The notes beneath the pieces are model-generated. The model was not told the DNA's origin. It made no database searches and saw nothing but the letters and a program-made list of their open reading frames with translations. Made by a program: the position numbers and the translations under genes. From Thalassococcus sp. S3 (GTDB lineage Bacteria; Pseudomonadota; Alphaproteobacteria; Rhodobacterales; Rhodobacteraceae), in assembly GCF_004216475.1 (NCBI RefSeq), contig NZ_CP022303.1:2356001-2420000 (forward strand): a stretch of DNA of 64,000 nt, in the 5' to 3' direction. Positions 1-64,000 of this stretch are shown one piece after another (position 1 is the first letter of the stretch; every line of letters begins with the position of its first letter).

Positions 1-1
1 C

Positions 2-1447
2 GATACGTTTGCAGCGGCACGGAAGGCGGCGGATCATGCGCGGCGACGTAAGGCGCCGGTGATATTGCATATGAAATGCGTGCGGCTCTACGGTCATGCC
101 GGGCCAGATATGGAGGCCGCTTACCGCCCGCAATCCGAGGTTGACGCGGCGGAGCGGGACGATCCGCTGATCCATACAGCCGCCCGGCTGATCGCCGAAG
201 GAGCTGAAAGCGCCGATGAGATCCGCGCCATCTATGACCGGATCTGGGCAGAGACCGAGCACGCGGCAGACCGGGCGGTGACCCGCCCGAAACTGCAGAC
301 AGCGGCGCAGGTGATGGCATCCATCGTGCCGCCCCGGAGAGACGTCACGCGCCCCAATGCGCCCGCCCCCGAGGACCGGACGGCCTGTTTCGGTGCGTCC
401 GACATGCGCGCGCAGGAGATACCGCAGCCGATGAGCAAGCTCATCAACCTGGGCCTGACCGACCTGATGCTCACCCATCCCGAGATCGTGATGGCGGGCG
501 AGGATATCGGGCGCAAAGGGGGTGTCTACGGGGTCACCAAAGGGCTGCAAGGCCGGTTCGGAGCCCGCCGCGTCATCGACACGCTGCTGGATGAGCAAAG
601 CATTCTGGGCCTCTCCATCGGAATGGCGCAGAACGGTTTTGTACCGATCCCCGAAATCCAGTTCCTGGCCTACCTGCACAACGCCGAAGACCAGGTGAGG
701 GGAGAGGCCGCGACGCTGCCGTTCTTCTCGAACGGTCAATACACAAACCCGATGGTGATCCGTGTCGCTGGGCTTGGCTATCAGAAGGGTTTTGGCGGGC
801 ACTTCCACAACGACAATTCCCTTGCCGTGCTGCGCGACATCCCCGGTATCGTCATCGGTTGTCCCTCGGACGGGGCAGAGGCGGTGCGGATGATGCGAGA
901 GGCGGTCAGGCTGGCGCGGGAGGAGCAGCGCGTCGTGGTCATGGTGGAGCCCATCGCGCTTTATCCCATGCGTGATCTGCACAAGCCTGCGGACGGGCTC
1001 TGGATGCGCCGGTATCCCGACCCGGCGGATGTGGCGCCCCTCGGTTCACTGTCGGTCGACGGGGATGGGACGGATCTTGCTGTCGTGACTTACGGGAACG
1101 GCGTCTATCTCAGCCACCAGGCGCGTAAGGTTTTGGAAATGAATGGCATCTCCGCCCGCATCGTGGACCTGCGCTGGCTCGCGCCTCTCGCTACCGAAGC
1201 CGTGTTGGAGGCCACAGAGCCCTGCGGCAAGGTTTTGATCGTTGACGAATGCCGGCGGACCGGTTCGCAGAGTGAAGCGCTCATGACGCTCTTTGCTGAG
1301 GCTGGCCGCGCGGGTGTCGCGCGCATCACGGCGGAGGACAGTTTCATCGCCACGGGACCTGCCTATGGCGCGACGCTGCCCAGTGCGGAGAGCATCGCCG
1401 AGGCGGCCCTTTCGCTGGTTTGCGATGGCGCGCTGAGAGCCCTTTGA
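2..1447 (+). CDS. Fused 2-oxoacid dehydrogenase E1 (alpha C-terminus plus beta), 5' truncated by window edge
   Basis: The reading frame is open from base 2, so the start codon lies outside the window. The first roughly 100 codons match the C-terminal end of an E1-alpha subunit (RLYGHAGPD, then LIAEGAESADEIRAIYDRI). After a short linker, the rest matches an E1-beta subunit of the pyruvate/2-oxoisovalerate dehydrogenase family (VMAGEDIGRKGGVYGVTKGL, then LLDEQSILGLSIGMAQNG and IVDECRRTGSQSEAL). Such enzymes use thiamine diphosphate to decarboxylate a 2-oxoacid and acylate the lipoyl group of E2. The alpha-beta fusion is a known arrangement. The substrate (pyruvate, branched-chain 2-oxoacid or other) cannot be told from this sequence. 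A TPP enzyme and a CoA-transferase follow in the same direction. The E2 and E3 genes are not in the window. Confidence 0.85.
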   Translation, partial: DTFAAARKAADHARRRKAPVILHMKCVRLYGHAGPDMEAAYRPQSEVDAAERDDPLIHTAARLIAEGAESADEIRAIYDRIWAETEHAADRAVTRPKLQTAAQVMASIVPPRRDVTRPNAPAPEDRTACFGASDMRAQEIPQPMSKLINLGLTDLMLTHPEIVMAGEDIGRKGGVYGVTKGLQGRFGARRVIDTLLDEQSILGLSIGMAQNGFVPIPEIQFLAYLHNAEDQVRGEAATLPFFSNGQYTNPMVIRVAGLGYQKGFGGHFHNDNSLAVLRDIPGIVIGCPSDGAEAVRMMREAVRLAREEQRVVVMVEPIALYPMRDLHKPADGLWMRRYPDPADVAPLGSLSVDGDGTDLAVVTYGNGVYLSHQARKVLEMNGISARIVDLRWLAPLATEAVLEATEPCGKVLIVDECRRTGSQSEALMTLFAEAGRAGVARITAEDSFIATGPAYGATLPSAESIAEAALSLVCDGALRAL

Positions 1448-1552
1448 GGACGACTTAATCTCATGCCGGAAGGTCACAGTGACGTGAGAGGTCTTGCGGC
1501 AGTGCGGCATGCATCCGTAGGTGGACGCGAAGGTTTGCGACCCGGAGAGACG

Positions 1553-3175
1553 ATGATGACTGCCGCCCCCATGCGTGCCGCCGATATTCTGGCGCAACGG
1601 CTTTACGAGGCGGGCTGCCGCCACGCCTTTGGAATGCCGGGGGGCGAGGTTCTGACACTGGTGGATGCCTTGGAGAAAGCGGGCATTCGTTTCACCTTGG
1701 CCAAGCATGAAAATGCCGCCGGTTTTATGGCCGAAGGTGTCCACCATCGCGACGGCGCGCCCGGCATTCTGGTGGCAACAGTGGGGCCGGGGGCGATGAA
1801 TGGCGTCAACGTGGTCGCCAATGCGCAGCAGGACCGGGTGCCTCTGATCATACTCACCGGCTGCGTCGATGCGGATGAGGCGCTGACCTACACCCATCAG
1901 GTGCTCGATCACCAGGCGGTGTTTCGTCCGATCACCAAGGCCAGCTTTCGCCTGACCCCGGATGGGGCGGACATCATCGCCGACAAGGCCGTCTGCGCCG
2001 CAACCGATCCGCGCGCCGGGCCGGTGCATATCGACGTGCCGATCTCTGTCGCTGATAGCCCGGTTTCCGTCACCGAGCGTCGGCGCCGCGCGCCCGCCAG
2101 CCCTCTGGCGCCCGCCGGCGCGGATCTGGCCCGCGCGCAGGCCTGGCTGGCCGAGGCGCAGCGCCCCGTCGCCGTGATCGGTCTCGACGTGCTTCATGAC
2201 CGCTCCTGCGCCATCTTGCAGGCTTTTGTCGAGCATTTTCAGATCCCTTTCGTGACCACCTACAAGGCCAAGGGCGTCATCTCAGAGAACCATGCCCTGT
2301 GTCTGGGCGGTGCCGGGCTGTCGCCGCTGGCCGACCGTCATCTGATACCGCTTTTGCAGGAGGCCGACCTGGTCCTGGGGATCGGCTACGATCCGATAGA
2401 GATGCGCACCGGATGGCGCGAGATCTGGGACGCGGGGCGGCAGCGCGTGATCGATATCACCGGCGCGCCCAACGACCATTATATGCACCAGGCGGGGCTC
2501 AGCTTTGTCGGCGATACGGGTGCGACGCTCGAAGCTTTGGCTCAGGGCCTGTGCGGTCGGGCGACCTGGACGGACGGTCAAGTGTCGCGCGTCAAAGACG
2601 CTTTGACAGAGGCTTTCCCCGAGAGCGACGAGTGGGGACCGGCGGCGGTCATTGCCGAGGCCCGCGCGGTCCTTCCCGAAAACACCCTGGCCACAGCCGA
2701 CAGCGGCGCGCACCGGATCCTTCTGTCGCAGATGTGGCGCTGTCATGAGCCAAAAGGGCTGGTGCAATCCTCGGGCCTGTGCACGATGGGCTGCGCGGTG
2801 CCGCTTGCCATTGGCCTGAAGCTCGCCAGCCCGGAGCGGCCCGTGGTCAGCTTTTCGGGCGATGCGGGCCTTCTGATGGTGGCCGGAGAATTGTCGACGG
2901 CGGCGGAGTTGGGCGGCAACCCGATTTTCATTGTCTTTGTCGATGCGAGCCTCGCGCTCATCGAATTGAAGCAGCGCCAGAGGCAGATGACAAATCGCGG
3001 CGTGGATTTCGGACGGCATGACTTTGCCGCGATGGGCCGCGCCTTTGGCGGTCATGGCGTGAGCGTGCGCAGCCGGGCGGCACTGCGCGCGGCGCTGGAG
3101 GATGCGCTGACCGCAGACCGGTTCACGCTGATCGCTGCGGAAATTGACCGGGAGGGGTATGATGGCCGCATCTGA
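1553..3175 (+). CDS. Thiamine-diphosphate-binding enzyme, acetolactate-synthase-like
   Basis: The protein of 540 residues has the three-part layout of the acetolactate synthase/decarboxylase superfamily. The N-terminal PYR domain carries KHENAAGFMAEG, with the conserved cofactor-activating Glu at about residue 53. A central domain and a C-terminal PP domain follow. The usual GDG...NN diphosphate/Mg motif reads GDA at 436-438 and V463-D464, so both halves differ from true acetolactate synthases; a 2-oxoacid decarboxylase or another family member is more likely. The start was set at the ATG at 1553, six bases after GGAGA; the frame is open further upstream. It lies 105 bases after the E1 gene, and its end overlaps the CoA-transferase by 14 bases, suggesting an operon for 2-oxoacid or acyl-CoA catabolism. 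No substrate can be assigned. Confidence 0.8.
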   Translation: MMTAAPMRAADILAQRLYEAGCRHAFGMPGGEVLTLVDALEKAGIRFTLAKHENAAGFMAEGVHHRDGAPGILVATVGPGAMNGVNVVANAQQDRVPLIILTGCVDADEALTYTHQVLDHQAVFRPITKASFRLTPDGADIIADKAVCAATDPRAGPVHIDVPISVADSPVSVTERRRRAPASPLAPAGADLARAQAWLAEAQRPVAVIGLDVLHDRSCAILQAFVEHFQIPFVTTYKAKGVISENHALCLGGAGLSPLADRHLIPLLQEADLVLGIGYDPIEMRTGWREIWDAGRQRVIDITGAPNDHYMHQAGLSFVGDTGATLEALAQGLCGRATWTDGQVSRVKDALTEAFPESDEWGPAAVIAEARAVLPENTLATADSGAHRILLSQMWRCHEPKGLVQSSGLCTMGCAVPLAIGLKLASPERPVVSFSGDAGLLMVAGELSTAAELGGNPIFIVFVDASLALIELKQRQRQMTNRGVDFGRHDFAAMGRAFGGHGVSVRSRAALRAALEDALTADRFTLIAAEIDREGYDGRI

Positions 3176-4346
3176 CGGGCCGCTTACAGGCGTCAAGGTT
3201 CTGGATCTCAGCCGGATCCTGGCTGGCCCCACTTGTACCCAGCTTTTGGGCGATCTGGGCGCATCGGTCATCAAGATCGAAAACCCGGCCTCCAAAGGAG
3301 ACGACACCCGCGCCTGGGGGCCGCCTTTTGTCGAGAACGGTGAGGGCCAGCCCACTGATCTCAGCGCCTATTTCATGTCGGCCAACCGCAACAAGCGCTC
3401 TGTCGCGATAGACATCGCCACCCCGGACGGACAGGCGGTGATCCGGCGCCTGGCGGGCGAGGCCGATATCCTGATCGAGAACTTCAAACCCGGAGGCCTT
3501 GCGAAATACGGGCTCGATTATCATAGCCTTGGCCGGGACCTTCCGGGGCTGGTCTATTGTTCGATTTCCGGGTTTGGTCAAACCGGGCCGAACAGCACCA
3601 AACCAGGCTATGACCTGATGGCGCAGGGGTACGGCGGGATCATGTCGCTGACCGGGGACCCCGATGGCGTGCCCACGAAAGTGGGGGTCGGCATCGCCGA
3701 TGTGATGTGTGGCATGTATGCGACCGTCGGGATCCTTGCCGCATTGCGCCACAGGGACAGAACCGGGGAAGGCCAGCATCTGGAGCTTGCGCTTGTTGAT
3801 GCGCAGATCGCCTGGCTGATCAATGAAGGCGTCAACTACCTGACCAGCGGCGACGTTCCAAAGCGTTGGGGCAATGCACATCCGAATATCGTCCCATACG
3901 ACGTTTTTGCCACCTCCGACGGTCATGTCATTATTGCCGTTGGAAACGACAGTCAGTTCACCCGATTTGTGGACTTTCTGGATCACCCGGATCTGGCGGA
4001 CGATCCCCGGTTTTCGACCAATCCGGCACGACTGATCCATCGGGAGGATCTTTTGCCGCGATTGCGCATGGCATTGGCAAGTCGCAGCACCGATGACGTG
4101 ATCGCCGGGCTAGAAGCGCGAAAAGTTCCGGTCGGGCCGGTCCAGACGTTGGACCAGGTTTTCGCATCGGATCAGGTTGCCGCGCGAGACATGAAGATCG
4201 TGATGCAAGCCGCTGAGGCCGAAGTGGAATTGATCGGCAATCCGCTCAAATTCTCCAAAACGCCGGTGACGTATCGTCATGCGCCGCCCGCTTTCGGGGC
4301 CGATACTGAAACGGTTTTGAAAAGTAAGACGCCTTTTGCCGAATAA
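3162..4346 (+). CDS. Class III CoA-transferase (CaiB/BaiF/formyl-CoA transferase family)
   Basis: The protein of 394 residues moves CoA between carboxylic acids. It begins with the family opening LTGVKVLDLSRILAGPTCTQ and continues with DLGASVIKIENP and the NRNKRSVAIDI strand. The Asp expected to form the acyl-anhydride intermediate sits at about residue 180 in GVGIADVMCGM. Length is normal for the family. The ATG at 3162 was chosen because GGGAGGGG lies a few bases upstream; an ATG at 3159 is too close to it. The gene overlaps the upstream TPP enzyme by 14 bases, so the two are probably co-translated. Donor and acceptor acids are unknown. Confidence 0.88.
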   Translation: MAASDGPLTGVKVLDLSRILAGPTCTQLLGDLGASVIKIENPASKGDDTRAWGPPFVENGEGQPTDLSAYFMSANRNKRSVAIDIATPDGQAVIRRLAGEADILIENFKPGGLAKYGLDYHSLGRDLPGLVYCSISGFGQTGPNSTKPGYDLMAQGYGGIMSLTGDPDGVPTKVGVGIADVMCGMYATVGILAALRHRDRTGEGQHLELALVDAQIAWLINEGVNYLTSGDVPKRWGNAHPNIVPYDVFATSDGHVIIAVGNDSQFTRFVDFLDHPDLADDPRFSTNPARLIHREDLLPRLRMALASRSTDDVIAGLEARKVPVGPVQTLDQVFASDQVAARDMKIVMQAAEAEVELIGNPLKFSKTPVTYRHAPPAFGADTETVLKSKTPFAE

Positions 4347-4429
4347 AGCGGCGTCAATTGTTTCAATTGGTCACGTATTCCCGAAAATTCGGCGGATTCA
4401 ATGACATTTTTTCACCGTCGTCACACGGG

Positions 4430-4447
4430 CTGTCACTAAGCTGTGAC
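4430..4447. promoter_or_regulatory. Pho-box-like site upstream of the TPR-opgCGH operon
   Basis: Two CTGT(C/G)AC units are placed 11 bases apart, with a weaker GTCACA one further 11-base step upstream at about 4420. The 18 bases match the general Pho box consensus (CTGTCAT direct repeats, 11-base period) at about 14 positions by my count. The same bases also form the inverted repeat GTCAC-N6-GTGAC. The site lies about 87 bases before the TPR gene. The rest of the 187-base gap holds no gene. Binding by PhoB is an inference. Confidence 0.35.
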
Positions 4448-4533
4448 GGGCGCGGTCAACGTTTTCATTCGCATATCCACGTTGGTATCCGTCAAGCAAC
4501 ACAATTGCCCGTCTATCAGAATCGGAGCCCACG

Positions 4534-5901
4534 ATGCGCAATGACAGTTTCGGCACGCCCACGAGCCTTGCAGATGCCGACGCTATAGAGGCATGGGATA
4601 AAGCCGTACTGGCGTTTCTTGCACATGGGGCCGAAACGCCCAAACATCTGGTCCGTACCCTTGAACTTGCGCCGCGCTTTGCGTTGGCCCATGCGGTCAA
4701 GGGGCTGTTCTACCTGCTTCTGGGACGGCGTGAGTTGATCGAGACCGCCCGCGAAGCCCTGAAATCCGCGGATCAGGCGCTGCAGGAGGGCGGGGCAACA
4801 CCTCGCGAGCGTCATTTCGTGGATGCGCTGCGGATGTGGCTGGATGGAAAGCCAACCGCCTCGATTGCGTCCCTGGAACAGGTGCTTCGCGAGCATCCCG
4901 CCGATCCGCTTGCGATGAAGCTCAGCCATGCCATTCGCTTTGTTCTTGGGGATGCCGCGGGCATGCGCGCGTCGATCGAACGGGCGCTGCCCGCCTATGA
5001 GCCGGACCACAAGGCACGGGGCTATCTGCTTGGATGTCACGCTTTTGCGCTTGAGGAGACCGGTGAATACGCCAAGGCCGAGATTGCGGGGCGTCAGTCG
5101 CTTTGGCTTGCGCCGGACGATGCCTGGGGGCTGCATGCAGTGGCGCATGTCTACGATATGACCGCCGATGCGCGGGGTGGCATTGACTGGCTGACAGGAC
5201 GGGAGGCCGCCTGGGCGCATTGCAACAATTTCCGCTATCACGTCTGGTGGCACAAGGCCCTGATGCATCTCGACCTTGGGGAAGTCGATACCGTGCTCGC
5301 TCTTTACGATGCGGAAATCCGGGCCGACAAGACGGACGATTATCGTGATATCTCTAACGCAACGTCTTTGCTGTCGCGACTGGAGCTCGACGGTGTCGAT
5401 GTCGGTACCCGCTGGGAGGAGCTGGCACAAATCAGCGCCGAGCGGACCGAGGATGGCTGCCTGATTTTCGCGGATCTGCATTATCTGCTGGCTTTGATCG
5501 GGGGACAACGTGAGGACGCGATCGCCCGCCTTCTTGGGCGCATGCAGTGCGATGCCGCGGCTAGCGGCACGGAAAGCCAGATCCGCATGGGCGATCCCGG
5601 ACTTGCCTCGGCGCGGGGGCTGCAAGCCTTTGGCGAGGCGGATTTTCACACTGCATTCGACCATCTTGCGCAAGCCCGCCGCACCCTGCAGAACGCCGGT
5701 GGCAGCCATGCACAGCGGGACGTGTTCGAAAGGCTGACCATCGATGCCGGTATTCGCGCGGGCCGGCTTGACCAGGCCGAAGCGATCCTCGATGACCGCC
5801 AGGCGCGTCGCGCGGGACGCGAAGATGGCTATACGTCAGCACGCCGGGATCTGATCGCCGCAGGTCGCGGGGCCGCGCATCAAAGCATTCCGGCGCAATA
5901 A
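4534..5901 (+). CDS. Tetratricopeptide-repeat protein of the TTC38 type
   Basis: The protein of 455 residues is almost wholly helical, made of degenerate TPR-like pairs such as FALAHAVKGLFYLLLGRREL and DPLAMKLSHAIRFVLGDAAG. It carries the family signature around 200-240 (DDAWGLHAVAHVYDM, then HVWWHKALMHLDLGE). No signal peptide or membrane segment is visible, so it is probably cytoplasmic. The family resembles eukaryotic TTC38 and has no established reaction. It lies 26 bases before opgC on the same strand, so co-transcription with the glucan genes is likely, but a role in glucan synthesis is only suggested by position. Confidence 0.8.
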   Translation: MRNDSFGTPTSLADADAIEAWDKAVLAFLAHGAETPKHLVRTLELAPRFALAHAVKGLFYLLLGRRELIETAREALKSADQALQEGGATPRERHFVDALRMWLDGKPTASIASLEQVLREHPADPLAMKLSHAIRFVLGDAAGMRASIERALPAYEPDHKARGYLLGCHAFALEETGEYAKAEIAGRQSLWLAPDDAWGLHAVAHVYDMTADARGGIDWLTGREAAWAHCNNFRYHVWWHKALMHLDLGEVDTVLALYDAEIRADKTDDYRDISNATSLLSRLELDGVDVGTRWEELAQISAERTEDGCLIFADLHYLLALIGGQREDAIARLLGRMQCDAAASGTESQIRMGDPGLASARGLQAFGEADFHTAFDHLAQARRTLQNAGGSHAQRDVFERLTIDAGIRAGRLDQAEAILDDRQARRAGREDGYTSARRDLIAAGRGAAHQSIPAQ

Positions 5902-5927
5902 TCAAAAGGCCAGAACTGGGACAAACG

Positions 5928-7154
5928 ATGGCGACAATCACGCCAAGCACCGACTTCTCTGCACACCCTGCAAAAAGCGGAATCTCCGCCAAATCCACCA
6001 CACGCGATCCCCGGCTCGACTTTTACCGTGGGATCGCGATGTTCATCATTCTGGTAGCGCATATTCCCGGCAACTGGTGGGTGGCCTGGATCCCCGCTCG
6101 CTTTGGATTTTCGGATGCCACCGAAATCTTCGTCTTCTGTTCGGGCATGGCCTCGGCCATCGCGTTTGGCCGGAGCTACGACAAAAGCGGCTGGTGGTTC
6201 GGCACGGCGCGCGTGGTGTTCCGGGTCTGGCAGGTCTATTGGGCGCATATCGCGCTTTTCTTCTTCATCGCCATGATGATCGCTGCCGTAGACGCCTATG
6301 GAGGGTACGAGAAATCCTATGCCAACGGCCTGAACCTTGGGCATTTCTTCAACGATCCGATGCCGCAGATCGTGGGTCTCTTCACCCTGACTTACGTTCC
6401 GAACTATTTCGACATCCTGCCGATGTATCTTGGAATACTGGCCCTTATGCCGATCCTGATGCTTCTGGCGGGGGTGAGCTTCTGGCTGACCGCCGGGTTT
6501 AGCGTCGCGCTTTGGCTTGTGGCCAATCTGGGGCTGCTTCCGCTCTCGGCGGAACCGTGGTCGGATCGGGAGTGGTTCTTCAATCCGTTCGGGTGGCAGC
6601 TTCTCTTTTTCACCGGATTCGCTTTCATGCGCGGCTGGTTGCCCGCACCGCCTATTTCCAAGGCACTTGTCTGGTTCTGCGTCGCTTTCCTCGTGATTTC
6701 GGCGCCATTTGGCTCGTGGAAGGTTCTGATGTGGCTAAACGCCGCCAGCCCGGAGCTTGCCAGCTTGATCCGTGGAACTTGGTCCTCACTTGGTGAATTC
6801 CGAGACAAAACGGAGTTCGGAGCCCTGAGATATCTTCACTTCCTCGCGCTAGCCTATCTTGGCTATGCCGCCGCCGGTGACGGCGGCCACCGCCTGATCG
6901 CAACCGGAACAGGTGCGGGTGCCGCTATTTGGCGTCAGGTCTTGCGCGTGATCACCAAAGTCGGGCAGCAATCCCTTGCTGTGTTTGTTTTCTCGATGGC
7001 GCTGGCCCGCGTCATCGGCTTTGCGCTGGATCACACGTCGCGTGATGCCTGGATCGTTTCCATGGCAAATCTTGTGGGCTTCGGGTTGATCATTGCGGTT
7101 GCTTATCTCGCCGGCTGGTTCAAGTCCGCGCCGTGGAAGGGCAGGGCAAAATGA
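5928..7154 (+). CDS. opgC: OpgC, membrane succinyltransferase for periplasmic glucans
   Basis: The protein of 408 residues has about ten hydrophobic segments and the OpgC/acyltransferase-3-like opening RLDFYRGIAMFIILVAHIP, followed by DATEIFVFCSGMASAIAFGR. OpgC proteins sit in the inner membrane and add succinyl groups to osmoregulated periplasmic glucans, giving them negative charge. The first 25 residues are polar and variable. The stop codon overlaps the opgG start (ATGA), tying expression to opgG and opgH. Related inner-membrane acyltransferases exist, but the direct linkage to opgG and opgH makes this assignment firm. Confidence 0.88.
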   Translation: MATITPSTDFSAHPAKSGISAKSTTRDPRLDFYRGIAMFIILVAHIPGNWWVAWIPARFGFSDATEIFVFCSGMASAIAFGRSYDKSGWWFGTARVVFRVWQVYWAHIALFFFIAMMIAAVDAYGGYEKSYANGLNLGHFFNDPMPQIVGLFTLTYVPNYFDILPMYLGILALMPILMLLAGVSFWLTAGFSVALWLVANLGLLPLSAEPWSDREWFFNPFGWQLLFFTGFAFMRGWLPAPPISKALVWFCVAFLVISAPFGSWKVLMWLNAASPELASLIRGTWSSLGEFRDKTEFGALRYLHFLALAYLGYAAAGDGGHRLIATGTGAGAAIWRQVLRVITKVGQQSLAVFVFSMALARVIGFALDHTSRDAWIVSMANLVGFGLIIAVAYLAGWFKSAPWKGRAK

Positions 7155-8653
7155 CCAGGCTGTCCAGACGCGCGCTTTTGCTGGCCGGAACATCGCTGGT
7201 TTTGCTGCCGAGTGTTGGCCCGCTTGCCGCCGAGGTCTTCAGTCACGACACCGTGATCGAAAAGGCTCGTGTCCTGTCGCAGGAGACCTATGCGCAGCGC
7301 CCCGCCGTGCCGCAGGACTGGCAGGATCTGAGCTATGACATGTATCGACAGATCTGGTTTCGTTCGGCTGACGCGCTCTGGAGCGGGACGGACAAGCCCT
7401 TTAACGTCGACTTCTTTCATCCGGGTCTCTACTTCCCGCGCCCCGTTCGCATCAACACGGTCGATAACGGCGCTGCAAACCCGTTCGCGTTCAACTATGG
7501 GCTGTTCGACCACACCGACAACGTGCCCGACCTGACGCAGGACGAAACCCTGGGCTATTCCGGCTTTCGCCTTCGCAGCGAACTGACGCAACCGGGCATC
7601 AAGCAGGAATTCTGCGTCTTTCAGGGGGCCAGCTATTTTCGGGCGATCGGTATCGGACAGATCTATGGCCTGTCCGCGCGGGGGCTGGCCTTGAAGACAG
7701 CCGACCCGGAGGGAGAGGAGTTTCCCGACTTCGTCGAATTCTGGCTTGAAACGCCGGAACCTCGCGCGCGCGAGATCGTCGTGCATGCACTGCTCGACAG
7801 TCCGAGTGTGACAGGGGCTTACAGATTTACCATTTCGCCAGGCGAAAACTGCGTTATGGAGGTCAAAGCGACCCTCTTTCCGCGCATTTCGCTTCATCAC
7901 GTCGGCATTGGGGCGCTCACCTCGATGTTCATGTTTGACGAAACCAACCGTGCGCGGTTTGAAGACTTCCGAACCGCTGTTCACGACACGGATGGGCTTA
8001 TGGTGTTGAATGGAGCAGGGGAGACGTTGTGGCGTCCGCTGGCGAACCCGCGCAAGCTGCAGATCTCGTCTTTCCTTGATAGCAATCCACGCGGCTTCGG
8101 GTTGATGCAACGCGCCCGGAAGCTGTCCGACTTCGGAGATCTTGAGGCGCTTTATCACCTGCGTCCGGGACTTTGGGTCGAACCTCGGGGCGACTGGGGC
8201 AAGGGCGCGGTGACCCTGGTCGAAATTCCGACCAAGAAAGAGGTCTACGATAACATTGTGGCCTATTGGCGCCCGTCAGAGCCTTATGAGGCCGGAGAGC
8301 AGATTGACCTGGATTACCGTCTGACCTGGGGCGGTGAGGTGCCGGTGCCAACCGGGCATGCCGAGGTGCTGAACACCCGGCTGGGGCGTGCGGAAAGCGG
8401 CGATTACATCGTGACGGTGGATTTCGCCCCACACCCCGCCTTCGACGAAGGGCCTGAAAATCTGGATCTTCAGCTGAACGCGTACCGCGCCGAGGTGAAG
8501 GGCGGGATCTTGCAACGCAATCCCGAAACCGGAGGGCTTCGCCTCGGGTTCCGGTTTGATCCGGGACAATCGGAAGAGGTCGAAATGCGCGCGCAGTTGC
8601 GAAAGAACGGACAGAGGGCCAGCGAAGTCTGGTTATACAGATGGACGGCATGA
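7151..8653 (+). CDS. opgG: OpgG, periplasmic glucan biosynthesis protein
   Basis: The protein of 500 residues starts with a signal peptide carrying a twin-arginine-like motif (LSRRALLLAG) and a cleavage region near PLAAE, so it is predicted to be periplasmic. The mature part matches the MdoG/OpgG family: LSYDMYRQIWF near the start, FHPGLYFPRPVRIN, NPFAFNYGLFD, and RPLANPRKLQISSF in the middle. OpgG works with OpgH to build and branch the glucan backbone. The ATG at 7151 overlaps the opgC stop codon. OpgD is a paralogue often exported by Tat, so OpgD is an alternative label; co-location with opgH favours OpgG. Confidence 0.88.
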   Translation: MTRLSRRALLLAGTSLVLLPSVGPLAAEVFSHDTVIEKARVLSQETYAQRPAVPQDWQDLSYDMYRQIWFRSADALWSGTDKPFNVDFFHPGLYFPRPVRINTVDNGAANPFAFNYGLFDHTDNVPDLTQDETLGYSGFRLRSELTQPGIKQEFCVFQGASYFRAIGIGQIYGLSARGLALKTADPEGEEFPDFVEFWLETPEPRAREIVVHALLDSPSVTGAYRFTISPGENCVMEVKATLFPRISLHHVGIGALTSMFMFDETNRARFEDFRTAVHDTDGLMVLNGAGETLWRPLANPRKLQISSFLDSNPRGFGLMQRARKLSDFGDLEALYHLRPGLWVEPRGDWGKGAVTLVEIPTKKEVYDNIVAYWRPSEPYEAGEQIDLDYRLTWGGEVPVPTGHAEVLNTRLGRAESGDYIVTVDFAPHPAFDEGPENLDLQLNAYRAEVKGGILQRNPETGGLRLGFRFDPGQSEEVEMRAQLRKNGQRASEVWLYRWTA

Positions 8654-10530
8654 TCCGAGACACCCAGCCTCTTACCCCGCCAGAGCAACCGCTTGAGATG
8701 CCTGAGCAGGATCTCAGCCAGGCGTTCAGCGACCGCAAGGCGCCTGGTGTAAGGGCAAATCTGCAGACACGGCTCTGGCGCGTGCTGGCGTTTGTTCCGG
8801 CATTCCTGGCGACCGTGGCGCTGATTGGGGTTATGTGGAACTGGTTCGGCGAGGATGGGATCGGCGCGCTTGAAGCGCTGCTGATCGGCCTAATCTCATT
8901 CAACTTCTTCTGGATCAGCCTCACGCTTAGCACGGTCGCATCGGGCTTTGCAGCTCTTATGCGGCGTCGACCGCAGCCATCAAGGCAGACCAAGCCCGAT
9001 CCGCTGAACGTGGCCTTGCTGATGCCCATCTATAACGAGGTGCCGTGGTATGTCCTCGGCAACGCATCGGCCATGCTGGAGGAGTTGCGGGATCGTGGCG
9101 GCGTGCACGACTACACCCTCTTTGTGCTGAGCGATACACGAGACGACGAGATTGCCGCGCAGGAAGAGGCCAGCGTACTGGCGCTCAGGGAAACCCTGTC
9201 CCCCGGCACGCGTCTTTACTACCGCCGCCGGGCGCAGAATACCGACCGCAAGGTCGGCAACATCGCCGATTGGACGCGCCGCTGGGGTGGCGGATATGAC
9301 GCGATGCTGGTGCTGGATGCCGACAGTCTGATGACCGGCCGGGCCATCGCGCAACTGACCGATGCGCTGGCACGGGACCCCAGCGCGGGTCTGATCCAGA
9401 GTTTCCCGCATCTGATCGGGGCGCAATCCGTCTTTGCCCGCGCCCAGCAATTCGCTAACTCCATTTACGGAGAGGCCCTTGCCGAAGGTCTGGCCCGGTG
9501 GTCTGGGCAGGAAGGGAATTACTGGGGTCACAACGCGATCCTGAGGACCGCGGCCTTTGCCGCCTCTGCCGGGTTGCCGCGTCTGCGCACATGGTCGGGC
9601 CGCGAAGCGCTGATCATGAGCCACGACTTTGTCGAAGCCGGTCTGATGCGCCGCGCGGGCTGGACCGTGCGCTTTCTGCCTCGCATTCGCGGTTCTTACG
9701 AGGAAACGCCCGCGAACCTCATCGACCATATCCAGCGGGACCGGCGCTGGTGTCAGGGCAACCTGCAGCATTTGCGGATCCTCTGGACCCGCGGTTTTCA
9801 CGCCATGTCGCGGTTTCACCTGTTTCACGGGGCGATGGGATATCTTCTGTCCCCGCTCTGGTTCTGCCTGCTGCTGATCTGGGCATTGATCGGCAATGGT
9901 CAGGACGAAAATGTGCTGACCTATTTCAGCGAAGCCAATCCGCTGATGCCAACCTGGCCCGAGTTTACCGAAGGGCGGCATGTTCTCGTGCTGCTGCTGA
10001 TGTACGCAATGCTGCTGGCGCCGAAGCTTTTGGGTGTGGCTGCGGTGCCCCTGACCGGGCTTCGCTATCGCGATCTTGGCGGGGGAGGGCGGTTTTCCCT
10101 ATCGTTTCTGACCGAAATCCTGCTCTCCGTGGCGTATGCTCCGATCCTGATGGTGCAACAGATGATCGCCGTGTTCCGGACGCTCTTTGGCATCCAGAAA
10201 GGCTGGGCCGTTCAACAGCGTGACGGCGGGCAATATGGCTGGTCCACATTGGCGAAATGCCATGCGCTGGAAACCGTCAGCGGTGTGGCGCTGATGGTGG
10301 GCATCCTGTCCGGTCTGGTGACGCTTTGGCTGCTTCCGATCGCGATCAGCCTGGCGCTGGCGATCCCTCTTTCGGCGCTGAGCGGGCTTAGCCTGGCCAG
10401 CCTGGGAACGCGTCATCTGGGAACCGCCGAGGTCTACCGCGAACCCGCTATCATCAAAGCCGCGCGCCACTATCGCGCGCAACTCAAGGCGGCCCTGGAT
10501 GGAGATCGGGTGCACACGCCGGCCGAGTGA
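8650..10530 (+). CDS. opgH: OpgH, glucosyltransferase for periplasmic glucans
   Basis: The protein of 626 residues belongs to the family 2 membrane glycosyltransferases that polymerise UDP-glucose into the beta-glucan backbone at the inner membrane. Two membrane segments precede a cytoplasmic catalytic domain with PIYNEVPWY, the metal-binding DAD in VLDADSLM, HDFVEAGLMRR, and the RDRRWCQGN form of the (Q/R)xxRW motif. Several membrane segments follow. It is shorter than the enterobacterial protein, mainly at the N-terminus. The ATG at 8650 overlaps the opgG stop codon; an in-frame ATG at 8641 is the alternative. The next gene is convergent, 18 bases away. Confidence 0.9.
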   Translation: MIRDTQPLTPPEQPLEMPEQDLSQAFSDRKAPGVRANLQTRLWRVLAFVPAFLATVALIGVMWNWFGEDGIGALEALLIGLISFNFFWISLTLSTVASGFAALMRRRPQPSRQTKPDPLNVALLMPIYNEVPWYVLGNASAMLEELRDRGGVHDYTLFVLSDTRDDEIAAQEEASVLALRETLSPGTRLYYRRRAQNTDRKVGNIADWTRRWGGGYDAMLVLDADSLMTGRAIAQLTDALARDPSAGLIQSFPHLIGAQSVFARAQQFANSIYGEALAEGLARWSGQEGNYWGHNAILRTAAFAASAGLPRLRTWSGREALIMSHDFVEAGLMRRAGWTVRFLPRIRGSYEETPANLIDHIQRDRRWCQGNLQHLRILWTRGFHAMSRFHLFHGAMGYLLSPLWFCLLLIWALIGNGQDENVLTYFSEANPLMPTWPEFTEGRHVLVLLLMYAMLLAPKLLGVAAVPLTGLRYRDLGGGGRFSLSFLTEILLSVAYAPILMVQQMIAVFRTLFGIQKGWAVQQRDGGQYGWSTLAKCHALETVSGVALMVGILSGLVTLWLLPIAISLALAIPLSALSGLSLASLGTRHLGTAEVYREPAIIKAARHYRAQLKAALDGDRVHTPAE

Positions 10531-10548
10531 GGGCGGTCCGGATTGTGG

Positions 10549-11388
10549 TCAGTCCGCCGCTATCTCTGCCTCGAACCAATCGAGCACCATATCGGCCCAC
10601 CCGTCGGGTACAGAATGCCCGCCGGGAAAGAGCGCAAATTGCAACGCGCTTTGCGGGTCACAATCGGTCCAGGACCGGCGCATGAAGATGCCGGTCTGGG
10701 CGAATGCGTCGGGGCGCATATCGGGGCAGTCATTGGCGATCCGCCAGATCTCCATCCCGGCAAAGATATCGCCCTGCAAAAACCGTCCTCCGCCCAGGGG
10801 CCGACCTTCAAGCGGGACGGTCATGTCCCGCCAGCCATGGGTCTGAAACAGCTTTACGGGGCCAGAGCACTCTTGCGGATGCGGGCGCCAGAAGCCACCG
10901 GCGACAGGCGCATAAGCTGCAAAGGCCTGGGGCGTATCGCATGCCAGGTAGGACACCATAAATCCCCCCGCCGAAAAGCCGCTGAGAAGAACCCGTTCCG
11001 GATCAAGATCAAAGCGCGGCGCCGCATCGGCGATCACGGTGTTCAGAAAACGCGGATCGTTGCGGCCCTCCCAACCGGGATAGAAATTCCAGACCCCCCG
11101 CAAACGACTTCCGGGACGGCTGCGGGCAGAGGGTGCGATAACAGCGTATCCGCGCGCGGTAAGCGACGTCACGAGATCGCCGTTGCGCATCACATTCGCC
11201 CCGTTGCTGCCGGCACCGTGCAGATGCATCACGACCGGATGGGGTCCGGGCGCGTCCGGCAGTTCGATGTGGTATTCACCGTCCGTCACCGGGCACGGTG
11301 CCGGATCGGGGCCACAGCCCGCATGGACCGACCCCGATGCGAGACACGCAATCGAAAGACCCAGAAAACCTGTCAGCCCCCTGATCAT
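10549..11388 (-). CDS. Secreted alpha/beta hydrolase, polyhydroxybutyrate-depolymerase/LpqC-like esterase
   Basis: The protein of 279 residues has a signal peptide (cleavage near SVHAG) and an alpha/beta-hydrolase core. The oxyanion strand reads HLHGAGSNG, the nucleophile elbow is GFSAGG with Ser at 139, and likely acid and base residues are Asp188 (GWRDMTVP) and His258 (GGHSVP). This is the extracellular PHB depolymerase/feruloyl-esterase-like family. It lacks a substrate-binding tail, so the true substrate may be any short ester. Several Cys residues fit an exported protein. Its ATG overlaps the stop codon of the rhodanese gene, so the two are translated together. Confidence 0.8.
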   Translation of the reverse strand: MIRGLTGFLGLSIACLASGSVHAGCGPDPAPCPVTDGEYHIELPDAPGPHPVVMHLHGAGSNGANVMRNGDLVTSLTARGYAVIAPSARSRPGSRLRGVWNFYPGWEGRNDPRFLNTVIADAAPRFDLDPERVLLSGFSAGGFMVSYLACDTPQAFAAYAPVAGGFWRPHPQECSGPVKLFQTHGWRDMTVPLEGRPLGGGRFLQGDIFAGMEIWRIANDCPDMRPDAFAQTGIFMRRSWTDCDPQSALQFALFPGGHSVPDGWADMVLDWFEAEIAAD

Positions 11389-11903
11389 GGCCGGCGCGTC
11401 GGTAGTTCGGATTTCAACCAGCCTGGCCCAGCAAGCGAACCGAGCATGCCTTCGGGCACATCTATGATCCGGGTGAAGCCCGCATCGGTCAGCGCAGCGC
11501 TCAGTCGCGCGGACCGCACGCCACGTGCGCAGATCAATGCGATGGGGCGGGCCCTGTCGGCCCCGGTCAGGCTATCGAGGGCCGCGACAAAGTCAGATCG
11601 CCTCATATCCAGCGGATGGGCGCCTTCGGCAATGCCTGTCCGATCCCATTCGTCCGGTCGTCTGATGTCCACCAGCAAGACTTCGCCCCTTTGCGCCATG
11701 GAATAGACCTGATCGACGGTGACGACATCTATCGACGATGGACGAGACGGATAAAGATAGCTTGCGCCGGCATACCCCGCGCCGGAGATCAAAAGAGCCA
11801 AGCCGGCCAAGGCCTTACGGCGAGAAAGAAGAGTGCTCAAAATGACATCCGTACCAAGGTGATCCCTGTACCCGTACCGCCTGTCGCGGGATTTTCGAGT
11901 CAC
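11385..11903 (-). CDS. Rhodanese-domain protein with N-terminal membrane anchor or signal
   Basis: A rhodanese fold covers roughly residues 60-165, with the active-site loop CARGVRS (Cys at about 125) after the strand ALI, so sulfur transfer chemistry is possible. Before it lies an RRKALAGLALLISGAG segment, which would anchor or export the domain. The furthest upstream start is a GTG at 11903. A TTG just before LSTLLSRRK (about 11837) would give a cleaner signal sequence, so the start is uncertain. The gene overlaps the downstream hydrolase by 4 bases. It is divergent from tamA. Confidence 0.78.
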   Translation of the reverse strand: MTRKSRDRRYGYRDHLGTDVILSTLLSRRKALAGLALLISGAGYAGASYLYPSRPSSIDVVTVDQVYSMAQRGEVLLVDIRRPDEWDRTGIAEGAHPLDMRRSDFVAALDSLTGADRARPIALICARGVRSARLSAALTDAGFTRIIDVPEGMLGSLAGPGWLKSELPTRRP

Positions 11904-12060
11904 TTCTCGGTGAACCCGGCTTCGTGCTCGTTTGGGAAGGGGAAAAACTCAGGAACTTCATCGCGGTGTCGCGCGTATTTTTTTAGGCGGTCCCTCTGTC
12001 GCTTTGCTTTGATATAAGCTTAATGGACGAGGATATTGAGAGCGAGAATCTGTTTCGCAT

Positions 12061-13863
12061 ATGCGATTTTATCACCGAACACCCTCCCGTATCGCCATAG
12101 CTTTCGCTTGTGTGCTTCTCTCCTCGGTCAAATCGTTCGCTTTCGAGACGCGCCTTCAAGCGCCGGGTGTTCCGGAAGACATCGTATCGGCGCTTCAATC
12201 TGCCTCTCTCATTCAAAGTCTGCCGGAGGAGGAGCGCGGGGCGGGCCAGCAGGTTCTGGCGGCCGCGCGGGCCGATTATGCGCGATTGACAGCGGTGCTT
12301 TATGACGCAGGCTTTTTCGCGCCGGTCATTTCCATTCAGCTCGACGGGCGGGAGGCCGCAGCGATCCCGGTCGTACGCGCCCCGGACCGCGTCGCGCGTG
12401 TGGTCATCGCGGTCGAGCCGGGCGCCGCCTTTCGGTTTGGCCGGGCCGATATTGCTCCCCTGCCATCGGACGCCGAACGGGTCGAGGCGTTCGCTTCTGG
12501 CGAGACCGCCAAAACAAGCGTTATCCGCTCGGCTGTTGATCAGGCGGTCTCCGATTGGCGCGATGATGGCTATGCCAAAGCGGAGCCGGGCGAACAGCAG
12601 ATCACTGCGCGCCACCCCGAGCAGCGTCTTGACGTCGCCATTCGGATCAACCCGGGTCCCCGTCTGAGGTTCGGCTCGCTCATCCTGTCGGGCAATTCGA
12701 ATGTCCGTCCCGAGCGTATTCGCGAGATTACCGGATTGCCAGAAGGGCAAGTCTTCTCGCCCGAGGAGTTGGATCGCGCCCGCAACAGACTTCAACGCAC
12801 GGGCACGTTTCGCATCGTGTCCCTGACCGAAGCCGAGCAGATAGATCCGCCTGACAGATTGCCCATTGAGCTGGAGGTGTCGGATCGTCTGCCGCGCACC
12901 TTCGGGTTCGGGGCCGAGATATCCTCGCTTCAGGGGCTGACGCTTTCGGGTTATTGGCTGCACCGAAATCTGCTTGGGGGCGCGGAACGTCTTCGCTTTG
13001 ACGCCGAGGTCAGCGGCATCGGCGGGGATGACGGGGGCGTCGACTACCGTCTTGGCGCACGGTTCGACCGTCCGGCAGAGCGCGGGCCAGATACCGATTT
13101 CTACGCCGAGGCGGAATTGGAAAGCCTTGATGAGGTCAGCTTTTCCTCGGACAAGATCGGGTTCGAGCTGGGCTTCGTCAATCGCAAGACGCTCAAGCGG
13201 ACTTATACTTACGGGCTGGGTCTGGAACATGCGCGCACCGAAGATGCGTTCGGGGATCGCCGCTATACCGTCTTTACAATCCCTTTGTCCGCGGAACTCG
13301 ATTATAGAAACTCGGATGTTGACGCGACGGACGGGGCTTATGGAAAGCTTGAGCTGACGCCCTTTGCCGCCCTGTCAGGCACCGATAGCGGGCTGCGCGC
13401 GCTCTTGGATCTCAGGGCTTATCGCAGCGTCGGCGAGCGGGTCACCTTCGCGGTGCGCGGCCAGGTTGGTGCTTTGGTCGGACCCGATCTTGAGCAGGCA
13501 CCGGCAGATTACCTGTTCTTTTCAGGTGGCGGTGGCACCGTCCGGGGGCAGCCCTATCAGTCGCTGGGCATAACGTTGCCAAGCGGAGAAGATGTCGGTG
13601 GCCGCTCTTTCCTGGGCCTGTCGGGAGAGGTCAGAATACGCACTGGTGACCGGCTCAGCGTCGTCGGTTTCGTCGATGGCGGCTATATCGGGCGAGAAGC
13701 GTTCCCGGACGGCAGCAGCGGAGAATGGCACAGCGGCGCGGGCGTCGGAGTGCGCTATGACACCGGGGTGGGGCCCATCCGCTTTGACGTGGCCGCGCCG
13801 ACCAGCGGGCCGGGTGAGAACAGCGGCGTGGAAATCTACATCGGGATAGGACAGGCCTTTTGA
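12061..13863 (+). CDS. tamA: TamA, outer-membrane translocation and assembly module (BamA/Omp85 family)
   Basis: The protein of 600 residues has an N-terminal signal peptide (to about residue 28), POTRA-type repeats to about 270 (GSLILSGNSNVRPERIREI is a typical POTRA ending), and a C-terminal beta-barrel. The barrel includes the loop-6 motif TVRGQPYQSLG, the VRG motif shared by Omp85 proteins, and ends in an aromatic residue (IGQAF). TamA sits in the outer membrane and, with TamB, helps insert outer-membrane proteins and move lipids. It overlaps tamB by one base (TGATG), the classic pair. Confidence 0.93.
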   Translation: MRFYHRTPSRIAIAFACVLLSSVKSFAFETRLQAPGVPEDIVSALQSASLIQSLPEEERGAGQQVLAAARADYARLTAVLYDAGFFAPVISIQLDGREAAAIPVVRAPDRVARVVIAVEPGAAFRFGRADIAPLPSDAERVEAFASGETAKTSVIRSAVDQAVSDWRDDGYAKAEPGEQQITARHPEQRLDVAIRINPGPRLRFGSLILSGNSNVRPERIREITGLPEGQVFSPEELDRARNRLQRTGTFRIVSLTEAEQIDPPDRLPIELEVSDRLPRTFGFGAEISSLQGLTLSGYWLHRNLLGGAERLRFDAEVSGIGGDDGGVDYRLGARFDRPAERGPDTDFYAEAELESLDEVSFSSDKIGFELGFVNRKTLKRTYTYGLGLEHARTEDAFGDRRYTVFTIPLSAELDYRNSDVDATDGAYGKLELTPFAALSGTDSGLRALLDLRAYRSVGERVTFAVRGQVGALVGPDLEQAPADYLFFSGGGGTVRGQPYQSLGITLPSGEDVGGRSFLGLSGEVRIRTGDRLSVVGFVDGGYIGREAFPDGSSGEWHSGAGVGVRYDTGVGPIRFDVAAPTSGPGENSGVEIYIGIGQAF

Positions 13864-16800
13864 TGACCGTCTTGCGCTTTTGGATCACTGCTATCGCGCT
13901 ATGTTTCGGCGGTTTTCTAACCCCTGTCGCAGCGCAGGAGGATGATCGCGGCTTTATCGCAGGGCTGCTTGAAGACGCACTTGGCGGAGAGGGCCGAACG
14001 GTGCGGGTCGAGGGCTTCTCCGGTGCGCTCAGCGCCACGGCGCGCATTGATCGGGTCACGATTGCCGATCCAGATGGGATCTGGCTGACGCTTGAAGGCG
14101 CCCAGATGACCTGGAACCGCTCGGCCCTTTTGAGCGGGCGGATCGAGATTGAAACGCTCAGCGCGCAATCGATCACCTTGGCGCGGTTGCCGGCGGCCGG
14201 TCCGTCCGAAACCCCCTCGGCAGAGGCCACCGGTTTTTCGCTGCCCGAGCTTCCGGTATCCGTCAATATCGACCGCCTCGCTGCGGATCGTATCACCCTG
14301 GGCGCCCCGATACTGGGCCAGGAGGTGGCGTTTGATCTCGAAGCCTCTGCACGGCTGGAAGGGGGCGAAGGCGAAGCGCGGCTGCGGTCCGAACGGCTGG
14401 ACGGACCCGAAGGGCTTTTTGAGATCGAGGCCGCGTTCGAGAATGCGACCGAGACGCTGGATCTTGCGATAAACCTGACCGAAGCACCGGACGGCATCGC
14501 GGCGCGGCTGATATCGATCCCGGGGCTGCCTTCCGTCGATCTGACAATCGAAGGGCAGGGGCCTTTGAACGATTTCGGCGCAGAGATCGACCTGGCCACC
14601 GACGATACGGAGCGTCTGAGCGGGACCGTCCGGCTCGAGGGCACCGATACAGGCGGGCGGCAGTTCGATGTCGACATCTCCGGGGATGTCACGGCGCTTT
14701 TCGCTCCCCAATACCGTCCCTTCTTTGGCCCGAACGTCGCGTTGGTTGCCCGCGGTGAACGCGCGGTGGACGGGGCGCTGGATCTTGGGGAATTCCGGCT
14801 GGTGACAGACGCGCTTCGTCTGCGCGGCGCGGTGGCTTTGAACGCCGAGGCATGGCCCGAGCGTATCGCAATATCCGGCAGCATGGCGCGCGAGGACGGC
14901 CAGGACGTGCTTTTGCCGATTTCAGGGCCCGAGACGACCCTGCGGCGGGCCACGTTCGATCTGAATTTCGACGCCGCGCAAGGCGAGGCCTGGTCGGGAG
15001 AGATGCAGGTATCTGACCTTGCCCGGGACGGGATCAGCCTGGCGCAGGCCGTGCTGAGCGGTGCGGGCAACATCCGCGCCAACCCCGACGGGATCGGGTC
15101 GGTGAACGCGGATCTTGATTTCAGAACGGATGGTCTGGCGCTCGCCGACGATGCCCTGAGCGACGCCATCGGGGGCGATGTCACCGGGCGGGTCGTGGCC
15201 AGCTATGTTGAAGATCAACCCGTGGAGCTCTCCCGCATTTTGCTGCAGGGGCCGGGCTATGGGCTTGCCGGATCGGCAGAGATCAGCGGCCTGGATGCCG
15301 AGTTCGAAACCCGGTTCGATCTTGGTTTTGACAGCCCGGATATCCGGTTCCTGTCGACACTTGCCGGTCAAACATTGGGGGGGCGACTGGATGTGGATAT
15401 CTCGGGGCGGGCTGATGCAGGCGGGCGCTTTGACGTTGATGTCAGCGGCGAGGCGGAGCAGCTTCAAACTGGGATCGCACAGCTTGACCCGCTGTTGCAG
15501 GGGATCACGTCCCTGGTGATCGCAGCCGCGCGCGACGAAGACGGGCTGCAGCTCGACCGGCTGGAGATCGACGCGCCGCGTGCGGATCTAACCGCGCAGG
15601 GTTCGCTTTCCTCGGAAACCGGCACGCTCGACTACACCCTTGCGCTGGCCGAGGTCGGAGACATCGTCGACGCGGTCATGGGGCCTGCCCAGCTCTCCGG
15701 GACGCTATCGCTTGCCGATGGTGCCTGGCGGGTCCGCTCGACGGGGCAGGGGCCTTACCGCTCGGATTTCGCGTTTCAGGGGCGGCTCGCGCCCGAACCG
15801 ATCCTGACCTATGAATTTGCAATGCCCGATATCGCCCCTCTGGTGTCGGGTTTTTCAGGGCCATTGCGGTTTTCGGGACGGGTGCGGGACGAAAACGGGC
15901 GCTTCGTCACCGATACCGCGCTTTGGGGGCCCGCAGGGACATTGGCCAATGTGCGGGGCGCCGTTGCGCCCGACATTAACGTTCGGCTGACCGGATCCGC
16001 TCCGATGGGACTGGCCAGCCCCTTCATCGCGCCGCGCAGTATTCGCGGGCAGTTGGGTTTTGATCTCACCGCACGCGGGCCGTCGCTTTCGGCCGTGACG
16101 GGCACGGCGACCGTGTCCGAAGGTGTTCTGGTTCTGCCCGCCGAAGGCATCACATTGCGCGACATTGCGGGTCAGGTGGCGCTGTCCAATGGTGAGGCCC
16201 AGATCCGCATCGGTGCCCGCCCGCCACAGGGGGGCGAACTGGCCGTGGAAGGACCCGTGCGGCTCGGCAACGGATATCCCGCCAATATCAGGATCGGTCT
16301 GGCGGGGCTGACGCTTGAAGACCCGCAACTATACCGCGCGGTTTTGGACGGGTTCGTCACGGTGGCCGGTCCTCTCACCGGCGGCGCCAGAATTGGCGGA
16401 GACATCGAAGTCGGCGAAATGAACATCTCTGTTCCATCCACAAGCATCGGGTCGCTTTCAGATATTCCGGCCATTGATCATGTCGGGGCGGCGCCCGCTG
16501 TGCGGGCCTCGCAAGCCCGCGCAGGTCTGGATACCGCGGCAGCCGCCAATGGCGGTGCGAGCGCCCGCGCCGGACCGTCCTTTCCGCTTGATCTGCTGAT
16601 CCGGGCGCCGGCGCGGATCTTCGTGCGGGGGCGCGGCCTTGACGCCGAACTGGGGGGGCAGTTGAGGCTGACCGGTACAACAAACGCACCCATCTCGGCC
16701 GGGGCCTTCGATCTGATCCGCGGGCGGCTCGACATTCTTGGCCAAAGGTTCACCCTCGACGAGGGGCGGGTCAGCCTTCAGGGCGATTTTGACCCGTTCC

Positions 16801-17273
16801 TCACATTCGTCGCCACAACCGATACCGAGCAGGGCACGGCCAGCGTCATCATCGACGGACGGGCCTCCGATCCTCAGGTCCGCTTTGAAGCCAGCCCGCC
16901 CGTTCCGCAGGACGAGGTACTTGCGCAGATCCTCTTTGGCCGTGACCTCAGCCAGATTTCACCCTTTCAGGCGCTTCAGCTGGCCAATGCTGTCGCAACG
17001 CTGGCTGGACGCAACAATGCCAGCGTGCTGTCGCGACTGCGCGAGGGGTTCGGTCTTGATGATCTGGACGTGCAGACCGACAGCGATGGCAATGCGGCTG
17101 TAAGGGCAGGCCGATACCTCTCAGACAACGTCTATACCGATGTCACTGTCGGAGATTCAGGCAGTACCGGTGTGTCGATCAACATCGATCTTACACCAAA
17201 CATCACCGCGCGGGGAGAGGCTCAGGCAGACGGAGACACATCGCTTGGGATCTTCTTTGAGAGAGACTACTGA
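13863..17273 (+). CDS. tamB: TamB, inner-membrane-anchored AsmA-like translocation/assembly protein
   Basis: The protein of 1136 residues has an N-terminal signal-anchor (VLRFWITAIALCFGGFLT) and a long body of repeated beta-strand-rich segments, alternating hydrophobic and polar residues, as in AsmA/TamB bridge proteins. The C-terminal DUF490/TamB domain covers about the last 300 residues (GAFDLIRGRLDILGQRFTL, then LAQILFGRDLSQISPFQALQ), ending with a beta-strand and a terminal Tyr (IFFERDY). TamB spans the periplasm and docks on TamA. The ATG at 13863 shares a base with the tamA stop; an in-frame TTG at 13860 is less likely. Confidence 0.93.
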   Translation: MTVLRFWITAIALCFGGFLTPVAAQEDDRGFIAGLLEDALGGEGRTVRVEGFSGALSATARIDRVTIADPDGIWLTLEGAQMTWNRSALLSGRIEIETLSAQSITLARLPAAGPSETPSAEATGFSLPELPVSVNIDRLAADRITLGAPILGQEVAFDLEASARLEGGEGEARLRSERLDGPEGLFEIEAAFENATETLDLAINLTEAPDGIAARLISIPGLPSVDLTIEGQGPLNDFGAEIDLATDDTERLSGTVRLEGTDTGGRQFDVDISGDVTALFAPQYRPFFGPNVALVARGERAVDGALDLGEFRLVTDALRLRGAVALNAEAWPERIAISGSMAREDGQDVLLPISGPETTLRRATFDLNFDAAQGEAWSGEMQVSDLARDGISLAQAVLSGAGNIRANPDGIGSVNADLDFRTDGLALADDALSDAIGGDVTGRVVASYVEDQPVELSRILLQGPGYGLAGSAEISGLDAEFETRFDLGFDSPDIRFLSTLAGQTLGGRLDVDISGRADAGGRFDVDVSGEAEQLQTGIAQLDPLLQGITSLVIAAARDEDGLQLDRLEIDAPRADLTAQGSLSSETGTLDYTLALAEVGDIVDAVMGPAQLSGTLSLADGAWRVRSTGQGPYRSDFAFQGRLAPEPILTYEFAMPDIAPLVSGFSGPLRFSGRVRDENGRFVTDTALWGPAGTLANVRGAVAPDINVRLTGSAPMGLASPFIAPRSIRGQLGFDLTARGPSLSAVTGTATVSEGVLVLPAEGITLRDIAGQVALSNGEAQIRIGARPPQGGELAVEGPVRLGNGYPANIRIGLAGLTLEDPQLYRAVLDGFVTVAGPLTGGARIGGDIEVGEMNISVPSTSIGSLSDIPAIDHVGAAPAVRASQARAGLDTAAAANGGASARAGPSFPLDLLIRAPARIFVRGRGLDAELGGQLRLTGTTNAPISAGAFDLIRGRLDILGQRFTLDEGRVSLQGDFDPFLTFVATTDTEQGTASVIIDGRASDPQVRFEASPPVPQDEVLAQILFGRDLSQISPFQALQLANAVATLAGRNNASVLSRLREGFGLDDLDVQTDSDGNAAVRAGRYLSDNVYTDVTVGDSGSTGVSINIDLTPNITARGEAQADGDTSLGIFFERDY

Positions 17274-17382
17274 TCGCGCGCAGGGGGTTTGGGATATGTG
17301 AACGTCCCGCGGGTGCCAGGCCGGCATTTCTAAAAATCCATGCAGTAACTTGGTTAATTTTGAACACGAGGATTTCGAGAAG

Positions 17383-17904
17383 ATGGCACAGAGCGACGTA
17401 TCCGTTTCTCGGGGTCGGCCTGATGAAGCCGCCACACTCGCAAAGCTGCACGTCGATGTCTGGAGGGCGACTTACAGCGCCTATGCGCCCCAAAAGGCTC
17501 TCAAGCTCTTGGATGAGGAGAAGCGCTTGCCTTATTGGTCAGCGGTTCTGGCCAGCAACGAGCGCGGACGAGGGGCCTGGGTTGCACGCGATGCAGACAC
17601 GATTGTCGGTGTTGTGAGCATTGGATCATCTGACAATCCCGTTTTCGAGGGGCGCGCAGAGCTAAAGCATTTGTACGTTGCAAAAGATGCGCAAAGCTCG
17701 GGTCTTGGAAAGCGGCTTCTGCTGACTGCGATCAATGAATGCAAAGGCGCGGGAAGTAACGGTATGGCGCTCGCTGTCGTGCGACAGAACGAGCGAGCGC
17801 GGAAGTTCTACCGGAACATGGGCGGCGTTGAAGGTGCACGCTTCGTTGATCCTGGACCGCTTTGGCAATCGGAGAATGTCCTGGTCGTATGGGACTTTCC
17901 GTAA
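17383..17904 (+). CDS. GNAT family N-acetyltransferase
   Basis: The protein of 173 residues shows GNAT motif A, HLYVAKDAQSSGLGKRLL, with the acetyl-CoA pyrophosphate loop (Q/R-x-x-G-x-G), and the downstream AVVRQNERARKFYRNMGG element. It transfers an acetyl group to an amine on an unknown substrate. The ATG at 17383 follows a GAGAAG ribosome site; a TTG at 17350 would add 11 residues not needed by the fold. It stands alone after tamB. Confidence 0.82.
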   Translation: MAQSDVSVSRGRPDEAATLAKLHVDVWRATYSAYAPQKALKLLDEEKRLPYWSAVLASNERGRGAWVARDADTIVGVVSIGSSDNPVFEGRAELKHLYVAKDAQSSGLGKRLLLTAINECKGAGSNGMALAVVRQNERARKFYRNMGGVEGARFVDPGPLWQSENVLVVWDFP

Positions 17905-18387
17905 GCCGCAGCAAAGGAAGCTGCTGTCAGCTCATTCCAGACCTCTCGAAACAAGGATTGACTGTGCGCATGGACGCTTTTGCTCTGGAAACGATCCGGT
18001 CGCACATCAATGTCCATGAAGGGGCAGAAACCTCGATCCGTAGATCAAGAGACTGACTGACGCGTACGCAGCGAAAAGCGCAGCAACAGACGCTGCCAGG
18101 CAGGGCCTCAAGGTATGAGCCTTGTTTACAAGGCGCATTCATAGACCGCGTTGGCATGTCATATTATCTATAATCAGTATTATGTAATATAAAGATGCAG
18201 AAGGCAGGATGAACTCCGTGCGGCGTCTTGACGGCCGCGACAACCGTTGATTTGCGAAATTACGTTCCGACATGCGGTATTGGCAGCATCAGAATTCCAG
18301 ACTAACATTTTTCGAAATGACAGAGTCGCAGACCAATGCGACCCAATAAAGCGACTGCGCCAGCGGCGCATCTGGGAGGAGAACACC
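17905..18387. other. Long intergenic region with an AT-rich stretch
   Basis: No convincing gene is seen. At about 18158-18200 there is a strongly AT-rich stretch (TATTATCTATAATCAGTATT and following) that could hold a promoter for the acyl-CoA operon, though no clearly spaced -35/-10 pair could be fixed. A small GCAGC/GCTGC stem lies just after the GNAT stop without a T-run. Confidence 0.4.
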
Positions 18388-18441
18388 GTGATGGATCATC
18401 GCGCAACCGCCTGCGGCTTTTCAAAGGGTCCGGTCATATGA
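18388..18441 (+). CDS. Possible leader peptide upstream of the acyl-CoA synthetase
   Basis: A 17-codon reading frame (GTG at 18388 or ATG at 18391) lies directly behind a strong GGGAGGA ribosome site (18374-18380). Its stop codon overlaps the ATG of the acyl-CoA synthetase (ATGA at 18438-18441). The peptide from the ATG would be MDHRATACGFSKGPVI. Such an arrangement fits translational coupling or a regulatory leader. A misjudged synthetase start is the simple alternative, but the two frames differ. Confidence 0.35.
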   Translation: MMDHRATACGFSKGPVI

Positions 18442-20144
18442 ACGCGGCCATGACCCTCGACGACGCAGTACATCACGTCACCACGACCAATCCGACATTC
18501 GCCATTGAACCGGCGCTGATCAACGGCGTTGAGTTCAAGGTTTTCAAGAATGTCCCCACCAATCTGCGCCAATTGCTTCAGGCAAGCCGCGCGCAGCACG
18601 GCGATGGATCCCTAGAATATCTGGTCTATGAGGACGAGCGTTGGACCTATGACGCGTTTTGCAATGATGTCAAAGCGGTGGCCAAAAGTCTTCAGGCACT
18701 CGGTGTCGTCAAGGGCGACCGGATCGCTATCGCGATGCGGAATTATCCCGAGCTTCTTGTTGCCACGCTTGCCACAGCGTCTCTTGGCGCGGTGACGGTT
18801 CTGCTGAACGCGTGGTGGACAAGCGAAGAGCTTGACTATGCCCTAACCGACAGCACACCCAAGCTGGTCTTTGCCGACGGCCCGCGTGCCGAACGTCTCA
18901 GGGCGTGCCCGTCTCTCCAGAACAGTCAGATCATCGGTGTGAGAGACGGTGTTCAGCACTCTGAAAAAGCTTACGAAAATATCCTCCGGAACGGCGCCGA
19001 CGCGGATTGGCCAGAGACCGAGATTTCACCTGACGATGACTTTGCCATTATGTATTCGTCGGGCACGACCGGGCATCCGAAAGGTGTCGTTCAAACCCAT
19101 CGCGGGGCGATCAATGCGGTGTTCAGCTGGCTTTTGCAGGCGGTGATCGCGCCGTTGATGAACCCGCCAGACCCCGGCGCGCCCGAACCCCAGCGCCCGT
19201 CCGCCCTTGTTGTGACCCCTCTTTTCCACGTCACGGCTACGCACCCGCTTTTCCTGCTCAGTCTGCCGGCCGGTGCAAAGCTGGCCTTGATGCACAAATG
19301 GGATGCCGAGGCGGCGGTGCGCCTGATCCGGGACGAACACATCTCGCGCTTTCTGGGCGTTCCTACGCAATCAGCCGACCTGATGGAGGCCGCCCGCCGG
19401 ATGGGCGAAACGCTGCCAACGCTTGACTATCTGGGGGCTGGCGGAGCGAAGCGGCCCGCCGCGCAGGTCGAGGAACTTGCCAAGGTGTTTCCAAATGCCG
19501 ACGTCGCCACCGGCTGGGGCATGACAGAGACGAATGCCCTTGGGATCGGCATGCTTGGCGATGATTATATCAAACAGCCCGGAGCAGCCGGACGGCTCCA
19601 CCCCCCCTTGCAGGAGGTGCGCTTTCTGGATGAGGATGGCCGCGACGTCACCGTTGGCGATATCGGAGAGCTGACTGTAAAAAGTCCCGCTAACATGCGG
19701 TGTTACCTCAATAAACCCGAGGCGACGGCGGAGGTTCTACAGGATGGCTGGCTGCGCACCGGTGATCTGGGTTTCATCGACGAGGAAGGCGTGATCACCA
19801 TCGTGGACCGGCGTAAGAACATCATCATCCGCGGGGGCGAGAATATCGCCTGTCTCGATGTCGAAGGCGCCTTGCACCGCCATCCCGCCGTGGCCGAAGC
19901 CTGCGCGTTCTCGGTTCCTGACGACCGTTTGGGAGAGATTGTCGGCGCAGGTGTGCAGCTCCGCGCGGGCCATGAAGCCAGCGCTGACGATCTGCGCGCT
20001 TATCTGGCCGACCACATCGCCAAGTTTAAAATTCCCGAACATCTGTGGCTGCAGGCAGACCCCCTGCCCCGTGGCGCCACCGACAAGATCGACCGGCGCG
20101 CGCTGCGCGAGGCCTGCCTCGCCACGCTCGCTCCCGTAGCCTGA
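18438..20144 (+). CDS. Fatty acyl-CoA synthetase (AMP-binding family)
   Basis: The protein of 568 residues activates a carboxylic acid with ATP and CoA. It carries the AMP-binding P-loop MYSSGTTGHPKGVVQTHRG, the adenylate motifs GWGMTETNALG and RTGDLGFIDEEG, and the C-terminal hinge and Lys region DRRKNIIIRGGENI and LPRGATDKIDRRAL. The acid is unknown; medium-chain or aryl acids are common for this subgroup. The ATG at 18438 overlaps a short upstream reading frame; the frame itself is open from about 18336. An acyl-CoA dehydrogenase follows after 28 bases, so this is the first enzyme of a catabolic operon. Confidence 0.88.
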   Translation: MNAAMTLDDAVHHVTTTNPTFAIEPALINGVEFKVFKNVPTNLRQLLQASRAQHGDGSLEYLVYEDERWTYDAFCNDVKAVAKSLQALGVVKGDRIAIAMRNYPELLVATLATASLGAVTVLLNAWWTSEELDYALTDSTPKLVFADGPRAERLRACPSLQNSQIIGVRDGVQHSEKAYENILRNGADADWPETEISPDDDFAIMYSSGTTGHPKGVVQTHRGAINAVFSWLLQAVIAPLMNPPDPGAPEPQRPSALVVTPLFHVTATHPLFLLSLPAGAKLALMHKWDAEAAVRLIRDEHISRFLGVPTQSADLMEAARRMGETLPTLDYLGAGGAKRPAAQVEELAKVFPNADVATGWGMTETNALGIGMLGDDYIKQPGAAGRLHPPLQEVRFLDEDGRDVTVGDIGELTVKSPANMRCYLNKPEATAEVLQDGWLRTGDLGFIDEEGVITIVDRRKNIIIRGGENIACLDVEGALHRHPAVAEACAFSVPDDRLGEIVGAGVQLRAGHEASADDLRAYLADHIAKFKIPEHLWLQADPLPRGATDKIDRRALREACLATLAPVA

Positions 20145-20172
20145 CATACCTGAAACCGAAGGAGAGACCTGA

Positions 20173-21480
20173 ATGGTCCATCACAACACGCCGTTCGAGA
20201 TGAACAACCTGGAAATGTCGGAAAAGGCCAAACCGCTTCTGGCCGCCGTGATCAAGCATATTCAGGAGAATGTCGAACCGATCACCGAGGAATTCTATGC
20301 CCTGGGCGAGGGCCGCACCGACCGATGGTCCTACGCGCCCGGCCAGCTTGAATTGCTGGAAGGGGCCAAGCAAAAAGCGCGGGATGCGGGTCTGTGGAAC
20401 TTCTTTCTTCCCAATGCCGAAACCGGTGAGGGGCTGGCCAATCTCGATTACGCCTATATCGCGGCAGAGCTGGGCAAGAACCCCCTCGCCTCCGAAACGT
20501 TGAACTGTTCGGCCCCTGATACGGGTAATATGGAGGTGCTCGAACGTGTGGGCACCGCGGAGCAGAAAGAGCAATGGCTGAAGCCCCTGCTCGCCGGTGA
20601 AATCCGCTCGGCCTTTGCCATGACGGAACCCGATGTAGCCTCGTCCGACGCCAAGAATATCTCCACCTCCGCTGTGCTGGAAAACGGCGAATGGGTGATT
20701 AATGGCGAGAAATACTATATTTCCGGCGCCGGCGATCCGCGCTGCAAGATCATGATTGTCATGGTAAAGACGTCGCCGGAGGCCGAAACCTTCCGCCAGC
20801 AAAGCCAGATCCTTGTTCCCGTCGACACGCCCGGTGTCGAGATCCTGGGGCCGATGCATGTCTTCGGCCATGACGACGCGCCCCACGGTCACATGCATAT
20901 CCGCTTCACCAATGTCCGCGTGCCCGAGGAGAACATCCTCTGGGGCGAAGGGCGCGGGTTCGAGATCAGCCAGGTCCGCCTGGGCCCCGGTCGCATTCAC
21001 CACTGCATGCGCTCCATCGGGCAGGCCGAGAAGGCGCTGGATCTGCTGATGGACCGCGCGATCAATCGTCAGGCCTTTGGCAAGCGGATCGTCGATCTGG
21101 GCAAGAACATGGAGACGATCTCCCGCGCGCGGATCGAGATCGAAGCGATGCGCCTCATGGTGCTCAAGGCCGCCAAGGCGATGGACGTGCTGGGCAACAA
21201 GGAAGCACGGATCTGGGTCAGCATGATCAAGGCGATGGTGCCCGAAAAGGTTTGCCAGATCATCGACCAGTCGATGCAGGTCCATGGCGCCACCGGGATT
21301 TCGCAGTGGTCGCCTCTGTCAGCGATGTATACCGGCCAGCGCACGCTGCGCTATGCCGACGGTCCCGATGAGGTGCATCATCACGTCGTAGCCCGCGCGG
21401 AAGTGGCGTCTTTTCAAAGCTCTAATGACCGTCGTGCAAGTTCCGACAACGGTCGCGGCAAGATTTTCGCGGGTCCGTAA
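20173..21480 (+). CDS. Acyl-CoA dehydrogenase, ACAD10/11-like subgroup
   Basis: The protein of 435 residues is a flavin enzyme of the acyl-CoA dehydrogenase family: FAMTEPDVASSDAKNI contacts FAD/substrate, and RQAFGKRIVDLG and HGATGISQWSPLS lie in the C-terminal helices. The end carries RYADGPDEVHHHVVAR, the form seen in ACAD10/11 and LvaC-like proteins, where DGP stands in place of the EGT of medium-chain enzymes. This subgroup has been linked to hydroxyacyl-CoA catabolism through phosphate elimination as well as ordinary oxidation. A clear AAGGAGAG ribosome site precedes the ATG. The next SDR starts immediately after the stop codon. Confidence 0.87.
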   Translation: MVHHNTPFEMNNLEMSEKAKPLLAAVIKHIQENVEPITEEFYALGEGRTDRWSYAPGQLELLEGAKQKARDAGLWNFFLPNAETGEGLANLDYAYIAAELGKNPLASETLNCSAPDTGNMEVLERVGTAEQKEQWLKPLLAGEIRSAFAMTEPDVASSDAKNISTSAVLENGEWVINGEKYYISGAGDPRCKIMIVMVKTSPEAETFRQQSQILVPVDTPGVEILGPMHVFGHDDAPHGHMHIRFTNVRVPEENILWGEGRGFEISQVRLGPGRIHHCMRSIGQAEKALDLLMDRAINRQAFGKRIVDLGKNMETISRARIEIEAMRLMVLKAAKAMDVLGNKEARIWVSMIKAMVPEKVCQIIDQSMQVHGATGISQWSPLSAMYTGQRTLRYADGPDEVHHHVVARAEVASFQSSNDRRASSDNGRGKIFAGP

Positions 21481-22254
21481 ATGAGCATGCTTTTCGATCT
21501 GACCGGGAAGGTGGCACTGCTGACAGGTGCCTCCAAGGGCATGGGGCTGGAGATGGCCAAGGGCCTCGCCCAGCATGGCGCGACCGTAGTGATCTCTGCC
21601 CGCAAGCAAGAGCAGCTTGATGCGGCGGTGGCAGAGATCAACATGGCTGCAGGCCGCGACTGCGCCCATGCTGTGGCCTGTAACATCGGCTATAAGGAGC
21701 AGCTGCAGGAGCTGGTGGACAAGACCCACGAAATGGCCGGCGCCATCGACATCGTCGTGGGCAATGCCGGGGTGAATCCATACTACGGCCCCACCTCCGA
21801 CATCCCCGATGATGCCTATGACAAGACGATGCGGGCCAATGTGCAATCGAACTTGTGGCTGGCGCAGATGGTGGTGCCGGACATGGTGAAAAAGGGCACC
21901 GGCTCGATGATGTTCACCTCCTCCATCGGCGCGTTCAAACCGTCGCTGATGCTGGGCACCTATGGCATGTCCAAACTGGCGCTGATCGGCCTTGTCCGCA
22001 ATCTGGCCGAGGAGTTCGGGCCGAAAGGCATCCGCTTCAACGCGATCTGCCCAGGCCTTGTCAAAACCGACTTCGCGCGGGAGCTTTGGGACAACCCCGA
22101 AGTCGAGGCCCGCATCAAGAACGATATCCCGCTGCGGCGGCTGGGCGAGCCCGAGGATTTCGCGGGTCTGGCCGTGTTCCTGGCCTCGGATGCCAGCCGC
22201 TACATGACCGGTCAGGCGCTGACGGTCTGTGGCGGCTCGAACATGTGGACGTGA
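21481..22254 (+). CDS. SDR family oxidoreductase
   Basis: The protein of 257 residues is a classical short-chain dehydrogenase: TGASKGMG cofactor loop, GNAGVN for the NNAG motif, Ser in FTSSIGAF, and YGMSK for the catalytic Tyr-x-x-x-Lys. The C-terminus (FLASDASRYMTGQALTVCGG) is typical of 3-oxoacyl reductase-like members. It abuts the acyl-CoA dehydrogenase and probably oxidises or reduces a hydroxyacyl-CoA in the same pathway. The substrate cannot be read from the sequence. A second Met two codons in (MSM) is an alternative start. Confidence 0.85.
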   Translation: MSMLFDLTGKVALLTGASKGMGLEMAKGLAQHGATVVISARKQEQLDAAVAEINMAAGRDCAHAVACNIGYKEQLQELVDKTHEMAGAIDIVVGNAGVNPYYGPTSDIPDDAYDKTMRANVQSNLWLAQMVVPDMVKKGTGSMMFTSSIGAFKPSLMLGTYGMSKLALIGLVRNLAEEFGPKGIRFNAICPGLVKTDFARELWDNPEVEARIKNDIPLRRLGEPEDFAGLAVFLASDASRYMTGQALTVCGGSNMWT

Positions 22255-22258
22255 TGAT

Positions 22259-23035
22259 ATGGAGCTAAAAGACAAGATCATCGTCGTCACAGGTGCTGCC
22301 AGCGGTATTGGCCGCGCCATGGCGTTGCGCTTTGCTCGAGAAGGTGCCGCCAAGATCGTCTGCGCGGACCTGAATGCCGAAGGCGCGGCAGAGACTGCAA
22401 ATGAAGTCAATGGTATGGCCGCCGAAGTGAATGTCGGCCGCGAATTCGAAATCGCCGGCCTGATCGACAAGGTGGAAGAGGAGATCGGGCCGATCGACCT
22501 CTTCTGCTCCAATGCCGGCATCTCGGTCGCGGGCGGGGTCGAGGCGTCGAACGACGACTGGCAGCGCATCTGGGACGTCAACGTGATGTCTCATGTCTGG
22601 GCCGCCCGCCACCTCATCCCCCGAATGGCCGCGCGGGGCGGCGGGTATCTGCTGAACACCTCCTCCGCCGCGGGTCTGCTGAACCAGATCGGCTCTGCCC
22701 CCTACGGTGTGACCAAACATGCCGCCGTTGGTCTGGCGGAATGGCTGGCCATGACCCATGGCGACGACGGCATCAAGGTGTCGGTCCTTTGCCCCCAGGC
22801 GGTGCGCACCGAGATGACGCGCGGCCACGAAGATCATGTCGCCGCCATTGACGGCATGATGGAGCCCGAACCTGTGGCGGAGGCCTGCGTGCAGGCGATC
22901 CGCGAGGAAACGTTTCTCGTGCTGCCCCACAAGGAAGTGCTGGGCTACATGCGCAACAAGACCGAGAATTACGACAAATGGATTGGTGGGATGCGCAAAC
23001 TGAACCGGAGGTTTGGTGGGTTTGGATCGCTTTGA
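22259..23035 (+). CDS. SDR family oxidoreductase
   Basis: The protein of 258 residues has TGAASGIGRAMA, SNAGISVAGG, a catalytic Ser in LNTSSAAG and YGVTK. The C-terminal part (EEVLG-like VLGYMRNKTENYDKWIGGMRKL) is longer and lacks the common GG ending of 3-oxoacyl reductases. The ATG at 22259 is 4 bases after the previous stop; upstream in-frame codons overlap the earlier gene and were not used. It closes the four-gene acyl-CoA operon. Confidence 0.84.
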   Translation: MELKDKIIVVTGAASGIGRAMALRFAREGAAKIVCADLNAEGAAETANEVNGMAAEVNVGREFEIAGLIDKVEEEIGPIDLFCSNAGISVAGGVEASNDDWQRIWDVNVMSHVWAARHLIPRMAARGGGYLLNTSSAAGLLNQIGSAPYGVTKHAAVGLAEWLAMTHGDDGIKVSVLCPQAVRTEMTRGHEDHVAAIDGMMEPEPVAEACVQAIREETFLVLPHKEVLGYMRNKTENYDKWIGGMRKLNRRFGGFGSL

Positions 23036-23164
23036 AATTTCCTTGACCTCGAAAGCATGCACATTGGTAAGCAAGGGCGCAGTTGAATGACTTGAGTGGA
23101 CAAGTCCGGCATGTGGTTGCAGTCTCTCAGCCGAAGAGATTGATAAAACGACGGCGACCTCATC

Positions 23165-24535
23165 ATGAAAATCGAGAAAAAGCATCTCGATCATATCTTA
23201 ACGTGCTTTCAGAACGAACTTTGCGCGATTGGTTTCTCGCGTAGGCGAAAGGATTATTTCGACAGGAAGGATGAGAATGGCCTTATCTATTCTGTCGAAA
23301 TTTGCTTCTCACGACGCAATGGCTTGCTTAACGTTACACCTTACCTTCGTGTTCTACACGAAGGTATAGGATCACTGTTAACGGAAGTGTTTGCCTCTGA
23401 CCCCGATGTTAAGAAGAGGAAGATGCGCGAATTTCATTCGACCCTTCTGATTGAGCGGGTCGAGCCAAGAAACCGCTGGCTGGATAGCGATGGATCATTG
23501 CTTGAAAGGGTTATGCACAACCCTTTCGACATCTATCGGAAACTTCCCCATCTCATAGACGAGTTACGATCCGAGCTGGCGAGCTTTATCTCCGCACAAC
23601 CTAATCTAACCCGTATTATCCAGAACCTTGAGGAACAACGTGAAGCTGGGGACTGCAGACATGAAGTGACGCTGTTCGCCCTGTACTATTACACGGGGCG
23701 AGAGGCTGATGTGAAGAAGTTGGCTCAAGACCTTCGAATGGAGGAGCGTCCTCAGCCCGTTGCGATCGAAGCTAGCGACTTCTTTCTCAGAAAAACCGGG
23801 GAGACGAATTCTCAGTTTACAGAGCTGTTGAGCACTCAAAATGACGAAATCCCTCACTATCCCCTGAAGCTTTCCAGAGAAGAACGTACGAAGGAGAAAG
23901 AACGCGGAAAAGCGTTTAGCATCGCACTGAAATCGAAATGCAAAGGTTCTGGCTGGCGATACAATCAGGGACATATCTCTCGACAAGATGGTGACTGGTT
24001 CATTAGTGTGGATCCTTCACTGGCCTATGAAAAAGGCGTCATCGTCGACTGCGAGCTTAAACCGATGGCTGTTGATCCGCTGTACTGGGAGATTATGGGG
24101 CTTGACGAAAACAAGAGCATGCCGCTTTCGTCTCGTATTTTCGCAGCTTGGAGAGTATTTGGAATATCACATCGAGCGCACATTGAACGGCTGGAACATT
24201 GTCCGGAGGCTATCGCGGAATCAGTGCTTAGGTGGTCAACGCTAAAGATGGCCGAGCTGGTCGAGCTATCTGTCGAAGACATATTAGTTCAGTTGAAACT
24301 CAAGAGCAGCCCGATGCGGACTGATGCAACGCTTGGGATATGTCTCTTGATCTTGTTGGATAGACTAGACGAGGCTGAGAACATTGCTCGCTATCATATG
24401 TCGCAAATAGCGCTGTCTCCCGAGGGTAGTACTTTTGCTATTCTCAGCGGTGAGGATGGTTACGGCTCCTTTTTTAAACGTGCATGTAATTGGATAGCGA
24501 AAAAGCGGAGAGGCGGCTTCCAAGTCATCCACTAG
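23165..24535 (+). CDS. Uncharacterised protein with two DUF4304-like regions
   Basis: The protein of 456 residues is soluble, with no signal peptide or membrane segment. Residues about 5-140 resemble DUF4304 (FQNELCAIGFSRRRKDYFDR, then YSVEICFSRRN), and residues about 245-340 look like a second, more diverged copy (KCKGSGWRYNQGHISRQDGDWFISVDP). The C-terminal part is helical. DUF4304 has no established function and is often found in small orphan genes, sometimes near toxin-immunity loci. The gene is visibly AT-richer than its neighbours and sits alone between two catabolic operons, which suggests acquisition by transfer. The DUF4304 call is from pattern memory. Confidence 0.7.
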   Translation: MKIEKKHLDHILTCFQNELCAIGFSRRRKDYFDRKDENGLIYSVEICFSRRNGLLNVTPYLRVLHEGIGSLLTEVFASDPDVKKRKMREFHSTLLIERVEPRNRWLDSDGSLLERVMHNPFDIYRKLPHLIDELRSELASFISAQPNLTRIIQNLEEQREAGDCRHEVTLFALYYYTGREADVKKLAQDLRMEERPQPVAIEASDFFLRKTGETNSQFTELLSTQNDEIPHYPLKLSREERTKEKERGKAFSIALKSKCKGSGWRYNQGHISRQDGDWFISVDPSLAYEKGVIVDCELKPMAVDPLYWEIMGLDENKSMPLSSRIFAAWRVFGISHRAHIERLEHCPEAIAESVLRWSTLKMAELVELSVEDILVQLKLKSSPMRTDATLGICLLILLDRLDEAENIARYHMSQIALSPEGSTFAILSGEDGYGSFFKRACNWIAKKRRGGFQVIH

Positions 24536-24596
24536 TCGTTTGAAGCTCCAAACTGCATCGCAATTGTTGGAGGCAGACGATAGCTCGCAACCTAGT

Positions 24597-25466
24597 CTAC
24601 GACCTCTCCCGCCGGGGCCGCATCAGGCCTTCCTGCGCGACGCTGGCGATCAACCGTCCGTCCTGATGATAGATGGCACCCCGGTTGAAGCCGCGGGCGC
24701 CGCCGGTGAAAGGGGCATCCATGGTGTAGAGGTGCCAATCCTGAAACTGCGCGGGCCCATGAAACCACATCGCGTGGTCCAGGCTTGCCGTCATCACGTT
24801 TCCCTTGAACCAGGTCAGCCCATGCGGGCGCAGCGACGATCCCAGCAGGTTCATGTCCGACGCATAGGCCAGCAGGCAATGCTGCATCTGTGGCCCCTGC
24901 CCCTCGGCCGCCTCCATCCGGAACCACAGATGGTTTTCGTCGCCCGTGGGCTCTGGCTCCATCATGTCGCGCGGCGCAACCTCGCGCACTTCGATGGGAC
25001 GCTCGCGCAGGAAGTCGGGGCGGTACTTTTCCGGGATATGTTCCGCCAGCCGGGCGCGTTGGGCCGCGCGGTTCTCCAGCCCGTCCGGTCCCGGCGCGTC
25101 GGGCATCGGGTGCTGGTAGTCCCAGCCCTCCTCTTCGACATGAAACGAGGCCGACATGTTCAGGATCTGCTTGCCATGCTGGATCGCCACCACCCGCCGT
25201 GTGGTAAAGCTGCCGCCATCGCGGGCGCGGTCGACGCTGTAGATCACCGGGATCTTCGGATCGCCCGGCCGGATGAAATAGGCATGCAGCGAGTGGCAAA
25301 GCCGGTCTGGCACCGTGCGGTAGGCCGCCGCCAGTGCCTGCGCGATGACCTGTCCACCGAAGATGCGCGTGGGCGTCTCTCCGCCCGAACCGTCGCCGCG
25401 AAAAAGGTCCACCTCAAGCTGTTCGATGTCCAGCAGGTTCAGCAGCACGTCTGCCACGTCCTTCAT
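24597..25466 (-). CDS. tesB: Acyl-CoA thioesterase II
   Basis: The protein of 289 residues is a double-hotdog thioesterase that hydrolyses medium and long acyl-CoA. It shows RIFGGQVIAQALAAA and HSLHAYFIRPGDP in the first hotdog. In the second, the predicted catalytic residues are Asp in YASDMNLLG, a Ser/Thr in NVMTASLDHAMWFH and Gln in SVAQEGLMR. Its ATG overlaps the acetoacetyl-CoA ligase stop codon, so it is the last gene of a four-gene operon running right to left. Confidence 0.92.
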   Translation of the reverse strand: MKDVADVLLNLLDIEQLEVDLFRGDGSGGETPTRIFGGQVIAQALAAAYRTVPDRLCHSLHAYFIRPGDPKIPVIYSVDRARDGGSFTTRRVVAIQHGKQILNMSASFHVEEEGWDYQHPMPDAPGPDGLENRAAQRARLAEHIPEKYRPDFLRERPIEVREVAPRDMMEPEPTGDENHLWFRMEAAEGQGPQMQHCLLAYASDMNLLGSSLRPHGLTWFKGNVMTASLDHAMWFHGPAQFQDWHLYTMDAPFTGGARGFNRGAIYHQDGRLIASVAQEGLMRPRRERS

Positions 25467-27424
25467 GTATTTTCCCTCTTGGTGGCATAGGCAATGAACG
25501 TATCAAAACTGTCCGGGTTGGCCATCGCGTCGCGATTGACTACGCGGGTCGGGTCGCCTCCCAAAAGCAGTTTCTTCACCGGCACTTCCAGTTTCTTGCC
25601 CGACAGCGTGCGTGGGACTTCGGCGATCTCCACGATCTCGTTGGGCACGAACCGCGCCGAGACCGCGTTTCGGATCGCATCGTTGATCCGGGCTTTCAAG
25701 GCCTCATCGACGGCAACACCCGGCGCGGGCACGACGAAAAGCGGCATGAAGCTCTCGCGGCCCAGAAACTCCAGATCGACTACGAGACTGTCCATCACCG
25801 CGTCCAGCCCCTCCACCGCCTGATAGATCTCCGCGCTGCCCATGCGCAGACCCTTGCGGTTGATCGTGGCGTCCGAACGGCCATAGATGACCGACCCGCC
25901 TTCCGGCGTGATCTCGATCCAGTCGCCATGGCGCCAGATGCCGGGATAGGTGTCGTAATAGCTTGAGATCAGGCGGCTGCCATCCTCATCACCCCAGAAG
26001 TAAAGCGGCATGGAGGGGAGCGGTTCGGTACAGACCAGTTCACCCACCTGCCCGATCAACGCGTCTCCGGCCTCGTCAAAGGCGCGCACGGCGTTGCCGA
26101 GGAACCGGCACTGCATCTCGCCCGCCCGCACCGGCATCATCGGGTTGCCGCCCACGAAGGCGCCGCACAGATCCGTGCCGCCCGAGATGGGCGCAAGCCA
26201 GACGTCGGATTTCACCTGGCCGTAGACCCATTCATAGCCGTCGGAGGTCAACGGCGATCCCGTGGCCCCGATGGAGCGGAGGGCGGACAGGTCCACCTCG
26301 GCCCCGGGCGCCAGCCCCGCTTTCTGGCATGTCGTGAAGAACGCCGCCCCCGCGCCGAAATAGCTCAGTCTTTCTCTGGCAGCGAAACGCCAGACCTCCA
26401 TCAGGTCGGGATGGTTGGGGGCGCCGTCGAACAGGGCCACGGTCGCCCCCTGCCCTATGGCTACGAATTGCGCGTTCCACATGATCCAGCCCGACGAGGT
26501 GAGCCAGCAGAACCGGTCGCCCGGCCCGATATCCTGATGAAGCGCTTGTTTGGCCCCTTCGATCAGGATGCCGCCATGGCCATGCACGATAGGCTTGGGA
26601 TTGCCCGTCGTGCCCGAGGAATAGACCACCCAGACCGGGTGATCGAATGGTACCTGTGTACTGGCATAAGTCGCATCGCCTTGCAGCAGCGCATCCCAGG
26701 CCACTGCCCCGTCCGGCAGATCCCCCACCACCGGCACATAGATCGCAGCTTTCAGTGTGGGCAGGCCTGCGCGGATCGTCTCCAGCACGTCTCGACGGTC
26801 GACGGTCTTGCCGGCATGAACATATCCGTCCTGAACGATCAGCGCCTTGGGCTCGATCTGCCGAAACCGGTCGAGGATCGCGACATGTCCCATATCGGGC
26901 GCGCAAAGCGACCAGACAGCGCCCAGGCTGATCGTGGCGAGGCAGGCGATGAGTGCGGTTTCGGTGTTGGGCAGAACAGCGACCACCCGGTCGCCCTGCC
27001 CCACGCCCATCTCGCTGAGATGCTGCGCCACGTTGGCCACCGCTTGCCTGAGCGTGCCCCACGTCATCTCCGACCGCCCGAAGCTTTCGGACTGGACGAT
27101 CAATGCGGTGGCATCCGGCGTCTTTTCGGCCTGCCGCAGCATCTGGTCCGCAAAGTTCAGCGCGGCGCCCGGAAACCAGACCGCGCCCGGCATCTTGCGC
27201 TCGGTCAGCACCGCTTGCGCTTGTGTGCTGGCCTGCAGATCGAAGAAATCCCAAATCGCCTGCCAGAAGGCATCGAGATCCCGCACGCTCCAGTCCCAGA
27301 GCGCATTGTAGTCGGCGAAGGTCAGCCCCCGGTCCGCCTCGAGCCAGCGGATGAAGGCAGCCATGCGCGTTGCCTCCGCGCGCGCGGCACTCGGGGTCCA
27401 CAGGATCGGACGGGCATCTGTCAT
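25463..27424 (-). CDS. aacS: Acetoacetate--CoA ligase
   Basis: The protein of 653 residues is a large AMP-forming synthetase of the acetoacetyl-CoA synthetase family. It has the N-terminal ACAS-type region (FADYNALWDWSVRDLDAFW), the P-loop YSSGTTGNPKPIVHGHGG, SGGTDLCGAFVGGNP and the C-terminal RTLSGKKLEVPVKKLL with the acetylatable Lys. It activates acetoacetate, feeding ketone bodies or PHB breakdown products to thiolase. It overlaps both neighbours by 4 bases (ATGA), so it is tightly co-expressed with the serine hydrolase and tesB. Confidence 0.9.
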   Translation of the reverse strand: MTDARPILWTPSAARAEATRMAAFIRWLEADRGLTFADYNALWDWSVRDLDAFWQAIWDFFDLQASTQAQAVLTERKMPGAVWFPGAALNFADQMLRQAEKTPDATALIVQSESFGRSEMTWGTLRQAVANVAQHLSEMGVGQGDRVVAVLPNTETALIACLATISLGAVWSLCAPDMGHVAILDRFRQIEPKALIVQDGYVHAGKTVDRRDVLETIRAGLPTLKAAIYVPVVGDLPDGAVAWDALLQGDATYASTQVPFDHPVWVVYSSGTTGNPKPIVHGHGGILIEGAKQALHQDIGPGDRFCWLTSSGWIMWNAQFVAIGQGATVALFDGAPNHPDLMEVWRFAARERLSYFGAGAAFFTTCQKAGLAPGAEVDLSALRSIGATGSPLTSDGYEWVYGQVKSDVWLAPISGGTDLCGAFVGGNPMMPVRAGEMQCRFLGNAVRAFDEAGDALIGQVGELVCTEPLPSMPLYFWGDEDGSRLISSYYDTYPGIWRHGDWIEITPEGGSVIYGRSDATINRKGLRMGSAEIYQAVEGLDAVMDSLVVDLEFLGRESFMPLFVVPAPGVAVDEALKARINDAIRNAVSARFVPNEIVEIAEVPRTLSGKKLEVPVKKLLLGGDPTRVVNRDAMANPDSFDTFIAYATKRENT

Positions 27425-28662
27425 CGCACCAATGCTCCATGAACCAGAGCCTTGAGTTCAGGCCGCGCGGGATAGGCGCTTGATGGCGAAAGCTGGGTGA
27501 AAAAGACGACCGACAGATCTTCCACCGGATCGACCCAGAAGAAGGTCGACGCCATCCCGCCCCAACTGAAATCACCGATGCTGCCCGGCGAGCGGGCGCG
27601 GCCCGGATCCAGAACCACCGCGCCGCCCAGACCAAAGCCCATGCCCTCCATGGGCTGTTCGGCAAAGCTTTGCGGCCCCATCGACGCGATGTCGCCGGGC
27701 AGATGGTTGCGCATCATGAAGCTCAGTGTGCGTGGGCTCAGCAGCCGTTCTTCGCCCGCCTGTCCACCCTGCCGCAGCATCTCGGCAAAGCGCATGTAGT
27801 CGTCGATTGTGCCGACCAACCCGCCGCCGCCGGAATAGGTGACAGTCTCGTGCAGTGCCGACGTCTCGGGCGCGTCAGCAAGGCGTAGTGTCTCCCCGCC
27901 CGTCTTGGCCTCGTTCAGCGCCATCGCGTTGCCTTCGAGCGGTGTGTAAAGCGCGGCAAAACGGTCGCCCACGTGCTCGGGCACGCGGAAGGCGGTTTCG
28001 GTCATGCCAAGCGGGGCAAAGATCTCATCCGCGAAGAACGTCGCCAGCGATTTGCCGGACACGACCTCCACCACCCGTCCCAGTACGTCGGTCGCGACGG
28101 AATATTCCCACCTCTTGCCCGGCGCGAAGGCAAGCGGGAAGTCCGCGAGGCTGTCGGCGACGCGCTCCAGCGGCCCCTGCTTGGGGCCAAAGATCATCTT
28201 GGCCTCGTCCATCGCCTGCGGCAGCAGGCCTGGGTTGAACGGATAGCTGAGGCCGCTGGTATGCGTCAGCAACTGATGCAGCGTCGGCGTGGCGCAGGGC
28301 GCTGTCTGATCGATCCGCTGGGCGTCCGCGATCAGGCAGTGCATGTCCTTGAAGGCGGGGATGAATGCCGACAAAGGCGCTTCGAGATGGAAAAGCCCTC
28401 GCTCTGCCAATATCATGATCGCGACAGAGGTGATTGGCTTGGTCATCGAATAAAGCCGTACGACCGTGTCACGTTCAAACGGCAGATCGGCTTCAAGGTT
28501 ACGCTGCCCGGTTTGGTGATAGAACACCTCCTGCCCGTGCCGCTGGATCAGGACGCTGCAGCCGGCAAAGCGCCGCTTGTCCACATAGCGCTGCATCCAG
28601 TCGGCAATCCAGCCCAGCCTCTGCCGGTCGAAACCGGCCAAATCGTCGATCAAACGTGCCAT
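27421..28662 (-). CDS. Beta-lactamase-fold serine hydrolase (class C-like esterase)
   Basis: The protein of 413 residues has the beta-lactamase/EstB fold: nucleophile motif SMTK (Ser72), a Tyr motif in EYSVATDVLG, and a C-terminal GFGLGG region. No signal peptide is seen, so it is probably cytoplasmic and an esterase, not an antibiotic resistance enzyme. The ATG at 28662 has GGGGGGAC before it; the frame is open to 28737 but that part is unlike the family. It lies between an enoyl-CoA hydratase gene (26 bases upstream) and aacS (4-base overlap). Confidence 0.82.
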   Translation of the reverse strand: MARLIDDLAGFDRQRLGWIADWMQRYVDKRRFAGCSVLIQRHGQEVFYHQTGQRNLEADLPFERDTVVRLYSMTKPITSVAIMILAERGLFHLEAPLSAFIPAFKDMHCLIADAQRIDQTAPCATPTLHQLLTHTSGLSYPFNPGLLPQAMDEAKMIFGPKQGPLERVADSLADFPLAFAPGKRWEYSVATDVLGRVVEVVSGKSLATFFADEIFAPLGMTETAFRVPEHVGDRFAALYTPLEGNAMALNEAKTGGETLRLADAPETSALHETVTYSGGGGLVGTIDDYMRFAEMLRQGGQAGEERLLSPRTLSFMMRNHLPGDIASMGPQSFAEQPMEGMGFGLGGAVVLDPGRARSPGSIGDFSWGGMASTFFWVDPVEDLSVVFFTQLSPSSAYPARPELKALVHGALVR

Positions 28663-28688
28663 CTGTCGTCCCCCCTGGCCTTTCCCGC

Positions 28689-29435
28689 CTAACCTATCAT
28701 GCGGCGCATGGCCGGTGCGGTTTCTTCCGTAAACCAACCTGCCTGCGGATCGGCCTTGTCCATCTGTGTTTTGATCGCCGCAATCGTCTCGCCCCGGATC
28801 TGCCCTTTCACCGCCGCATAGGCCTTGGGCGGGATGCGGGCAAGCGCGTGGGCTTCATCAAGGGCGCGCGTCCGCAATTCGTCTTCGGTTACAACAGCAT
28901 CGACGATCCCCGCGCGTTCCGCCGTATCCGCGCCGATCGGTTGCCCGGTCAGCATCAGGCGGCGCAGGTCGTTGGTCGACAGCGTGGCGCGGGCGATCTC
29001 CATCGGGCCGATGGGAAAATCGACACCCACCCGAACCTCCGCCAGGCCAAAGCGGGCCTTGGCTGTGGCGATGCGGACATCGCTGGCCAGAACAAAGAAC
29101 AGCCCGCCCGCAATGGCCGCGCCGTTCACCGCCGCAACCGTGGGCTTGGCGCAGGCAAAGAGGCTCAGAAATCCGTGGTTCAGACCGGCCGCGATGGCGG
29201 CCTGCCCGGCCTGATCAAGGCCCTGCGCCTCCTTCAGGTCCAGACCGGCCGAGAATACCTTGAACGGGCTCGTCAACAGGATCGCGCGAACGGCGGTATC
29301 TGCCTCAAGCTCCTGCATCAAAGATTTGAAGTCATTCAGAAAATCGGGCGTTAGTGCATTGACGGGCGCGCGGCTCAACGACACCTCCGCCACGCCGCCC
29401 TCATGCGCGATCCGCGCCAATCCGGTTCGATCCAT
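28689..29435 (-). CDS. Enoyl-CoA hydratase/isomerase family protein
   Basis: The protein of 248 residues is a crotonase. The first oxyanion element is FSAGLDLKEAQG, and the second runs GAAIAGGLFFVLASDVRIA, followed by FGLAEVRVGVDFP where one catalytic acid is placed. The remaining acid is less clear, so an isomerase such as a delta3-delta2-enoyl-CoA isomerase is as likely as a hydratase. The start is the ATG at 29435 behind GGGGAGGAGGGG; an in-frame GTG lies two codons earlier. It is the first gene of the minus-strand operon and is divergent from the GST gene. Confidence 0.83.
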   Translation of the reverse strand: MDRTGLARIAHEGGVAEVSLSRAPVNALTPDFLNDFKSLMQELEADTAVRAILLTSPFKVFSAGLDLKEAQGLDQAGQAAIAAGLNHGFLSLFACAKPTVAAVNGAAIAGGLFFVLASDVRIATAKARFGLAEVRVGVDFPIGPMEIARATLSTNDLRRLMLTGQPIGADTAERAGIVDAVVTEDELRTRALDEAHALARIPPKAYAAVKGQIRGETIAAIKTQMDKADPQAGWFTEETAPAMRRMIG

Positions 29436-29566
29436 ATCCACCCCTCCTCCCCGAGTGCCCCTGCAGCATTCCAGCCTTCCGGCGTCCTGCCTACCCGTGA
29501 CGTGACGTTTCCCCGTGACCCAAGGTCAGGGCTTGTTAGGCTCAGCATAAATGAGAGGGGGGAGAC

Positions 29567-30175
29567 ATGAAGCTCTATTTCGCACCCGACAGCCGCGCGG
29601 TGCGCGTGGCCTGGGCTTTGGAGGAGTTGGGCCTTGATTACGAGATCGAGACATTCCAGCTGGGCGACAAAGCGATGCGCGCGCCGGATTATCTGAAAGT
29701 GCATCCGATGGGACGGGTCCCCGCCCTTGAGGACGGGGATGTCACATTGTTCGAAAGCGGTGCAATCCTGCAATATCTTCTGGCGCGTTACGACCCGGAT
29801 CATCGCTTGAGCACCTCGCCGGATCACCCTGATTTTCCAGCGTATTTACAGTGGTTCCACTATGCGGAAGGTATGGTCATGCCGCCCGTGAACTCCATCA
29901 CGGTCGAGACGGTCCTGCTGCCGCCCGAACGGCGCAGCGAGGTACATGCCAAGCGTGCGCTCAAGCTGCTTGGGCAAATGCTGACGGCGGTTGAGCGGCA
30001 TGTGGACGGGCGCGAATTCCTCGCCGGTGCCTTTTCAGGCGCCGATATCATGACAGGATCTGCAGTGATGGTCGCCCGCCGCATGGGCGCGGACTTCTCC
30101 GACAAACCGAACCTTGCCGCCTATGCCGAGAGGCTCGCCGCGCGCCCGGCCCTACAGAAGGCCAACACGCTGTGA
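29567..30175 (+). CDS. Glutathione S-transferase family protein
   Basis: The protein of 202 residues has the thioredoxin-like N-terminal domain of a GST (MKLYFAPDSRAVRVAWALEE, then HPMGRVPALEDGD and LFESGAILQYL) and an all-helical C-terminal domain with FSGADIMTGSAVM. It binds glutathione and may conjugate or isomerise an electrophile. GGGGGGAG precedes the ATG. The stop codon overlaps the start of the SDR-like gene, and an HCCA-isomerase-like protein, also often glutathione-dependent, follows, so the three probably form one detoxification or catabolic operon. Confidence 0.87.
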   Translation: MKLYFAPDSRAVRVAWALEELGLDYEIETFQLGDKAMRAPDYLKVHPMGRVPALEDGDVTLFESGAILQYLLARYDPDHRLSTSPDHPDFPAYLQWFHYAEGMVMPPVNSITVETVLLPPERRSEVHAKRALKLLGQMLTAVERHVDGREFLAGAFSGADIMTGSAVMVARRMGADFSDKPNLAAYAERLAARPALQKANTL

Positions 30176-30906
30176 GCGCGCCCACCGCGCTGATCGTCGG
30201 CGCCGGGGACTACATAGGGGCCGCGATTGCCAAACGTTTCGCATCGGGCGGCTTCACCGTTTGTCTGGGGCGGCGGAACGGAGACAAGCTTGCCTCGCTG
30301 GTGGCGGACATCGAGGCTTCGGGCGGTGTGGCGCATGGCTTTACCCTGGACGCGCGGGACGAAGAAAGCGTGACCTCTGTCTTTGCGGATATCGAAAAAA
30401 CCGTTGGTCCCCTTGATCTTGTGATCTTCAACGTTGGCGGCAACGTGCGCTTTCCGATCCGCGAGACCACGGCGCGGGTCTATCGCAAGGTCTGGGAGAT
30501 GGCCTGTTTCGCGGGCTTCCTGACAGGTCGTGAAGCCGCTAAGTATATGGTTCCACGCGGAAAAGGCAGCATCTTCTTCACCGGCGCGACGGCATCTTTG
30601 CGGGGAAGCGCCGGGTTTGCGGCCTTCTCTTCCGCGAAATGGGGCCTGCGGGCGCTGGCGCAGAGCATGGCGCGGGAATTGGGGCCGGAGAACATTCACG
30701 TGGCACATCTTGTGATCGATGCCGGTGTGGACACGGCATTTGTACGCGATATCCGGCGGCAGCAGGGGTTGGAGGCGGATGACATTCCGGAGGATGTGTT
30801 GATGAACCCGACCTCGGTGGCGGAGGCCTACTGGACGCTTTACCACCAGTCGCGCGACGCCTGGACCTTTGAGATGGATCTGCGACCCTATGGAGAGAGC
30901 TGGTAA
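30172..30906 (+). CDS. SDR-fold protein lacking the canonical catalytic Ser and Tyr
   Basis: The protein of 244 residues has the SDR Rossmann fold (LIVGAGDYIGAAIAKRFA; NVGGN in place of NNAG). By spacing, the catalytic Ser position is Ala139 (FTGAT) and the Tyr position is Phe152 (AFSSAK), with Lys156 kept. Cofactor binding seems intact but ordinary dehydrogenase chemistry would be impaired. I believe related proteins share this substitution, so it is probably a stable subfamily and not decay. The start is GTG at 30172, overlapping the GST stop. The next gene overlaps by one base (TAATG). Confidence 0.82.
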   Translation: MSAPTALIVGAGDYIGAAIAKRFASGGFTVCLGRRNGDKLASLVADIEASGGVAHGFTLDARDEESVTSVFADIEKTVGPLDLVIFNVGGNVRFPIRETTARVYRKVWEMACFAGFLTGREAAKYMVPRGKGSIFFTGATASLRGSAGFAAFSSAKWGLRALAQSMARELGPENIHVAHLVIDAGVDTAFVRDIRRQQGLEADDIPEDVLMNPTSVAEAYWTLYHQSRDAWTFEMDLRPYGESW

Positions 30907-31505
30907 TGCAAGAGATTGAATTTCTTTATGATTTCGGCAGTCCGAATGCCTATTTCGTCCATAAGGTCCTGCCCGGTATGGCGGCAAAGCACGGCGCAAC
31001 GCTGCGCTATGAGCCGATCCTTTTGGGCGGCGTATTCAAGGCCACGAACAACCAGCCGCCGATGATGGCTTTTGGCAATGTTGCCGGCAAGGTGGCCTAT
31101 ATGCGCAAGGAGATCGAGCGGTTCATCGCGCGGTATCAGGTGCCGTTCAAGATGAACCCGAACTTTCCCGTCATGACCGTCGCACTGATGCGTGGTGCGA
31201 TTTATGCACGCGGAAAAGATTGGGAAAACAAATATATAGACACCGTATTTGATGCGATGTGGCGCGCGGAAGAGAAAATGGATGATCCCGAGGTGATGCA
31301 TCGCGTGCTCGCAAACGCCGGCCTGCCGGCGGACAAGATCGCCGAAGCGATCCAGACACAGGACATCAAGGGCGCACTGATCGAGACGACCTCGAAGGCC
31401 GTTGACCGAGGCGTATTCGGAGCCCCGACAATGTTCGTGGGGGAAGAGATGTTCTTTGGAAAAGACGCACTCGACGACCTGGACTGGTGGTTGGGCAAGG
31501 GCTGA
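30906..31505 (+). CDS. 2-hydroxychromene-2-carboxylate isomerase-like protein (DsbA/kappa-GST fold)
   Basis: The protein of 199 residues belongs to the DsbA-like/kappa GST group: FLYDFGSPNAYF with the Ser that contacts glutathione in place of a CxxC, FPVMTVALMRGA in the helical insert, and RGVFGAPTMFVGEEMFFGKD at the C-terminal thioredoxin part. The founding enzyme isomerises an intermediate of naphthalene breakdown; most bacterial members have other, unknown substrates. It is the last gene of the GST-SDR operon. Confidence 0.87.
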   Translation: MQEIEFLYDFGSPNAYFVHKVLPGMAAKHGATLRYEPILLGGVFKATNNQPPMMAFGNVAGKVAYMRKEIERFIARYQVPFKMNPNFPVMTVALMRGAIYARGKDWENKYIDTVFDAMWRAEEKMDDPEVMHRVLANAGLPADKIAEAIQTQDIKGALIETTSKAVDRGVFGAPTMFVGEEMFFGKDALDDLDWWLGKG

Positions 31506-31529
31506 GCGGGCCTGCCGTTTGGGGGGGTC

Positions 31530-31622
31530 GTACGTGATTTCGTACGAAACGGGCGTTGCAAACTGTCCGCAAACCAGCCTGTTGAGCCGCTTTGGGGACT
31601 TTGTACGCGATTTGGTACGAAA
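31530..31622. repeat. Two near-identical GTACG palindromes, 73 bp apart
   Basis: The sequence GTACGTGATTTCGTACGAAA at 31530-31549 recurs at 31603-31622 with two changes. The first copy contains the perfect 12-base palindrome TTTCGTACGAAA (31538-31549); the second has one mismatch. The 73-base period equals about seven helical turns. They sit in the 313-base gap between convergent genes, in which I see no other feature. They could be paired operator sites or an intergenic repeat element. Confidence 0.6.
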
Positions 31623-31818
31623 GAGGTCGCCAAAGCTCGAGCCGTGAAGACCTCGGCAGGTTTCGGCAGACTTGCAGGTGTCTGGCACGGTGTGAAACTA
31701 GCCTAGAAGACGTCAAATGATCCCTCCGGCGCGGCACTGCGGAAACAGCTCGGTCCCAGCGCAACTTACTCATTCGTCGGTGTGCAACGAACGGCCCCTT
31801 TCGAATGCGAAGGTAAGA

Positions 31819-32226
31819 TCAAGGATGCATCTTCGCGCCCTTGGTTATCTTGTCGACGGTCTTTTTGTCATGACGGAGCGCAAGGCCAACAAGGTTCAGG
31901 TTTTCTGTCCCGAAATCTTTGACCGCTGCGCGATTTGCGGCGTCATGACCAGTTTTGAACATCTCCTCAATATAGATCGCCATATCGACGCCTCGGGTAA
32001 GTGCACGCGCGTGGATCCTTTTCAGGCCCGCCCCGTCCGTAGCGAGCACGATCATCGGTTGGACGATCAATGGGCGATAGGTCTTCCCGTTTGCATCCTC
32101 GTAACGTTCCCCAAGAAGGTCCGTGTCCGCGCCTAAGACGCCGCTGGTCAGGAACGCTGTGACATTCAACTTCTGCCAGGCTAGCAGATCCTTTTGCACG
32201 ACCAGTGCAATTTTCGTGTCAAACAT
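31819..32226 (-). CDS. DUF2000 family protein
   Basis: The protein of 135 residues (KIALVVQKDLLAWQKLNVTA at the start, MYIEE-like DMAIYIEEMFKTGHDAANR near the end) fits DUF2000, a small cytoplasmic family without an assigned reaction. The N-terminal strand-helix order recalls the peptidyl-tRNA hydrolase 2 fold, as far as I remember of this family. It is divergent from an AsnC-type regulator 129 bases away, which is a frequent pairing and suggests that the regulator controls it. Confidence 0.78.
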   Translation of the reverse strand: MFDTKIALVVQKDLLAWQKLNVTAFLTSGVLGADTDLLGERYEDANGKTYRPLIVQPMIVLATDGAGLKRIHARALTRGVDMAIYIEEMFKTGHDAANRAAVKDFGTENLNLVGLALRHDKKTVDKITKGAKMHP

Positions 32227-32355
32227 GAGAACTCCTTACCTTACACTAAAACTTCCAACGTTGACCGAAGAAAATCTGGCCAATTCATTAAATGAAAGGA
32301 TAATATCTGGATGCGCTAGCGGCAAACGAAGCATTTCCGGTAAGAGGGCCTTGAG

Positions 32356-32829
32356 ATGGATTTGGACCGAACGGATCGACAAATTCTTGCACTTCTTTCG
32401 AAGAACGTTCGGATCACCAATAAGGAGTTGGCCGACGCAGTGGGCTTATCGCCATCCAGCGTGCACGAGAGAACCAAGCGTCTCTTCAGCAGCGGAATAG
32501 TTTCAGGTGCCCATCTCGACATCGATCTTGGTCAGCTGGGCTTCTCAATGAAGGCGCTCTTGTTCGTCCAGATGTCGGAACATGAGAAAACCAACCTCGA
32601 CGCCTTTGTCCAAGACGTGCTGGAATTCGCCGAGGTCCGTTCAGCTTGGATGATCAGTGGGAGGTTTGACGCAATCGTCGAGTTGGTAGCACGAGATACG
32701 ACACATCTGCATCGTGTCGTCGTTGAGAAGTTCTCCTCACGGGAAGAGGTTCATCGGATAGAAACATCGATCGTTTTCGATGGCGCTGAGCAACACGACC
32801 TTTCGGCCGTGCTGGAGCTGAGCACCTAA
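32356..32829 (+). CDS. Lrp/AsnC family transcriptional regulator
   Basis: The protein of 157 residues has an N-terminal winged helix-turn-helix (DRTDRQILALLSKNVRITNK, then LADAVGLSPSSVHERTKRL) and a C-terminal RAM ligand-binding domain (VRSAWMISGRFDAIVELVARD). Members sense amino acids or other small metabolites. It is divergent from the DUF2000 gene, and the shared upstream region is the likely binding site. AGGG lies before the ATG. Confidence 0.88.
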   Translation: MDLDRTDRQILALLSKNVRITNKELADAVGLSPSSVHERTKRLFSSGIVSGAHLDIDLGQLGFSMKALLFVQMSEHEKTNLDAFVQDVLEFAEVRSAWMISGRFDAIVELVARDTTHLHRVVVEKFSSREEVHRIETSIVFDGAEQHDLSAVLELST

Positions 32830-32890
32830 CAGCTTGACCGCACTGCGGGCTTTGGCGTGAGAGAGCAGATATCGCGTCAGAGGCAGCGAT

Positions 32891-32928
32891 GTCCGCAGAG
32901 CCATCATCTTGGCACAATCCGGCGCTGC
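32891..32928 (+). repeat. Imperfect 38-bp direct repeat, copy A
   Basis: This stretch begins GTCCGCAGAGCCATC and ends ATCCGGCGCTGC. It matches 37664-37701 at 33 of 38 positions in the same orientation. It lies in the roughly 300-base gap after the AsnC gene (32830-33131), where no gene is supported. Flanking bases do not align well. It may be a remnant of an intergenic repeat family. Confidence 0.5.
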
Positions 32929-33131
32929 TGCGCCGCTGCGCGCGGGCTTCCGGTCCGAAACGACCACGTTCGCAGCCCTGAAATGTCGCGGCTGGAGAGA
33001 GGCTTGCGAGTTGTGATCGGCTCAGAGGGACCTTTCATAACGGGACGCACGCCTTGTTAATCCGATTTTTTCTGTCAGGATAATGCAAGAAGTCTGACAT
33101 GATCCTGCGCGCGAACCCTGTAGGAGATTTG

Positions 33132-33185
33132 ATGGCACCGATCTACGCCACTTCTTGGGCGCGCGCCCGGGCGGCGCTGGCGTGA
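33132..33185 (+). CDS. Possible leader peptide upstream of the MFS transporter
   Basis: A 17-codon reading frame (MAPIYATSWARARAALA) starts with ATG five bases after AGGAG (33122-33126). Its stop codon overlaps the likely GTG start of the MFS gene (GTGA at 33182). The MFS start itself lacks a good ribosome site, so translation may depend on this frame. A frameshift joining the two frames is the alternative. Confidence 0.35.
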   Translation: MAPIYATSWARARAALA

Positions 33186-34426
33186 CCGAGACCGCACCAT
33201 CCGACCAACCGCCCATTGGCGCAAAGGTTGCGCTTGTTCTGGGGCTGGCGCTGATGGCGATGGGCCAGACCGTCCTGTTCGCGCTTCTGGGGCCCGTCTC
33301 GCGCGAGTTGGGTCTGACGGAGATCATGGTGGGCGGCATCATCTCGCTGGCTGCGGTGACCGTGGTCCTGGGCTCGCCATGGTGGGGCCGCCGTGTTGAT
33401 CGTTGGGGCCGTCGGCCTGTCTTTCTGATGGCGACGTGCGGCCTGGGTGTGACAACGTTTTTGTTCGCCCTCACGCTTCAGGCGGGGCTGGCCGGGCTTT
33501 GGACTGGCGTCACGGCCTTTGCGCTGCTCGCACTGGCCCGAATGATCTATGGCTTCGCGGTGACAGGCGCGCAACCGGCCGCCGCCGCCTGGATGGCGGA
33601 CAACACCACCGCCGAAGAACGCACCGGAGGAATGGCCCTGATCGGCGCGGCGTTCGGTCTTGGGGCGATCCTGGGACCGACACTGGCCTGGCTGATGTCG
33701 GGTCTGCCGCTCCTGGCGCCGCTTTATCTGATCGCAGGACTGGCGCTCTGCGCCACTCTGCTCGCTTGGCTGACCCTGCCAGAAACCGTCCCGGTCGAGG
33801 CGGCCATGGCCCAGCATCTGTCGCCCACCGACCCACGGCTGCGCGGCACCCTTCTGATCGTACTGACGGCCTTTATCGTCGTCGCCAGCATCCAGCAATC
33901 CGTCGCTTTCTACGTTCAGGATACCGCCGGTCTCGACGCCGCCGGGACCGCTGCCCGGGTGGGCCAGGCGATGGCGGTTCTGGCGCTGCTGATGTTTCTG
34001 ACCCAGGGGGGCATCGCGGCGCTGAAGCCGGACCCAAGGCGGCTGATCCCGCTTGGTGCAGCGATCGGATGCGCGGGATGCGTTGTGTTGGCATTGTGGC
34101 CTTCGCATGTGGGGGTGCTGCTGGCCCATGCCCTATTCGGGCTGGGGTTCGGAGCGATCATTCCGGGTCTTCAGGGGCGCGCATCGCTTGCGGTCGGCCC
34201 CCAGGAACAGGGCGCGACGGGCGGCCTGGTGGCGGCTGGCATGGCGGCGGGCTATGCCATCGGGCCGGTCTTTGGAACGGCGCTTTACACGGTCTTGCCT
34301 GTGTTGCCGTATCTGGTCGGGGCCGGGTTGATGGCCGGTGTCGTGGTCGCAACCCTGCCTGCAATTCTGCGAAGGCGCGGTGACGATATTGGATCGGGGA
34401 CGGTGGACGGCCCGTCCGGCCCTTAA
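33182..34426 (+). CDS. MFS transporter, drug/proton antiporter type
   Basis: The protein of 414 residues has twelve predicted membrane segments. The loop after helix 2 reads GRRVDRWGRRPVFLMA, the MFS motif A. Helix 5 carries GAAFGLGAILGPTLAW, the antiporter motif C form. It resembles TetA-like efflux carriers, but the substrate is unknown. The GTG at 33182 is used because it overlaps the stop of a short, well-initiated upstream frame; a TTG at 33155 would add nine residues with no ribosome site. Between it and the convergent next gene lies a small GCGAAG/CTTCGC stem at 34446-34462. Confidence 0.85.
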   Translation: MTETAPSDQPPIGAKVALVLGLALMAMGQTVLFALLGPVSRELGLTEIMVGGIISLAAVTVVLGSPWWGRRVDRWGRRPVFLMATCGLGVTTFLFALTLQAGLAGLWTGVTAFALLALARMIYGFAVTGAQPAAAAWMADNTTAEERTGGMALIGAAFGLGAILGPTLAWLMSGLPLLAPLYLIAGLALCATLLAWLTLPETVPVEAAMAQHLSPTDPRLRGTLLIVLTAFIVVASIQQSVAFYVQDTAGLDAAGTAARVGQAMAVLALLMFLTQGGIAALKPDPRRLIPLGAAIGCAGCVVLALWPSHVGVLLAHALFGLGFGAIIPGLQGRASLAVGPQEQGATGGLVAAGMAAGYAIGPVFGTALYTVLPVLPYLVGAGLMAGVVVATLPAILRRRGDDIGSGTVDGPSGP

Positions 34427-34515
34427 CCTTTCACATTCACCGGCAGCGAAGGTGCGCTTCGCGCCCCCGGGGCTTGCCGAATACTGCGCTTTCGTCGGAT
34501 GGCAGGTCTTCGCGT

Positions 34516-34767
34516 TCAGCCGCTGGTCATGCCGGCAATCATCGCGCCGAGCGCGACCAGGTGGACAAGCATGAGCGCCTTGTCGTTCCATAATGCGCCG
34601 ACGGCGAACCATCCTACGACGCCGACAAGAAATAGGTAGAGGTTCCAGGGGGTCCAGCCAAACCCCGTCGCGGTGTATCCCATGATCTGAACGGCGGATG
34701 CACCCCATTTGACCGCGAAAACCAGGCGCTCGCGCGGTGGGACAAGCGCCAAGGTGTCAGACGGCAC
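34516..34767 (-). CDS. Small membrane protein, DUF6552-like
   Basis: The protein of 83 residues has two or three hydrophobic segments (ASAVQIMGYTATGFGW, LYLFLVGVVGWFAVGALW, ALMLVHLVALGAMIAGM) and a short charged N-terminus. It starts at GTG 34767, inside the end of the upstream SDR gene (11-base overlap), so the two are translated together. I recall such proteins in Rhodobacterales under DUF6552, with no function assigned. Confidence 0.65.
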   Translation of the reverse strand: MPSDTLALVPPRERLVFAVKWGASAVQIMGYTATGFGWTPWNLYLFLVGVVGWFAVGALWNDKALMLVHLVALGAMIAGMTSG

Positions 34768-35461
34768 GGGTCAATCCCCCATCGATGCGCAGGTTTTGGC
34801 CCGTCATGTAGGCGCCCTCGTCCGAGGCGAGCCACGAGATGAGAGAGGAGACCTCGGACGCCAAGCCGTAACGCCCCATGGGAATGCGCGCCTTGCGGTC
34901 TTCGGTTTCGGGCAGGCTGTCAATGAAACCCGGAAGGACATTGTTCATGCGGATGTTCTGGGACGCATATTGGTCTGAATACAGCTTGGTAAACGCAGCA
35001 AGCCCGGCCCGGAAGACGCCTGACGTTGGAAAGAGCGGATCCGGCTCAAACGCGGCAAAGGTTGAGACGTTGATGATGGTCCCACCGCCCTGCCCTTGCA
35101 TCAGCGCGGTGACGAGCCGTGTCGGGCGGATCACGTTCATCAGATAGACGTCCATGCCCTGGTGCCACTCTTCGTCGCTTATCTCCAGAACCGGACCTTT
35201 CGGCCCGTGGCCCGCAGAGTTGACCAAGACATCGACCCGTCCCCAGCGCTCCTTTGCGCCCTCAACCAAAGCGGTCAAAGCATCGCCGTCAAGATTGGAG
35301 CCGGTCACGCCAAATCCGCCCAGCTCAAGCCCAAGCGCTTCGCCCTTGCCGGAGGAGGACAGGATGCCGACCTTGAAACCATCGCTCGCCAATCTGCGCG
35401 CAGCATCTGCCCCCATGCCGCTGCCGCCTGCTGTAACAAGCGCCACTTTTTCTACTGACAT
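34757..35461 (-). CDS. SDR-fold protein with non-canonical active site
   Basis: The protein of 234 residues has TAGGSGMGADAARRLA and NSAGHG for cofactor binding and a C-terminal MTGQNLRIDGG. The usual Tyr-x-x-x-Lys is missing: after Ser133 (NVSTFAA) the expected region reads FPTSGVFRAGL, so neither Tyr nor Lys is in place. A structural or binding role, or a different chemistry, is possible. The ATG at 35461 follows AAAGGGGG. It is divergent from a GcvA-like LysR regulator and overlaps the small membrane protein gene downstream. Confidence 0.82.
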   Translation of the reverse strand: MSVEKVALVTAGGSGMGADAARRLASDGFKVGILSSSGKGEALGLELGGFGVTGSNLDGDALTALVEGAKERWGRVDVLVNSAGHGPKGPVLEISDEEWHQGMDVYLMNVIRPTRLVTALMQGQGGGTIINVSTFAAFEPDPLFPTSGVFRAGLAAFTKLYSDQYASQNIRMNNVLPGFIDSLPETEDRKARIPMGRYGLASEVSSLISWLASDEGAYMTGQNLRIDGGLTRAV

Positions 35462-35559
35462 CACTGACCCCCTTTCGCCACTTTCACAGGTTTGTCATGC
35501 TTTGAGGGAAAGTTCGATTGAGCTTTGATGTTTCATGACAGTAGAAATACTATTGCTCT

Positions 35560-36438
35560 ATGGTCAAACTCCCTCCTCTCAGCAGCTTGCGTGCATTCGA
35601 TGCAGCGGGCCGTCGCCTCAGTTTCCGCGCGGCGGCCGATGAGTTGGGCGTCACGCAAGGGGCCGTTGCGCAGCAGGTACGCCAACTGGAAGCGCATCTG
35701 GATGTCACGCTGTTTGAACGGGTGCCGAAGGGTCTTGCCTTCACATCGATCGGGCGCCGCTATCATAGCCGGGTGGCTGCAGTGTTTGCCGATCTACGAT
35801 CCGCAACCGCCGACCTGAAGCCGGAGCCCAACAAGGTCCTTATCAGCGTCACGCCAACCTTTGCGGCCAAATGGTTGATCCCCAATCTGCCGGATTTCAC
35901 AGCGGCTCATCCGAGTATTGATCTGCGGATCTTGGCGACGGAGAAAGTGTCGAGCTTTCACAGTGACGGGATTGACCTGGCCGTGCGCCAGGGATCGCCG
36001 CCGTTTGGCGCATCATTGGACGTTACGCTTTTGTTCAAGCAATCGCTTATCGCGGTCGCGGCGCCACAATTTGCGAAGACGGGTGGAACGCGCCTTGATC
36101 CGGAAACCCTAGCCAAACAGCCGAAGATCCATGACACCCATGATCTTTGGCCAAGCTATCTTGCTGATTTGGGCGTAAGGGACCAATCTCCCCGCGACCT
36201 TCGCCTGAGCCAAACGTCTCTGGCCGTTGATGCGGCCATCGCCGGGCAAGGTGTCGCTTTGGTAAGCCGGTTTCTGGTGGCTCATGACCTGGAAGCTGGA
36301 CGTTTGGTCGAGGTTGGTACCGCTTGGGATGCGGGCGGAAGTGACTTCTATGTCCTCATGCCGCGCACTGCCAAGAAAAATGAGGCGGTGGCCACGGTCA
36401 TGGCGTGGCTCAAGGCGCGCTCCGCCGAGGAGAGCTGA
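35560..36438 (+). CDS. LysR family transcriptional regulator, GcvA-like
   Basis: The protein of 292 residues has an N-terminal helix-turn-helix (LSSLRAFDAAGRRLSFRAAA, then DELGVTQGAVAQQVRQLEAH) and a periplasmic-binding-protein-like effector domain (SVTPTFAAKWLIPNLPDF). It is divergent from the SDR-like gene with a 98-base shared region, the standard setting for a LysR regulator and its target. The gap is AT-rich near ATGACAGTAGAAATACTATT, a plausible promoter/operator area. Confidence 0.9.
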   Translation: MVKLPPLSSLRAFDAAGRRLSFRAAADELGVTQGAVAQQVRQLEAHLDVTLFERVPKGLAFTSIGRRYHSRVAAVFADLRSATADLKPEPNKVLISVTPTFAAKWLIPNLPDFTAAHPSIDLRILATEKVSSFHSDGIDLAVRQGSPPFGASLDVTLLFKQSLIAVAAPQFAKTGGTRLDPETLAKQPKIHDTHDLWPSYLADLGVRDQSPRDLRLSQTSLAVDAAIAGQGVALVSRFLVAHDLEAGRLVEVGTAWDAGGSDFYVLMPRTAKKNEAVATVMAWLKARSAEES

Positions 36439-36611
36439 TTGCGTTTGAACCGATGTGGCCGAATGCGGCAGAGCGTATGAATGGCTGCTTTTTTTTGATG
36501 ATTTGACACGCTTTCCTGACTGAGATCATAACTTGGACACGCAGCAACCAGGTTTTACCGAACCATATCGCGTTCCCTCGACAACGACGTTTGAATTTTG
36601 ATGGGGTTGGA

Positions 36612-37607
36612 ATGTCCAAAGATGCACTGAACGCTTTCGGAGATCTGATCATTGGAGCACGTGACCAAACTCTGGAAAATCTGCTCAGAGATCTTGATGT
36701 TCGTGGCTCAAATCACACCGGGTTCGGCAGCCTCTTGCGCAATCGTCGTGTGACGGACGCACTGTTGGCTGAAGTGATCGACCACCTTTTGTTCAACCTG
36801 ATGGTGGCCATTCAGGAAACTGACATTAGTCAGGAGGTTCGCCTGAAGATAGCGCGCGACGGAACGGTCCATGATGTGCTTGAGATCACAGATGGGCTGG
36901 CCGGAGAGTTGCTGACCGATCAAGGCTGGATCGCGCAAAAGTCGAAATTCAGTGATCGAAAAATCGAGGAGCGCACGCGCGAGCGGTTTGCACCGCCGAC
37001 CGCACCGGCGGCTGGTGATGGCACCCAATACTATACGCTCACCAGTAACCCGGCACAGAACACACAGTCGTTTATCTACCAAACCGACGCCGAGGCGGCG
37101 CGCCTCGCGGACGAGAACGACGACATCTATCTCGGTCCCTATACCGCGGACGATCTTGGTCGGGATGAAATCACCTTCCATGACTGGATCCCGAGCGTTT
37201 CCAGTTTTGTGATGACGGACCGCTTTGTCTCGACCGTGCAGTCGTATGACATGCGCCAACCGGACTTCTTTGAGGTGCAGCTGACCTGGGGACCTGAAAA
37301 TCTGCTTGAATGGGTGGGTGACGAGATCAAGGCGTTCTTCACGATGCGACCGCCTGCCGTTGATGTCATCGATCCGGAGAAGACCCCGCTTCATTTTTGG
37401 CCCCAGCTGAAAAAATACAAGCTGTTGGATTACGTCGTGACGCAACCATTACCGGAAGGCGTACACCTCGCGGTAGACAGGAGCCGACCCTTCATGGCCA
37501 TTTGCACCGATCGCTTCAAAACATGGGCCGAACGTGATGGCTTGCGGCTTGGTTTCGAGCCAGTACCATGTGCGATCAGCACGAGCAGCGCACCCAAGAC
37601 GGTTTGA
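36612..37607 (+). CDS. Uncharacterised two-domain protein, C-terminal Imm11/DUF1629-like
   Basis: The protein of 331 residues has a helical N-terminal domain (about 1-115) that I do not recognise, a Pro/Ala-rich linker (about 125-137), and a C-terminal domain (about 138-320) reminiscent of the Imm11/DUF1629 immunity family: YYTLTSNP at its start, SFVMTDRFVSTVQSYD in the middle and CTDRFKTWAERDGLRLGFEPVP at the end. No toxin gene is adjacent. It is soluble by inspection and stands alone between an LysR regulator and an MFS gene. The start is the ATG at 36612 after GGGGTTGGA. Confidence 0.65.
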   Translation: MSKDALNAFGDLIIGARDQTLENLLRDLDVRGSNHTGFGSLLRNRRVTDALLAEVIDHLLFNLMVAIQETDISQEVRLKIARDGTVHDVLEITDGLAGELLTDQGWIAQKSKFSDRKIEERTRERFAPPTAPAAGDGTQYYTLTSNPAQNTQSFIYQTDAEAARLADENDDIYLGPYTADDLGRDEITFHDWIPSVSSFVMTDRFVSTVQSYDMRQPDFFEVQLTWGPENLLEWVGDEIKAFFTMRPPAVDVIDPEKTPLHFWPQLKKYKLLDYVVTQPLPEGVHLAVDRSRPFMAICTDRFKTWAERDGLRLGFEPVPCAISTSSAPKTV

Positions 37608-37663
37608 GATCGCCAGAGACAGCAAGAGCTATCGTTTACACCATATCTACTGATAACCGCTTT

Positions 37664-37701
37664 GTCCGCAGAGCCATCCTTCTGGCGCGATCCGGCGCTG
37701 C
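37664..37701 (+). repeat. Imperfect 38-bp direct repeat, copy B
   Basis: This stretch matches 32891-32928 at 33 of 38 positions. It lies in the gap before the second MFS gene. Both copies sit upstream of MFS genes (about 250 and 80 bases before), which may be coincidence. Confidence 0.5.
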
Positions 37702-37782
37702 AAGTCGGCTCCCAGTTGATAGCAATGTGCGTATTTTCACGCGGGATTTCCAAAAGCTGCATGGGAAGGCAGGAACAGATTT

Positions 37783-38937
37783 ATGAGTGAGAGCAGCAAG
37801 CGCGTGCCATGGATTCTCGCGTTGGGAATGTTCGTCATTGGCACGACATCGCTCAGCATCCTAGGCCTTGGACCAGCCCTGACGCGCGACCTGGCGGTAG
37901 ATCCGGCAGATGCGGGATGGCTCGTGACAGCGTTCGCCGCAACCTTTGCCGTAACCGCACCGCTTGCGCAATTCACACTCGGACGGCGGTTTCCGCCCCG
38001 AACGCTGATCCTCGCAGGCGCGGGCGTTCTTGCAGCCTCCCTGATTTGGTCCGCGCTGGCGACGTCGTTCAACGCGCTTCTATTTGCGCGCGTAGCGTCG
38101 GCATTTGGTGGTGCTCTCATCGCTCCAACCAGCGCGGCACTTGCGATCTCTTTGGTAGCCGTGGACCGGCGCGGCGCGGTTTTGGCCACAGTCTTTGCGG
38201 GGTTTACCCTTGCAACCGTTGGCGGGGTGCCGATTGCGACGTGGCTCACGCTCTTGCTGGGGTGGCGTGGGGCGATTGCGGGTATAGGTGTGGCCGCGCT
38301 CCTTTTTCTTGCCTTGGCCGCACTTTTCATGCCGCGCGACAGAGGCACACGCAGTGCAGCACATACATCGGCGCCGGGCGGCCTGAACATCATTGCACCC
38401 GCACTCCTGCTTTTTGGGACGGTGGGAATGCTATCGACGCAATTTGTCATCTATGCCCTCATGGGAGAGTTGCTGGGCCAGCAATTCGGTGTCAGCGAAA
38501 TCAGCCTTCCAATAGCAATTCTGCTCTTTGGGGTTCTTGGTGTCGCCGGCAATGCCGTGGCGGGCGCGCTGTCGGATCGGGTTGGGCCCGGCCCCTTGGT
38601 TTGGGTGAGTTTTGCGGGTCTAGCTGCGTTTCTTTCCCTTATGCTTCTTGAGCTGGGGCCATATCTGGGCGCGACAGTTCTGGCAGGATGCGCCTTTATG
38701 GGCACTCTGTTCGCGACGCCGCAACAAAGCCGTCTCGTGGGCTTGGTCTCCAGCGAACATCACGGCTTTGTCCTCGCGTTGAATTCGTCCGCCAGTTATC
38801 TTGGCATCGCCTTTGGTTCGGGCATGGCAAGCGCGATCGCCATCAATATCGGGCTTTGGGCGCTGCCTTTAGGAGCATTGGGGCTGCTGGCCGTGACAGC
38901 CACGGTGACGGTTGCCTTCGGTGCCATCAAGAGATGA
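37783..38937 (+). CDS. MFS transporter, AraJ/Cml type
   Basis: The protein of 384 residues has twelve membrane segments in the compact form of the DHA1 drug efflux family (WLVTAFAATFAVTAPLAQ in helix 2, GGALIAPTSAALAISLV in helix 4, GVPIATWLTLLLGWRGAIAG in helices 5-6). It probably exports sugars or drugs by proton exchange; the substrate is unknown. AGGAAC precedes the ATG. It stands alone; no regulator adjoins. Confidence 0.86.
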   Translation: MSESSKRVPWILALGMFVIGTTSLSILGLGPALTRDLAVDPADAGWLVTAFAATFAVTAPLAQFTLGRRFPPRTLILAGAGVLAASLIWSALATSFNALLFARVASAFGGALIAPTSAALAISLVAVDRRGAVLATVFAGFTLATVGGVPIATWLTLLLGWRGAIAGIGVAALLFLALAALFMPRDRGTRSAAHTSAPGGLNIIAPALLLFGTVGMLSTQFVIYALMGELLGQQFGVSEISLPIAILLFGVLGVAGNAVAGALSDRVGPGPLVWVSFAGLAAFLSLMLLELGPYLGATVLAGCAFMGTLFATPQQSRLVGLVSSEHHGFVLALNSSASYLGIAFGSGMASAIAINIGLWALPLGALGLLAVTATVTVAFGAIKR

Positions 38938-39154
38938 GGGTGCACCATCACACGGAACTTGCGTGATGTTGCATGCGGCATCGAACCTTGGCGCCGACGC
39001 CGTTTATTGTCTTGGCATGATATGGCGCTGCTGCGGTGCCGCATGTGGGCTTCGCGCCATGCCTTAAGCGCGCGGCGAAGGTCCGGTTCTTAGGCTTGCC
39101 AATCCTTGCCGCCTGTGGATTGCTGCCAATCCAAGGATTTGTGGAGAAAACAGA

Positions 39155-39781
39155 ATGATCGACCCCGCCGTGCTGCTGACCTATTCGCTGATCGTTCTTG
39201 GCTTTGTTTTCATTCCTGGCCCCGCCACCCTTTTGACCGTGGCGCGGGCCACAACGTCGGGAACAAAAGTCGGTATCGCAACGGGTGCGGGTATCACGGC
39301 TGGCGATGTCCTCCATACCATCATGGCAGTGGTCGGTATCTCTGCGATAATCGCGGCGTCTGCCACTCTTTTCACCATCGTGAAGTATCTTGGCGCGGCC
39401 TATCTGGTCTATCTTGGTCTGAAGGCGATATTCGAAAAGACCTCAATCGATCTGGGCCAGGGTCGCGTTCCGATTACGGCCCCCCAAGCCTTTAGGCAGG
39501 CGATCCTGGCTGAGGTGCTGAACCCGAAAACAGCCTTGTTTTTCCTCGCGTTCCTGCCGCAGTTTGTTGCTGCGGAGAAAGGCTTTGTGGTCGCGCAACT
39601 CACCATCCTTGGGATCGTCTTCGCGCTGATCGGCTTTTTTAGCACAATCGTCTATTCCGTTGCCTCTGGTGGTCTTGGACATGTCCTACGCCGCAATCCG
39701 ACGGTTCTGAAATGGCAAGGCAAAGTGGTCGGCGGCATCTACGTTGCACTTGGCGCGCGCCTTGCCTTGCAAGAGCGATGA
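39155..39781 (+). CDS. LysE/RhtB family amino-acid exporter
   Basis: The protein of 208 residues has six hydrophobic segments and the family signature FIPGPATLLTVARATTSGTK near the N-terminus, then KYLGAAYLVYLGLKAI and LNPKTALFFLAFLPQFV. LysE/RhtB carriers export amino acids or their analogues across the inner membrane. GGAG lies before the ATG. The gap upstream (38938-39154) shows no gene. Confidence 0.9.
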   Translation: MIDPAVLLTYSLIVLGFVFIPGPATLLTVARATTSGTKVGIATGAGITAGDVLHTIMAVVGISAIIAASATLFTIVKYLGAAYLVYLGLKAIFEKTSIDLGQGRVPITAPQAFRQAILAEVLNPKTALFFLAFLPQFVAAEKGFVVAQLTILGIVFALIGFFSTIVYSVASGGLGHVLRRNPTVLKWQGKVVGGIYVALGARLALQER

Positions 39782-40023
39782 GCCGGCATGCAAACCCAAT
39801 ATCATATCGCGGGCGTCCGTGACTGACGGCTGGTGGCTGAAGCTGGAAAACGATTTCGCGACGTCAAGCGTGTAAACAACGCTGAGACATTGGGGTTTGG
39901 ACAAAACCACCGTTACGAGCGGGTCGTCCTTCCCGAAACGTCCGCTTGCCAAGGGGCGCCTGGAAACATACCAACGCGTCTGTCGGTCATTTTGATTATG
40001 AGCTGGGGAAGAGCGTGTCGGCT

Positions 40024-40668
40024 ATGATCAAGCATCGGATCCTATGTTTCGGGGACTCTCTGACCTGGGGTGTCGTGCCAGGGGCCAGAGACAGACATGC
40101 AGCAGAATGGCGATGGCCCGTGGTTCTGGGGGACACCCTGGGGGCCGAAGCGCTGGAAGCGGGTCTGAACGGACGCACGACCGCCTATGACTTTCCTGGC
40201 AGACCCTATCGGAACGGTCTTGATGCCCTTCCGATGTTCCTGGAACAATATGCCCCGCTTGATCTTGTGATCATCATGCTGGGGACCAACGATCTGTTTT
40301 CCGTCCCCGACCCGACAGCAGAACATGTGATTTGGGGTCTGCGGCACTTGACACGGATGGCCTGTGCACCCGCCGTTGAGCCCGGGATGCCTGTTCCAAA
40401 CGTCATGATCGTCGCCCCGCCCCTGCCATGCGGTGTCCCGGACAGCCCCTACCCGTTCGCGAAGGTCACGGCGCAGATTGAAGCACATGCGAAACGGTTG
40501 CCTGCGCTGTTGCAAGCCTTTGCGGATGAATATGGATGCGCGTACTTCGATGGGTCTCATCTCGCCACGGACGAGGCCGACGGCATTCATCTTTCGAACG
40601 ATACGTCCCGGAAGCTCGGACAGCAAATTGCGGAGGCTGTTTTGAAGAATGGCGCTCTGCTGGCATGA
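40024..40668 (+). CDS. SGNH/GDSL hydrolase (arylesterase-like)
   Basis: The protein of 214 residues has block I CFGDSLTWG with the nucleophile Ser, block II LNGRTT, block III MLGTNDL and block V DGIHLS with the catalytic Asp-His pair. It hydrolyses small esters or deacetylates sugars; the substrate is unknown. No signal peptide is visible, so it is cytoplasmic as annotated. The ATG at 40024 or a GTG at 40015, closer to GGGGAAGAG, could be the start. Confidence 0.87.
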   Translation: MIKHRILCFGDSLTWGVVPGARDRHAAEWRWPVVLGDTLGAEALEAGLNGRTTAYDFPGRPYRNGLDALPMFLEQYAPLDLVIIMLGTNDLFSVPDPTAEHVIWGLRHLTRMACAPAVEPGMPVPNVMIVAPPLPCGVPDSPYPFAKVTAQIEAHAKRLPALLQAFADEYGCAYFDGSHLATDEADGIHLSNDTSRKLGQQIAEAVLKNGALLA

Positions 40669-40815
40669 GTGGGGCCGGAGCGCGCTGACGCTGACATGGG
40701 TCAGTGTCACTTTCGAACGGGGCGGATACGTTGGTGAATTGCAGCTAAGGTCTGAAACGAGCCCAATTTGACGAATGCTGCGACCTGCATGAAGGTCTGT
40801 TAAGCAGATGCGAGA

Positions 40816-41289
40816 CTACTTCGTTTCCAATCGAAACTTCAGGAACCTCTCTCCGTCGTAGTCGACATCCCCTACGTGCTCAGCACCAAGTCTTTCGAGC
40901 GCTCCCAGGTTCTTCCTGGATGGTGGCAACAGAAACGTAACAAAGGGAATGCGGTCGTCAGCAATGGCGAAATCTATGGCCTTAGTTGAAATGCGCCTGC
41001 CAAGACCAAACGCATCCGGCCGCAAGACAAGACCGAAATCCCACTCGTCACCTTCTTTCTGAAAACCGCCCCACCCAACATATTTTTTGTCGACCAGAAA
41101 TGCCCAGTGCCCGAGTCCATCTCGCTCCCAATATTCCTCTTTCATTTTGACAAACTTGAGTGCCATCTCCGTGTCCCACGCACCTGTTAGAAGCGGCATG
41201 TGTTCGGCAACCCTAGGGTCGGACATGTGCTTGGCAATCTCGGAAGCTGGCACATCAACTAGCCGAGAAAATGTAATCTCATGTGTCAA
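40816..41289 (-). CDS. GNAT family N-acetyltransferase (RimJ/RimL-like)
   Basis: The protein of 157 residues has a GNAT core: GHWAFLVDKKYVGWGGFQKE for strands 2-4, LVLRPDAFGLGRRISTKAI for motif A, and LPPSRKNLGALERLGAEHVG near the end. The acceptor is unknown. Base composition is less GC-rich than the operons around it. It is a single gene, facing right to left; the 150-base gap before it holds no gene. Confidence 0.8.
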   Translation of the reverse strand: MTHEITFSRLVDVPASEIAKHMSDPRVAEHMPLLTGAWDTEMALKFVKMKEEYWERDGLGHWAFLVDKKYVGWGGFQKEGDEWDFGLVLRPDAFGLGRRISTKAIDFAIADDRIPFVTFLLPPSRKNLGALERLGAEHVGDVDYDGERFLKFRLETK

Positions 41290-41617
41290 CGTGTCGTCCC
41301 CTGTGTCGTTGAGCTGCCATATCCAGCCGGTGCGTTGGCAGCAACCCTCAGGGCAAGCGCAGTGTCCATGTGAAGCTCACAGCGAGCGGGATCAGGAAGA
41401 TTGATGCCGCCGTTATAGATCACAGTGTTGTTCAGCAACGACTAGTCGAAGGGCTGTCAGAATTTGAAGATCTGAGTTGAACACGGTTCTGGACAAGTGC
41501 TCTTCATCCTTTGGAGATACGTAAAAGCAGACTTTATTGGCTCTTAGTCAAACGGCAGCAAAGTCCGCTTAGCCGACACTGAACGGGACGGCTCTTTGGC
41601 AAACCGCTGTTCTTGCC
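41290..41617. other. Gene-free gap between a GNAT gene and livF
   Basis: About 330 bases without a supported reading frame. The part near 41550-41600 (CGGCAGCAAAGTCCGCTTAG) resembles intergenic sequence often seen in Roseobacter genomes, from memory only. No terminator with a T-run was found for livF. Confidence 0.4.
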
Positions 41618-42319
41618 TCAGACCTCCAGCCATTCCTTGCGCACGTCGTCGCGTTGGCGGAGTTCTTCGGGGGTGCCTTCGAAGACGACCTGGCCGTGAC
41701 CCATCACGTAGACGCGGTGGGCGATGTCCATGGCGATGGCGAGTTTCTGTTCCACCAGCAACGTGGCGATACCGCGTTTGGCAATCTCTTGCAGAAGCTC
41801 GGCGACCTTTTGGGTCATCTGGGGGGAAAGCCCCTCGGTCGGCTCGTCGATCATGATGAAATCGGGGTCGCCCATCAGGGTGCGGCACATGGTGAGCATC
41901 TGCTGTTCGCCGCCCGAGAGGACCGAGGCCTCGACATCCGCACGGCGTTCGAGGTTTTCGAACATGTCGAACATGTCCTGCATCGACCATCGGCCTGAGC
42001 CGTCCTTTTGCCCCGGTTTCAAGCCGAGGATGAGGTTTTGCCGCGTCGTCAGCCCGGGGAAGATATCGCGGTTTTCAGGGACATAGCCGATGCCCATATT
42101 GGCGATCTCAAACGCCTTCTTGCCCGCGATCTGCTGGCCCTTGAAGGTGACGGCGCCGTGGGGTTCGACCTCTCCCATCACGGCCTTGCAGGTGGTCGAG
42201 CGCCCCACGCCGTTGCGGCCCAGAAGGGCCACGATCTCGCCCTCCTGAATGGTCATGTTCACCCCCTGAAGGATGTGGGACTTGCCGTAATAGGCGTGAA
42301 GATCCTGTACGTCGAGCAT
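41618..42319 (-). CDS. livF: Branched-chain-amino-acid-type ABC transporter ATP-binding protein LivF
   Basis: The protein of 233 residues is the second ATPase of a Liv/HAAT importer. The Walker A loop reads GRNGVGRST, with Arg40 in place of the usual Lys; the signature is LSGGEQQML, Walker B is FIMIDEPTEGL, and the switch His is replaced by Gln in LLVEQKLAIA, as in other LivF proteins. It energises uptake across the inner membrane. It overlaps livG by one base (TGATG) and is the last gene of the transporter operon. Confidence 0.92.
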   Translation of the reverse strand: MLDVQDLHAYYGKSHILQGVNMTIQEGEIVALLGRNGVGRSTTCKAVMGEVEPHGAVTFKGQQIAGKKAFEIANMGIGYVPENRDIFPGLTTRQNLILGLKPGQKDGSGRWSMQDMFDMFENLERRADVEASVLSGGEQQMLTMCRTLMGDPDFIMIDEPTEGLSPQMTQKVAELLQEIAKRGIATLLVEQKLAIAMDIAHRVYVMGHGQVVFEGTPEELRQRDDVRKEWLEV

Positions 42320-43077
42320 CAGTGTTCAGCCTCCAATGCGGCGCCCAGATAGGCCTCTTGCACCTTGGGATCGCCGCGCACCTCTTCGGGGCGGCCGGTG
42401 GCGATGATCTCGCCATAGACGAGGACGGAGATGAAATCGGCGAGACCAAAGACCACGCCCATATCATGTTCGACCATGATGAGGGTCTTGTCTTCGGTCA
42501 CCTTGCGGATCAGCTCGACGATGTAGTCGGTTTCGGAATGGCTCATCCCCGCGGTGGGCTCGTCGAGCATGATCACGTCGGCACCGCCAGCGATGGTGAT
42601 GCCGATCTCCAACGCGCGCTGTTCGGCGTAGGAGAGGACGCCGGCGGGCAGGTCCTTACGGTTGGTGAGGTTGATCTGTTCGAGGATCTCCATCGCGCCG
42701 TCGGTGAGGGCACGGCTTTTGCTGACGATGGACCAGAAATTATACTTGTAACCCATCGACCAGAGGAGCGAGCAGCGGACGTTTTCGAACACGGTCATCT
42801 TGGGGAAGATGTTGGTGATCTGGAAGCTGCGCGAGAGGCCCATTCGGTTGATCTCGTAAGGCGCGAGGCCGGCGAGGTCCTGACCGTGCAGCTTGACGGT
42901 GCCGGAGGTCTGGGGGAAGCGCCCGGTGATCAGGTTGAAGAGCGTGGATTTGCCGGCACCATTGGGTCCGATGATGGCATGACGCTCGCCGCGATTGATC
43001 GACAGGTCCACGCCGCGAATGATCTCGGCCTTGCCGAAGCTCTTGTGCAGGTCGTCAAGTTGCAGGGCGGCGTTCAT
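42319..43077 (-). CDS. livG: Branched-chain-amino-acid-type ABC transporter ATP-binding protein LivG
   Basis: The protein of 252 residues has an intact Walker A (GPNGAGKST), the LivG-type signature LSYAEQRALEI, Walker B VIMLDEPTAGM and the switch VEHDMGVVFGLAD. It pairs with LivF on the cytoplasmic face of the permease. It overlaps livM by 4 bases and shares a base with livF. Confidence 0.92.
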   Translation of the reverse strand: MNAALQLDDLHKSFGKAEIIRGVDLSINRGERHAIIGPNGAGKSTLFNLITGRFPQTSGTVKLHGQDLAGLAPYEINRMGLSRSFQITNIFPKMTVFENVRCSLLWSMGYKYNFWSIVSKSRALTDGAMEILEQINLTNRKDLPAGVLSYAEQRALEIGITIAGGADVIMLDEPTAGMSHSETDYIVELIRKVTEDKTLIMVEHDMGVVFGLADFISVLVYGEIIATGRPEEVRGDPKVQEAYLGAALEAEH

Positions 43078-44360
43078 AGGCGACCTCCGTCCGGGGTGTT
43101 GGCCTGTCCCCAGGCCTCGGCCAGGTCGGGGGCGGTCTTGCGAGCGAGCCAGAAGCCGCCCAGAGCCAGGGCCGCAGCGACGATCCAGGGCAAGATGTCG
43201 TGGCTGTTGAAGGTGGTCCAGAAGAGGGTCATTTCCTCATCTCCGGCGGTGGCATGGCGGTAGTGGAACGTCATCTCGACCAATGACGCGATGCCGATGA
43301 TGGCGAGCGCGCCGGGGATCAAGGTTTTGATGTAGGGCATCACCAGAACGCGCGCTTTGCCGAATTTGAAGGCGGGGACATGCATCATGATGAGACCGGC
43401 GAGGCCGCCGGGGAAATACATCACCGTGGCGACGAAGAGGACACCGGCATAGAAGGCCCAGAGGTCGGTTTCCAGGCTGAGCACGGTTTGCACCAGTGTG
43501 AAGACGATGGCGCCGATGATGGGGCCGAAGAAGAAGCCGACGCCGCCGAGGAAGGTGACCAGAAGGATGATGCCCGATGAGGCGGTATTGAGGTTCTCTT
43601 CGGTCAGGATTTCGTAGTTGATGGCGAAGAGGCCGCCCGCGATGCCGGCGAAGAAGCCGGAGGCGATGAAGCTGTAGAAGCGCACCCAGCGGGCGGAGTA
43701 GCCGAGGAATTCAGCGCGTTCGGGGTTGTCGCGCACGGCGTTGGCCATACGGCCCAGAGGCGTGCGGGAATAGAGATACATCAGGATCGAGGAGATCATG
43801 AGCCAGAAGACGATGAGGTAATAGACCTCGATCTGCTGCAGGAACTCGACGCCAAAGGTTGGCAAGGCGTATGTGCGGTCGCCGGAGATCCCCTCTTCTC
43901 CGCCGAAGAAGGCGACGATAATGACCGAACAGGCGGCGATCAGTTCGCCCACGCCGAGGGAGATCATGGCAAAGACGGTGCCGGCCTTCCGGGTGGAGAA
44001 GGCGCCGACGATGGTGGCGAGGCCGAGGCCGAAGAGGCCACCGAAGATGGGCAGGATGATGAGGGGGATGGAGGAGAAGAGCCCCTCCATATTCATGATG
44101 TGGACACAGGCGAAGCCGCCCACACCCATATAGACCGCGTGGCCGAAGGAGAGCATGCCCCCCTGCCCCAGCAGCATGTTGTAGGCCAGCGCGAAGATGA
44201 TCGTGATCGACATCTGGTTCATGATCGTGATGGCCGAATTCGTGGTGAACACGTAAGGCAGCAGCATCAGGAGCACGAAGGCGACGATCCACGGCGTGGC
44301 GCTGAGCGTCATGGAGCCGGCGCGGATGCGGGTGGCGGGGCTTTGGGTTTGATCGGTCAT
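43074..44360 (-). CDS. livM: Branched-chain-amino-acid-type ABC transporter permease LivM
   Basis: The protein of 428 residues has about ten membrane segments and the family core YNMLLGQGGMLSFGHAVYMG and AVRDNPERAEFLGYSARWVR, the loop that meets the ATPases. The C-terminal extension (about 330-428) adds more membrane segments than the E. coli protein carries there. It forms the channel with LivH. It overlaps livH and livG by 4 bases each. Confidence 0.92.
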   Translation of the reverse strand: MTDQTQSPATRIRAGSMTLSATPWIVAFVLLMLLPYVFTTNSAITIMNQMSITIIFALAYNMLLGQGGMLSFGHAVYMGVGGFACVHIMNMEGLFSSIPLIILPIFGGLFGLGLATIVGAFSTRKAGTVFAMISLGVGELIAACSVIIVAFFGGEEGISGDRTYALPTFGVEFLQQIEVYYLIVFWLMISSILMYLYSRTPLGRMANAVRDNPERAEFLGYSARWVRFYSFIASGFFAGIAGGLFAINYEILTEENLNTASSGIILLVTFLGGVGFFFGPIIGAIVFTLVQTVLSLETDLWAFYAGVLFVATVMYFPGGLAGLIMMHVPAFKFGKARVLVMPYIKTLIPGALAIIGIASLVEMTFHYRHATAGDEEMTLFWTTFNSHDILPWIVAAALALGGFWLARKTAPDLAEAWGQANTPDGGRL

Positions 44361-45313
44361 GCGTCACGCTTCCCGAAGAGGCCGTAGGGGCGGAAGACGA
44401 GGATCAGCACCATCAGGATGTAGGGCAGGATCGGCCCGATCTGCGGCATGGTCAGCGTCCAGAGATCGCGCAAAAGCGCCTCATCGAGGTTCTCGGGGCG
44501 AATGAAGCCGATGCCGGTGAGGATATCCTCGAACCGGATGTTGTAGCTGGCAGCGAAGGTGGTGATCCAGCCGATCAGCAAGGACGCCACCAGAGCGCCC
44601 CAGAGCGAGCCAAGCCCACCGATCACGATGGTGACAAAAACGATGGAGCCCAGAACGAAGGCCATGCCGGGGAACGTGCCCAGCACGGGGCCAGCGATCA
44701 CGCCGGCCACACCGGCCAGAGCGGTGCCGACACCGAAGACGCCCATGAAGATCAGGGGCACGTTGTGGCCCAGAGCCTCAACCGTCTTGGGATAGCTGAG
44801 GGCGGCCTGGATGATCATGCCGACACGGGTCCGGGTGAGGATGTAAAGGAGTGCGATGAAGATCGCGATGGAGATGAAGATCATGAAGATCTTGTAGGCG
44901 GGGATGGAATTGCCCGCGATGGAGAAGGCTGTGAATTGCAGCACTTCGGGGATGGCGTAGGGCATCTGGTTCTTGCCCCAGATGAATTGCACCAGCTCCT
45001 CGATCAGAAGCGCGAGGCCGAAGGTGAAGATCAGTTCGGGCACGTGGCCGTATTGGTGGACCCGCCGCAGACCGTAGCGTTCGACCCCGGCCCCCATGAT
45101 GCCCACGATGATCGGAGCGAGAAGGAGGCCCATCCAGAAGCCCATGGCGAGACTGATCTGGTAGGCGAAATAGGCGCCCAGCATGTAAAAGCTGGCATGG
45201 GCGAAGTTGAGAACCCCCATCATCGAGAAGATCAGGGTCAGGCCCGCGGACAGCATGAACAGCAGAAGTCCGGTCACCAGCCCGTCAATGAGGTTGACGA
45301 GTATCAGGTCCAT
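44357..45313 (-). CDS. livH: Branched-chain-amino-acid-type ABC transporter permease LivH
   Basis: The protein of 318 residues has eight or so membrane segments, with LSAGLTLIFSMMGVLNFAHA (the LivH signature of a substrate-translocating helix) and GLGSLWGALVASLLIGW near the end. It is the partner permease of LivM. A 75-base gap with a strong stem-loop separates it from livJ. Confidence 0.92.
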   Translation of the reverse strand: MDLILVNLIDGLVTGLLLFMLSAGLTLIFSMMGVLNFAHASFYMLGAYFAYQISLAMGFWMGLLLAPIIVGIMGAGVERYGLRRVHQYGHVPELIFTFGLALLIEELVQFIWGKNQMPYAIPEVLQFTAFSIAGNSIPAYKIFMIFISIAIFIALLYILTRTRVGMIIQAALSYPKTVEALGHNVPLIFMGVFGVGTALAGVAGVIAGPVLGTFPGMAFVLGSIVFVTIVIGGLGSLWGALVASLLIGWITTFAASYNIRFEDILTGIGFIRPENLDEALLRDLWTLTMPQIGPILPYILMVLILVFRPYGLFGKRDA

Positions 45314-45346
45314 GAAACGCTCCGGTCAAAGGTGCAAGCAGGGTAT

Positions 45347-45372
45347 CCGGCCCGCGCGAAGGGGCGGGCCGG
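45347..45372. other. GC-rich stem-loop between livJ and livH
   Basis: CCGGCCCGC (45347-45355) pairs perfectly with GCGGGCCGG (45364-45372) around an 8-base loop. In binding-protein transporter operons such stems often protect the binding-protein message and lower expression of the permease genes. No T-run follows on the minus strand, so it is not a simple terminator. Confidence 0.65.
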
Positions 45373-45388
45373 AGGCGTGTGAGACCGA

Positions 45389-46633
45389 TCAGTAGGTCTT
45401 CATTTCGCAGGTGGTGGGGCTGTCCAGAGCCGCCATTTCCACCGTCTTGATCACCTTCACGCCGTAGCCGGAATTGTCATAGTCGAAGGTGACGTCTTCG
45501 TTGGTGTGGGCGTGGATATGCACGTCCTGGATCAGCTGGTGATCCTGTGGGCGCATCATGAGCGTGCCGCCCCAGATGCTTTCATGCTCCATCCCGCGCA
45601 GGGCGTTGGCGACAGCGACCACGTCATCGGCAGAGCCTGCCTCATCGATGGCCTTGGCCAGCATCTCGATCACGTTGGCGATGCGCGCCTGGCTGACATC
45701 GCCGTTGGGATACTTGGCCTTGAACGCCTCGACATAGGCCGCGGCACGGTCGTTGGAGGGCGGGTTCAACTGCCCCTCGCCCACGAGCCGCAGGGAGCCG
45801 TCGCCGGTTTCGCCAAAGGCGGCGGTGATGCCGTCGGCGGCGGCATAGTAGGTGTAGATCGGGCCGCTATAGCCGTTTTCGATGATCGACTTGCCAAGGC
45901 CCAGCATGTCGGCGCCCCAGTTGCCGGTGATCACGGCCTGCGCGCCCGACGAGACGATCTTGCGGGAATAGGGCGTGAAGTCTTTCACCTTGCCGATCGG
46001 ATGCAGCTCGTTCCCGACGATCTCGATATCGGGTCGTTTCTCACCGAGGAACCGGGTCGCGGCGGCGGCGACGGCTTTGCCGAAGCTGTAATCCTGCCCG
46101 ATGATGTAGACCTTCTTGATGTCATCGTTGGCGGCAATGGAATCCGTCAGCGCGTCCATCTTGATATCGGCATTGGCGTCGAAGCGGAAGTGCCAGAAGT
46201 TGCACTTGTCATTGGTCAGCGCGGGGTCGACAGCGGCGTAGTTCAGGAAAAGCACGCGGTCATCGGGGTTGCGACGGTTGTGCTTGTTGATCGCATCGGT
46301 CAGCGCATTGGCCACGCCCGACGAGTTGCCCTGCGCGATGTAGCGGATGCCCTGGTCGATGGCGACCTGAAGCTGGATCAGCGATTCCTTGGGGCTGATC
46401 TTGTTGTCGAAAGCCACCATTTCGAACATCTGGCCATCGAGAACGCCGCCATCCTTGTTCACCAACTCGTCGGTGGCAAAGCGGAACTGGTTGAGCCCGT
46501 TGGTCCCGGTCGCGGCGAACGGCCCGGAAAGCGGATCGATGAAGGCGATTTTGACGTTTTCGGCAAAGAGCGCCGAAGCAGACACCGCCATGGCAAGCGC
46601 GGCACTCAAGCCAAGCTTGATTGGATTACGCAT
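45389..46633 (-). CDS. livJ: Periplasmic substrate-binding protein of the Liv-type transporter
   Basis: The protein of 414 residues has a signal peptide (cleavage after SASALFA) and a type I periplasmic binding fold (VKIAFIDPLSGPFAATGTNG, then YIIGQDYSFGKAVAAAATRF). A clear GGGAGGAAAT precedes the ATG. The family binds amino acids, amides, short-chain or aromatic acids. The neighbouring acyl-CoA operon and IclR regulator suggest a carboxylic acid ligand, which is only an inference. The gene symbol marks the role, not a proven substrate. Confidence 0.88.
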   Translation of the reverse strand: MRNPIKLGLSAALAMAVSASALFAENVKIAFIDPLSGPFAATGTNGLNQFRFATDELVNKDGGVLDGQMFEMVAFDNKISPKESLIQLQVAIDQGIRYIAQGNSSGVANALTDAINKHNRRNPDDRVLFLNYAAVDPALTNDKCNFWHFRFDANADIKMDALTDSIAANDDIKKVYIIGQDYSFGKAVAAAATRFLGEKRPDIEIVGNELHPIGKVKDFTPYSRKIVSSGAQAVITGNWGADMLGLGKSIIENGYSGPIYTYYAAADGITAAFGETGDGSLRLVGEGQLNPPSNDRAAAYVEAFKAKYPNGDVSQARIANVIEMLAKAIDEAGSADDVVAVANALRGMEHESIWGGTLMMRPQDHQLIQDVHIHAHTNEDVTFDYDNSGYGVKVIKTVEMAALDSPTTCEMKTY

Positions 46634-47101
46634 ATGATTTCCTCCCTAACGCGGCCCGACGTGCTTTTGATGCTCTTATGCGGCCGAGCCTAATCAAAAG
46701 CCTTGCACATTGCGGATCAAAGTCAAGCGTTTGGGTGGGGGCCGAGCGCGATGTGTCTGAGGCGGGAACCAAGGGCTCAAGCCGGGCTGTGAGCGGATGG
46801 CACGCGCGGGATTTGCTGTTGCGATGTCGCGTCAAACCGTTAGTTTTTCGACTTTAGATTTGCTCTATAATTATATGTTTGTATGAATATAAATGGCTTT
46901 TCCGGTGTGGGCGATACATCATGCCGCCTCCCAGCGAATAGCGTATGCATCAGGCAAGGCGTTATGAAAGCCAGCGAACTGACCCTGCGTCAAAGACGGA
47001 CGGTCCGGAAGATACCTGGTTTTGCAGGGTCGGAAACGGGCTTTGACATTCCGCTCTGCGGAACAAAATTTCGCCGGTGATGTCGTGATTCTGCCCGGGG
47101 C
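46634..47101. other. Gene-free gap upstream of livJ
   Basis: About 470 bases without a supported gene. It must hold the livJ promoter on the minus strand (TTGACT at about 46720 is a possible -35, but no clean -10 was found at the right spacing) and the end of the IclR transcript. The part around 46850-46890 is AT-rich. Confidence 0.45.
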
Positions 47102-47884
47102 TCAGGCCCGGATGCTCAGCGTCTCGGCGGCCTCGATCAGGCGTTTGGCATAGACGCCCTCGAGCTGCTTGCGTTTGACGTGAAAGGATGGCCCACCCAC
47201 GTTCAGCCCATAGACCCGCGAACCGTTCATCGAGAAGACCGGCGCGGCGATGCCGTTCACATCGGGGCGCCATTCGCCGTAGCCGGTGCAGTAGCCCTGC
47301 GCCTCGTACTCCGAAAGGCCGCGATGAAAGCCTGAGCGACGCTCGGCGTCGCCTTCGGGGTCGATTTCGTTGGCCTCCGCAAAGGCCGCCGCGCGTTCGT
47401 CTTCCGGCATGCCGATGAGAACTGCGCGCCCGATGGCGGAGTGAAAGAGCGGGATGCGGGAGCCGACATGCATGGTGAGCGACACGTCCTCGTGCGAGCG
47501 GTGCACGGCGACATAGACCACATCCATCCGGTGCCGCTCGCCCAGGGCGACGGTGACATAGGGGTTCGGGCCGGTGCAGAGCGCGCGCATAGGATCGGCG
47601 GCGCGTTCGGTGATCTCCATCGACGACAGGACGCCGAAGCCCAGTTGCAGCACGCCGGAGCTGAGCCGATAGGTGCCCTTGCGCGGGTCAGCGACCAGGT
47701 AGTCGAGCTTGCAGAGCGTATGGGTCAGGCGCGAGATCGTGGCCTTGGGCAACCCGGTGCGTTCGGAGAAATCGGTGTTGGTCAGCTCCGCCTCGCCCCG
47801 TTCGAAACAGCGCAGCACATCGAGGCCGCGGGCAAGGGCGGTGACGAAATTGCGGTCCTTGTCCTCGATGTCGCTGTCGGGCAT
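47102..47884 (-). CDS. IclR family transcriptional regulator
   Basis: The protein of 260 residues has an N-terminal winged helix-turn-helix (ALARGLDVLRCFERGEAELT, then TGLPKATISRLTHTLCKLDY) and the IclR effector domain (LFHSAIGRAVLIGMPEDERA, then YGEWRPDVNGIAAPVF). IclR proteins respond to carboxylic or aromatic acids. The ATG at 47884 lies 5 bases after the phosphotransferase stop; longer upstream frames overlap that gene and are unlike the family. It is the last gene of the large minus-strand operon and adjoins the liv operon, so it may control both. Confidence 0.9.
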   Translation of the reverse strand: MPDSDIEDKDRNFVTALARGLDVLRCFERGEAELTNTDFSERTGLPKATISRLTHTLCKLDYLVADPRKGTYRLSSGVLQLGFGVLSSMEITERAADPMRALCTGPNPYVTVALGERHRMDVVYVAVHRSHEDVSLTMHVGSRIPLFHSAIGRAVLIGMPEDERAAAFAEANEIDPEGDAERRSGFHRGLSEYEAQGYCTGYGEWRPDVNGIAAPVFSMNGSRVYGLNVGGPSFHVKRKQLEGVYAKRLIEAAETLSIRA

Positions 47885-47889
47885 GGGGC

Positions 47890-48921
47890 TCAGCCCGCCT
47901 TGAGGGCTTGCAGCCCGTGCTGGGCGAAGACAGGGACGTATTGGCCGACCTTGCGGGCGCGTTCGGGGTTCGATGCGTTGCCGTCGAGCGCGCGTTTCAG
48001 CACGCCCTGGATGATCGCGGCCATGCGGAAGAAGCAGAACGAGAGGTAGAAGCCGAAATTCTCCACGCCCGGCAGACCCCGACGTTCGCAGTATTTGGCG
48101 ATGAACTCGGCATCGCTGGGCAGGCCGAGTGCGGCGCGGTCGATGCCGGCAAGGCCCCTGCCCTCGGCCCCGGCGGGCATCTGCCATTGCATGATGACGG
48201 AGGCGAGATCGGCGTAAGGGTGGCCGATGGTGGACAGCTCCCAATCGAGCACGGCGAGGCATTTGGTACCCTCAGCCTCGAAGATCATGTTGTCGATGCG
48301 GTAATCGCCGTGAACCAGCGTGCGCTGGCCGTCATCTTCGGGCATCTCGGCGACGAGGGCGTCCATCAACTGGTCCATCGCGGCGACAGTCTCGGTCTCG
48401 GACGCGCGGTATTGCTTGGACCAGCGGCCGACCTGACGTTCGAAGTAATTGCCGGGCGGGCCGTAGTCGCCCAGGCCCACGGCGTCGATATCGACCATGT
48501 GGAGGGCGGCCAGCACACGGTTCATGTCGTCGATGACGGCGGTGCGGTCGGTGTTGGTCAACCCCTCCAGCGTGGGCTGGGTGAAGTTGCGGCCCGGCAC
48601 ATGGTCCATCACGTAGAAGGAGGAGCCGATCACGGCGTCGTCTTCGCAGAGCAGATGCATTTTGGCGACGGGCACGTCGGAACCCGCCAGCGCCTTTTGC
48701 ACGCGGTATTCGCGGTCCACCGCATGGGCGGATTTCAGAAGCGTGCCGGGCGGCTTGCGGCGCAGGACGTAGTTTTTCGCGGGCGTTTTCAGCAGGAAGG
48801 TGGGGTTCGACTGACCGCCTTCGAACTTGGTCGCCTCCAGCGGTCCGCCAAAGCCCGGCAAGTGCGCGGAGAGGTAGGCCGAGACGGCGTCGAGATCGAG
48901 GGTTTGCGTGTCTTGGCTCAT
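47890..48921 (-). CDS. Phosphotransferase (APH/ACAD10-11 kinase-like family)
   Basis: The protein of 343 residues has a protein-kinase-like fold: N-lobe FEGGQSNPTFLL and YVLRRKPPG with the ATP-binding Lys/Arg region, catalytic loop HGDYRIDN (Asp206, Asn211) and metal motif LDWE (Asp226). This is the subgroup fused to acyl-CoA dehydrogenase in ACAD10/11 and represented alone by LvaA, which phosphorylates the hydroxyl of hydroxyacyl-CoA. It is not expected to act on aminoglycosides. It lies between a histidine phosphatase (8 bases upstream) and the IclR gene. Confidence 0.87.
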   Translation of the reverse strand: MSQDTQTLDLDAVSAYLSAHLPGFGGPLEATKFEGGQSNPTFLLKTPAKNYVLRRKPPGTLLKSAHAVDREYRVQKALAGSDVPVAKMHLLCEDDAVIGSSFYVMDHVPGRNFTQPTLEGLTNTDRTAVIDDMNRVLAALHMVDIDAVGLGDYGPPGNYFERQVGRWSKQYRASETETVAAMDQLMDALVAEMPEDDGQRTLVHGDYRIDNMIFEAEGTKCLAVLDWELSTIGHPYADLASVIMQWQMPAGAEGRGLAGIDRAALGLPSDAEFIAKYCERRGLPGVENFGFYLSFCFFRMAAIIQGVLKRALDGNASNPERARKVGQYVPVFAQHGLQALKAG

Positions 48922-48929
48922 ATCGCTCC

Positions 48930-49580
48930 TCAGCTATAGGTCAGCAGATGCGCGCGGGCGGCGTCGGCCAGATGCGGTGTTGCGTTGAATTCATGCAGGA
49001 AAAACGCCCGGTTTGAAAAGATAAACCGTGTGAGGGAGGTGTTTTTGACCTGAAGGTTAAGCGCCATCATCTGCGCGTCGGGGGCATCCAGAGCGCGCGC
49101 GGTGAGCTGCCCGATGGGCCCGCCGGAGCTGATGACGAGGACGCGTTTGGCGTCCGTGTCGGTGGCGAAGGCACGGGCGGCGGCGACGCGGGTTTCGAAG
49201 TCGCGCCAGCTTTCTTTCGCGCCTGAGAGCCCACCCTTTTGCCAGTCGAGGATGGTCTCACGGAGGGTGCGGAAATGGGTCTTGCGGTCGCCCATCACGA
49301 GGTCGGGTATGGTGCCGTTGAAGCGGACACGCAGGAGGTCGTGAAAGTCGTATTCGTTGAGGCCGGGATGCTCTTCGGGCGGCTCGGAAAAGCCCATGGA
49401 GGCGAGCGTTTCCTTTTGCCGCGTAAGCGTGCCGGTGATCAGACGGTCAGGCTCCCAGCCGGAGGCGCGCAGCGCGTCCCCCACCACGCGGGATTGTTCA
49501 TGGCCCAGATCGGACAGGCGGTCGTAATTGTCCTGCCCAAAGGAGGCCTGCGCGTGGCGGATGACGAGCAGTTCAGCCAT
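48930..49580 (-). CDS. Histidine phosphatase family protein
   Basis: The protein of 216 residues begins with the phosphatase motif IRHAQASFG (His9). The acid is probably in LNEYDFHD. The second catalytic His of the family, normally in a SHGG strand, reads SSGG (Ser152). The protein may be of low activity or use another residue. It overlaps the nitronate monooxygenase-like gene by 8 bases and precedes the kinase-like gene. Confidence 0.82.
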   Translation of the reverse strand: MAELLVIRHAQASFGQDNYDRLSDLGHEQSRVVGDALRASGWEPDRLITGTLTRQKETLASMGFSEPPEEHPGLNEYDFHDLLRVRFNGTIPDLVMGDRKTHFRTLRETILDWQKGGLSGAKESWRDFETRVAAARAFATDTDAKRVLVISSGGPIGQLTARALDAPDAQMMALNLQVKNTSLTRFIFSNRAFFLHEFNATPHLADAARAHLLTYS

Positions 49581-50580
49581 TGAAATCGGCGGCGAGCCTG
49601 GCGCCCGCGGCCCGGTATTCGGCGTCGATGCGGTTGACGAGCGTGGCCACGTCGGTGACGGCCTCCACCGCGCCGACGCCTTGGCCGGAGCCCCAGATCT
49701 CCTTCCAGGCCTTGGGTTTCGAGGAGCCTTGCGAGAAGTTCATTGAGGAGGGGTCGGCGGAGGGCAGATTATCGGGATCCATGCCCGCGCGTTCGACGGA
49801 TTTCTTGAGGTAATTGCCCCAGACGCCTGTAAACAGTGAAGAATAGACGATGTCCTCGGCCGAGCTGTCGACGATCATCTGTTTGTATTCGGGCTGGGCG
49901 TTGGCCTCGTGCGTGGCAATGAAGGGCGAGCCCATATAGCCGAAATCAGCCCCCAGAGCACGGGCGGCGAGGAGCGCTTCGCCGGTGGCGATCGCGCCTG
50001 ACAGCAGCAAGGGCCCGTCGAACCATTCGCGGATTTCTCGGATGAGCGCGAAGGGGGATTGAGAGCCTGCATGGCCCCCTGCCCCGGCTGCGACGGCGAC
50101 GAGACCGTCGGCGCCTTTGTCGATGGCTTTCTTCGCGAAGGTGTTGTTGATGATGTCGTGCAGCACCACGCCGCCGCAGGAATGGGCGGCCTCGTTCACC
50201 TCCACCCGCGCACCGAGGGAGGTGATCCAGACCGGAACCTCATGTTTGACGCAGATGTCGATGTCGCGCTGCAACCGCCCGTTGGAGCGGTGGACGATCT
50301 GGTTGACCGCGAAGGGTGCTGCGGGCGTGTCGGGGTTGTCCTGGTTGTGGCGGTCCAGTTCTTCCTTGATCTGGGTGAGCCATGCGTCGAGGAGCGGTGG
50401 TTCGCCTTCGGCTTCACGCGCATTCAGCGCCGGGAAAGAGCCGATGATACCGGCCTTGCATTGCGCGATCACCAGTTCGGGGACCGAGATGATGAAGAGA
50501 GGGGCTGCGACCATGGGCAAACGCAGGCCCTGCAGCGCCTTGGGCAGGTGGCTGTCGGAGCGGGAGGCGGTGTCTTTCAT
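49573..50580 (-). CDS. Nitronate monooxygenase family flavoprotein
   Basis: The protein of 335 residues is a TIM-barrel FMN enzyme: LPMVAAPLFIISVPELVIAQ at the start, the phosphate-binding GAGGHAGSQSPFALIREI and LLSGAIATGEALLAARALGA in the second half. Members oxidise nitronates or, in other branches, reduce enoyl compounds; the true substrate here is unknown. The ATG at 50580 is chosen; the upstream in-frame part is Arg/Pro-rich and unlike the family. It lies 59 bases after the thiolase, with a strong hairpin between. Confidence 0.85.
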   Translation of the reverse strand: MKDTASRSDSHLPKALQGLRLPMVAAPLFIISVPELVIAQCKAGIIGSFPALNAREAEGEPPLLDAWLTQIKEELDRHNQDNPDTPAAPFAVNQIVHRSNGRLQRDIDICVKHEVPVWITSLGARVEVNEAAHSCGGVVLHDIINNTFAKKAIDKGADGLVAVAAGAGGHAGSQSPFALIREIREWFDGPLLLSGAIATGEALLAARALGADFGYMGSPFIATHEANAQPEYKQMIVDSSAEDIVYSSLFTGVWGNYLKKSVERAGMDPDNLPSADPSSMNFSQGSSKPKAWKEIWGSGQGVGAVEAVTDVATLVNRIDAEYRAAGARLAADFNG

Positions 50581-50607
50581 GTCATCATCCTTTTCGCGCA
50601 AAGGGAC

Positions 50608-50635
50608 GGCCCGGCGGGATGCGCCGGGCCTTTTT
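50608..50635 (+). terminator. Terminator-like hairpin whose T-run is on the plus strand
   Basis: GGCCCGGCG (50608-50616) pairs perfectly with CGCCGGGCC (50622-50630), followed on the plus strand by TTTTT. The genes on both sides run on the minus strand, where the stem is preceded by A5 and not followed by U's. It would stop antisense transcripts, or act as a stabilising or attenuating stem inside the operon. Confidence 0.6.
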
Positions 50636-50639
50636 GGTG

Positions 50640-51836
50640 TCAGAGAACCTCGAAGAGGCCGGCAGCACCCATGCCGCCACCCACGCACATGGTGCAGACG
50701 ACGTATTTCACGCCGCGGCGTTTGCCCTCGATCAGCGCGTGGCCGACCATGCGGGCGCCGGACATGCCGTAAGGATGGCCGATGGAGATGGCGCCGCCGT
50801 CCACGTTCAGAAGCTCATCGGGGATGCCCAGTTTATCGCGGCTGTAGAGAACCTGGCAGGCGAAGGCCTCGTTCAGCTCCCAGAGGCCGATATCGTCCAT
50901 CTTGAGCCCGTGTGCTTCGAGCAGTTTCGGCACGGCGAAGACAGGGCCGATGCCCATCTCGTCAGGCTCACAGCCCGCGGCCATCACGCCGACATAGCGG
51001 CCCAGGGGCTCCAGGCCTTTCTTCTCGGCGACGGAGGCTTCCATGACCACGCTGGCCGACGCGCCGTCGGACAGCTGGGAGGCGTTGCCGGCGGTGATGT
51101 TCTTGCCTTCCTTGACATGGATGCCGTCCTTGAAGACCGGCTGGAGGCCCGCGACGTTCTCATACGTGGTGCCGGGGCGGTTGCCCTCGTCCTTCGACAG
51201 CGTGACCTCGTGTTCGCTGATCTCCTTGGTTTCCTTGTCCTGGAACTTCATGATCGTGGTCATGGGCACGATCTCGGCATCGAAACGCCCGGCCTCTTGC
51301 GCGGCATGGGTGCGGGCCTGGGACTGGACGGCATATTCGTCCTGCGCCTGCCGGGTGACGCCGTAGCGTTCGGCCACGGTTTCGGCAGTCTCCAGCATGG
51401 TCATATAGATCTCGGGCTTGTTCTGGCGCAGCCAGGGATCGGCGGCGACGCGCATTTCGGGCGTTTGCACCATAGAGATGCTGTCGACCCCGCCGCCGAT
51501 GACAATGTCCATGCCGTCCTGCACAACCTGCTTGGCGGCGGTGGCAATGGCCATCATGCCGGACGCGCATTGGCGGTCGAGCGACATGCCCGCGACGGTC
51601 ACCGGGAGGCCCGCGCGGATGGCGGCCTGCCGGGCGATGTTACCGCTGGAATGGCCCTGCTGCAGGGCGGCGCCGAAGACGACATCGGCAATCTCTGCGC
51701 CCTCGATACCGGCCCGCTGGACCGCATGTTCGATGGCGTGGGCGGAGAGCGCCTGCGGCGTGGTGGCGTTGAAGGACCCACGGTAGGCCTTGCCGATCGG
51801 GGTTCTGGCGGTGGATACGATGACTGCGTCGCGCAT
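50640..51836 (-). CDS. Acetyl-CoA acyltransferase (thiolase)
   Basis: The protein of 398 residues has the catalytic Cys90 in LDRQCASGM, the NEAF motif, [11 protein letters not shown] with the active-site His, and [13 protein letters not shown] with the second Cys. It cleaves 3-oxoacyl-CoA to acetyl-CoA and a shortened acyl-CoA. The ATG at 51836 follows AGGGAGA. It sits between an MFE-2-like SDR and the nitronate monooxygenase-like gene. Confidence 0.93.
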
Positions 51837-51856
51837 GGGTGATCTCCCTTTTTTGG

Positions 51857-52786
51857 TCAGGTGCCCCAATTCAGCTTGAGGCCTTGCGCCTCAGCCGCAT
51901 TGCGGGCGTATTTTTGTGTTTGTGAGAAGGCGTTTACAAGCTCTTCCTGATCTGTCGGATCGGAGAGGTCTTCGAACCGGTCGGCGATGGCCTCCGGTGT
52001 GTTGTCGTCGCCGGTGAGCGTGATGCCCCGGGTCTCATAGACGCGCGTCTGGGCGAAACTGCCCGCGCCCGCGCCCATGATCACGCGCGACGGCGCGTTT
52101 TCAGAGACGAGATAGAGCAGGCCCGGCGTGATGGTTTCAGGTGCCAGAAGGGCCAGGGCATCTTCGGGCATCAGGCTTTCGGTCATGCGGGTGGCGGCGG
52201 TGGGGGCCAGCGTGTTCACGCGGATGTCGTCGCGGGCGCCTTCCTGATGGAGGACGTTCATCAGGCCCATCATCGCGGCCTTGGCGGCGCCGTAATTGGA
52301 TTGGCCGAAATTGCCGTAAAGCCCGGAACTGGAGGAGGTCAGCACGATGCGACCATATTTCTGCTCGCGCATGATCGGCCAGCAGGCATGGGTGACGGTG
52401 GCGGTGCCCATCAGGTGGACATCGACCACCTTGCGAAAATCGGCGAGCGACATCTTGGAGAATGTCTTGTCGCGCAGGATGCCGGCATTGTTGACAAGGA
52501 TGTCGATGCGGCCCCATTCGGCCATGGCCTGGCCGACCATGTCGGCCACGTCCGCCTCGCTCGAGATATCGGCGCCATGGGCGATGGCGGCACCACCTGC
52601 CGCACGGATCTCTGCGGCGACGGCTTCGGCGGCTTCGGAGGAGCGGCCCTCGCCGTCAGTCGAGACGCCGAGATCGTTGACCACGACCTTGGCGCCCCGC
52701 GCGGCCAGACCCAGCGCATGGGCGCGGCCAAGGCCGGTTCCGGCGCCGGTGACGATGGCAACACGTCCGTCGAACCTGATGCTCAT
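51857..52786 (-). CDS. SDR, MFE-2/17-beta-HSD4-like hydroxyacyl-CoA dehydrogenase
   Basis: The protein of 309 residues opens like the dehydrogenase part of peroxisomal multifunctional enzyme 2 ([20 protein letters not shown], then [10 protein letters not shown]). It has NNAGIL, a Ser in [10 protein letters not shown] and YGAAK for catalysis, and a longer C-terminus typical of that group. These act on (3R)-hydroxyacyl-CoA, which suits the MaoC hydratase at 58922. The ATG at 52786 follows AGGAAG; the longer frame upstream is not family-like. Confidence 0.87.
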
Positions 52787-52803
52787 GACTTTAACTTCCT
52801 TGT

Positions 52804-53625
52804 TTATTGCAATGCTTTTTCGAATATATTTTGTCCCGACATCACGTTGATGCCACCGCTGACGGGGATCACGGCACCGGTGACATAGGCCCCGCCCTGC
52901 CCGCAGAGAAAGAGCATGCAACCGGCGATGTCCTCTTCGCGGCCCACACGGCCAAGGGGAACGTCGGAGCCCACTTTCTCCCGCATGCCTTCATCGGCGG
53001 TGGCGAAAGCGGTCATTTTCGATACGAAGGGTCCGGGGGCCAACGCGTTGACGGTGATGTGGTGGCCGGCGAGTTCCTTGGCCATGATCTTGGACATGTG
53101 GATGACGGCGGCTTTGGAGGCGGAATAGCTGTAGGCGCCGTCGCCCATCGGCACCTCGCCCATTACGGAGCCCACGTTGATCACGCGGGCGGGGTCGTCG
53201 ATGGAGCCGGATTGCATCAGCATCGGCAGGAGTTTCTGGGTGAGGTGGAAGAGGCCGGCCATGTTGACGGACATGACCTTGTCCCAGGCCTCGAACGGAA
53301 ACTGCCCCATGGGCGCGCCCCAGGTGCGGCCGGCGTTGTTCATGAGGATGTCGAGTGTCTCGGTGCGGGATTTGACCGCCTCGACAAGGGCATCCACACC
53401 CTCTTCGGTGCCGACATCGCCGGCGAACCCTTCGGCGGAGCCGGGGGCGTCCAATGCGTTGAGTTCGGCGGCGATGGCCTCGCAGGCGTCACCCTTGCGG
53501 CTGGCGAGAAGGACACGGGCGCCGGCGCGCACGAGTGCTTCGCAGGCCATGCGGCCAATGCCGGTGGCGCCGCCGGTGACGAGGGCGCTTTTGCCGTGGA
53601 GGGAGAAGAGGGTTTCAGGTGTCAT
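52804..53625 (-). CDS. SDR family oxidoreductase
   Basis: The protein of 273 residues has TGGATGIGRMACEALV, NNAGRTWG, Ser in INVGSVMGE, YSASK and a GGAYVTGAVIPVSGG ending, a complete classical active site. It resembles 3-oxoacyl reductases, and the mitochondrial/rhizobial RhlG-like branch is possible. It starts at ATG 53625 with AGGA ten bases upstream. It lies after the paired acyl-CoA dehydrogenases and before the MFE-2-like SDR. Confidence 0.86.
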   Translation of the reverse strand: MTPETLFSLHGKSALVTGGATGIGRMACEALVRAGARVLLASRKGDACEAIAAELNALDAPGSAEGFAGDVGTEEGVDALVEAVKSRTETLDILMNNAGRTWGAPMGQFPFEAWDKVMSVNMAGLFHLTQKLLPMLMQSGSIDDPARVINVGSVMGEVPMGDGAYSYSASKAAVIHMSKIMAKELAGHHITVNALAPGPFVSKMTAFATADEGMREKVGSDVPLGRVGREEDIAGCMLFLCGQGGAYVTGAVIPVSGGINVMSGQNIFEKALQ

Positions 53626-53651
53626 TTGGTTTGGTGTCCTTTGAATTACCC

Positions 53652-53702
53652 GCCCGTGCAGAAGGCACGGGCAGCGCCCGACCGCCCCCATGGGCGGGCG
53701 CT
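53652..53702. other. Two adjacent stem-loops in the acyl-CoA operon
   Basis: GCCCGTGC (53652-53659) pairs with GCACGGGC (53665-53672), and directly next to it AGCGCCCG (53673-53680) pairs with CGGGCGCT (53695-53702). They fill most of the 130-base gap between an acyl-CoA dehydrogenase and an SDR gene. On the plus strand only a short TTT follows. They probably shape message stability or partial termination. Confidence 0.55.
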
Positions 53703-53755
53703 TTACGCCCACCCGCGGTCAGGCGATGCCCTTATGTTGGTTGCCGGTCTGCACC

Positions 53756-54868
53756 CTAGAACCCACGCAACCGCGCGACCTGCCCGGCATGGTAGCCGTA
53801 ATCGCCCAGCCATTCCGCCGAGACGCGTGCGCGCTTCATGTAAAAGCCCATGTCGAAGGCATCCGTCATGCCGATGCCGCCATGCATCTGCACGCCCTCC
53901 ATCACCGCCAGTTGCGCGGTGCTGGTGGCCCGCGCCTTGGCGAGCGAGACGGCGAGCGTGGCGTTTGCGGGGTCTTCATCCAGCTTGCGACCGGCATGGA
54001 GGATGGCGGAGGCCGTCACCTCCGTCTCGCACCACAGATGGGCCGCGCGGTGTTGCAGGGCCTGAAAATTGCCGATGGCGATGCCGAATTGCTTGCGCTC
54101 CTTCAGGTATTCGACGGTCATGCCGAAGGCGCCAGCGGCGAGGCCCGACATCTCGGCGGCAAGCGCCGCCTGCCCTGCCTCCAAAGCGGGTTTCAGCACA
54201 TCCATTGCATGATCGACCTGGCCCACCACGTCGTCACCCGTGGCCTCGACCCCGTCGAAGCGGATGCGGGCGCTGTCGCGGGCGTCGATCATGTTCTGCG
54301 CGCTCCGGGTGATCCCGTCGCGGTCGGCGGGGATGTCGAACAGGGTCAGCGCCTCTTCGGTCCGCGCCAGAACCAGCAGGCGGTCGGCGAGCGCTCCGTC
54401 CACGACAAAGGTTTTGTCTCCGGTGAGGCGGAAGCCGTTGCCGACACGCTCGGCGGTCATGGCGGTGGCGTCGGGGGCGAATTTGTTGCCCTCATCGACC
54501 GCCAGCGCATAGATCGCCTCGCCTGACGCGATGCGTTGCAGGGCGTCGCCGCGCGCATCCGACACCTGCCGCAGGGCGGTGGCGGCGATCACGGCGCTGG
54601 AGAGGAACGGGCTGGTGGCGAGGGTCTTGCCCATCTCATGGGCCAGAACGCCGGCGGCGGCGTGGCCCATGTCGGACCCGCCCTGCTCTTCGGGCACGAG
54701 GATGCCGGCCCAGCCCATTTGGGCCATCTCTTTCCAGAGCGCGGGATCGTGGGTTTCGCCCGCATCACGCAAGCCCCGCAAATGCGTCACCGGGGCGGCA
54801 TCGTCCAGAAACCCGCGCGCGGCATCCGCCAGCATGGTTTCCTCTTCGGTTTTGACCAATGTTGCCAT
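53756..54868 (-). CDS. Acyl-CoA dehydrogenase, subunit lacking the usual catalytic Glu
   Basis: The protein of 370 residues has the acyl-CoA dehydrogenase fold (WAGILVPEEQGGSDMGHAAA, KQFGIAIGNFQALQHRAAHL, GVQMHGGIGMTDAFDMGFYM). The C-terminal end reads RARVSAEWLGD, without the EGT-type motif that carries the base. It is shorter than single-subunit enzymes. This fits the accessory half of heteromeric FadE/ChsE-type dehydrogenases. Its partner starts 5 bases upstream of it in the same operon. Confidence 0.87.
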   Translation of the reverse strand: MATLVKTEEETMLADAARGFLDDAAPVTHLRGLRDAGETHDPALWKEMAQMGWAGILVPEEQGGSDMGHAAAGVLAHEMGKTLATSPFLSSAVIAATALRQVSDARGDALQRIASGEAIYALAVDEGNKFAPDATAMTAERVGNGFRLTGDKTFVVDGALADRLLVLARTEEALTLFDIPADRDGITRSAQNMIDARDSARIRFDGVEATGDDVVGQVDHAMDVLKPALEAGQAALAAEMSGLAAGAFGMTVEYLKERKQFGIAIGNFQALQHRAAHLWCETEVTASAILHAGRKLDEDPANATLAVSLAKARATSTAQLAVMEGVQMHGGIGMTDAFDMGFYMKRARVSAEWLGDYGYHAGQVARLRGF

Positions 54869-54873
54869 GTTTC

Positions 54874-56040
54874 TTACCCCGGAAGTCCAAGCACGCGGCG
54901 GGAGACGATGCTCAGCATCACCTCAGACGTGCCGCCTTCGATGGAATTGGCCTTGGTGCGCAGCCAGTCGCCGGCGCGGCCTGCATGCGTGCCGTCCCAT
55001 TCCAGCGCGTCGCTGCCACCGGCGGCCATGAGCAATTCGTGACGGCGCTTGTTCAATTCCGTCCCCATGTATTTCAGCATGGCCGATGCGTCGCCCACGC
55101 CACCGCCCGCCTCGGCCTGATCCTTGTAGCGTTCGAGGGTGAGGCCCACGGCGAGCGCATCGACCTCGGCCTCCATCGCCTTGGCGCGGAGCGTGGGTTC
55201 GGTCAGCCCGTCGCTGTCATCGGCCAGAACCGCGCCCAGCGAACGGGACACGCCCGCGAACATGCCCGAGCCGCTGATCATTTCCCGCTCATGGGTCAGT
55301 AGGTATTTGGCGACGTCCCAGCCCCGGTTGACCTCGCCCACGACGTGATGTTTCGGCACTTTTACATTGTCAAAGAACGTCTCGCAGAAGGGCGATGCGC
55401 CGGAAATGAGCTTGATCGGGCGGGTCGAGACCCCGTCGCTTGTCATGTCGATCAGCAGGAACGAGATGCCCTTGTGCTTGCTCTCCTTGTCGGTGCGGAC
55501 CAAAGCAAAGATCCAGTCGGCCTTGTCGGCATAGGAGGTCCAGACCTTTTGACCGTTGACCAGCCAGCGATCGCCCATGTCTTCGCATTTGGTCTGAAGC
55601 CCGGCGAGGTCGGAGCCCGCGCCCGGTTCGGAATAGCCCTGGCACCAGCGAATTTCGCCGCGTGCGATGGGCGGGAGATATTCGAGTTTCTGCTCATGCG
55701 TGCCGAAGTGGAGCAGCGCGGGCCCCAGCATCCAGATGCCGAAGCTTTGCAAAGGGGTCCGCGCATTGATGCGGGCCATTTCCTCTTGAAAGACCTTTTC
55801 GCGCGCCCGGTCGAGCCCTGCCCCGCCGTATTCACGCGGCCATGTGGGCACGGTCAGGCCCTCGGCGGCGGCCCGCTCCAGCCAGATTTTCTGGGCCTCG
55901 GAGCTGAATTTCCAGTTTTTTCCGCCCCAGCAGATGGTAGTCTCATCCGCAGCGCCATCGCGCATCTCTTCGGGGCAGTTTTCCTCCAGCCATGCGCGGA
56001 GGGCAGAGCGAAACTGCTCTGGGTCTTGGATGTCTAGCAC
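54874..56040 (-). CDS. Acyl-CoA dehydrogenase, catalytic subunit
   Basis: The protein of 388 residues has GYSEPGAGSDLAGLQTKCED for FAD/substrate binding, KVWTSYADKADW, and the C-terminal SIEGGTSEVM with the likely catalytic base Glu368. It is the first gene of the minus-strand operon and pairs with the next gene, which lacks the base. Such pairs in actinobacteria act on steroid side chains, but other branched or bulky acyl-CoA are possible here. It is divergent from a quinone-oxidoreductase-like gene. Confidence 0.89.
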   Translation of the reverse strand: MLDIQDPEQFRSALRAWLEENCPEEMRDGAADETTICWGGKNWKFSSEAQKIWLERAAAEGLTVPTWPREYGGAGLDRAREKVFQEEMARINARTPLQSFGIWMLGPALLHFGTHEQKLEYLPPIARGEIRWCQGYSEPGAGSDLAGLQTKCEDMGDRWLVNGQKVWTSYADKADWIFALVRTDKESKHKGISFLLIDMTSDGVSTRPIKLISGASPFCETFFDNVKVPKHHVVGEVNRGWDVAKYLLTHEREMISGSGMFAGVSRSLGAVLADDSDGLTEPTLRAKAMEAEVDALAVGLTLERYKDQAEAGGGVGDASAMLKYMGTELNKRRHELLMAAGGSDALEWDGTHAGRAGDWLRTKANSIEGGTSEVMLSIVSRRVLGLPG

Positions 56041-56166
56041 GGGTGCCTCCCCAACACTGTCGTGACGTTAGTTTCGCTATGCAGAATTGCATTCCGATAT
56101 TTGATTGACAAGCTGGAACCGTGCCGAACAGAAATGACGTGGAGGCACAGCGCGAGGGAGGATGCG

Positions 56167-57162
56167 ATGAAAGCGATGTTGAGCGAGGCACCGGGCGGGC
56201 CGGAGACGTTGAAACTGACGGACCTGCCGGACCCGGAACCCAAGAAGGGCGAGATCCGGCTGCGCGTCCATGCGGCGGGGGTGAATTTTCCCGATACGCT
56301 GATGATCAGGGACCTTTATCAGATGAAGCCGCCCCGCCCCTTCGCGCCGGGTGGAGAGATCGCGGGCGAGGTCGATGCCATCGGTGAGGGCGTCGAGGGC
56401 TTTGCCGTGGGCGACCGGGTGTTGGCGCTGACGGGGCATGGCGGGTTTGTCACCCACATCACGATCAAGGCGAATACGGCGATCAAGATCCCCGACGGGA
56501 TGCCGTATGAGGATGCGGCGTGTTTCATCTTTACCTACGGCACATCGCATCACGCGCTGAAGGACCGCGCGCAGATCAAGGCGGGCGAGTCGCTGCTGAT
56601 TCTGGGCGCGGCGGGCGGCGTCGGCGTGGCCGCCATTGAGCTGGGCAAGGCGGCGGGCGCCAAGGTGATCGCGGCGGTGTCGTCGGAGGAGAAGGCGGCG
56701 TTTTGCAAGGAGTTGGGTGCGGACGAGACCATCGTTTATCCGCGTGAGCTTGACCGCGATGCGCAGAAGGCGTTGTCGGGAGAGATCAAAAAGCTGGCCG
56801 GGCCCGACGGGGTGGACGTGGTTTATGACGCGGTGGGCGGCGACTATGCGGAACCGGCGATAAGGGCGCTGGCCTGGACAGGGCGCTTTCTGGTCGTGGG
56901 CTTTCCGGCGGGCATCCCGAAGATCCCGTTGAACCTGACCCTGTTGAAGGGCAGCCAGATCGTAGGGGTCTTTTGGGGGGCCTCGGTCTACCGCGAGCCG
57001 GAGGGGCATGCGGAGAACATGCGGGAGCTGTTTCAGATGTATGCGGAGGGCAAGGTGAAGCCCCGCATCTCGGCCCGCTTTCCGCTGGAGGATGCGGCCA
57101 AGGCGCTGGAGATGATGCAGGACCGCAAGGTGCTGGGCAAAGTCGTGCTGACGATGGGCTGA
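56167..57162 (+). CDS. NADPH:quinone oxidoreductase family protein (zinc-free MDR)
   Basis: The protein of 331 residues has an MDR fold without structural or catalytic zinc ligands: GVNFPDTLMIRDLYQMKPP, PGGEIAGEVDAIGEGV, and the nucleotide-binding LILGAAGGVGVAAIELGKAAG. It probably reduces quinones or enoyl compounds with NADPH. The ATG at 56167 follows GGGAGG; upstream in-frame codons are not family-like. It is divergent from the acyl-CoA dehydrogenase operon and so may share its regulation. Confidence 0.87.
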   Translation: MKAMLSEAPGGPETLKLTDLPDPEPKKGEIRLRVHAAGVNFPDTLMIRDLYQMKPPRPFAPGGEIAGEVDAIGEGVEGFAVGDRVLALTGHGGFVTHITIKANTAIKIPDGMPYEDAACFIFTYGTSHHALKDRAQIKAGESLLILGAAGGVGVAAIELGKAAGAKVIAAVSSEEKAAFCKELGADETIVYPRELDRDAQKALSGEIKKLAGPDGVDVVYDAVGGDYAEPAIRALAWTGRFLVVGFPAGIPKIPLNLTLLKGSQIVGVFWGASVYREPEGHAENMRELFQMYAEGKVKPRISARFPLEDAAKALEMMQDRKVLGKVVLTMG

Positions 57163-57168
57163 GCGGGC

Positions 57169-57825
57169 TCAGCCCAGATGCGACACGTCGTTGTAGCCGA
57201 GAACCCTCATGCTCTCGCCCTGGATGACAAGGCGGGAGATCGAGCCGTTAGCGGCCCCCAGAAACGCGAAGGGCGCAGACCCGCTGGCCAGCGCCATAGC
57301 GGCACCGATCACGCCGCCATGCACGAAGACCGCGACCTGCTGGTCGACGTGGCTGGCTGCGACACGCAAAAGGCCGCGCCGCACGCGGGTCTGGACCTGG
57401 GCCGTTGTCTCGGCGCCGGGGATGAGGCCCCATTCCTGCGCCTCCTTCGCACGCTCGTAGATCGGATCGCCCTCGGCTGCCTTGATGCGGTAAAGGCCGC
57501 CGTCCCAGTCGCCCAGGCTTACTTCGTGCAGGTCGGGGTCTTCGATGGGTGTCATCCCCAGATGACCGGCCAGAGGGGCCGCCGTCTGATGCGTACGGCG
57601 GAGTTTGGTGACGTAGATCGCGGCAATCGGCGTGTCGCGCAGCCGCGTGCCCACCTGCACCGCCTGCGCCTCGCCCGCCGGGTGAAGCGCCGGGTCGCCA
57701 TGGCCGTCCTTCATCGGGAAGGACACGCCCGGACGGGCCGGTTCGCTTTCGCCGTGCCGGATCAGCAAAAGCTCGGACGCGCCCGTGGGCAGGCTGTAGG
57801 TGGGCTGGCGATATTCCTTGGTCAT
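57169..57825 (-). CDS. Histidine phosphatase family protein
   Basis: The protein of 218 residues has the motif LIRHGESEPARPG near residue 20, an acid in DLHEVSLGDWDGG, and the second catalytic His in AVFVHGGVIGAAM, so the active site looks complete. It could act on phosphoglycerate-like or other phosphorylated metabolites; the substrate is unknown. It is convergent with the MDR gene at its left (6-base gap) and divergent from the next MDR gene. Confidence 0.86.
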   Translation of the reverse strand: MTKEYRQPTYSLPTGASELLLIRHGESEPARPGVSFPMKDGHGDPALHPAGEAQAVQVGTRLRDTPIAAIYVTKLRRTHQTAAPLAGHLGMTPIEDPDLHEVSLGDWDGGLYRIKAAEGDPIYERAKEAQEWGLIPGAETTAQVQTRVRRGLLRVAASHVDQQVAVFVHGGVIGAAMALASGSAPFAFLGAANGSISRLVIQGESMRVLGYNDVSHLG

Positions 57826-57902
57826 CGAAAACTCCCGAATTTCTGCGCCTTTGCTAGCGGCAAAGCGCAGCGCGAGACAACCGCTCTTGAAAGGAGCCCG
57901 AT

Positions 57903-58910
57903 ATGAAAATGCAACAGATCGTCGTGCGCAGCCTGCCGGAGGCGGAACTGCGCCCGGATCATTTCGAGGCGCAGGAGGTCGAGGCGCCCTCCACCGGCGA
58001 CGGAGAGGTGCTGCTGAGGACGATCCTGATGTCGATTGACGCGGCCAACCGGTCCTGGATGCAGGGCGCCACCTACCGCGAGGCGGTCAAGGCGGGCGAC
58101 GTGATGGCAACCTACGCGATCAGCGAGGTGGTCGAGAGCAAGAGCCCCCGCCTCTCCCCCGGTGATATCGTGGGCGGCGAAGGGGTCTGGGCGGAATATG
58201 ACGTGCGCGCGGCCCATAAGTTGCAGAAATTGCCCGCCGTGCCGGAGCTGTCGAACCTGATCTCGGTCTACGGGATCGCGGGCAAGACGGCGTTTCACGG
58301 GCTCGTCGGCGTGGGCCAGCCGATGGCGGGCGAGACGATTCTGGTCTCAGCCGCCGCAGGCTCCGTCGGTGGTTACGTGGGCCAGATCGGCAAAGCGCTG
58401 GGGTGCAGGGTCGTGGGTATCGCGGGCGGGCCCGAGAAATGCAAATGGGTGGTGGACGAGCTGGGCTTTGATGCCTGCGTCGATTACCGCGAGGCGGGGC
58501 TGGGCAAGGCGATCCGCGCGGCCTGCCCGGACGGGGTGGATATCTATTTCGACAATGTGGGCGGCGCGGTGCTGGAAACGGCGCTTTTCGCGATGAACGA
58601 ACGGGGCCGCGTGGTCTGCTGCGGGGCGATCAGCCAGTATGACAGCGGGGCGCCTTCGGGGCCGCGCAACCTGCCGGGGCTGGTCGTGGTCAAGCGGCTG
58701 CGGATGGAAGGGTTCATCGTGATGGATTTCGCCCGCGACGATGCCAAGGCCACCCGCGCGCTGCAGCATTGGGTGCAGTCGGGGCAGATCAAGGTCTTCG
58801 AGGACATCGTGGAGGGGCTGGAGAATGCGCCGCACGCCCTGATCGGGCTGCTGGCAGGCGACAACAAGGGCAAACGGATGGTTCGCGTGGCGGCCGATCC
58901 GGGCAAGTAA
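57903..58910 (+). CDS. NADP-dependent oxidoreductase, CurA/leukotriene-B4-reductase-like MDR
   Basis: The protein of 335 residues is a zinc-free MDR with the family markers GGEGVWAEYDV, ISVYGIAGKTAFHGLVGVG, the nucleotide loop VSAAAGSVGGYVGQIGKALG and GCRVVGIAGGPEKCKWVVDE, and VDIYFDNVGG. Members reduce the C=C bond of enones or prenyl aldehydes with NADPH. GGAG lies before the ATG. The MaoC gene follows 11 bases later, so both may belong to the same fatty-acid-like pathway. Confidence 0.89.
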   Translation: MKMQQIVVRSLPEAELRPDHFEAQEVEAPSTGDGEVLLRTILMSIDAANRSWMQGATYREAVKAGDVMATYAISEVVESKSPRLSPGDIVGGEGVWAEYDVRAAHKLQKLPAVPELSNLISVYGIAGKTAFHGLVGVGQPMAGETILVSAAAGSVGGYVGQIGKALGCRVVGIAGGPEKCKWVVDELGFDACVDYREAGLGKAIRAACPDGVDIYFDNVGGAVLETALFAMNERGRVVCCGAISQYDSGAPSGPRNLPGLVVVKRLRMEGFIVMDFARDDAKATRALQHWVQSGQIKVFEDIVEGLENAPHALIGLLAGDNKGKRMVRVAADPGK

Positions 58911-58921
58911 GGGGACAGAAG

Positions 58922-59398
58922 ATGGCTGCGATTGATAAAGCACTGGCGCAATCCGAGGCGCTGATCGGCACCGAAGTGGGCGTGTCGAATTGGATCATGG
59001 TCGATCAGAAGATGATCGATCAATTCGCCGAAACAACGCATGACGATCAATGGATCCACGTCGACCCTGAGCGCGCGGCGAAGGAAACGCCCTTTGGCGG
59101 CGCCATCGCGCACGGCTTTCTGACCCTCTCGCTGGCAAGCCGCTTTGCCTATGATTGCTTTCAGCCCTACGAGGGGCAGGTCATGGGGATCAATTACGGC
59201 TTCAACAAGCTGCGCTTCCTGTCGCCCGTTGTGGCGGGGTCCCGGCTGAGGGGTCGGTTCGTTCTGAAATCGGTCACCAAGCGATCCGAGGCGGAATTGT
59301 TGCGGGAAAACGCTCTCACCATCGAGATCGAGGGGTCTGAAACCCCGGCCCTTGTCGCCGATTGGTTGGGTCTGTCGGTTTTTGCTGCTCCGGCCTGA
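58922..59398 (+). CDS. MaoC family (R)-specific enoyl-CoA hydratase
   Basis: The protein of 158 residues is a single hotdog of the MaoC/NodN type. The hydratase motif Asp-x4-His appears as D41-DQWI-H46, followed by the GGAIAHGFLTLSL helix. It adds water to enoyl-CoA to give (3R)-hydroxyacyl-CoA. The ATG at 58922 follows AAGGGG; the frame is open further upstream inside the MDR gene. It supplies the hydratase step that the minus-strand operon at 47-56 kb lacks. Confidence 0.89.
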   Translation: MAAIDKALAQSEALIGTEVGVSNWIMVDQKMIDQFAETTHDDQWIHVDPERAAKETPFGGAIAHGFLTLSLASRFAYDCFQPYEGQVMGINYGFNKLRFLSPVVAGSRLRGRFVLKSVTKRSEAELLRENALTIEIEGSETPALVADWLGLSVFAAPA

Positions 59399-59519
59399 CG
59401 CCCTTCATTTACCCTAAAACGTGGCCGATCAGGTGCAAAAACGCTGTTTTACGTATGCGCAACGCTGGACAGCGCCCATATCGCCCGTCTAAGGGTGGGG
59501 TAGAAAACGAGTGGTGTGA

Positions 59520-59969
59520 ATGTCGAAAATCCTGGTGCTGAACGGGCCGAACCTCAATCTGCTGGGGACCCGGCAGCCTGACGTCTATGGCTCTGAGACA
59601 CTGAAAGACATCGAGGAGATGTGCACGGCGCATGCCGCGCCTCTGGGGCTGAGCGTGGACTTCGTGCAGTCCAATCACGAGGGCGTCCTGATCGACGCCA
59701 TTCACGCGGCGCGCGGGACCTATCGCGGTCTGATTCTGAATGCGGGCGCGCTGACCCATACCTCGATCGCGTTGATGGATGCCATCGCTTCGGTTGAGTT
59801 GCCGCTGATCGAGGTGCATCTTTCGAACATCCACGCACGGGAAGCCTTTCGGCACACGTCCTTTATCGCGCCCGTGGCGCTAGGACAGATTTGCGGATTC
59901 GGATCACAAGGATATAGTCTGGCACTCGACGCGATGAGCGCGTATTTGGCGGAGGCACACAAAGAATGA
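59520..59969 (+). CDS. aroQ: Type II 3-dehydroquinate dehydratase
   Basis: The protein of 149 residues catalyses the third step of the shikimate pathway. It shows LNGPNLNLLGTRQPDVYGSE with the catalytic Tyr23, the QSNHEG segment, LNAGALTHTSIAL and EVHLSNIHAREAFRHTS with the catalytic His and binding residues. Length is normal for the dodecameric enzyme. Its stop codon overlaps the start of the LuxR-type gene (ATGA), an odd link between housekeeping and regulation. Confidence 0.95.
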   Translation: MSKILVLNGPNLNLLGTRQPDVYGSETLKDIEEMCTAHAAPLGLSVDFVQSNHEGVLIDAIHAARGTYRGLILNAGALTHTSIALMDAIASVELPLIEVHLSNIHAREAFRHTSFIAPVALGQICGFGSQGYSLALDAMSAYLAEAHKE

Positions 59970-60721
59970 AGATGCGTGAGTATCTACAATTTTTGTCCAA
60001 TACCAAATCCATGGAAGAGCTGTGGTCCGCGCACACCGAAAGGATGGCGAGCTACGGCTTTGATCGCCTGCTTTACGGCTTTACCCGTTACAGGACGAGC
60101 ACGTCGCTGGGCGATCCGGAAGATTTCATAATCCTGACCAATCACAAGCCGGAATACACCCAGACCTTCATTCATGAGGGCCTCTATTTCCACGCGCCGA
60201 TGACCCGCTGGGCGCTGGAGAACGAGGGCGCGGGAAGCTGGCGCTATGTCGGAGAGATGTTCGACGGCAAGGTGCTGACGAAGGAAGAACAGCGGGTGAT
60301 CGAATTCAACCTGGGCATGCAGGTGACCGCGGGCTACACGATCAGCTTCAAATCGGTCTCGATGCGCTCGAAGGGTGCGATCGCGCTGACGGCCCATCCG
60401 GGGATGAGCCAGGACGAGGTGGACGAGATCTGGGCCGAACACGGGCGCGACATTCACCTGATGAACAACATCGCGCATCTAAAGATCCTCACCCTGCCCT
60501 ATTCCGCGCCCAACCGGAACCTGACCAAGCGCCAACGCGAGGCGCTGGAATGGGTGGGCGACGGCAAGACAACGCAGGATATCGCCCTGTTGATGGGTCT
60601 GACCTCGGCCACCGTGGAAAAGCATCTGCGCCTGGCACGCGAAGCGCTGTCGGTCGAAACGACGGCCCAGGCGGTGCTGAAGGCGGCGATGCACAACCAG
60701 ATGTTCGTGCTGGAAGCCTGA
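59966..60721 (+). CDS. Solo LuxR-type regulator with altered AHL pocket
   Basis: The protein of 251 residues has an N-terminal autoinducer-binding fold (about 15-165) and a C-terminal GerE-type helix-turn-helix (about 185-245; LTKRQREALEWVGDGKTTQD). Of the residues that hold acyl-homoserine lactones in TraR/LuxR, the Trp57 position is Tyr64, Tyr61 is Phe68 and Asp70 is Ala77, while Pro71 and Trp85 are kept as Pro78 and Trp92. No luxI-like gene is in the window. It probably senses another ligand or none. The ATG overlaps the aroQ stop codon. Confidence 0.88.
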   Translation: MKMREYLQFLSNTKSMEELWSAHTERMASYGFDRLLYGFTRYRTSTSLGDPEDFIILTNHKPEYTQTFIHEGLYFHAPMTRWALENEGAGSWRYVGEMFDGKVLTKEEQRVIEFNLGMQVTAGYTISFKSVSMRSKGAIALTAHPGMSQDEVDEIWAEHGRDIHLMNNIAHLKILTLPYSAPNRNLTKRQREALEWVGDGKTTQDIALLMGLTSATVEKHLRLAREALSVETTAQAVLKAAMHNQMFVLEA

Positions 60722-60760
60722 GCCCTCTGCCCCAACGCTTGGGCTTTGGTTTGGGCCGGT

Positions 60761-61126
60761 CTACCCCGTCGGTATTCCCTGGTGAAACCGAAGCAACCAG
60801 CTTGAGGCCGTCCTGATCCAGATCGAGCTGCGATTGGCCCGTTCGGACCCCGTGTCGAAATGTATCTCGCTCACATAAGTGACCAGAGCGGCATCCCTGG
60901 AAAGAAAGCCCGCCCGGAAATACGGCAGGGGAAACGTCGCCCGGAATGCATCGGGCGGGCTGTGCACGGCAAGAATGTCCTGGCGCGTATAGATCCGGCC
61001 CGAACGACCGTATTCCAGAAAGTCGGGCGCAAGAAGCCGGTCCATCCCTTCCGGATCGAAGCGGATTTCAGGCCGCCACAACAGACTTTCGAGGCCTTGC
61101 AATTCATCGACTGTGTTCTGATCCAT
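60761..61126 (-). CDS. DUF4440/NTF2-like protein
   Basis: The protein of 121 residues has the cone-like NTF2 fold pattern: an N-terminal helix (ELQGLESLLWRPEI), then DRLLAPDFLEYGRSGRIYTR and strands ending in SSIWIRTASSWLLRFHQGIP. The family includes small binding proteins and enzymes without a single function. It is convergent with the LuxR gene. The ribosome site before the ATG is weak. Confidence 0.75.
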   Translation of the reverse strand: MDQNTVDELQGLESLLWRPEIRFDPEGMDRLLAPDFLEYGRSGRIYTRQDILAVHSPPDAFRATFPLPYFRAGFLSRDAALVTYVSEIHFDTGSERANRSSIWIRTASSWLLRFHQGIPTG

Positions 61127-61298
61127 TTATCCAAGGCCCAGGTTCAGGGGGCTGGTTGTTGCCCGACAGGTCAGAAAGAGGCGATCCCAGCTTGGCTATC
61201 CAGCGTCTTGCGGATCTGTCTTCGGGATGCGGATGCGCCGTCCCGACTTATCGCTCATGACCATGCGTTAACCTGCTAGGCCTTTGGCGCACATCAAT

Positions 61299-61323
61299 AA
61301 AAAACTGTCCGGTTCAGTTTTTT
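61299..61323. promoter_or_regulatory. Perfect inverted repeat, operator-like
   Basis: AAAAAACTG (61299-61307) and CAGTTTTTT (61315-61323) are exact complements around TCCGGTT. The inner ACTGTCCGGTTCAGT resembles TetR-family operators found near efflux genes in alphaproteobacteria, from memory. A weak 65-codon frame begins at 61343 behind AGGTAAGGA. The rest of the gap from 61127 to the tsf terminator shows no supported gene. A weak bidirectional terminator is the other reading. Confidence 0.4.
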
Positions 61324-61553
61324 ACCAAGAGGTAAGGAATCCATGACTTTCGTGACGTCGCGTAAAAGCGCATCCTGCAAGCGTTCCGTGAGTGGTGGCT
61401 TTGAAGCCAGGGAACATCAGGTGAGGATCTCTGCGATTTCAGGGCGCTCCAAGCTTGTCCGGGTTTCCGGAGGCCGGTTCGGGTGTGTATTGATCCATAC
61501 TCGAACCGGGTTTTTGAATGGCCCCTCCCATCCCCATTAACGGGGTCATCAAA

Positions 61554-61582
61554 GAAAAAGGAGCCGCGCTTAGCGCGGCTCC
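61554..61582 (-). terminator. Rho-independent terminator of rpsB-tsf
   Basis: On the minus strand GGAGCCGCGC pairs with GCGCGGCTCC around a 3-base loop (61560-61582) and is followed by TTTTT (61555-61559). It lies 30 bases after the tsf stop codon. Confidence 0.9.
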
Positions 61583-61611
61583 GATTTCTTTTCAGGACTT
61601 GGCCAGGGCTA

Positions 61612-62487
61612 TTAGCCCTGAGCGGCCTTGGCGACTTCGGCGGCGAAGTCTTCCTTTTCGACCTCGATGCCTTCGCCCACTTCGAGACGGACAAAGCCGG
61701 TGATCTCGGCGCCGGCTTCTTCTGCGGCCTTGGCAACGGTCAGGTCGGGGTTGACCACGAATTGCTGGTTCAGGAGCGTGACCTCGGCCATGAATTTCTT
61801 CATCCGGCCCACGATCATCTTCTCGATCACCTGCTCGGGCTTGCCGCTTTCACGGGCGATGTCCATCTGAACCTGCTTTTCCTTTTCGACCACGGAAGGG
61901 TCAAGATCGGCTTCGCTGAGCGAGGCGGGGTTCACGGCGGCGATGTGCATTGCGACCTGCTTGCCGAAGGCTTCATCGCCCCCGGTCATGGCCACGAGAA
62001 CACCGATCTTGCCCATGCCGGTCGTTGCGGCATTGTGCACATAGGAGACCACGCCATCGCCCTCCAGCGATGCCATGCGGCGCACCGACATGTTCTCACC
62101 GATCGTGGCGATCTTGTCGGTGAGCGTGTCGGCCACGGTCTTGCCGCCCATATCGGCCTCTTTCAGCGCTTCGACGTCGGAGACGGTCAAAGCGGTCTTT
62201 GCGATACCGGATACCATCTCTTGAAACTCGGCGTTCTTGGCCACGAAGTCGGTTTCGGAATTGACCTCGACCGCGACACCCTTGCCGCCGTCGACGACCA
62301 CGGCGACCAGACCTTCGGCGGCGGTGCGACCGGATTTCTTGGCGGCCTTGGCCAGACCCTTGGTGCGCAGCCAGTCGACCGCGGCTTCCATGTCGCCGCC
62401 CGTTTCGGTCAGTGCTTTTTTCGCGTCCATCATGCCTGCGCCGGTGCTGTCGCGCAGTTCTTTCACCAATGCTGCTGTGATTGCCAT
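61612..62487 (-). CDS. tsf: Translation elongation factor Ts
   Basis: The protein of 291 residues recharges EF-Tu with GTP in the cytoplasm. The N-terminal UBA-like part reads [20 protein letters not shown] and is followed by the core signature [12 protein letters not shown]. The C-terminal part carries [20 protein letters not shown]. The ATG at 62487 follows GAGGAGAG; codons upstream are not conserved in the family. It is downstream of rpsB by 90 bases and ends at a strong terminator. Confidence 0.97.
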
Positions 62488-62577
62488 GACGTGGCTCTCC
62501 TCAAATTCTGGATGGTTGGGACGGGTCATACCCCGTCCCGTATGTCATTTGCGTGACAGGCCCGGAGAGGACCCTGA

Positions 62578-63372
62578 TCAAGCGTTCGCCGGGGCCTCCT
62601 CGGCCTCTGGCGTGGCCTCGTCGGCCAGACCCTCTTCGACCGGAGCTTCGTCCATCGCGCCCAGATCGACGCCAGCGGCGCCAAGCTGCGCGGACATGCC
62701 ATCAAGCGCCGCGCGGGCGGCCAGATCGCAGTAAAGCGCGATCGCACGGGCCGCGTCGTCATTGCCGGGGATGATGAAATCCACCCCATCGGGCGAACAG
62801 TTGGTGTCCACCACGGCCACGACCGGGATGCCCAGCTTGTTGGCCTCTGCAATCGCCAGCGCCTCTTTCTTGACGTCGATGACGAAGAGAAGGTCCGGTG
62901 TGCCGCCCATCTCGCGGATCCCGCCCAGCGACGCCTGCAGTTTGCCCTGGTCACGCTCCATGCCCAGACGCTCTTTCTTGGTCAGGCCCTCGGCGCCGGC
63001 TTCCATCGCCTCGTCGATCTGTTTCAGACGGTTGATCGACTGGGACACGGTTTTCCAGTTGGTCAGCGTGCCACCCAGCCAGCGGTGGTTCATGTAATAC
63101 TGCGCGCATTTCTCGGCCGCTTCGGCGATGGGCTGGGATGCCTGGCGCTTGGTGCCGACAAAGAGGACCCGACCGCCTTTGGCAACGGTTTCGCGGATCA
63201 CCGTCAGCGCCTGGTCCAGCATCGGGACGGTCTGCGTCAGATCCATGATGTGGATGCCGTTGCGCGCGCCGTAGATGAAGGGCGACATGCGCGGGTTCCA
63301 GCGCTGTGTCTGGTGGCCGAAGTGAACGCCCGCTTCGAGCAGCTGACGCATTGTGAACTCGGGAAGAGCCAT
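62578..63372 (-). CDS. rpsB: 30S ribosomal protein S2
   Basis: The protein of 264 residues is a primary small-subunit ribosomal protein. The opening is [20 protein letters not shown], followed by [30 protein letters not shown] and [12 protein letters not shown]. An acidic Ala/Glu-rich tail of about 35 residues is longer than in E. coli. The ATG at 63372 follows GGAAAGGA. In other bacteria S2 represses its own operon through the leader, and here about 120 bases separate the promoter from the start, so the same may hold. Confidence 0.97.
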
Positions 63373-63492
63373 ATCTCGTTTCCTTTCCGGTTTATACCTG
63401 GGCGGGGGTCTCGACGCGGATGCGCCAACCGGCGGACCTTTGGGGATGTCTCCCCCATTGGCCCAAACCCCGCCTGCGGGATGAATGGCGCG

Positions 63493-63521
63493 CGTATAGA
63501 GCAGGTTTTCAGGGGGCACAA
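63493..63521 (-). promoter_or_regulatory. Sigma-70-type promoter of rpsB-tsf
   Basis: On the minus strand TTGTGC (63516-63521) is followed, after exactly 17 bases, by TATACG (63493-63498). The transcript would begin about 115 bases before the rpsB ATG. Confidence 0.65.
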
Positions 63522-63535
63522 GGCCTATTCGGCGC

Positions 63536-64000
63536 CTATTCGGCGGCCTGCGCCACAGCGGTCGGATGGGCGGAGCGCACGATCTCTTCAAGCCGGGCCG
63601 CAAGCGCCTTGCGGTTGGCAAAATCGGCGACGGCGACCGGCGGATGGTAGTGGACCAGGACGGTCCCCCCTGGTGCGGCGGAGAGTGTTTTCAGAAGGTG
63701 GCTGCCGAAATCCATGTCCCCCCACCAGCCGTAAAAGCGCGCGGGCTGACCTGCGGGCGCGCCATAGACCACGGTGACCGGCTGGATGCGCATTTCCGCG
63801 CGCAACTCGTCTGTGAAGAACGCCTGAAAGAGCGTTGTTTTGAAGGGCAAAACGCGCAATCCGTCGGTTGACGTGCCTTCGGGAAAGAAGAGAAGCTGGT
63901 GACCCGCGAGCAGGCGCAATTGAAAATTCAGCATCTGCTGACGCGCTTGCGATGGATTACGCTCGGTAAAAAGCGTGCCGGTGGCGCGGGCCAGCCAGCC
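63536..64000 (-). CDS. 1-acyl-sn-glycerol-3-phosphate acyltransferase (PlsC-like), N-terminus outside window
   Basis: The reading frame runs in from the right edge, so only the last 154 residues are present. They carry the acyltransferase motif [13 protein letters not shown] followed by [11 protein letters not shown] and a motif-IV-like [10 protein letters not shown]. The HxxxxD catalytic block must lie outside. The family acylates lysophosphatidate or related lipids at the inner membrane; the ornithine-lipid OlsA branch cannot be excluded. It ends 14 bases before the rpsB promoter. Confidence 0.85.

Follow-up and report, generated by a model that had tools for sequence, protein, structure and literature searches.

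What does a LuxR-type regulator respond to when no LuxI-type synthase is encoded nearby, when the residues that define an AHL pocket are replaced, and when its start codon overlaps the end of aroQ? The window, by which we mean the whole 64-kb stretch of DNA analyzed here, raises this question through a single gene (hereafter luxR), with the following features in and around it.

18163 to 18190, plus strand: XerCD dif-like site of 28 bp, 41.8 kb upstream of luxR; the genome's single match
59520 to 59969, plus strand: aroQ, type II 3-dehydroquinate dehydratase (Pfam DHquinase_II, 206.2 bits)
59951 to 59955, plus strand: GGAGG, Shine-Dalgarno-like, inside aroQ and 10 nt before the luxR ATG
59966 to 59969, plus strand: ATGA, the overlap of the luxR start with the aroQ stop (aroQ ends in TGA)
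59966 to 60721, plus strand: LuxR-type solo regulator, an ORF of 251 aa, with an autoinducer-binding domain (residues 16–173) and a LuxR/GerE HTH (residues 185–239)
60155 to 60157, plus strand: Tyr64 codon, at the TraR Trp57 position (alignment with TraR)
60167 to 60169, plus strand: Phe68 codon, at the TraR Tyr61 position (alignment with TraR)
60194 to 60196, plus strand: Ala77 codon, at the TraR Asp70 position (alignment with TraR and QscR)
60761 to 61126, minus strand: DUF4440 ORF between luxR and tsf (PF14534, 49 bits)
61612 to 62529, minus strand: tsf (elongation factor Ts), convergent, downstream of luxR (PF00889, 239.5 bits)
62578 to 63372, minus strand: rpsB (ribosomal protein S2), adjoining tsf on the same strand (PF00318, 312.9 bits)

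The domain assignment is straightforward. The product matches PF03472 (Autoind_bind) with 93.1 bits and PF00196 (GerE) with 34.6 bits, against cut-offs of 23 and 23.5, and the two domains stand in the right order. The predicted fold of the ligand domain is that of LuxR proteins, its best structural matches being ligand-bound LasR and QscR; in the window protein this LasR/QscR-type domain precedes a LuxR HTH. Among the NCBIfam models, the best matches are LuxR-HTH models (PA1136/HchA-linked TIGR03541, EpsA and VisN/VisR), with which the HTH is held in common and whose scores are all far below the cut-off; TIGR03541 itself is matched with 54.7 of 215.6 bits, over residues 172–241 only, which places the protein outside that family.

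The pocket was compared by alignment only, with its positions placed on TraR of pEHA105, the canonical LuxR of the same genome and E. coli SdiA, and on QscR via HMMER; TraR, SdiA and this canonical LuxR are 18–20% identical to the window protein. Trp57, Tyr61 and Asp70 of TraR are replaced by Tyr64, Phe68 and Ala77, as is also the case in the HMMER alignment with QscR, while Pro71, Trp85 and Gly113 are kept as Pro78, Trp92 and Gly123. The preliminary description had placed the three substitutions, and the retained Pro71 and Trp85, by spacing, and all four references confirm that spacing. TraR Tyr53 aligns to His60, and TraR Thr129 aligns to Ile139 by MAFFT, whereas the strand pattern reads it as Ala140; in the relatives this position is mostly Ala, Gly or Ser. 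In TraR/LuxR, Asp70 bonds the AHL amide. Compared with the AHL receptors TraR, LasR, QscR, SdiA and CviR, the window luxR differs in having Tyr, Phe and Ala at Trp57, Tyr61 and Asp70, and it has no adjoining synthase. The non-AHL LuxR solos of the OryR/PsoR group, PluR and PauR are likewise unpaired and altered at Trp57 and Tyr61, but they keep Asp70, which is replaced here.

To see how far these features extend, we considered 149 genomes of the same family, the window's own included. Matches at E up to 0.001 occur in 130 of them and strong matches (E 1.2e-55 or better) in 103, which describes a lineage-wide LuxR solo group with the AHL-defining residue replaced. The 109 family loci compared below include five second copies (L104, L108, L110, L111, L112) and the weak relatives L113–L115; the strong matches in G021 and G095 and a partial match in G069 were left out. 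A further set comprised the best 80 of at least 585 confirmed places in named genome records. By NCBI rank, all 80 belong to Alphaproteobacteria and 78 to Rhodobacterales, with 50 in Roseobacteraceae, 27 in Paracoccaceae and 3 without a family, and orthologs from Ruegeria and Phaeobacter are among them. In 11 of these best 80, luxR has exactly the sequence of a gene among the 109; the two sets thus overlap, and counts pooled from them lack independence. At the level of the class, 38 of 240 genomes match at E 1e-10; only 3 exceed 300 bits, the next best reaching 85 bits, and all 3 belong to the window's family, one being the window's own genome. Phage records held no relative at E 1e-5. Relatives were present in 42 plasmid records, all below 60% identity (best, 39.7%), and the family is therefore not only chromosomal. 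The second copies found in five genomes are diverged (37–45% identity) and less uniform in their pocket residues, and tsf was not found beside them.

Across this group the substitutions are family-wide. At the Asp70 position the 109 family loci have Ala in 80, Thr in 11, Gly in 8 and Ser in 6, with Val, Ile, Asp and Arg once each; the lone Asp belongs to L114, which is 34% identical to the window protein. The Trp57 position is Tyr in 99 of the 109, and the Tyr61 position is Phe in 84 and Tyr in 20, while Trp is retained at the Trp85 position in 108 and Gly at the Gly113 position in all 109. In the best 80 of at least 585 named-record loci, Tyr64 and Phe68 are invariant, the Asp70 position is Ala in 74, Gly in 5 and Ser in 1, and Asp occurs there in none. 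The proposal that an AHL is an unlikely ligand is thus supported, because the amide-bonding Asp is replaced across the family, in almost every case by one of the small residues, with the fold, Trp85 and Gly113 all retained.

Conservation is stronger in the HTH, with a mean entropy of 0.83 bits, than in the ligand domain, with 1.83 bits, and E218, K219, H220, R222, A224 and R225 do not vary in a chosen alignment of 54 rows. Within the ligand domain, conservation at the 18 mapped pocket positions only slightly exceeds that at 78 hydrophobic control positions of the same domain. Since 7.3% of random control sets are equally conserved, we rejected pocket conservation as proof of a ligand, and the support that it gives to one is weak.

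The host genome provides a second line of evidence. No match to PF00765 (LuxI-type) was found in the 64-kb window, in agreement with the earlier remark that no luxI is nearby, and three lie elsewhere in the genome. The best of these (84.6 bits) is located about 1.8 Mb from luxR and adjoins a canonical LuxR, the pair occupying C1:4200452-4201593 (L116:1198-2762); among the NCBIfam models, an AHL synthase fits it best, at 72.9 of 250 bits. A second match scores 27.1 bits at a distance of about 388 kb and most resembles OlsB-type acyltransferases, though without reaching the cut-off for these, and the third is under the Pfam cut-off. Three proteins of the genome have PF03472, and in the canonical LuxR beside the LuxI-type gene, Trp, Tyr, Asp, Pro and Trp are all in place. 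Because this LuxR adjoins the clearest LuxI-type gene, the AHL role is taken by another protein; the host thus probably possesses a distinct AHL pair, whereas the window protein is unpaired.

Our preferred reading, to which we assign a probability of roughly 0.48, is that luxR encodes a chromosomal Rhodobacterales LuxR solo that acts independently of AHLs and has a non-AHL ligand. The domains, the predicted fold, the loss of Asp70, the canonical LuxR elsewhere in the genome and the conservation of the HTH all point in this direction. As is usual for LuxR proteins, the regulator would bind DNA in dimeric form, and its activity would be set by a non-AHL ligand that does not come from a partner LuxI. 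The retained pocket would hold this ligand, with the conserved Tyr64, His60, Asn115 and Ser127 as candidate contacts. Such a widely kept group of regulators is a clear target for a ligand search.

The relationship with aroQ is real but uneven. The luxR start and the aroQ stop share the ATGA at 59966–59969, as had been described, and aroQ is directly upstream of luxR in 45 of the 109 family loci and in 57 of the best 80 of at least 585 named-record loci. Among the 102 linked loci taken together, the two genes overlap in 85, and in 68 of these the gap is exactly −4. The overlap thus recurs, mostly with the same four bases, but the link is not seen in 64 family loci and 23 of the best 80 named ones; three of the 64 (L047, L079, L106) have less than 360 bp upstream and could not show aroQ. 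On a quick tree of the 109 proteins, in which 55 of 106 inner branches have less than 80% support, the state of the link changes at least 23 times. We infer that the link is old with many losses, because repeated gain of the same overlap seems unlikely. aroQ itself was found in 141 of the 149 genomes.

It had further been proposed that the overlap ties the level of the regulator to aroQ. Such coupling may occur, but with GGAGG 10 nt ahead of its ATG, luxR could also be initiated independently; an SD-like 4-mer precedes luxR in 59 of the 102 linked loci (those from the best 80 of at least 585 included), as compared with a shuffle mean of 25.6. Common transcription of aroQ and luxR is likely, whereas strict translational coupling, though possible, is not required. 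In linked loci, the regulator would probably be made from the aroQ transcript. Where a same-strand gene precedes an unlinked luxR, the gap is 49–356 bp in 49 of 60 cases, which leaves room for a promoter, and luxR would there be expressed from its own. The gene upstream of unlinked loci varies, the commonest domain being the FAD oxidoreductase DAO (13 of 68 scanned, 80 listed). The pocket residues are much alike in both situations: Ala77 is present in 37 of 45 linked and 43 of 64 unlinked family loci, and Tyr64 in 43 of 45 and 56 of 64. As a separate observation, the 8-mer CTGGACAG, at 59465–59472 of the window, lies upstream of aroQ in 37 of the 102 linked loci and is perhaps part of a promoter.

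A commoner neighbor of luxR than aroQ is tsf, which lies downstream in 90 of the 109 family loci and 75 of the best 80 of at least 585 named-record loci, and which is convergent in all 165; in the aroQ-linked loci, luxR has its place between aroQ and tsf. Of the 19 family loci in which tsf was not found, 3 stop at a contig end, 5 are the second copies, one is L114, and the other 10 were searched over about 1.5 kb. Among the five named loci of this kind, L125 and L128 have no tsf in nearly 5 kb, L149 and L151 have none in 2.1–2.5 kb, and L190 ends after 386 bp. rpsB was seen in 74 of the best 80 named loci and in 31 of the 109 family loci, the latter covering only about 1.5 kb downstream. By tblastn, the DUF4440 ORF between luxR and tsf was detected in 1 of the 109, the window itself, and in none of the best 80.

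A search for an operator upstream of luxR yielded no target site, and the single strong motif was dif. This motif is a palindrome, CATAAT-N4-ATTATG, that stands upstream of luxR or of the aroQ-luxR pair and whose inner arms are those of dif in E. coli (NC_000913). Its core ATAAT-N4-ATTAT is present in 29 of 86 unlinked and 19 of 102 linked upstream regions (again including the best 80 of at least 585), while shuffled controls gave a dyad of the same length in at most 2 regions (ten shuffles of each set). We rejected this palindrome as a LuxR operator, as it occurs about once per genome, carries the E. coli dif inner arms and lies 41.8 kb from luxR in the window's own genome. The element at 18163–18190 has the 11-6-11 layout with CATAA/TTATG inner arms, the window copy having TATAA for CATAA. 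Its reading as a terminus draws on the site itself and on its rough position opposite dnaA, which lies at a distance of 2.18 Mb on the 4.80-Mb contig, and XerCD recombination would be expected there; GC skew across the window does not change sign lastingly at this point and does not support a terminus.

A loose dif pattern was found in 131 of the 149 genomes and a stricter one, TAATNNNTATTATGKWA, in 99, with one copy in 97 and two in G076 and G123. Of these 99 genomes, 72 are among the 103 with luxR, and the two are on the same contig in 69 and on different contigs in 3 (G038, G095, G021). In all 69, the nearest copy of the stricter pattern lies upstream of luxR, and its orientation relative to luxR is the same in 66. 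The distance is below 1 kb in 41 and at most 42 kb in all 69, although contig ends limit the distances that are visible. With dif upstream and tsf convergent downstream, the map position helps to locate the ortholog in new genomes. The surroundings of dif were also inspected in 20 genomes that lack a strong luxR; one of them, G118, carries the far relative L114, but on a different contig. In 11 of these genomes, tsf is no more than 10 kb from dif (L211, L213, L215, L216, L218, L222, L223, L225, L227, L228, L229), and it was not found in the dif stretches of the other 9. Nearness to dif was therefore rejected as special to luxR; tsf shares the linkage, which may thus be passive. In three of these genomes (L213, L223, L228), aroQ lies between dif and tsf, and we infer an old order dif-aroQ-tsf into which luxR was inserted later.

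These results bear on several other explanations. The autoinducer-binding fold could be a scaffold only, the amount of protein setting the output. Ligand-free action of this kind has been proposed for members of the LuxR family without AHL binding, VqsR of Pseudomonas aeruginosa among them. VqsR fits the window protein less well than LasR does and is absent among its sequence matches at E 0.01. We regard this explanation as less likely than the preferred reading but as the next in rank. The protein might instead be an atypical AHL receptor, for the product of the host's own LuxI-type gene or for the AHLs of neighbors, with Tyr64 or His60 replacing the lost residues; Tyr64, for instance, might meet the lactone carbonyl. 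The presence of a LuxI-type gene and a canonical LuxR in the host, and the structural match to ligand-bound LasR and QscR, would suit such a receptor. However, Asp at the Asp70 position in 1 of 109 family loci and 0 of the best 80 of at least 585 named ones, and the prevalence of Ala, Gly or Ser at the Thr129 position (Ala140 by strand pattern, Ile139 by MAFFT), argue against it, and we consider it distinctly unlikely.

The remaining two explanations arise from the gene neighborhood. The preliminary description suggested that the regulator may sense a shikimate-derived or other metabolite; in the former case it would be a sensor of a shikimate-pathway metabolite tied to aroQ. The aroQ-luxR order in 45 of 109 family loci and 57 of the best 80 of at least 585 named ones, mostly with overlapping codons, is in line with this, but the link is often absent and changes state at least 23 times on the rough tree. 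A shikimate ligand gains no support from the pocket, because the pocket residues are alike where aroQ is absent; moreover, aroQ can lie in this neighborhood without luxR, since it stands between dif and tsf in three of the genomes that lack a strong luxR. We give this proposal hardly any credence. Alternatively, the place near dif might be functional: luxR, kept among the last-replicated genes, on one side of dif and almost always in one orientation relative to it, could report the completion of replication through its dosage or the local state of the nucleoid, and thus serve as a cell-cycle or terminus-linked regulator rather than a quorum sensor. We consider this very improbable. The dif linkage does render the role of a near-terminus place testable for a regulator. 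The AHL-independent solo with a non-AHL ligand remains the reading that we prefer.

Two further observations concern the map. Translation genes such as tsf and rpsB are more often found near the origin; in the window, both (61612–63372) sit in the dif region. Finally, the distance of 41.8 kb between dif and luxR in the window is the largest seen among the 69 genomes. About 41 kb separate dif from aroQ (18191–59519), and five other genomes (G005, G092, G113, G128, G137) show 28–34 kb, which suggests that distances of 28–41 kb reflect an older rearrangement.
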